Source of the DNA: a virus
Virus record (IMG/VR): IMGVR_UViG_3300042350_000492
Location: 1-20,717 of that record
Direction: 5' to 3' (one strand)
Length of the DNA: 20,717 nucleotides
The stretch's first letter is position 1. Every line of letters starts with the position of its first letter. The notes beneath the pieces were generated by a model, which saw only the letters and a program-made list of their open reading frames with translations, did no database searches and was not told the origin of the DNA. Positions 1 to 20,717 of the stretch are shown here, one piece after another. Both the position numbers and the translations under genes were made by a program.

Positions 1-748
1 CTATTTGTTGTAGTATTTCACTATCAACTCTTTGCCAACCTAGCTTTGCTTTTATTCTATAAAATTTTCCGTTGTATTCGTTTCTTTTACCTTGAGGATG
101 TAATATTAAAGATAGAAAATTTATTGTTGTATTATCTGTATCTGTTTCATTAAAAGGAAAACCTTTACCACCTATATAATTTATTAAAATTTCATCTAAT
201 GTATTAGGAGAAAGTTCATAAGAATTTGCAAATTCTAAATTTAATTCTAAATCAATTAATTTTTCTGCTGCTGCTGGGTTAGAACCTGCTAATGTCCAGT
301 TAAGGTTTTTAATACCAGCACCAGCCACTTTTGTGTTCACGTTGTCAAAAGAATTATATAATTCATTAGCTTCATGAGGAATTAAAAATAATCTTTCTGT
401 TGCTTCTTGTTTCCCAGCTTCATAATCAATTCTGTATAATTCTAATTTTGGATATAACAAAGAAAATAAAGCTGGTTTTGCATATACAAAATCTTGTAAT
501 GCAATTTTATTCATTAATGTTGCTGTTATAGAAGAATTTATACTAGTAGGATTGGTTAAATCAGTAGCCATATAAACTGCTGGAAATCTATCAGTTCGTT
601 TATTTGGGTTATCATTTCTGTACCAATTTGAAAAAAAATTTGATTGTACTGCTAAATAACAAATTTCATCAAACTCTTCTTCTAACTTGCCACCTTCTTC
701 TTTTGGTTTAGTTGGATCTTCTGGTTCGTCTTTTCCAATTCCAAACAT
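1..748 (-). CDS. Large virion protein, probably baseplate-associated (N-terminal 249 residues only)
   Basis: The reading frame is open from ATG at 748 to the left edge, so the C-terminus lies outside the window. The start follows the upstream gene's TAG by one base, and AGGAG lies about 8 nt upstream, indicating translational coupling. Residues 1-30 are charged (rich in E, K, D and P). Further in are the segments MATDLTNPTSINSSITATL and KIALQDFVYAKPALFSLLYPKLELYRI, then a beta-like region with GIKNLNWTLAGSNP. I recall similar 'A-L-x-x-L-x-P-x-x-x-x-Y/F' segments in unassigned structural proteins of marine T4-like phages, but I cannot tie this to a T4 gene. The position right after the gp53-like wedge gene suggests a baseplate component. 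No signal peptide or membrane segment is evident. The function is inferred from context only. Confidence 0.8.
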   Translation of the reverse strand, partial: MFGIGKDEPEDPTKPKEEGGKLEEEFDEICYLAVQSNFFSNWYRNDNPNKRTDRFPAVYMATDLTNPTSINSSITATLMNKIALQDFVYAKPALFSLLYPKLELYRIDYEAGKQEATERLFLIPHEANELYNSFDNVNTKVAGAGIKNLNWTLAGSNPAAAEKLIDLELNLEFANSYELSPNTLDEILINYIGGKGFPFNETDTDNTTINFLSLILHPQGKRNEYNGKFYRIKAKLGWQRVDSEILQQI

Positions 749-749
749 A

Positions 750-1082
750 CTAGGCTCCTAACACGTTTAATACAGCTTGAATTGGTTTTGGTATATATAT
801 GGTATCTCCAAGTTGAATCATATTTTCTGTTGGTGTTTTATTAAATAACGCTATTACCCACCAATATTGTGGAGTACCATAATACCTAATTGACAACTTA
901 TAATATCTATCACTAAAGCCCCAAGTATGTTCTTCTATCAATAATTGTGACATATCTTGTGGAGATGGATATTTAAAGTTTGGTGTGGAATAATGTGCTA
1001 TTCCATTTACATTTCTATTTTCAAATAAATCTTTATAATTTTCATTTGAATTATCATATGTTTTTCTATTGATAAATCTCAT
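750..1082 (-). CDS. gp53-like baseplate wedge protein with LysM-like segment
   Basis: This is a 110-aa protein. Residues 66-98 (Y-Y-G-T-P-Q-Y-W-W-V-I at 67-77, then IQLGDTIYIP at 89-98) match the pattern of baseplate wedge proteins of the T4 gp53 type, which carry a LysM-like fold: a compact WW-I-A-L-x-N core followed by L-x-x-G-x-x-I-x-I-P. In T4, gp53 joins adjacent wedges during baseplate assembly. T4 gp53 is nearly 200 aa, so this is a short form. ATG at 1082 is preceded by AAGG with about 9 nt spacing. The upstream gene's stop is 18 nt away, and the downstream gene starts 1 nt after this stop, so the three genes form one translational unit. A cell-wall-binding LysM protein is a weaker alternative given the baseplate context. 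Confidence 0.75.
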   Translation of the reverse strand: MRFINRKTYDNSNENYKDLFENRNVNGIAHYSTPNFKYPSPQDMSQLLIEEHTWGFSDRYYKLSIRYYGTPQYWWVIALFNKTPTENMIQLGDTIYIPKPIQAVLNVLGA

Positions 1083-1095
1083 TTAGTTTTACCTT

Positions 1096-1139
1096 GGGGG
1101 TTAAGGGGTTACACCATCTGGGGGGGCGGGGGCGGGGGG
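1096..1139 (+). other. G-quadruplex-capable G-rich run on the template strand
   Basis: On the plus strand there are five G-runs in 44 nt: 1096-1100 (5 G), 1105-1108 (4 G), 1120-1126 (7 G), 1128-1132 (5 G) and 1134-1139 (6 G), with loops of 4, 11, 1 and 1 nt. It covers the last codons (Pro-rich) and the stop of the 323-aa gene and reaches into the gap before the gp53-like start. RNA polymerase reads this strand as template, so the mRNA is C-rich. Such a run is exceptional in this AT-rich genome. Folding is predicted from the pattern only. Confidence 0.6.
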
Positions 1140-2072
1140 CTTATCCACACTAGGAGTACCAGCAGCAGGAGCAGGAGTACCAGCAGCAGTACCAGCAGCA
1201 GTAGCGGCAGGAGTAGCAGGAACAGGAGCAGCAGCAGCAGTAGCGGCAGGAGCAGGAGTTGAAGTTATTGTTGCATTAGAAAATGTAAAAAATTCATCAA
1301 GTTTTGCATTTTTTAATCTAACTTGAGCAGCATTATCAGATACTCGCGAATCTGTATCAAATGAACCACGATATGGAAAATTCTTTCTAAAATTTTCATC
1401 TTGTCTATCTAACAAGTTTTGATGTAGAGGAGTAAAAACAAAACTTACTTTGTAAGATTTACTATCATTTTGAACTGAACTTACCCCAGATACGCCATCC
1501 ACACTGAAATATTCAACTCCAGGTTGGCGAAAACCACCTTTTAAACTTTCTATTTTAAGATCTTTTATATATCCTAAAAGACCATTATCTTTGGCAACTC
1601 CTTCTGATGTTTCTCCTGGCTCTCCTTTAGTAAAATCATATAAAAAAGTATTATGAAAAATTTTTAAAACTGGTACGTTAAAAACTAATCCAAATCTTTG
1701 TCTAGCAGTTTCTGCACTTATCCCACCACCAGTTGAAGATTGTTTTGTTTTTATAAAAGATGGATACATTAATTGATTTAAAATATTTAAATTGTTATAA
1801 GCGTTTGTTGCTATTACAAAACCTATTTGAAAAGATCTTTTTGTTCCTTTATAAGTAGATATTGGGTCCATCTTTCCAAAAGTATAAGCCTCATTCCATT
1901 CAGCATCTATCGTTTGTTGCACAACAAGACCAACAACATTAATTCTGTATTCAACATCAGATATTAAGTCATAAATATAGAAACCTTCACCAGAAACGGT
2001 TGGGGCTGCTTCTTGACCAGCACCCCATTTAAAAGGTTGACCATTTGCATTAAAGATTCTTCTTGCTGGCAT
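1101..2072 (-). CDS. Baseplate/tail-tube junction protein (gp48/gp54-type position) with Ala/Pro-rich tail
   Basis: This 323-aa protein sits directly after the tape measure gene, the position T4 gives to gp48 and gp54, which cap the baseplate hub and start tube polymerisation. Residues 1-265 form the ordered part, with YTFGKMDPISTYKGTKRSF followed by a beta stretch and a NNLNILNQLMYPSF segment. I recall this layout in tube-cap or hub proteins of T4-like marine phages. From about residue 270 to the end the protein is a low-complexity tail of Ala, Pro, Thr and Gly, encoded by imperfect GCA/CCA repeats and ending in a Pro-rich stretch that makes the opposite strand extremely G-rich. The tail is probably disordered and surface-exposed. 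The ATG at 2072 has AGGAAAG upstream, and the tape measure stop lies 19 nt before the start. The assignment to the gp48 or gp54 role is inferred mainly from position. Confidence 0.65.
   Translation of the reverse strand: MPARRIFNANGQPFKWGAGQEAAPTVSGEGFYIYDLISDVEYRINVVGLVVQQTIDAEWNEAYTFGKMDPISTYKGTKRSFQIGFVIATNAYNNLNILNQLMYPSFIKTKQSSTGGGISAETARQRFGLVFNVPVLKIFHNTFLYDFTKGEPGETSEGVAKDNGLLGYIKDLKIESLKGGFRQPGVEYFSVDGVSGVSSVQNDSKSYKVSFVFTPLHQNLLDRQDENFRKNFPYRGSFDTDSRVSDNAAQVRLKNAKLDEFFTFSNATITSTPAPAATAAAAPVPATPAATAAGTAAGTPAPAAGTPSVDKPPAPAPPDGVTP
1150..1262 (-). repeat. Imperfect GCA/GCW trinucleotide-type repeat encoding the Ala/Pro/Thr tail
   Basis: The plus strand reads as repeated units of the type ccagcagcag, gcaggag and gtaccagcagcag. 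On the coding strand these give runs of GCT/GCA/CCT codons for residues about 270-308 of the 323-aa baseplate protein. The repeats are interrupted, so they are not a pure microsatellite, but they could expand or contract by slippage. The composition is clearly more GC-rich than the flanking genes. Confidence 0.7.
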
Positions 2073-2091
2073 CTATATCACTTTCCTATGA

Positions 2092-4914
2092 TTATGTTGG
2101 TCTTGATATGTTAAGACCCATTTTATCTTCCATAATATCAAACATTGCTTTACCTAATTTAAGCTTATCTAATGCTATACTTACATTTACAGGTGTTGAG
2201 GTTCTTGAACCGCCACCAGTACCTACATTATTAATTAGAGTAGTTAGTAAATTGTTTGTTTCATTCTTAGTAGTATTTACAACATTTCTATATCTTTCGG
2301 CTTGATCAACAAGATTGGATACATTTGTTATATTTTCTGGTGTCAATTTGATTGATGCTTCTCCAAGATCGGATAAGCTATTCAAAGCAGAAGATAAGGC
2401 ATTGCCAGAATCAGAATTTAATTCATTTATTTTCTCAATTATTGCGCCAATTATCTCAACAAGAGGCTCTAATCTACTTGCAATTCCATCTGGTATATTT
2501 GATATAGCATTTATAAATTCAACAAATGCTGGAACAGAAGCAGAGATTGTTCCCATTATGTTACTTAATGCTGTCAAAGATGTAACCAATATACCAATAC
2601 CAATTAAGCCAATAGGATTAGCAACAACAGAAATCATAGAAAGCATGGCAGAACTTATTAAGTATAGTGAAGCACCTAACATTAGTAAGTTTGATCCTTG
2701 AGAAGCAGCTTTAGCCATTGAATCAAATATCATTGATATACCTAAACCTACAAGTGCTATACCTCCACCAAACATTAGGAAAGATGCTCCAACCATTAGT
2801 AATGCTGCACCTATAGCTAGTAAGACAGGTATTGCTGGTGTTGCAGTAAGAACTAGATACAATGCTCCAACAAACACAATTAATGCAGCACTAAACACTA
2901 GTAATTGAGGTCCATTTAGTTTAGCAAGAGAATCAGCTAATGCAGCCATACCATAGAACAAAGCAAATGCAAAAGCTGCCATACCAGCCATAGCAACACC
3001 TAAAGCATACAACTGTTTAGAAGATACTTCTGAAGCTATACCAATAGCTACTATGGAAGCTGCCATTGTAAAACCAATAACATACAACATTGGAGAGCCA
3101 CTCATATGGTATAATGAAAATATAAGTAAAAATGCTCCTGCCATGAGATTTAAACGGTTGCTAGCAAACAATGCAGAAAATCCAACAGACATATTTGATG
3201 CAGCAAATATACTTTGAAATACTGCTGTTATTCTACTAATATTTCCTAATATCATTGTTGTAGTAATCAAAAATCCTAGTGTTGGTAATAATGCTCCACC
3301 AGTAAATTCATCTATTTTTAATATTATATTTAGAAAAAATGTTAGAATCAGTATTAATGGTGCTAATCCTTTTGCCAAACCAAAAACAGCTTGCTTTAAA
3401 GAATCCATAAGTGTGCTAGCTTCAGCTAATGCTTCTGCCATAGTAGCAGCATTAGCTTCTGACGCTGCTGCTTCTGCTTGAAATTTATCTAATTCAGTTA
3501 ATGACATACCAAATATTTTATTTGCTTGGGACATATCATTTATCCCAGCAGCAGAGGCAATAGTCATTTTTTCATACTTGCTTAAACTATCAAAAGATCT
3601 ACCAGACGCTTGAACAGCTTCAGCCATTAATCTTATTCTTTCAGATTCACTTGCGTTTAAAAGTTGAGAAGAGTTTAACAAACCCCCACCAAGAACTGCA
3701 TTTAGTTTACCAGCAGTTTCAGCAGCACCTTCAAATGTATCCATTTTCTCAGCTATCGAAACAAGAGTACCAATTTCAAGACCAGTTGCTTTTGCAGTAG
3801 CTGCTAGTTCTTTAAAAACTTGAACACCTTTGGCACCATAAACAGATAGTTTTGCTGATACTTGTTCAAACTGAGTTCCCAACTCTGCTACACCCATTTT
3901 TAAATCATCAGCTAATTCTACTACACCAACCATAGTATCTGATGCTTGTTCCGCTGTCATATTAAAGCCAGTAGTTAAATTAGATAAAAGTTTTGTACTT
4001 GATTCAGCAGAAAAACCTAGCTTATCTAATTGTGCTGTAGTTCTAGATAATTCTCCTTGTGTTATGACACTTAATTCTGAAAAAGCAACATAATTTTTAT
4101 TTAAACCTGCAACAGCACTTTGAGCATTTTCTAAACCAACACCAGCAGCGTTCATTGCAGCAGAAAGATTAAGAAAATTCTGTACTGCTCCACCACCAGA
4201 CTTATTTAGTTCCGCAAAAGCAGATGCCATTTCGGCAGTAACTGTGACCAATAACTCGGTCATTTTTACTCCAAAATTACCTTTCAATAATTCTTCTGGT
4301 TTTTCAAATGCATCTTTAATACCGTTTTCAAATGCATTAAGTCCTTCTTCCCAATCTTTATCACCTAATGTTAATAATTTACCAACAAATGTATCTTTAT
4401 AACCTTGTCCTAAACCAATTAAACTCATAAAAGAATCAGCATCGTCTTTCATGCTTTTTCTCATATTCATTTTTTCTTTTTCTAAATCTAATAATTTTTC
4501 TGCACTATTAATTTCTTTTAGTTTATTTTTTACTGCGTCTTCATCAAAGATAGCATTTTTTAAAAGTTGTTCATATTCTAATTGCAAAACTCTTAATCTA
4601 TTTTGAAGATTTAATATTTCTTTTTCACTTAAAGAATTTAATACTTCTTGTGCTTTAACACCATCTTTATCTAATTCTTTAAATCTTTCTTTAATTGATT
4701 TAATATCACTAGCAGTTAATAATATTTGTTTTAAATTATCTATTTGAGTTTCAAGATTTCCATTTTCTTCATCAGTTAGTGTTTCTGACCTAGCTAATTC
4801 TTTGTTAATTAACTCAATAAGTCTTAGTATATTTTGCTGTTCAATACCAGTTTTTTTTGCAGCTTCTGTAAGTAATCTTTGTTTATCTGCTTCAAGCTCA
4901 GCTCTAGTTGCCAT
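2092..4914 (-). CDS. Tail tape measure protein (T4 gp29-like)
   Basis: At 940 aa this is the longest protein here. It sets tail length by spanning the tube lumen during assembly and is released or channel-forming on injection. Residues 1-170 are strongly helical and charged, with a coiled-coil pattern (Leu/Ile heptads between K/E). Residues 215-510 are Ala-rich and amphipathic. From about 515 to 790 there is a long series of hydrophobic segments (for example PLILILTFFLNIILK, then Gly/Ala-rich membrane-like helices), a hallmark of tape measures. The C-terminus is hydrophilic and may bind the baseplate hub. AAGGAG lies directly after the upstream stop, 9 nt before ATG. The location after the tubes and the gp26/gp51-like pair fits the usual tube, chaperone, tape-measure order. 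The family call is secure from architecture and context; equivalence to gp29 is by position. Confidence 0.85.
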   Translation of the reverse strand: MATRAELEADKQRLLTEAAKKTGIEQQNILRLIELINKELARSETLTDEENGNLETQIDNLKQILLTASDIKSIKERFKELDKDGVKAQEVLNSLSEKEILNLQNRLRVLQLEYEQLLKNAIFDEDAVKNKLKEINSAEKLLDLEKEKMNMRKSMKDDADSFMSLIGLGQGYKDTFVGKLLTLGDKDWEEGLNAFENGIKDAFEKPEELLKGNFGVKMTELLVTVTAEMASAFAELNKSGGGAVQNFLNLSAAMNAAGVGLENAQSAVAGLNKNYVAFSELSVITQGELSRTTAQLDKLGFSAESSTKLLSNLTTGFNMTAEQASDTMVGVVELADDLKMGVAELGTQFEQVSAKLSVYGAKGVQVFKELAATAKATGLEIGTLVSIAEKMDTFEGAAETAGKLNAVLGGGLLNSSQLLNASESERIRLMAEAVQASGRSFDSLSKYEKMTIASAAGINDMSQANKIFGMSLTELDKFQAEAAASEANAATMAEALAEASTLMDSLKQAVFGLAKGLAPLILILTFFLNIILKIDEFTGGALLPTLGFLITTTMILGNISRITAVFQSIFAASNMSVGFSALFASNRLNLMAGAFLLIFSLYHMSGSPMLYVIGFTMAASIVAIGIASEVSSKQLYALGVAMAGMAAFAFALFYGMAALADSLAKLNGPQLLVFSAALIVFVGALYLVLTATPAIPVLLAIGAALLMVGASFLMFGGGIALVGLGISMIFDSMAKAASQGSNLLMLGASLYLISSAMLSMISVVANPIGLIGIGILVTSLTALSNIMGTISASVPAFVEFINAISNIPDGIASRLEPLVEIIGAIIEKINELNSDSGNALSSALNSLSDLGEASIKLTPENITNVSNLVDQAERYRNVVNTTKNETNNLLTTLINNVGTGGGSRTSTPVNVSIALDKLKLGKAMFDIMEDKMGLNISRPT

Positions 4915-4928
4915 CTAAATATTCTCCT

Positions 4929-5252
4929 TTATTTAAACGGCCACTTGATGCCCGTGTCTCTCTCAAATTGATTAATTGAAGCTTGAAGTTCATATTTTGT
5001 TTTATATGTTCTTGGGTCATTCAAACCATGCTTAACATAGGAATCAAAATATTTTTTCTCACCAGCTAAAGCTCTAGCAAATGATTCAACTTGGCTTGGA
5101 TCACCTGTTATTGATATTGGTGGTAAAAATACATCTTTACCAAACATACGTCTTAATATTAGCTTTACAGCAGTTCCAAACATTTCAAAAAAAGATTCAT
5201 TTATTTCTTTACCTTTTGATAAATCAATAAATATTGGTGTTAAATCATTCAT
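4929..5252 (-). CDS. Small conserved-looking tail protein preceding the tape measure, unknown function
   Basis: This 107-aa protein has no signal peptide or membrane helix. It begins MNDLTPIFIDLSKGKEINES, followed by an amphipathic helix (FEMFGTAVKLILRRMFG). Residues 44-66 resemble a short beta-alpha segment with GDPSQVESFARALAGEKKYFDSY, and it ends with FERDTGIKWPFK. I recognise this pattern from uncharacterised small proteins next to tape measure genes in T4-like marine phages, but I cannot name a T4 counterpart. It opens its own transcription unit: a terminator (5281-5316) and a CTATTTAT box (5268-5275) lie just upstream. The ribosome site is weak (AGGT about 9-10 nt before ATG). The stop abuts the AAGGAG that serves the tape measure gene, so the two are coupled. 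A tail-assembly role is likely, but this is inference from position. Confidence 0.75.
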   Translation of the reverse strand: MNDLTPIFIDLSKGKEINESFFEMFGTAVKLILRRMFGKDVFLPPISITGDPSQVESFARALAGEKKYFDSYVKHGLNDPRTYKTKYELQASINQFERDTGIKWPFK

Positions 5253-5267
5253 ATTATATTACCTAAA

Positions 5268-5275
5268 ATAAATAG
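5268..5275 (-). promoter_or_regulatory. CTATTTAT box upstream of the 107-aa gene
   Basis: The coding strand reads AAAACTATTTATTTTAGG, with the box 15 nt before ATG at 5252 and 6 nt after the terminator region ends. It is one of six exact copies in gaps between genes. The position just after a terminator suggests a late promoter -10 element, in which case the leader would be only about 10 nt. Confidence 0.5.
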
Positions 5276-5280
5276 TTTTA

Positions 5281-5316
5281 AAACAAAAAGAACGCTAGTC
5301 CTTTAAAACTAGCGTT
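5281..5316 (-). terminator. Intrinsic terminator after the gp51-like ORF (bidirectional shape)
   Basis: A perfect 9-bp stem, AACGCTAGT (5291-5299) with ACTAGCGTT (5308-5316), surrounds an 8-nt loop. On the minus strand it is followed by CTTTTTGTTTT. The stop codon of the gp51-like ORF (5315-5317) lies in the stem. On the plus strand the hairpin is also followed by a T-run, so it could stop transcription in both directions. Confidence 0.9.
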
Positions 5317-5578
5317 ACTTTTTCATGGACCTTTCCATTTCTTCTTTTTCTTTTTCAAACTGGGAAGCTAAGCGTTTAACAAACCATCTCCTTAATCCTA
5401 TTGGAAGATTATACATTTCTATAAAAGACCAACCTCCGTGGTATTTTAAAAGAAACATCTCTTCATATACAGCCTGTTGATATTTATCGTTTAGGCCAAA
5501 AAAAGTCAGTTGTAAACGGAACCTCCAGATCCGTTGAGTAGTCGCATGATAGACAATTAAAATTTGATTTAAGCTCAA
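5315..5578 (-). CDS. gp51-like tail/baseplate assembly ORF, probably expressed by frameshift from the gp26-like gene
   Basis: The frame is 87 codons from a TTG at 5578, but the first 27 codons lie inside the conserved end of the gp26-like gene, look like non-coding shadow, and have no ribosome site before the TTG. Only from about GLNDKYQQ onward does it look like a protein: an aromatic helix (YEEMFLLKYHGGWSFIEMYN), then LPIGLRRWFVKRL and a charged helical tail rich in E and K. The LP-x-x-x-R-R-W-F pattern is what I expect of small gp51-like assembly factors and of the T half of G/GT tail chaperones. The first in-frame ATGs are at the EEMF and IEMY segments and would give products of about 47 and 35 aa. 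The most economical reading is a 345-aa gp26-gp51 fusion made by a +1 (or -2) shift at 5498-5504. A terminator follows directly. Confidence 0.7.
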   Translation of the reverse strand: MSLNQILIVYHATTQRIWRFRLQLTFFGLNDKYQQAVYEEMFLLKYHGGWSFIEMYNLPIGLRRWFVKRLASQFEKEKEEMERSMKK

Positions 5579-6353
5579 GTCTTGGATTTATAATATTCAG
5601 TCTTTCTTTGAATAGTTTATAATCTTTTATTGGCATTAACTCAATAGCTTTTTCTATAAGCTTTGCATCTGATACACCACTAATACTAACTGTAATAGAT
5701 CTTAAAACATCTAATAGGTATGTATCTTTACCACCCTTTTGCTGAGTTAGTTGTTTTTGTGTCATTAATTGTTCTTCTCTACCTGTCATAAGTTTTACAA
5801 CCCATTCAAATTTTGATACAGGTAAACTAAAGCAGAACATATTAACCCCTACTCTTTTAACGCCTTCTGGTAAATTATTTGGGTCATTAAAGTAAGTATG
5901 AGCGCATTCGTTAAGATCAAAAGTATATTCTTGATTTAATGAGCAATTTGGACAAGTAACTTTTGTAGTATAATCTTGTCCATAACCAGATCTTCTTGCA
6001 GCAACCATTATTGCATTTTTATCGCAAGAAAGTAAATCTTCTGGTCTTATTGATTTATTAACTAACAAATCTTGTATTAACCTATCGATAACAATTCCTT
6101 TTTTTATTAAGGATTTTGATGAAAGTGTATCTTCATCTTTAGCTGTCATTAACTTTATTTCTACATCTTCTTTGTTATGCAATGGGTGATGTTCATCATA
6201 AAATACACCCTTTGAAGGTAGGTCAACTAACTCAGTGGGAACAACAAAATTTAATTGATTTATTGATTGTTGAAAATTTTGTGTTGCTGCTGCGCTGTCC
6301 GAACCAGATTCTATAGGGTCTGCAACACCAACCCTATCTTCATTATTTCTCAT
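5484..6353 (-). CDS. gp26-like T4 baseplate/tail assembly protein with two CxxC pairs
   Basis: The protein is 289 aa. Its recognisable core starts at about residue 40 (LVDLPSKGVFYDEHHPL, then VEIKLMTAKDEDTLSSKSL and KKGIVIDRLIQDLLVNK), which matches the T4 gp26-type family (Pfam 'T4 bacteriophage base plate protein') as I know it. CPNC (C134, C137) and CLSC (C267, C270) could form one split zinc site. T4 gp26 is needed for hub assembly. Residues 1-38 are polar, Ser/Ala/Gln-rich and poorly ordered. ATG at 6353 has CGGAG 6 nt upstream, and the preceding stop is 10 nt away. Lying between the tube genes and the tape measure and overlapped at its 3' end by the gp51-like frame, it holds the position of the tail-assembly chaperone G of other tailed phages. 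A dual role of this kind is inference. Confidence 0.8.
   Translation of the reverse strand: MRNNEDRVGVADPIESGSDSAAATQNFQQSINQLNFVVPTELVDLPSKGVFYDEHHPLHNKEDVEIKLMTAKDEDTLSSKSLIKKGIVIDRLIQDLLVNKSIRPEDLLSCDKNAIMVAARRSGYGQDYTTKVTCPNCSLNQEYTFDLNECAHTYFNDPNNLPEGVKRVGVNMFCFSLPVSKFEWVVKLMTGREEQLMTQKQLTQQKGGKDTYLLDVLRSITVSISGVSDAKLIEKAIELMPIKDYKLFKERLNIINPRLELKSNFNCLSCDYSTDLEVPFTTDFFWPKR
5498..5526 (-). other. Candidate programmed frameshift site (GGAGG plus seven-T slippery run)
   Basis: The coding strand reads GAC TTT TTT TGG in the gp26-like frame, a run of seven T at 5504-5498. The gp51-like frame is +1 relative to it (ACT TTT TTT GGC). tRNA-Phe can re-pair after a +1 or a -2 slip on this run, and the following zero-frame codon is TGG. 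An internal Shine-Dalgarno-like GGAGG (5526-5522) lies 17 nt upstream. A weak 5-bp hairpin (GGCCT with AGGCT) can form directly downstream. The zero-frame stop is 12 nt past the run. Confidence 0.55.
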
Positions 6354-6363
6354 TTATACTCCG

Positions 6364-7224
6364 TTATGATAATTTCAATTGTGCTCTATCAAATACATAA
6401 TGTTCACAATTTGTTGGTTTAAATTTTAAACTTATTTCTTGTGTCTCATCAGATGAATAATCAGAAGAACCAAAATTTACAGATGTTAAGAATGGTTTCT
6501 GTATATTCCAAAGTGCTTTTTTACCTTCTAATCTATTGATTATTGTTCTATCAATATCATCAAAAAGATCAGCATTATTTCCATAATTTGAAGCACCAGC
6601 ATACTCGCCGCCAAATGGAGATGGAGATGGTATTTGTTTTGAAAAGTCTAAATCTTTGTAACTTAACTGACCACTTCCATAACCAGAACTTGTAAGACTT
6701 CTAACAAAGCCAAGATTTGCTTGCTGTCCTATAGGCTCATATTCCCAAATTTTAATAAGTTTACAAAATGGTGCATAATTTATTTTAGAAGTTATAAACC
6801 TAGTTGGATGTACGCCTAATGCAGCAATAATATTGTTTACATTCTCTTCTAAATCGCCTTTTGTTCCGTTACCTAAATCTATTAATTTAAGATCTATTTC
6901 TTGCCAAGCGTTAGCTAATCCTTCAAAATCAATTTTAGGAGTTAGTACAAAACCATTACCACCAGGAGCGAAGGATAAACCACCTTGCTCCAAGTCGTTA
7001 ATGGTAGATAATTGTAATGAAGGTCTGGTTACTGACTTTACATAGAAAGCAAAGTCAGATTGCTCAAAAAATCTACACCAAGGTTCTGAACTGTCAAAAG
7101 CATATCCGTGTTGCGTAACGCCACTCTCATCCACTGCGGATAAATGACCAGCAAATACACCAACAAATCTTACTAAGAATCTACTTTTTCTTTTTGGCTC
7201 TACGATAGAATCAGTAAAGAACAT
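6364..7224 (-). CDS. Second tail tube protein (gp19-like paralogue)
   Basis: The protein is 286 aa from ATG at 7224. A frame one codon longer would start with TTG, but TGATG coupling to the upstream stop favours the ATG. It begins FFTDSIVEPKRKSRFLVRFVG, parallel to the neighbour's VDPKRKFRFTIDFGG. It also shares the FYVKSVTRPSLQLS strand and the C-terminal LTSVNFGSSDYSSDETQEISLKFK, matching the neighbour's IKDVSFGSLEYGADDLLEIQLKFRYD. This is the typical gp19/Hcp-like tube fold with a larger middle insertion (about residues 95-235). T4 gp19 is 163 aa. The likely role is a specialised tube ring, for example at the baseplate or neck end, or a tube component with an exposed loop. The stop is followed 10 nt later by the gp26-like start. 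Confidence 0.8.
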   Translation of the reverse strand: MFFTDSIVEPKRKSRFLVRFVGVFAGHLSAVDESGVTQHGYAFDSSEPWCRFFEQSDFAFYVKSVTRPSLQLSTINDLEQGGLSFAPGGNGFVLTPKIDFEGLANAWQEIDLKLIDLGNGTKGDLEENVNNIIAALGVHPTRFITSKINYAPFCKLIKIWEYEPIGQQANLGFVRSLTSSGYGSGQLSYKDLDFSKQIPSPSPFGGEYAGASNYGNNADLFDDIDRTIINRLEGKKALWNIQKPFLTSVNFGSSDYSSDETQEISLKFKPTNCEHYVFDRAQLKLS

Positions 7225-7862
7225 CAACCACCAGTGTTAAATTTATTGTAATTTCTATCTGAATCTGTTGTTTGGCCTATTGTTTGATCTGCGTTGTTTA
7301 TTGAAAGCTCAGCCCAATCATATCTAAATTTTAATTGGATCTCTAGCAAATCATCTGCACCATATTCTAGTGAACCAAATGATACATCTTTTATCCAAGC
7401 ATTCTTTAAAATCCAAGTTTCAAGTGCTCTACCATCATCATCAATTTGATTTATTTTCATAGAACTAAATGGTGTTGAGCTTTTAAATTTTGATGGTAAT
7501 CTTACATTACCACCCTCAGCACCTTGAATAGACTTTTGTACATTTTGTGGTAGTTGGTAGCCAGAATATAATAAAATTTTATATATGTTTTCAGATAAAT
7601 CTGGTAATCCTGTATTACCACCAGTATTTGCTCCACGGCCTCTTGGATCAACTAAAGAAACGTTTATCTCTTTCCACTCAACTTTGCCTGGAAAATAAAA
7701 TGTATGTGATAGAAAATTGTGTTTTGCCTCAGCAATACTAAATCCAGGTTTATCAACTTTTTTTACAACCCATTGTGGCAAGTAGTAATTTGTACCTCCA
7801 AAATCAATTGTAAATCTAAATTTTCTTTTTGGATCTACTTCTCCGCTGTCCCAGAATGCCAT
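7224..7862 (-). CDS. Tail tube protein (T4 gp19-like)
   Basis: This 212-aa protein follows the sheath gene and matches the tail tube family: the VDPKRKFRFTIDFGG start, WVVKKVDKPGFSI, the FPGKVEWKEINVSLVDP strand, and the C-terminal IKDVSFGSLEYGADDLLEIQLKFRYDWAEL. Tube subunits stack as hexamers inside the sheath and form the DNA channel. T4 gp19 is 163 aa. The extra length is mostly a Gly/Asn-rich loop at about 75-130 and a short polar C-terminal extension. AAGGAG sits 10 nt before ATG, and a CTATTTAT box lies 24 nt upstream, so tube expression can be uncoupled from sheath expression. The stop and the next gene's ATG overlap as TGATG. The tandem partner is a diverged paralogue. Confidence 0.9.
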   Translation of the reverse strand: MAFWDSGEVDPKRKFRFTIDFGGTNYYLPQWVVKKVDKPGFSIAEAKHNFLSHTFYFPGKVEWKEINVSLVDPRGRGANTGGNTGLPDLSENIYKILLYSGYQLPQNVQKSIQGAEGGNVRLPSKFKSSTPFSSMKINQIDDDGRALETWILKNAWIKDVSFGSLEYGADDLLEIQLKFRYDWAELSINNADQTIGQTTDSDRNYNKFNTGG

Positions 7863-7886
7863 AGTTTATATTCTCCTTTATTATTT

Positions 7887-7894
7887 ATAAATAG
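7887..7894 (-). promoter_or_regulatory. CTATTTAT box upstream of the tail tube gene (overlapping a TATAAATA)
   Basis: The coding strand reads ATACTATTTATAAATAATAAAGGAG (split here: ATACTATTTATAAAT, then AATAAAGGAG). The box starts 2 nt after the sheath stop and ends 24 nt before the tube ATG. It overlaps a perfect T4-type TATAAATA, so this copy fits either motif. Confidence 0.55.
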
Positions 7895-7896
7895 TA

Positions 7897-10704
7897 TTAA
7901 TCTGCAAATGAAGCACCACTATTTGTAATTACAAAGTCAAGTGCAATAAATTCTATAGCTCTAGCTGGCTTCAAGTATATTTTTGCGTACATAACATTTC
8001 TATCAACTAAATCTGGTGTAGTAGTAGTCTCGTCAAGAATTACTCTGTAGTCAGTTAAACCAAGATTTGATTGTACTGATTGTAAGAATGGGTTTACTTG
8101 TGACAAGAATCTATTCCAAGTTACTTCTACGTTTTGATCGAACAAAAGTCTTGAAGAAATTATTGAAATTTCTCTCTTCAAGTAGATCAACAATCTGCGA
8201 ACATTAATTCTATCAAGAGCAGATGGTGTAACTTGAAGTGTCTTTTGACCAAAGATTACAATGCCTTCTGCTGGAAATTGTGCAATAGGATTAATGTTTG
8301 CTTCGTATAGAGAATCACGCTCTCTTGAGTTAAGTCTTTGTGATACAGCTAATACTGGAACACCACCACGACCTTCGCTTAATCCACCTCTTGTGAAACC
8401 TGCTGGAGCAAACCAAAGAGCTTGTGTTCTTTGACCGTATGATAGGGCACCCAATGAAACTACTGAAGGTGGAACCCATACGTTTTGATCATTAATAGTA
8501 TCTCTAATTTGTACCCAAGGATAATAGGTTGCACCATAGCTTGAATTAATGCTTCTTGCTTTCAAGTCAGAAACAGTTGCTGAAACACTTCCTCTTCTAG
8601 CAGCTTGTGAAAGATTTGCATTTTCATGTTCTGGTACATATACATTTGGCAAATCTATTACAGCCAAAGCATCTGCTCTATTCTCGCAAGTTGAAAGTAC
8701 ATAATCAGTAATGGCTGCATTAGTGATACCTGGTACACAGATTATGTCTGTAACAACAGCTTCTGGATCAGCTACTGTATCAATTGCTCTTATTACTGTA
8801 TTGTAAGCATAATCGTTAGTTACAGTTTTTCCAGAAAGTTTGCTGTTTCTAAATGGATCTGAATCTGTTATTTGAAGACCATCAAACCCACCTACCATTG
8901 GTAATGTGAAACCATCATATCTTTGGTCTAGGATCGTTCTGTATCCTCCACCAACAGCGGTCCATGAAGTACCTGCTGCTCTTGATCCAGACAAATATAC
9001 AAATCCATTACCACCAGAAACACTGCCAGAAACATCATCTAATGAGAAGTAGAACGAATATTCTTGGTATGTTGAATTATCAACATCATAACCAGCAAAA
9101 TCTGCAACTGCTGTTCTTACATGATCGACATAGCTTTCGTCATGAATTGAAGCAAATTTTTCTTCATTTGTTATACCAAAGAAAGCTTTTGTTGGGTCAG
9201 AAAGACCAGTAGAAGAAGAAGCTCTCAATGGTAATGATGGGAATTGCAAAGAAGCAGTTAAGTTAACACCAAATTGTAAGAATTGTCCAGAAGTTGCTAA
9301 ACTTCTTGCTGAAGCTGATACTGGTACGTTTGCTGGTACAACATTTAATGATGCTGAATTGATAGCATATGCTTTAAATCTTGGTGGTCCATAGAAACCA
9401 AATGGAAGATAAGTTGGATCAACATTACCGTTTTCTACATCTTCGTTCATTTCAATTCTAACATATTTAGATATGTTGTTATAGTTACCGTATTCAACAT
9501 ATCTTTTCTCTGTGTAATCCCAAGTAATATATCTGTCACCAATTCTTCTAGCAATATAGTTTGGTGAAGCAGGATTTAAGTTTAATCCAACATATCTTTC
9601 AACAACTTTTTGATTTGAGTCGGTATCGTTTGCTAATCTTACTAATAATGAAAATGTTCCATATTCATTAAAATCATTTGTTGGAGCTTTAACATCATCA
9701 ATAGATATTTTAAGATTTTTGCTTTCCCACTCACCAGAATCTATAGCAACAACTCTGAATAGTTTTTGCATATTTGTTGGATTGTATGTAGTTGCTACAC
9801 CTAAATCTTGTGAGAATATCCATCCTGTTTTGGCTGGTTGCATACCAAATCTGTGTTTAGCAAGATTCTTTGTTCCATCTGTCAAAGGTGCGATGAAAGC
9901 ATAAGTTGAACCAGTACCTGCAACATCTAAGAAACTTCTATCAAATGTCTCGCCTAACCAATAAGATTTTCTTGAAGTTGATGTAGCAGAATTTGCATTT
10001 GTTAATATTGGATTAGTGTTAAATACTGTTCTAATATATTTGTCTGAGTCTGGATTGAAATTAAATGTTAATGTTGTTGAATTACCAGAATCATCTACAA
10101 CTATTGACTTGTACTCTGAATATGTTGTAGAATTAGCTGCAATCAAAGCATTGTTTCCACGAACTTGTGTTGAAGTACCAGCTAATGTTCCAGTTAATGA
10201 AATTGAACCAGTTTGAACATACCATATTGCAGCCAAAGTACCAGTAACAGCAGAGCCAGCAGAAGCAGATGGTACTACGAATAAACCGTATGCTCCACCA
10301 CCATTATCGTCTGTTGCATAATCTGCTGTAAGTTCCCAACCAGCAGCACCACCAGCACCTAGAGTACCAGCAGTTGCATTAGGATTTTGTGTTCCAAGAA
10401 GACGTACTACGTTTATTGAATTATTGTTTCTTAACCAAGCTTGTGCGGCATAAGCAGCATAAGTAGGAGATGTATAGTTCCCATATCTCCATGTGTCAGT
10501 ACCAGCTTTACCAGCAATTGGATTTCCAAATATTTCTACAAAGTCAGAGAAAGAGCCTATTCTTACTGGACGCATTGCTGGTCCCTTTTCCAATCTACCA
10601 ATAATTGTTGGGCCAACTCCTAAAGTTTCTTGAGGAAGTTGTGAATTGTCAATTTCATTGACAAATACACCTGGGGAAACGAACTTGAAACTAGATACTG
10701 GCAT
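7897..10704 (-). CDS. Tail sheath protein (T4 gp18-like), oversized
   Basis: This 935-aa protein has the sheath start VSPGVFVNEIDNSQLPQETLG, then GPTIIGRLEKGPAMRPVRIGSFSDFVEIFG. Its C-terminal domain has SALDRINVRRLLIYLKREI (about residues 827-845), the FLSQVNPFLQSVQSNLGL region and YAKIYLKPARAIEFIALDFVIT. The C-terminal arms link sheath subunits, and contraction drives the tube through the host envelope. T4 gp18 is about 660 aa. The extra length lies mainly between about residues 100 and 500, a Ser/Thr/Gly/Asn-rich beta region likely to form exposed domains on the outside of the tail. ATG at 10704 has GGGAG upstream with a rather long spacing, and a CTATTTAT box lies 39 nt upstream. The tube gene follows, as in T4. 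Confidence 0.93.
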   Translation of the reverse strand: MPVSSFKFVSPGVFVNEIDNSQLPQETLGVGPTIIGRLEKGPAMRPVRIGSFSDFVEIFGNPIAGKAGTDTWRYGNYTSPTYAAYAAQAWLRNNNSINVVRLLGTQNPNATAGTLGAGGAAGWELTADYATDDNGGGAYGLFVVPSASAGSAVTGTLAAIWYVQTGSISLTGTLAGTSTQVRGNNALIAANSTTYSEYKSIVVDDSGNSTTLTFNFNPDSDKYIRTVFNTNPILTNANSATSTSRKSYWLGETFDRSFLDVAGTGSTYAFIAPLTDGTKNLAKHRFGMQPAKTGWIFSQDLGVATTYNPTNMQKLFRVVAIDSGEWESKNLKISIDDVKAPTNDFNEYGTFSLLVRLANDTDSNQKVVERYVGLNLNPASPNYIARRIGDRYITWDYTEKRYVEYGNYNNISKYVRIEMNEDVENGNVDPTYLPFGFYGPPRFKAYAINSASLNVVPANVPVSASARSLATSGQFLQFGVNLTASLQFPSLPLRASSSTGLSDPTKAFFGITNEEKFASIHDESYVDHVRTAVADFAGYDVDNSTYQEYSFYFSLDDVSGSVSGGNGFVYLSGSRAAGTSWTAVGGGYRTILDQRYDGFTLPMVGGFDGLQITDSDPFRNSKLSGKTVTNDYAYNTVIRAIDTVADPEAVVTDIICVPGITNAAITDYVLSTCENRADALAVIDLPNVYVPEHENANLSQAARRGSVSATVSDLKARSINSSYGATYYPWVQIRDTINDQNVWVPPSVVSLGALSYGQRTQALWFAPAGFTRGGLSEGRGGVPVLAVSQRLNSRERDSLYEANINPIAQFPAEGIVIFGQKTLQVTPSALDRINVRRLLIYLKREISIISSRLLFDQNVEVTWNRFLSQVNPFLQSVQSNLGLTDYRVILDETTTTPDLVDRNVMYAKIYLKPARAIEFIALDFVITNSGASFAD

Positions 10705-10743
10705 TTTATATAATTCTCCCTATTATGATTATTAAATTCATAA

Positions 10744-10751
10744 ATAAATAG
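10744..10751 (-). promoter_or_regulatory. CTATTTAT box upstream of the sheath gene
   Basis: The coding strand reads TTAACTATTTATTTATGAAT. The box is 39 nt before the sheath ATG and 21 nt after the tail-completion stop, with no terminator between. It would add a strong start for the two most abundant tail proteins. Confidence 0.5.
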
Positions 10752-10772
10752 TTAATAGAATATCAAAACGTC

Positions 10773-11636
10773 TTAATCTCTATAAGATGTTTTATTTTTA
10801 ATTAAATCATAATATTCTGGCGTATCACCCATTATGACTCTTTCTCTTGGTATTTTTACTTCTACTGCATTTTCTGTAATAGTTACTTTTGGTTTATCTA
10901 AATTGTCTCCACTATAACTTAATTTACCAACAACTTCCATATCTATTTTTGCACTATATACTTTTCTTTCTTCGTTTAAAGCAGAAGAGTTATTGTCTGG
11001 TGTTATTTCTTTAATAAATGCTTCATACTTATAATTATCATTTCTTAAAGTTACAGCTTTTTGGTTTCCGTTCTTTACGTAAAAAGGTGTTATAATTTCA
11101 TTTAGTTGTTGCATATAATCAGTTTTTATATGTATTTCATAATTTATGAATACATAAATTTGCATTGGTATTGAAGCAGTTTGATATACAATTTTGTTAT
11201 TTTTTATTCTTCTTGGGTCTTTAACTGAAAACATACCATTGTTTCTATAAAGTGGATTTGAATATTTATTTAGATCAGCATTTTTAAAATTTGAAGTTTT
11301 CTCTTGGTTTATCACTCTTGTTATTGTTAAAGCTGCTCCGTCTTTATCATACAAAGATTTTATATTTGCTGGTATTGGAGATTTAGAAACATCTTTTACA
11401 ATATTTTTTCTTTCAACAGAAATGATTGGAAACTTTAACATACCAGAAGAGTCTCTAATATCTTTATCACTTTTCATTTGATGAACTCTCTCAGAAGAAG
11501 TCCAAATTACAGGTACTTTTTTCCAACCGTCAGTAGTATTCGAAAAAATATTTAAATCATTATTTATCCAATTAAATAATGCATAATCTATTGTTTCTAA
11601 AGTTGATGGACTGTATTGTATTTCTTCTTGATTCAT
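10773..11636 (-). CDS. Tail completion / sheath stabiliser protein (T4 gp15-like)
   Basis: The 287-aa length is close to T4 gp15 (272 aa). Residues 39-65 read KKVPVIWTSSERVHQMKSD, corresponding to the VPITYASKEHFMMKL segment of T4 gp15. FPIISVERKNIV follows, like INLHLVDFSY, and then IYVFINYEIHIKTDYMQQLNEIITPFY matches gp15's YELSIFTRYEDDMFQIVEQILPYF. This order of three matching segments, plus position just before the sheath gene, supports the call. gp15 caps the proximal end of the tail after sheath polymerisation and docks it to the neck. The gene is coupled to the upstream one (stop 11640, start 11636) with GGA as part of the ribosome site. The C-terminal 40 residues are variable and charged. 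Confidence 0.75.
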   Translation of the reverse strand: MNQEEIQYSPSTLETIDYALFNWINNDLNIFSNTTDGWKKVPVIWTSSERVHQMKSDKDIRDSSGMLKFPIISVERKNIVKDVSKSPIPANIKSLYDKDGAALTITRVINQEKTSNFKNADLNKYSNPLYRNNGMFSVKDPRRIKNNKIVYQTASIPMQIYVFINYEIHIKTDYMQQLNEIITPFYVKNGNQKAVTLRNDNYKYEAFIKEITPDNNSSALNEERKVYSAKIDMEVVGKLSYSGDNLDKPKVTITENAVEVKIPRERVIMGDTPEYYDLIKNKTSYRD

Positions 11637-11639
11637 ATT

Positions 11640-12929
11640 TTATCCTGCATAAATAAGAACTGGAATTTTCTGATTAAGTTTCTGCATATCATCAGACATT
11701 TTGCCTTCAATTTCTGCAAGCTTATGATATGTGATCTGATCAAGAATTTTATTTAATTCTTCCTTTAACTCTTTCTTTTCTTCTTTTGCTTCAGACATTA
11801 AAGCACTACCATTCAGTGTTACAGATTCTCCTGGTATTGGAATAGTACTAAATTTGGATCTAACGTGTCCAAGCATTTCTTTACAAATAGCAAGGGCATA
11901 TCTTCTAATCCATTGTTTACCTATTGAATTAATACTATTATATGGTATATTTGCAAATGGAAGGGTATTCATGTTGTTAACACCACCTACAGTATCATCA
12001 GCAGATCCAGATGTTGTTTCCCAAGGATTTGATTCACTCTGAATAGAAAATTCAACCCAATAATTGTTAATACCTATATCTGGTGGGTTAGGAAAAAATC
12101 TAATTTTATTATTTTTAATTTCATAAGAGTAATGAGAATTTCTTGTATAAATTGCTGTCTCATATGCCATAGCTTGAAGTTTATTATGCCATGTTGGAAT
12201 TACTTCAAATGTGCTATCATCAGCATATTGACCGTATGAGGAAAGATTACCAATAGCATTTAAACCACCATAGTATCCAAAAAATCTCCACATTGAATTT
12301 GGAGTTTTATAAAATACTCTTCTGATAATAACTCTTCTATTTCCAACTGAGCCAGAGTAAGGAACTGGGCCACCAGTAGCGGGTTCGTAATTGTTTAATG
12401 ATGCAGATTCTATTATTGCTTGTAAATCATAATCTTGAACTTCTGGTATAATTGGTATAGATGCTGAGTAAATAGGTTCTACTCCACCAATACCAGCCTC
12501 ATTAGAAAACGCATCACCATATCTTGTAGCATAATGAAGGTTATATTTTGGATACGCTAATTCTGGATTTTGTCCCACAAGAGCAGAACCAGCTTTAAAT
12601 TCACCATCTTGATTAAATGAACCTGTGCTTGCACCTAACATCGTAGGTAAAGCATTAATAGATTGGTGAAGATTAACAATATATGAATATTCTAATACAG
12701 CCTCTTCGTAAGCTGCATAAACATTTCCTGTTGTTAATTCTATATCTAATACATCACCACCCAATCTTTTATAGACAAATGCAACTTGATCTGCTGCACC
12801 AGAAAGAAAATCTGTATTAGATGAATAAATTCCTAATGGTAATGCAATAGAAACATCTGCTGGGTTGCCGCTTGATGGAAGAACAATTGCGCTTAAAGTA
12901 GAGGCTGGAGTTAAAACAGGAACTGCCAT
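11640..12929 (-). CDS. Neck / head-completion connector protein (T4 gp13/gp14-type)
   Basis: The protein is 429 aa. The conserved-looking core near residues 55-95 reads LGGDVLDIELTTGNVYAAYEEAVLEYSYIVNLHQ, a helical pattern I associate with neck or adaptor proteins of T4-like marine phages. Residues 200-290 contain a beta sandwich-like stretch (RVIIRRVFYKTPNSMWRFFG, later NNYWVEFSIQS), and a C-terminal helical region follows (ALAICKEMLGHVRSKFSTIP, then a Lys/Glu-rich coiled coil). Such proteins close the filled head and bind the tail. T4 uses separate gp13 (309 aa) and gp14 (256 aa); only this one gene sits between the 138-aa gene and the gp15-like gene. GAGGAG lies 10 nt before ATG. The exact T4 counterpart is uncertain, but a connector role fits the head-to-tail gene order. 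Confidence 0.6.
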   Translation of the reverse strand: MAVPVLTPASTLSAIVLPSSGNPADVSIALPLGIYSSNTDFLSGAADQVAFVYKRLGGDVLDIELTTGNVYAAYEEAVLEYSYIVNLHQSINALPTMLGASTGSFNQDGEFKAGSALVGQNPELAYPKYNLHYATRYGDAFSNEAGIGGVEPIYSASIPIIPEVQDYDLQAIIESASLNNYEPATGGPVPYSGSVGNRRVIIRRVFYKTPNSMWRFFGYYGGLNAIGNLSSYGQYADDSTFEVIPTWHNKLQAMAYETAIYTRNSHYSYEIKNNKIRFFPNPPDIGINNYWVEFSIQSESNPWETTSGSADDTVGGVNNMNTLPFANIPYNSINSIGKQWIRRYALAICKEMLGHVRSKFSTIPIPGESVTLNGSALMSEAKEEKKELKEELNKILDQITYHKLAEIEGKMSDDMQKLNQKIPVLIYAG

Positions 12930-12951
12930 TCAATAAATACTCCTCAATACT

Positions 12952-12959
12952 TTAAATAG
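12952..12959 (-). promoter_or_regulatory. CTATTTAA box (one-base variant) upstream of the neck gene
   Basis: The coding strand reads ACAACTATTTAAAGTATTGAGG. The box starts 12 nt after the terminator stem ends and ends 22 nt before ATG at 12929. It differs from CTATTTAT in the last base only. Confidence 0.45.
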
Positions 12960-12960
12960 T

Positions 12961-12997
12961 TGTAAACAAAAGAAACCCCCCAATTAAGGAGGGTTTC
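12961..12997 (-). terminator. Intrinsic terminator after the 138-aa gene
   Basis: Stem GAAACCC (12972-12978) with GGGTTTC (12991-12997), extended by two further C-G pairs past one mismatch. On the minus strand it is followed by TTTTGTTTAC. It isolates the 138-aa gene from the neck operon. Confidence 0.85.
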
Positions 12998-13018
12998 AAT
13001 ATAATCAAAACAAATTAA

Positions 13019-13435
13019 TTAAACTTTAGAATAAATTAAAGCCCAATTAGTTGTTCCAGCTTTCACAGCCATACCGCCGCAACTTGCCGAAAGAATTAAA
13101 CCAGTTGTAGAAACTAAACCGTTTAATGTATCTGATCCTGTAGCGTAAACTAATACGTTTGCTGTTCCTACGTTTGAAAGTATGTAAACTTCACCAGATG
13201 TTGCACCAGTTGGGAGTTTTACACCAGTATTGGCAGCACCAGAAACATTAGTTACATGGTTTACAACTGCTACAGCATCGTTTACAGTTGTTCCAGCAGC
13301 AGTTAAATTAGCTGATGCTACGTCTGATAAAACTAAACCACCACCAACAGTTGAATCACCAGATGTTGCTACACTTATCATTGTTTGAGCAGCAAGTTCT
13401 TTTCTCATTCTTGCTACGCTAAATTTAGAACCCAT
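13019..13435 (-). CDS. 138-aa beta-rich virion protein, candidate capsid decoration protein
   Basis: I use ATG at 13435 because AGGAGG lies just upstream; a longer frame would need a TTG at 13471 with no ribosome site. The protein starts with a short basic helix (MGSKFSVARMRKELAAQ) and continues as a Gly/Ser/Thr/Val-rich beta domain with NTGVKLPTGATSGEVYILSNVG, then SDTLNG and a final NWALIYSKV. The pattern 'LP-x-A ... G ... N-x-G ... NG ... W' is also seen in the C-terminal domains of the fibre-like proteins encoded at 20110-20685 and 18389-20017, so a shared fold is likely. It stands alone between two terminators with its own CTATTTAT box, directly after the capsid gene. This suggests independently regulated, high-copy expression. 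A decoration or head-fibre role is inference; I recognise no named family. Confidence 0.75.
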   Translation of the reverse strand: MGSKFSVARMRKELAAQTMISVATSGDSTVGGGLVLSDVASANLTAAGTTVNDAVAVVNHVTNVSGAANTGVKLPTGATSGEVYILSNVGTANVLVYATGSDTLNGLVSTTGLILSASCGGMAVKAGTTNWALIYSKV

Positions 13436-13471
13436 TTTAAAAACCCTCCTATTGGCTTTTAACCAACACAA

Positions 13472-13479
13472 ATAAATAG
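13472..13479 (-). promoter_or_regulatory. CTATTTAT box upstream of the 138-aa gene
   Basis: The coding strand reads TTAAAACTATTTATTTGTGT. The box lies 14 nt after the end of the capsid-gene terminator hairpin and 36 nt before ATG at 13435. Because a strong terminator precedes it, the 138-aa gene needs a promoter here. Confidence 0.6.
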
Positions 13480-13483
13480 TTTT

Positions 13484-13530
13484 AATAAATAAGAAAGCCC
13501 CCCAAACCTTTCGGAATGGGGGGCTTCTTT
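13484..13530 (-). terminator. Strong intrinsic terminator after the major capsid gene
   Basis: A GC-rich stem, AGCCCCCC (13496-13503) with GGGGGGCT (13518-13525), extended outward by A-T, G-C and A-T pairs past one bulged A, with an AT/CG mixed loop. On the minus strand it is followed by T-rich CTTTCTTATTTATT. It ends the scaffold-capsid unit. Confidence 0.9.
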
Positions 13531-13549
13531 GCCTAATTAGGCTGTTCTA

Positions 13550-15310
13550 TCAAGAACCGCTCTCACCAAGGAGGCCACGAATGATTACCAAGCCGTAAAG
13601 GTCTGGTTTAACCATTTTCTTGGCGTAACGGGTCATTACGCCTTTACGTGGTACGAAGTCCTCAGTACCAAAGATGGTAGGAGTGACTTGTAGTGGTACG
13701 TATGGAGCATAGACATAACCAGACTCAAGGAAGCTGGAACCTTTGCGACCAACGAGAATTACGTTACGAAGGAAGTATGGATCAACGTAAACGTCAAACT
13801 TCTTGGAGATTGAGCCAACATTAACTGCGCCAATCTCACCCTTCTCGTCTTCGTGAGTTACTTTAGCTCTGAAGCCAGATGTGAACTCAAGAATGTTTGC
13901 GGTTTCTGGACCACATACGATGAAGTTGGCACCACCACGGAGAGTCTTTCTGTGGATTTGAGCTGATACGTCATTGATTGTCTCAATGAGAGTTTCATAC
14001 CATGCTGAGACAGTACCTGTGAAATCTGGAGCTTTTGCTGATGCTCCAATCTCTGCGCCAGTTGTTCTGTTGACGAAAAGACCTGGAGATCTTGACCAGT
14101 AGAATGTACCAGCGGTTGCACCTTTGATAAGATCTTCAAGAATTTCACGGTCAATTTCAAGACCAATTTGTTCTGAAAGAATTGAGGTAAGCTCAACTTC
14201 TGCATCAAGATTGTGATAAGCATTAAGATCTTGACCAAGTTCTGGTGTCCATTTTGCTTTCATTTTCTTGGTGACAGCAGTGATTGATACTGAATCGACT
14301 TTGATATCAATCTCTGGAATGTCAGTTTGTCCTTCAAGACCCCATGTACCAGTTGCTACAACTGTACCAAGAGCATTTGTTGAACCAGCAGTTGCAGTAC
14401 CGCCAAAGTTGTCAACTATTGGGAATTTAGCGACAACGTTTGCAGCCTCGGATGTTATTGAACTATTAAGAGTATTAAGAGCAGCATCAGTGTTAGAAGC
14501 AGCAGTAAATACTAAGTATGTTTTTCCGTCTGTTGCTGTTGTAGCTGTAGAACCAACAGTTATACCATTACCAAATTGTGTAAGTCTTCTAACTTGGCTA
14601 CCACTCAATTTTGAAGTAGAGTCGGCTACTATTGCAACTAGATTTCTCTTGTTTAGTTGAACAAACTCTGTGTTAGTAACAACTGAAGCAACAAGAACTC
14701 TTGTAGAACCAGATACTAAATCTGCATCGTAACGACAGAATTCATCAATACCTTGTGTACCAGCTCCAAATGTACCAGAAGCAACTACAGTTATTGTCAT
14801 ACCAGTATTAGAACCAGTTGGTGAGGTGTAACCATTGTTTAGGTTATAGAAACCTTTCTCAGCATTTACACCAGTAAGTGAAACACCGCCTGTGATTTGT
14901 TGACCAACTACGCCTTGACCGTATACTGAATCGCCAGCATCATATCCTAATCTTGGACCAGAACCTGTTGTTGAAGAGATTTGGAAGTCAAGGAAGAAGA
15001 TGAGGCCAGATGGAAGGCTCATTGGTTGTACTGATACGAGATCGTTGGCGATAAGACCAGCAAATACTCTGCGGACGATTGGGAATGCTACAGCAGCAAA
15101 ACCTTCTACGTCACCAGCAGCCATTGATGTAGACTCACGAAGAAGCTCTTTGGCTTGGTTTTCGAGAAGTCTAGCCATTGTATGTTTTGTTCTTTCTGAG
15201 GAAAGACCTTCAAGAAGACCAGTTCTTTCCCATTTGTTTAAGAGGGCTGAGCCTTCTGCTTGAAGATCTCTTTGTACCATACCCTCTGTCAATTTTTCAA
15301 TAATAGACAT
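13550..15310 (-). CDS. Major capsid protein (T4 gp23-like)
   Basis: The protein is 586 aa; T4 gp23 is 521. It has the gp23-type start (ALLNKWERTGLLEGL, then TMARLLENQAKELL) and PIVRRVFAGLIANDLVSVQPMSLPSG, matching gp23's MVRRAIPNLIAFDICGVQPMNSPTG. The conserved P-domain region (KKMKAKWTPELGQDLNAYHNLDAEVELTSIL) and the C-terminus (GVMTRYAKKMVKPDLYGLVIIRGL) also match. Residues about 120-325 are Gly/Thr/Ser-rich, AT-richer in DNA and probably an enlarged insertion domain on the capsid surface. In T4 the first 65 residues are removed by the gp21 protease; similar processing here is possible but no protease gene is in the window. AAGGAG lies 8 nt before ATG. The scaffold gene is 19 nt upstream and a strong terminator follows. 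Confidence 0.95.
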   Translation of the reverse strand: MSIIEKLTEGMVQRDLQAEGSALLNKWERTGLLEGLSSERTKHTMARLLENQAKELLRESTSMAAGDVEGFAAVAFPIVRRVFAGLIANDLVSVQPMSLPSGLIFFLDFQISSTTGSGPRLGYDAGDSVYGQGVVGQQITGGVSLTGVNAEKGFYNLNNGYTSPTGSNTGMTITVVASGTFGAGTQGIDEFCRYDADLVSGSTRVLVASVVTNTEFVQLNKRNLVAIVADSTSKLSGSQVRRLTQFGNGITVGSTATTATDGKTYLVFTAASNTDAALNTLNSSITSEAANVVAKFPIVDNFGGTATAGSTNALGTVVATGTWGLEGQTDIPEIDIKVDSVSITAVTKKMKAKWTPELGQDLNAYHNLDAEVELTSILSEQIGLEIDREILEDLIKGATAGTFYWSRSPGLFVNRTTGAEIGASAKAPDFTGTVSAWYETLIETINDVSAQIHRKTLRGGANFIVCGPETANILEFTSGFRAKVTHEDEKGEIGAVNVGSISKKFDVYVDPYFLRNVILVGRKGSSFLESGYVYAPYVPLQVTPTIFGTEDFVPRKGVMTRYAKKMVKPDLYGLVIIRGLLGESGS

Positions 15311-15329
15311 AGTAATAACTCCTTAAATG

Positions 15330-16370
15330 TTATTTATTTTTAATACCAGCTAACCTTTGCATTCTCTCTACTACGGGAGGTGGTGCATCGTTTTGCTTTG
15401 TTTGCATAATAATTGATGAAGTTCTATTTATTGCTTCGCTAAGTGATTTTGGAGCAGCAACCTTGTTGTCGCTTGACACTGTGCTTTGAAGTGTTTGATA
15501 GATTGTTTTTGCTTCATCGGCTGATTCGGCATTGGATAGTGCTTCGACAATCTTAGATTTTTGTCGCTCATTCAAGGAGTTACTATTCAATACTTTGTTT
15601 TTATATAAAAGTTTGGCATTTGATACCGTTAATGTGTCAAGCCTCTCTTTAAGTGTTGAAACTGCTGATTCGTATTGTTCGACTCTATTTGCAAGAGCTT
15701 CTGCAATTTCAGAAATCTTACCAAGTTTCTCTTGAAGTGAATCAAGTTTTCTTGATAATAATTTGTTCTCTTTTGTAAGTTTTTTGTTTTCTTCGCCAAC
15801 TGTTGCAGCTTCTTCTTCTGCTTCTAATTGTGCTTTTTTTGCAAGTGAAACATCTTTAGCATACTCAACCTCAAGTGTGTTTGCTGGATATTCAATGTTT
15901 CCGTAAGGAACGTTTCTTACATCAACTGTAAGTTTTTCATAAAGATCAAGTAATTCTTCTTTATTAATTTCAAATTCTTGTAAAGCTTGTGGAGCTTCAT
16001 TTTGTATAAATTGATTTCTGTCTACTACACTTTGATCTTCAAGTGATATGTTTTCTTCATTAGCCATATCTTCAATATCAGAAAGATTTAAATCTATTGT
16101 TACTTGCTCTTTGTCTTCTGGACAAGCACATAGTTTTTGATTGTCTTTAAAATTTTGTTCAAGTTGTTTAGAAACATTTTCACCACCACCACCTTCAGTT
16201 GGTTGGGCAGGTGCAGCACCAGAAGGATTTTCTTCTTGCTCTAAAAGATTTCTTAAAGCTTCTTTTACATCAGTTGAATATTTTTCTAATACTTGTGCTT
16301 CTGCATTCTTAAGAGCTGCTTCTTTAAGTGCTGTTGCGTCAATAATTGCTTGTTCTAACAAAGAAGACAT
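15330..16370 (-). CDS. Prohead core scaffolding protein (T4 gp22-like)
   Basis: The protein is 346 aa from ATG at 16370, chosen because TTGGAG lies 9 nt upstream; the longer frame starts at a TTG at 16439 inside the promoter region. It is highly acidic and helical. Residues 1-50 are a helix, and 50-70 a Gly/Pro/Glu linker. About 185-275 is a long coiled coil (ENKKLTKENKLLSRKLDSL onward). LNERQKSKIVEALSNAESADEAK and the C-terminal ERMQRLAGIKNK are features I recognise from prohead core proteins of T4-like marine phages. The scaffold fills the prohead, sets head shape and is degraded at maturation. Its position directly before the capsid gene is the T4 order (22-23). T4 gp22 is 269 aa. The gp20 and gp21 homologues usually upstream are absent; fibre genes sit there instead. 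Confidence 0.87.
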   Translation of the reverse strand: MSSLLEQAIIDATALKEAALKNAEAQVLEKYSTDVKEALRNLLEQEENPSGAAPAQPTEGGGGENVSKQLEQNFKDNQKLCACPEDKEQVTIDLNLSDIEDMANEENISLEDQSVVDRNQFIQNEAPQALQEFEINKEELLDLYEKLTVDVRNVPYGNIEYPANTLEVEYAKDVSLAKKAQLEAEEEAATVGEENKKLTKENKLLSRKLDSLQEKLGKISEIAEALANRVEQYESAVSTLKERLDTLTVSNAKLLYKNKVLNSNSLNERQKSKIVEALSNAESADEAKTIYQTLQSTVSSDNKVAAPKSLSEAINRTSSIIMQTKQNDAPPPVVERMQRLAGIKNK

Positions 16371-16408
16371 TAAATCGTTCTCCAATAATAAATTAATAGT
16401 AGTCAAAG

Positions 16409-16416
16409 ATAAATAG
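16409..16416 (-). promoter_or_regulatory. CTATTTAT box upstream of the scaffold-capsid unit
   Basis: The coding strand reads AGTTACTATTTATCTTTGAC, 38 nt before ATG at 16370. A second AT-rich element, GGTTATTTATAAAAATAG (16437-16420), lies just before it. No clear hairpin separates it from the lectin-like gene. It would drive the two head genes. Confidence 0.55.
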
Positions 16417-16472
16417 TAACTATTTTTATAAATAACCAAATGTTGTTATATAAAATAAAAACTTGGGCATAA

Positions 16473-17006
16473 TTAAAACCCTTTAGTTACTAAATTATAA
16501 AAAACTTTACCAGTAACATTAGTGGTCTTAGTGATTGTGGCAGTAGAATGGTTAAAAGAGAGTACATCGCCACCGCTAAGTTCACCAAATTGAATTCTTA
16601 TTGGATAAGCAACATTAGCAGCAAGTGAAGCTGTACCAGATTTTTCAACGTTACCATGAAGTCCAGCATTATTAACTGTTGCATTTGCTGTTGTAAAACC
16701 AGAAACCGCATTAGCTCCAATCCACATAAAAGATGCATCATCAGAACTTAAAAAAAATGTATATGTTTCAGTAGTCGTAGGAACAAAATACCCTAACCAT
16801 TGCATACTAAAGTTTTCACCATTATCTGCACTTGATTCCTCAATTATTGTTGTTTGAACCAATGTTGCAGTTGAAGTTGCTGTAGCAAACCAAGAAGGAA
16901 CATCATTAAAATAACCAGAAAAAGTTGTTCTATATAAACCAGCAGATAAAGTAGTTGCTGGCTTATAAGATAGTGGTCCTGCAAAAGCTGAAATTCTACT
17001 AATCAT
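16473..17006 (-). CDS. GLEYA/PA14-type lectin-like surface protein
   Basis: The protein is 177 aa with no signal peptide. Residues 66-100 read NFSMQWLGYFVPTTTETYTF followed by FLSSDDASFMWIGANA. The aromatic-G-Y, TYTF, SSDD and WIG-x-A spacing is characteristic of the GLEYA/PA14 adhesin fold, in which the adjacent Asp pair (here D89, D90) helps hold a calcium ion that contacts sugar. A later ANVAYPIRIQFGELSGGDVLSF fits the closing strands of the fold. The gene is coupled to the upstream fibre gene (stop at 17011, start at 17006), so the two products probably act together: a fibre plus a glycan-binding tip or collar. A structural beta-sandwich without sugar binding is the main alternative. The protein is nearly all one domain, with about 20 leading residues. 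Confidence 0.65.
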   Translation of the reverse strand: MISRISAFAGPLSYKPATTLSAGLYRTTFSGYFNDVPSWFATATSTATLVQTTIIEESSADNGENFSMQWLGYFVPTTTETYTFFLSSDDASFMWIGANAVSGFTTANATVNNAGLHGNVEKSGTASLAANVAYPIRIQFGELSGGDVLSFNHSTATITKTTNVTGKVFYNLVTKGF

Positions 17007-17010
17007 AATT

Positions 17011-18297
17011 TTATCCGTATGTGCTCATTTGTCCCAAAGTAACCCAAGTGCTTCCAGAACGTATAAGTGAGAAACCAAATATGTCGTGTTTGTTTGCATT
17101 TCCTGTTGGAATTACACCATTTGCCCAATTTATGGTACTTGATGTAGTATTAATTTGAACAGCGGAAATTATTCTTGGAGTTGCGCTTTGTGATAAAATT
17201 ACTGTCACAGATGTTGCTCTATCAGTAGTTGTTGAAACGTTTGTAAAGTTTGCAGTAATGTTTGCAGTTGGACCATTATTATAAAATATAGAATTGTTAA
17301 TAGTATCAAAAGTAACAGAACCAGTTCCAGCAGAGGACATAGTTATTCTTTCTGAAATCTTTCCAAGAACTGTTGAGGTTGTAGCATTTAAACCACCACC
17401 AATAACAACATTTCCTGCATCATCTAGTGTATAGATAACTGATGAATATGTACTATTTACAATTTCAAATGTACCAGAATTAGTTAATCTAAATGTTTTT
17501 GTTGGAGTTACGGCACCAGCAGAAGTATTTGTTGCTCTTAAGAAATCTATGTAGGTAGAACCACCAACTGTATTAGAACCAGATACCAAGATTGCTTGAC
17601 CTGTCCCAGAGGATGAAGGAACAATAAGTATGTTTCCATCTTCTCCAGCAGAAAATCTTTCAATTAATTGATAATCTTGAACAATAAATTTATGTCCTGC
17701 TGAATCATTATTAACGTCAAGTCTTGCAACTATGTTTCCACTTGATATTAAACTCATTACGTTAGCACCAGTGCCAGGAGCACCAATTAAATTTCCTGTT
17801 CTTAATGCAACATCATTATTTAACGTAGTAATACCCAAACTACCAGAAGACCCTATATTAACTGTACAAGTAGCCGCTGGTCCTGTATTAGTGCCTATGT
17901 TTATAGTTTTTGTAGCACCACCAGTAGTATTAGTTCCTGCTGCTATATTTGTGGTAGAAACATTTGTGGTTCTTCCAAGATTTAATGTAAAAGCACCACC
18001 AGTAGAACCAATATTTAAAGTTGCAGTACTAGCTGATGTTAATAAATTGAATGTTGCTGCTGTTGATAAAAAATCTCCACCATTCAACAATAAATTACCA
18101 GACGAAGTAACATTAGAAGTAACATTTAATGTTCCTGTAATTTCTACTGCTGCTGTTTTTACTGATAAAGCAGTAGAACCGCTTGTAACTAAATCTATTT
18201 GATTATTAGAAAAATCTAATTTAGTATCTCTTCCAGAATCATCTTCTGCTATTATGTCACCAATAACTTGTGAACCTTTAGAATATTTAAATGCCAT
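17011..18297 (-). CDS. Fibre-like virion protein with repeated 'NIG' beta units
   Basis: The protein is 428 aa. It starts MAFKYSKGSQVIGDIIAED, resembling the starts of the two fibre genes upstream. Residues 70-165 hold repeated short beta units (TLNIGSTGG, TLNLGRTTN, TINIGTNTG, TVNIGSSG), typical of extended beta-helical phage fibres. The C-terminal 90 residues form a beta domain ending in STINWANGVIPTGNANKHDIFGFSLI and STWVTLGQM, a capping pattern common in phage fibres and head spikes. There is no Shine-Dalgarno sequence before ATG 18297; a CTATTTAT box ends only 3 nt before it, and a strong terminator is just upstream. The mRNA may therefore be leaderless. It overlaps in expression with the lectin-like gene behind it. 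Tail fibre versus head fibre cannot be decided from sequence. Confidence 0.75.
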   Translation of the reverse strand: MAFKYSKGSQVIGDIIAEDDSGRDTKLDFSNNQIDLVTSGSTALSVKTAAVEITGTLNVTSNVTSSGNLLLNGGDFLSTAATFNLLTSASTATLNIGSTGGAFTLNLGRTTNVSTTNIAAGTNTTGGATKTINIGTNTGPAATCTVNIGSSGSLGITTLNNDVALRTGNLIGAPGTGANVMSLISSGNIVARLDVNNDSAGHKFIVQDYQLIERFSAGEDGNILIVPSSSGTGQAILVSGSNTVGGSTYIDFLRATNTSAGAVTPTKTFRLTNSGTFEIVNSTYSSVIYTLDDAGNVVIGGGLNATTSTVLGKISERITMSSAGTGSVTFDTINNSIFYNNGPTANITANFTNVSTTTDRATSVTVILSQSATPRIISAVQINTTSSTINWANGVIPTGNANKHDIFGFSLIRSGSTWVTLGQMSTYG

Positions 18298-18300
18298 ATC

Positions 18301-18308
18301 ATAAATAG
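18301..18308 (-). promoter_or_regulatory. CTATTTAT box 3 nt before the 428-aa fibre gene
   Basis: The coding strand reads AGTTCTATTTATGATATGG, with ATG at 18297. It lies 9 nt after the T-run of the preceding terminator. If it is a -10 element, transcription would begin at or inside the start codon; otherwise the copy is accidental or acts differently. Confidence 0.35.
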
Positions 18309-18317
18309 AACTAAAAT

Positions 18318-18352
18318 AAAAAAAAGGAAGGCACCATTTTACTGATGCCTTC
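18318..18352 (-). terminator. Intrinsic terminator after the 542-aa fibre gene
   Basis: Stem GGAAGGCA (18325-18332) with TGCCTTCC (18345-18352), 12-nt loop. On the minus strand it is followed by seven T then ATTTT. It is a textbook intrinsic terminator separating two fibre genes. Confidence 0.92.
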
Positions 18353-18388
18353 CAAAATAATTCTGATACTAAACCAGAAACTATTAGA

Positions 18389-20017
18389 TTAGAATACTCT
18401 CCATGTATCTGTATTTACATAGACTAATTCAACCGCTGCGTAATCAGATTCAAGAACTATTGTTGTTTCACCATCAATTGTTTGTGAACCTGCTGCTGCA
18501 ATTATAATTGTTCTTGTAGAAGTAAGACCCGCTGGTGCTTTTACTCTTATTGATTGTCCAACAGTTAAACCTGCTGAAGCTGGTAGTGTCCAAGTTTTTG
18601 ATACAGAAGCTAAATTTGTTGTACCATAATTTACACCAACTACTAATGTTGCATCTGCATCACCAACTTGAGTGACTGTTGATGCCATTGTACCATAGAA
18701 TGTACCAGCAAATGCAGGGGCTTTGATTGCCAATGAAGAAGAAAGAATATTTTCATTTCCTGCTATACCGTCAATATTATCTTGTGCAGTTAAAAGTGTT
18801 GCCCATTGATTTGAACCAGAACCAAAGTTAATACCATACCCAGTTCCAAATGCAGTTGAACCATCACCAATTACTATTGCTGCATCTTCAATTAACAATG
18901 AGCCAACTGAAGCGGAGAATGTTGTACCAAGTACAATCAAATCACCATTAACAGTAAGTTTTTGTAATGATGAATCGCCATCAGAAACAGTAAGACCACC
19001 AGCATTAACAAGAATACCACTTGATGCTGTTATTGAAGTACCAACTTGTAGATTAGATGAAGCACTTAGAGTTGTTGCTTTTACAGATGATTGGGCTGTT
19101 GCGCCTATAGTAGTACCATCAATTGTACCACCATTAATATCAGTTGTTGTAAGAACTGTTGATGCAAGAGTTACAACTCCAGTACTGTTTGCAATACTGC
19201 CAGCGGAAGTCCCATCTTTAGCTTTTATGTTTGCTACTTGTAAGTTTGAAACATCTGCGGTTAAAGCAAACAGTGAACCATTACCACCTATAATAATTGA
19301 TCCGCTTGTATTTGTTGAGCCACTGATTGTAGCACCGCCAGTAGTAATAGTAAGACCACCATTCAATGTAGCTAATTGAGCAACTGTTAGTTGACCACCA
19401 GCTTGTAATAGACCAGAACCAGAAATATTACCATTAGAAACAGCCAAGTTTCCAGCATTTACTGCAAGACCACCAGCAGTTACAATAACACCGCCAGCAT
19501 TAACAAGAACACCAGTTGATGCTGTTACTGAAGTGCCAACTTGTAGATTTGATGATGCACTTAATGTAGTAAATTGACCAGCAGCTTGTGTTGTACCGCC
19601 AATTGCAGTATTATTAATTGTACCACCAGTAATCGCAAACAAAGAACCAGTAATTTGACCGTTTACTGTTATAACATCACCAACAGCATCACCTAGAGCA
19701 ACAGTGCCGCTTAATCTTGTGGCACCTTCTACGGCTAAATATCCAGCAAGATCTAGATTAGTTGATGAAAGTGTTGGGACTGTAATAGAACCAAATTGCG
19801 CTGTTGAAGCAGAAATTGCAGATGCTGTTAATTGTGAAAGACCGCTAAGTATATTAGCATCAAGTGACACTGAATCTACATTTAATGAATTTGCTGTAAG
19901 TGCTTGTACATTTGATGAACCAGTTACAGTAAGACCACTAGCGTCTATTGTAAGACCTTCTTCTATTACTGTTGAGCCAGAAGCTCTAAAAGCACCCCTT
20001 TGAAATTTATATGCCAT
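18389..20017 (-). CDS. Long fibre-like virion protein with internal duplication
   Basis: The protein is 542 aa. It starts MAYKFQRGAFRASGSTVIEEG. The body is a Ser/Thr/Gly/Ala/Asn-rich beta array with NAGG/TAGG units (about residues 165-205). A segment of roughly 30 residues (TTLSASSNLQVGTS followed by TAS-x-G-x-LVNAGG) occurs twice, about 165 residues apart. Then comes LQKLTVNGDLIVLGTTFSAS with SLLIEDAAIVIGDGS, a motif I know from many marine phage fibres. The C-terminal 95 residues form a beta cap (WTLPASAGLTVGQSIRVKAPAG, SQTIDGETTIVLESDYAAVELV, ending TWRVF). The cap closely matches the one in the 191-aa protein upstream. AAGGGG sits before ATG. A terminator follows. It is probably a trimeric fibre or head appendage; which structure it belongs to is unknown. 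Confidence 0.8.
   Translation of the reverse strand: MAYKFQRGAFRASGSTVIEEGLTIDASGLTVTGSSNVQALTANSLNVDSVSLDANILSGLSQLTASAISASTAQFGSITVPTLSSTNLDLAGYLAVEGATRLSGTVALGDAVGDVITVNGQITGSLFAITGGTINNTAIGGTTQAAGQFTTLSASSNLQVGTSVTASTGVLVNAGGVIVTAGGLAVNAGNLAVSNGNISGSGLLQAGGQLTVAQLATLNGGLTITTGGATISGSTNTSGSIIIGGNGSLFALTADVSNLQVANIKAKDGTSAGSIANSTGVVTLASTVLTTTDINGGTIDGTTIGATAQSSVKATTLSASSNLQVGTSITASSGILVNAGGLTVSDGDSSLQKLTVNGDLIVLGTTFSASVGSLLIEDAAIVIGDGSTAFGTGYGINFGSGSNQWATLLTAQDNIDGIAGNENILSSSLAIKAPAFAGTFYGTMASTVTQVGDADATLVVGVNYGTTNLASVSKTWTLPASAGLTVGQSIRVKAPAGLTSTRTIIIAAAGSQTIDGETTIVLESDYAAVELVYVNTDTWRVF
18999..19068 (-). repeat. 70-nt repeat, copy closer to the 3' end of the 542-aa fibre gene
   Basis: On the plus strand it begins ccagcattaacaagaa and continues with gatgctgtta and ccaacttgtagatt. 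It matches 19494-19563 with only scattered mismatches, mostly synonymous or conservative in the encoded LSASSNLQVGTS...LVNAG segment. It reflects duplication of a fibre repeat unit. Confidence 0.75.
19494..19563 (-). repeat. 70-nt repeat, copy closer to the 5' end of the 542-aa fibre gene
   Basis: Partner of 18999-19068, same orientation, offset 495 nt (165 codons, in frame). Recombination between the copies would delete or add one 165-residue block without breaking the frame. Confidence 0.75.
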
Positions 20018-20031
20018 ATGTTTTTCCCCTT

Positions 20032-20077
20032 AAAAAAAAAAGACACACAACATAAAATTAATATGTGTATGTGTATC
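20032..20077 (-). terminator. Hairpin with ten-T tail between the 191-aa and 542-aa fibre genes
   Basis: GATACACA (20077-20070) pairs with TGTGTGTC (20049-20042) with one G-U pair. After a 3-nt bulge, ACATA pairs with TATGT. Ten T follow on the minus strand (20041-20032). The T-run ends directly before the AAGGGG ribosome site of the 542-aa gene. It is AT-rich, so weaker than the other terminators, and it lies after, not before, the CTATTTAC box. Confidence 0.7.
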
Positions 20078-20081
20078 AATA

Positions 20082-20089
20082 GTAAATAG
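20082..20089 (-). promoter_or_regulatory. CTATTTAC box (one-base variant) before the 542-aa fibre gene
   Basis: The coding strand reads TACACTATTTACTATTGATA. Unlike the other copies, a hairpin with a T-run begins 4 nt downstream. If it is a promoter, the transcript would start with that hairpin. Confidence 0.35.
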
Positions 20090-20109
20090 TGTATTAATAC
20101 CCAATCTAT

Positions 20110-20685
20110 CTAATAAATAAAATATTTGTTAGAACCATTAGAATAAATATTTATTGCTGAGTACGGTGACTCAATTAATATTGTGCCTTCTCCATCAATT
20201 GTTTGACCTCCAACAGAACAACTTACAAGTATTGTTTTTGTATCTGCTGCTCCTCCTTCATCTTTTATAACAAAAACTTGACCATCTGATAATGTTGAAG
20301 CGTTTGGTAGTGCTATTGTTATATTTGAAACAGCAGTAGCAGTATCAACACCAATTATGTGGTGTGCTGGACTTATCGTTAGATTGGTGGATGTACTTGT
20401 TCTTTTGGCAACAAAACCAGAATTAACTGTAAACTTTGGTATTGTATAGTCAAATAAAAGATCTGAAGAACCGCTTATTTGACCAGAAGAGCCAGATTTA
20501 AATTGTACAGATTTTTCTGGACCTTGGCCTGTTGCTGATCCTGTTGAAGCAGCACCAGTTATATTTGTTAAAAGAGAACCGTCACCAACAAAAAAAGAAG
20601 CAGAAACAATTGAACCAGATAATGTGTCAACAAAAGTTTGACTACCTGTTACTTTATTTTTACCTTTTATAACTTTGTAAGCCAT
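20110..20685 (-). CDS. Short fibre-like virion protein
   Basis: The protein is 191 aa. It starts MAYKVIKGKNKVTGSQTFVD, like the next two fibre genes. Residues 30-43 contain SFFVGDGSLLTNITGA, the 'F-x-G-D-G-S-x-L-T-N-I' unit frequent in phage fibre proteins. From about residue 100 a beta cap runs TNLTISPAHHIIGVDTATAV, NITIALPNASTLSDGQVFVIKDEGG, GQTIDGEGTILIESPYSAINIYSNG and ends KYFIY. The IDGE-x-T-I-x-x-ES-x-Y-x-A core is shared with the 542-aa protein, so these are paralogous caps on different stalks. AGGA lies about 8 nt before ATG. The stop is TAG. Likely role: a short fibre or head-surface spike. It could compete with or complete the longer fibres, but this is speculation. Confidence 0.75.
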   Translation of the reverse strand: MAYKVIKGKNKVTGSQTFVDTLSGSIVSASFFVGDGSLLTNITGAASTGSATGQGPEKSVQFKSGSSGQISGSSDLLFDYTIPKFTVNSGFVAKRTSTSTNLTISPAHHIIGVDTATAVSNITIALPNASTLSDGQVFVIKDEGGAADTKTILVSCSVGGQTIDGEGTILIESPYSAINIYSNGSNKYFIY

Positions 20686-20696
20686 TTATAATCCTA

Positions 20697-20717
20697 TTAT
20701 GTTACATGCCAACCAGT
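20697..20717 (-). CDS. Possible C-terminal end of an upstream gene (edge fragment)
   Basis: One minus-strand frame reads T-G-W-H-V-T and then TAA at 20699-20697, 11 nt before the next start. The spacing and a Trp close to the C-terminus, as in the other fibre caps here, suggest another fibre gene continues past the right edge. Six residues are too few for a firm call. Confidence 0.3.
   Translation of the reverse strand, partial: TGWHVT

What the first reader, a model, noticed from the sequence alone, without database searches (positions are those of the whole stretch)
5315..5578. gp26-like/gp51-like pair looks like a programmed-frameshift tail chaperone in a T4-type phage
Seen: the gp51-like frame overlaps the gp26-like gene by 95 nt and its only long start is a TTG without a ribosome site. 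The overlap reads as shadow until a seven-T run (5504-5498), after which it looks like a real protein. The frames differ by +1 (equally -2), tRNA-Phe can re-pair on the run, and a GGAGG lies 17 nt upstream. Known: lambda-type G/GT chaperones lie between tube and tape measure and are made by frameshifting; phage Mu uses -2. Inference: a 345-aa fusion (285 + 60 residues) is made, and gp26/gp51 of T4-like phages are the chaperone equivalent of G/GT.
Basis: partly seen in the sequence, partly recalled or inferred. Interest (0 to 1): 0.78.

Follow-up and report, generated by a model that had tools for sequence, protein, structure and literature searches.

The report
Tail chaperone made by +1 frameshifting
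In this virus of bacteria, and in a large group of mostly uncultured relatives, ribosomes very probably slip forward by one base near the end of one gene to make a longer second form of a tail-building helper protein; the helper pair was already known in T4-type phages, but this forward slip differs from the backward slip that their cyanobacterial relatives appear to use.

Summary
The gp26-like gene (5484-6353, -) ends ...GAC TTT TTT TGG CCT AAA CGA TAA; the gp51-like frame lies +1, overlaps by 95 nt and has no credible start. The T-run alone is not unusual in this window; its conservation is. In 251 related loci the second frame is +1 and enters at TTT TTT/CTT/CTA TGG CCT or a close variant. 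The codon before the site never ends in T (0/177 unique junctions, about 93 expected; at least 41 codon changes on the tree). Cyanophage homologues (76 unique) are the mirror image: second frame -1, always T TTT TTC. Variants TTTCTTTGG, TTTCTATGG and AACTTTCTA argue against RNA-polymerase slippage, the last two also against -2. T4 gp51 is a gp26-like domain fused to this gp51 domain. So the pair is the T4-type tail-assembly chaperone, short and long form. That idea is not new: Vladimirov, Gautam and Davidson (2022; cited in PMC10885494, PMC12846349) identified the T4-like chaperone genes. What appears new is the +1 variant, its large clade, and the opposite nucleotide selection in two lineages. 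Frameshifting itself is inferred, not measured.

The parts
5484..6353 (-). gp26-like gene, 289 aa: short form of the chaperone
   Evidence: PF12322 T4_baseplate above cut-off, phrog_150 baseplate hub; AlphaFold model pLDDT 87 matches gp26 proteins of other phages in BFVD
5496..5504 (-). slip site TTT TTT TGG, proposed +1 shift on a Phe codon (T-run 5504-5498)
   Evidence: TTT YNN TGG or close variants in 251 related loci with gp51 always in +1; never preceded by T
5318..5497 (-). gp51-like domain, 60 codons read after the shift (GLNDKYQQ...MERSMKK), stop 5317-5315
   Evidence: Third-position variation in this frame; three-helix model pLDDT 89; homologous to the C-terminus of T4 gp51 through the family profile
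5315..6353 (-). proposed fusion, 345 aa: long form of the chaperone
   Evidence: Reading +1 at the slip site gives one open frame; the cyanophage equivalent fusion aligns with T4 gp51 through the junction
5498..5578 (-). upstream part of the gp51 frame back to TTG 5578: chance opening (shadow), not a gene start
   Evidence: No SD at the TTG; start codons not conserved, stops in this frame in many relatives
5522..5526 (-). GGAGG, 17 nt before the T-run; not conserved, role doubtful
   Evidence: Sequence; rare in relatives
6364..7862 (-). two tail-tube-like genes upstream (7224-7862 and 6364-7227)
   Evidence: phrog_4542 tail tube matches for both
2092..4914 (-). probable tape measure protein, 940 aa
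   Evidence: Inferred from position and length only; no family match, no significant BLASTP match to the immuto tape measure

Best explanation
The region encodes the tail-assembly chaperone of a T4-superfamily phage. Most ribosomes finish gp26 (289 aa, short form, the equivalent of lambda gpG). A minority, with tRNA-Phe in the P site on TTT TTT T, slip forward one base, read GGC CTA AAC ... and make a 345-aa long form (equivalent of lambda gpGT) that carries a three-helix gp51 domain. By analogy with lambda, the gp26 part would bind the tape measure and the gp51 part would recruit the tail tube, and both would leave the finished tail. Shown here: the site, the frame relation, the lack of a conserved start for the second ORF, the coding character of the second frame, and the homology with T4 gp26 and gp51. 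Inferred: that slippage occurs, its rate, which of the two Phe codons slips, and the chaperone action.
For: Second frame +1 in 251 loci, site conserved, also in distant RM378, SP-15, GXN1 and LR756508. Codon before the site never ends in T in 177 unique junctions (about 93 expected) despite at least 41 codon changes on the tree; the -1 cyanophage lineage shows the opposite (76/76 T, always TTT TTC). No start with an SD-like sequence in 155/179 unique junctions; 41/172 closed upstream with no start codon at all before helix 1. Third-position variation in the gp51 frame downstream. T4 gp51 aligns with the gp26-gp51 fusion through the junction (Prob 98.7, E 3e-16) and with T4 gp26 (Prob 99.3). 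T4 gp26 and gp51 are listed as hub assembly chaperones (PMC3004832). The genes lie between tail tube and probable tape measure.
Against: No direct evidence of slippage or of a fusion product. Phe-Phe-Trp is conserved as protein, so part of the T-run is forced by amino acids. No conserved downstream RNA structure or SD-like stimulator in the +1 clade, so what raises slippage above background is unknown. Direct profile similarity of the +1 fusion to T4 gp51 is weak (Prob 22). The PDB fold match to the HK97 chaperone is not significant. The HMM used for the frame call was seeded from the expected frames.
Confidence: 0.9

Rival explanations
1. gp51 is a free-standing small protein, made by internal initiation or by restart of ribosomes that stop at the end of gp26.
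For: Some distant relatives with gp51 in the -1 phase do have an ATG at the junction: Cygsa01 TAATG, VAP7 and D531, LR756511 TAATG; Moby and the Schizotequatroviruses have both an ATG at the stop and T TTT TTC. 131/179 unique +1 junctions have some ATG/GTG/TTG upstream in the frame.
Against: In the +1 clade start positions are not conserved and only 24/179 have a start with an SD-like sequence; 41/172 have none at all. It does not explain why the base before the site is never T, nor why the post-shift frame is coding from the site onward. In T4 the gp51 domain is fused to a gp26-like domain.
Confidence: 0.06
2. -2 ribosomal frameshift (as in phage Mu), giving one extra Phe.
For: On TTTTTTTGG itself both tRNAs could re-pair after -2.
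Against: TTT CTA TGG, AAC TTT CTA and TTC TTT CGT in relatives allow re-pairing after +1 but not after -2.
Confidence: 0.04
3. RNA polymerase slippage on the T-run produces a changed mRNA.
For: A homopolymer run sits at the frame change.
Against: Seven T is short for polymerase slippage (general knowledge), and many relatives keep the frame relation with the run broken: TTTCTTTGG (35 loci), TTTCTATGG (4).
Confidence: 0.02
4. Sequencing or assembly error in a homopolymer: really one in-frame gene.
For: Homopolymers are error-prone.
Against: The same frame break recurs in 251 loci from many independent metagenomes and in cultured immuto, Mel-JY01, SP-15 and RM378, also where the run is interrupted.
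Confidence: 0.01

Closest known systems
T4-like tail assembly chaperones, T4 gp26 (short) and gp51 (long); Vladimirov, Gautam and Davidson, Virology 2022;566:9-15 (cited in PMC10885494 and PMC12846349; full text not held)
   Same: Same protein family and same short/long logic; frameshifting in some T4-like groups is part of that work as cited in PMC12846349 (poly-T -1 signals) and, from memory, in its abstract.
   Different: T4 uses two separate genes on opposite strands. The citing papers mention -1 signals only; the +1 shift of this clade was not found in any paper held.
Lambda gpG/gpGT and its relatives (frameshifted tail assembly chaperones)
   Same: Short form plus frameshift-extended long form, gene between tail tube and tape measure; works like it.
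   Different: Lambda shifts -1; no sequence relation to lambda G/T was tested or claimed; the only structural hint (HK97 chaperone 2ob9, E 1.7) is not significant.
Cyanophage (Kyanoviridae) gp26/gp51
   Same: Homologous pair with the shift at the same Phe-Phe codons near the gp26 stop.
   Different: -1 phase on T TTT TTC, T always before it, with predicted downstream RNA structure.
+1 frameshifting in bacteria and phages: prfB (RF2), Listeria phage PSA, haloarchaeal HSTV-2
   Same: Forward slip with P-site re-pairing; HSTV-2 is a myovirus whose chaperone very likely uses +1 (PMC5009743).
   Different: Here Phe codons before TGG, not a stop codon or Pro codon, and no conserved SD-like element as in prfB.
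Phage Mu gp41/41' (-2)
   Same: Myovirus chaperone with the second ORF in the same relative frame (+1 = -2); from general knowledge.
   Different: Site variants here fit +1 and not -2.

Membership tests
T4 gp26 family (PF12322 / phrog_150) | Sequence match above curated cut-off | tested here: met
   30 bits against cut-off 24.5; 33 of 48 family members match at E 0.001
T4 gp26 family (PF12322 / phrog_150) | Same fold | tested here: met
   Model pLDDT 87; BFVD matches SP-15 baseplate hub E 2e-17 and Aeromonas phage 25 gp26 E 5e-5
T4 gp51 C-terminal domain | Homology of the post-shift domain with the end of T4 gp51 | tested here: met
   Family profile vs T4 gp51 C-terminal part Prob 86, E 5e-6; structure resembles Gp51 of P-HM1, TM 0.72/0.81, E 0.17, so the structural match alone is not significant
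Frameshifted tail assembly chaperone (G/GT type) | Short ORF ending in a slip site, second ORF in another frame without its own start | tested here: met
Frameshifted tail assembly chaperone (G/GT type) | Position between tail tube and tape measure | tested here: inconclusive
   Tail tube genes identified; the tape measure is inferred from position and length only
Frameshifted tail assembly chaperone (G/GT type) | Fusion product made, binds tape measure, absent from virion | not testable with these tools
   Needs proteomics and binding assays
Frameshifted tail assembly chaperone (G/GT type) | Fold of a solved tail assembly chaperone | tested here: inconclusive
   2ob9 (HK97) has the highest probability of the listed PDB hits, 0.23, but E is 1.7
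-1 programmed frameshift (X XXY YYZ) | Second ORF in the -1 frame with a T TTT TTY heptamer | tested here: not met
   Frame is +1; the codon before the site never ends in T
DUF6760 (PF20546) | Match above curated cut-off | tested here: not met
   19.4 bits against 27; 9 of 47 family members match at E 0.01

The most novel reading that the evidence does not exclude
Homologous T4-superfamily chaperone genes have settled on opposite frameshift directions at the same Phe-Phe codons: one lineage is selected for T TTT TTC (-1), the other for TTT TTT T or TTT C with no T before it (+1, with -1 suppressed). This would be a natural experiment in changing frameshift direction, undescribed for the +1 clade.
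Probability: 0.7. Interest if true: 0.6.

Novelty: new variant of a known kind. Interest (0 to 1): 0.5.

Why it matters
Annotation of these phages loses or truncates the second half of a tail protein: immuto lists a 36-aa and S-RIM8 a 45-aa fragment. The +1 clade, with few cultured members (12 phage records matched by the window's gp26), offers a defined site for bench tests of +1 slipping on Phe codons. Comparison with cyanophages shows selection against the wrong slip direction at single-base resolution, and with T4 it shows several solutions to one need: +1, -1, and gene duplication.

Tried and rejected
T-run as evidence by itself: rejected, seven-T runs are no commoner than chance. GGAGG as a conserved stimulator: rejected for the clade. 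Downstream RNA structure in the +1 clade: none found. One consensus hairpin for all cyanophages: RNAalifold gave none; a named 5-pair hairpin is paired in 60% of cells, above shuffles and slid controls, so at best a subset has it. DUF6760 as the family of the gp51 domain: below cut-off; control genomes gave no lead. Alignment A1 was too diverse as a search query. One DNA query was uninformative. Full text of Vladimirov et al. is not held. Apparent exception L067 is a mis-assigned gp26 end; its site is ACA TTT TTT TGG CCT. The log-probabilities ignore relatedness and were not used as P values.

Full report
What is there. On the minus strand the window carries a T4-type tail module. The gp26-like gene 5484-6353 ends GAC TTT TTT TGG CCT AAA CGA TAA, and a second open frame, +1 relative to gp26, runs to 5315. 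The stated overlap (95 nt), T-run (5504-5498), GGAGG 17 nt upstream, TTG start without ribosome site and 285 + 60 aa fusion are all correct. gp26 passes the Pfam T4_baseplate cut-off and matches the PHROG baseplate hub family. Two tail-tube-like genes lie upstream, and a 940-aa ORF, probably the tape measure, lies downstream.

Is it more than chance. Seven-T runs are common in this AT-rich window (18, with 33 expected from shuffles), so the run alone is nothing. The test is comparative. Relatives were collected from IMG/VR with peptide patterns that do not include the site and from phage records. A gp51-domain HMM was then run over all three frames at each gp26 end. It was seeded from the expected frame of each group, so the frame result is not fully independent, but no locus hit better in another frame: 251 loci in the +1 frame and 81 loci, nearly all cyanophage-type, in the -1 frame. 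Some contigs were fetched by more than one query, so unique junctions are used for the statistics below.

The site. In the +1 group it reads TTT TTT TGG CCT (193 loci), TTT CTT TGG CCT (35), TTT CTA TGG CCT (4), TTT TTT TAC/TAT CCT (6), CTT TTT TGG (6) and a few single forms. Distant phages agree: RM378 TCC TTT TTT TGG, SP-15 GAA TTT TTT CAC, GXN1 TTC TTT CGT, LR756508 AAC TTT CTA, all with gp51 in the +1 frame. In the -1 group 80 of 81 loci have T TTT TTC with one codon between it and the stop; the exception, Cygsa01, has a TAATG overlap.

Selection on bases, not only on residues. Phe-Phe-Trp is conserved as protein, so part of the T-run is forced by amino acids. The base before the site is not. 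In 177 unique +1 junctions the preceding codon (Asp, Ser, Thr, Asn, Gly and others) never ends in T, against about 93 expected from codon usage, while the five codons before it end in T in 22-50% of tips; on the gp26 tree this codon changed at least 41 times. In 76 unique -1 junctions it always ends in T (about 50 expected), and the second Phe codon is always TTC. So each lineage keeps what its slip direction needs, and the +1 lineage avoids the -1 heptamer T TTT TTT. The log-probabilities printed ignore relatedness and are not used as P values.

Direction and mechanism. TTT CTA TGG, AAC TTT CTA and TTC TTT CGT let tRNA-Phe re-pair on TTC after +1 but give no good re-pairing after -2 (reasoning on the sequences). 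The broken runs also argue against RNA polymerase slippage. Which of the two codons is in the P site is not settled; in the window the product is the same. The -1 group has predicted downstream structure (mean z -1.71, control -0.21), the +1 group does not (-0.28, control -0.30). The -1 group has an SD-like GAGG-type element about 9-11 nt upstream in most members, the +1 group only in part; since the encoded residues explain much of this in the -1 group, it is weak evidence.

No usable start for gp51. In the +1 group 155 of 179 unique junctions have no ATG/GTG/TTG with an SD-like sequence, and 41 of 172 are closed upstream and have no start codon at all before the first helix, which the model places just after the shift. 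Annotators pick internal fragments instead: 36 aa in immuto, 45 aa in S-RIM8.

Link to T4. In T4 genes 26 and 51 lie on opposite strands. hhalign aligns T4 gp51 with the cyanophage -1 fusion over 237 columns through the junction (Prob 98.7, E 3e-16) and with T4 gp26 (Prob 99.3). T4 gp51 is therefore a gp26-like domain plus a gp51 domain, the long form as a separate gene. The +1 fusions link to this through the cyanophage fusions (Prob 82 over 280 columns) and through PF12322, and only weakly to T4 gp51 directly (Prob 22).

Other strategies seen. Some -1-phase relatives have an ATG at the gp26 stop: LR756511, Cygsa01, VAP7 and D531, and, together with T TTT TTC, Moby and the Schizotequatroviruses. 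Restart is thus a real alternative in other branches, though not in the window's own.

What is known. Leiman et al. [quoted passage not shown] Atkins et al. 2016 note that G/GT frameshifting is widespread except in T4, and a very likely +1 case in HSTV-2 (PMC5009743). Vladimirov et al. 2022 identified the T4-like chaperone genes: the PRFect paper says some T4-like phages carry a short gene and a longer fusion gene, and PMC12846349 refers to poly-T -1 signals in T4-like TAC-N genes. From memory, their abstract also says frameshifting is conserved in several T4-like groups. Their full text could not be read, so whether a +1 group was noticed is unknown; no held paper found here describes one.

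Structure. gp26 folds with pLDDT 87 and matches gp26 proteins in the viral library. In the PDB nothing is significant; among the hits listed the one with the highest probability is the HK97 tail assembly chaperone 2ob9 (prob 0.23, E 1.7), a hint only.

Verdict. Observation confirmed, interpretation supported, idea largely published. The +1 variant, its large and mostly uncultured clade, and the mirror-image selection are the new part.

Noticed in passing
window 5291-5316 (-): A terminator-like stem of 11 pairs followed by T-rich sequence lies directly after the gp51 stop, before the 107-aa ORF and the probable tape measure, so the latter may be transcribed separately.
   Followed up: partly
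window 4929-5252 (-): A 107-aa ORF without any family match sits between the gp51 frame and the probable tape measure; Melnitz-1 also has a 110-aa ORF at this place.
   Followed up: no
window 6364-7862 (-): Two different tail-tube-like genes (212 and 287 aa), both matching phrog_4542, lie head to tail.
   Followed up: no
L021 3232-3369; L003 4884-4994: Annotated gp51 of S-RIM8 (45 aa) and the 36-aa CDS of immuto begin inside the conserved domain and miss its first helix.
   Followed up: yes
A5 columns 18-31 (cyanophage loci L268-L347): A small hairpin such as GGTCCATATGGACC lies a few bases after T TTT TTC in part of the cyanophages, with some paired changes; a possible -1 stimulator.
   Followed up: partly
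L359 2325; L022 3199: Ackermannviridae phages selz and Kevin have gp51 in the -1 phase with no ATG at the junction and only ATTTTC or GTTTTC before the stop; how gp51 is expressed there is unclear.
   Followed up: no
L006 4792; L007 4810: XacN1 and Atu_ph07 (jumbo phages) also end gp26 with T TTT TTT and T TTT TTC and have a -1 frame downstream, but the gp51 HMM did not recognise it.
   Followed up: partly
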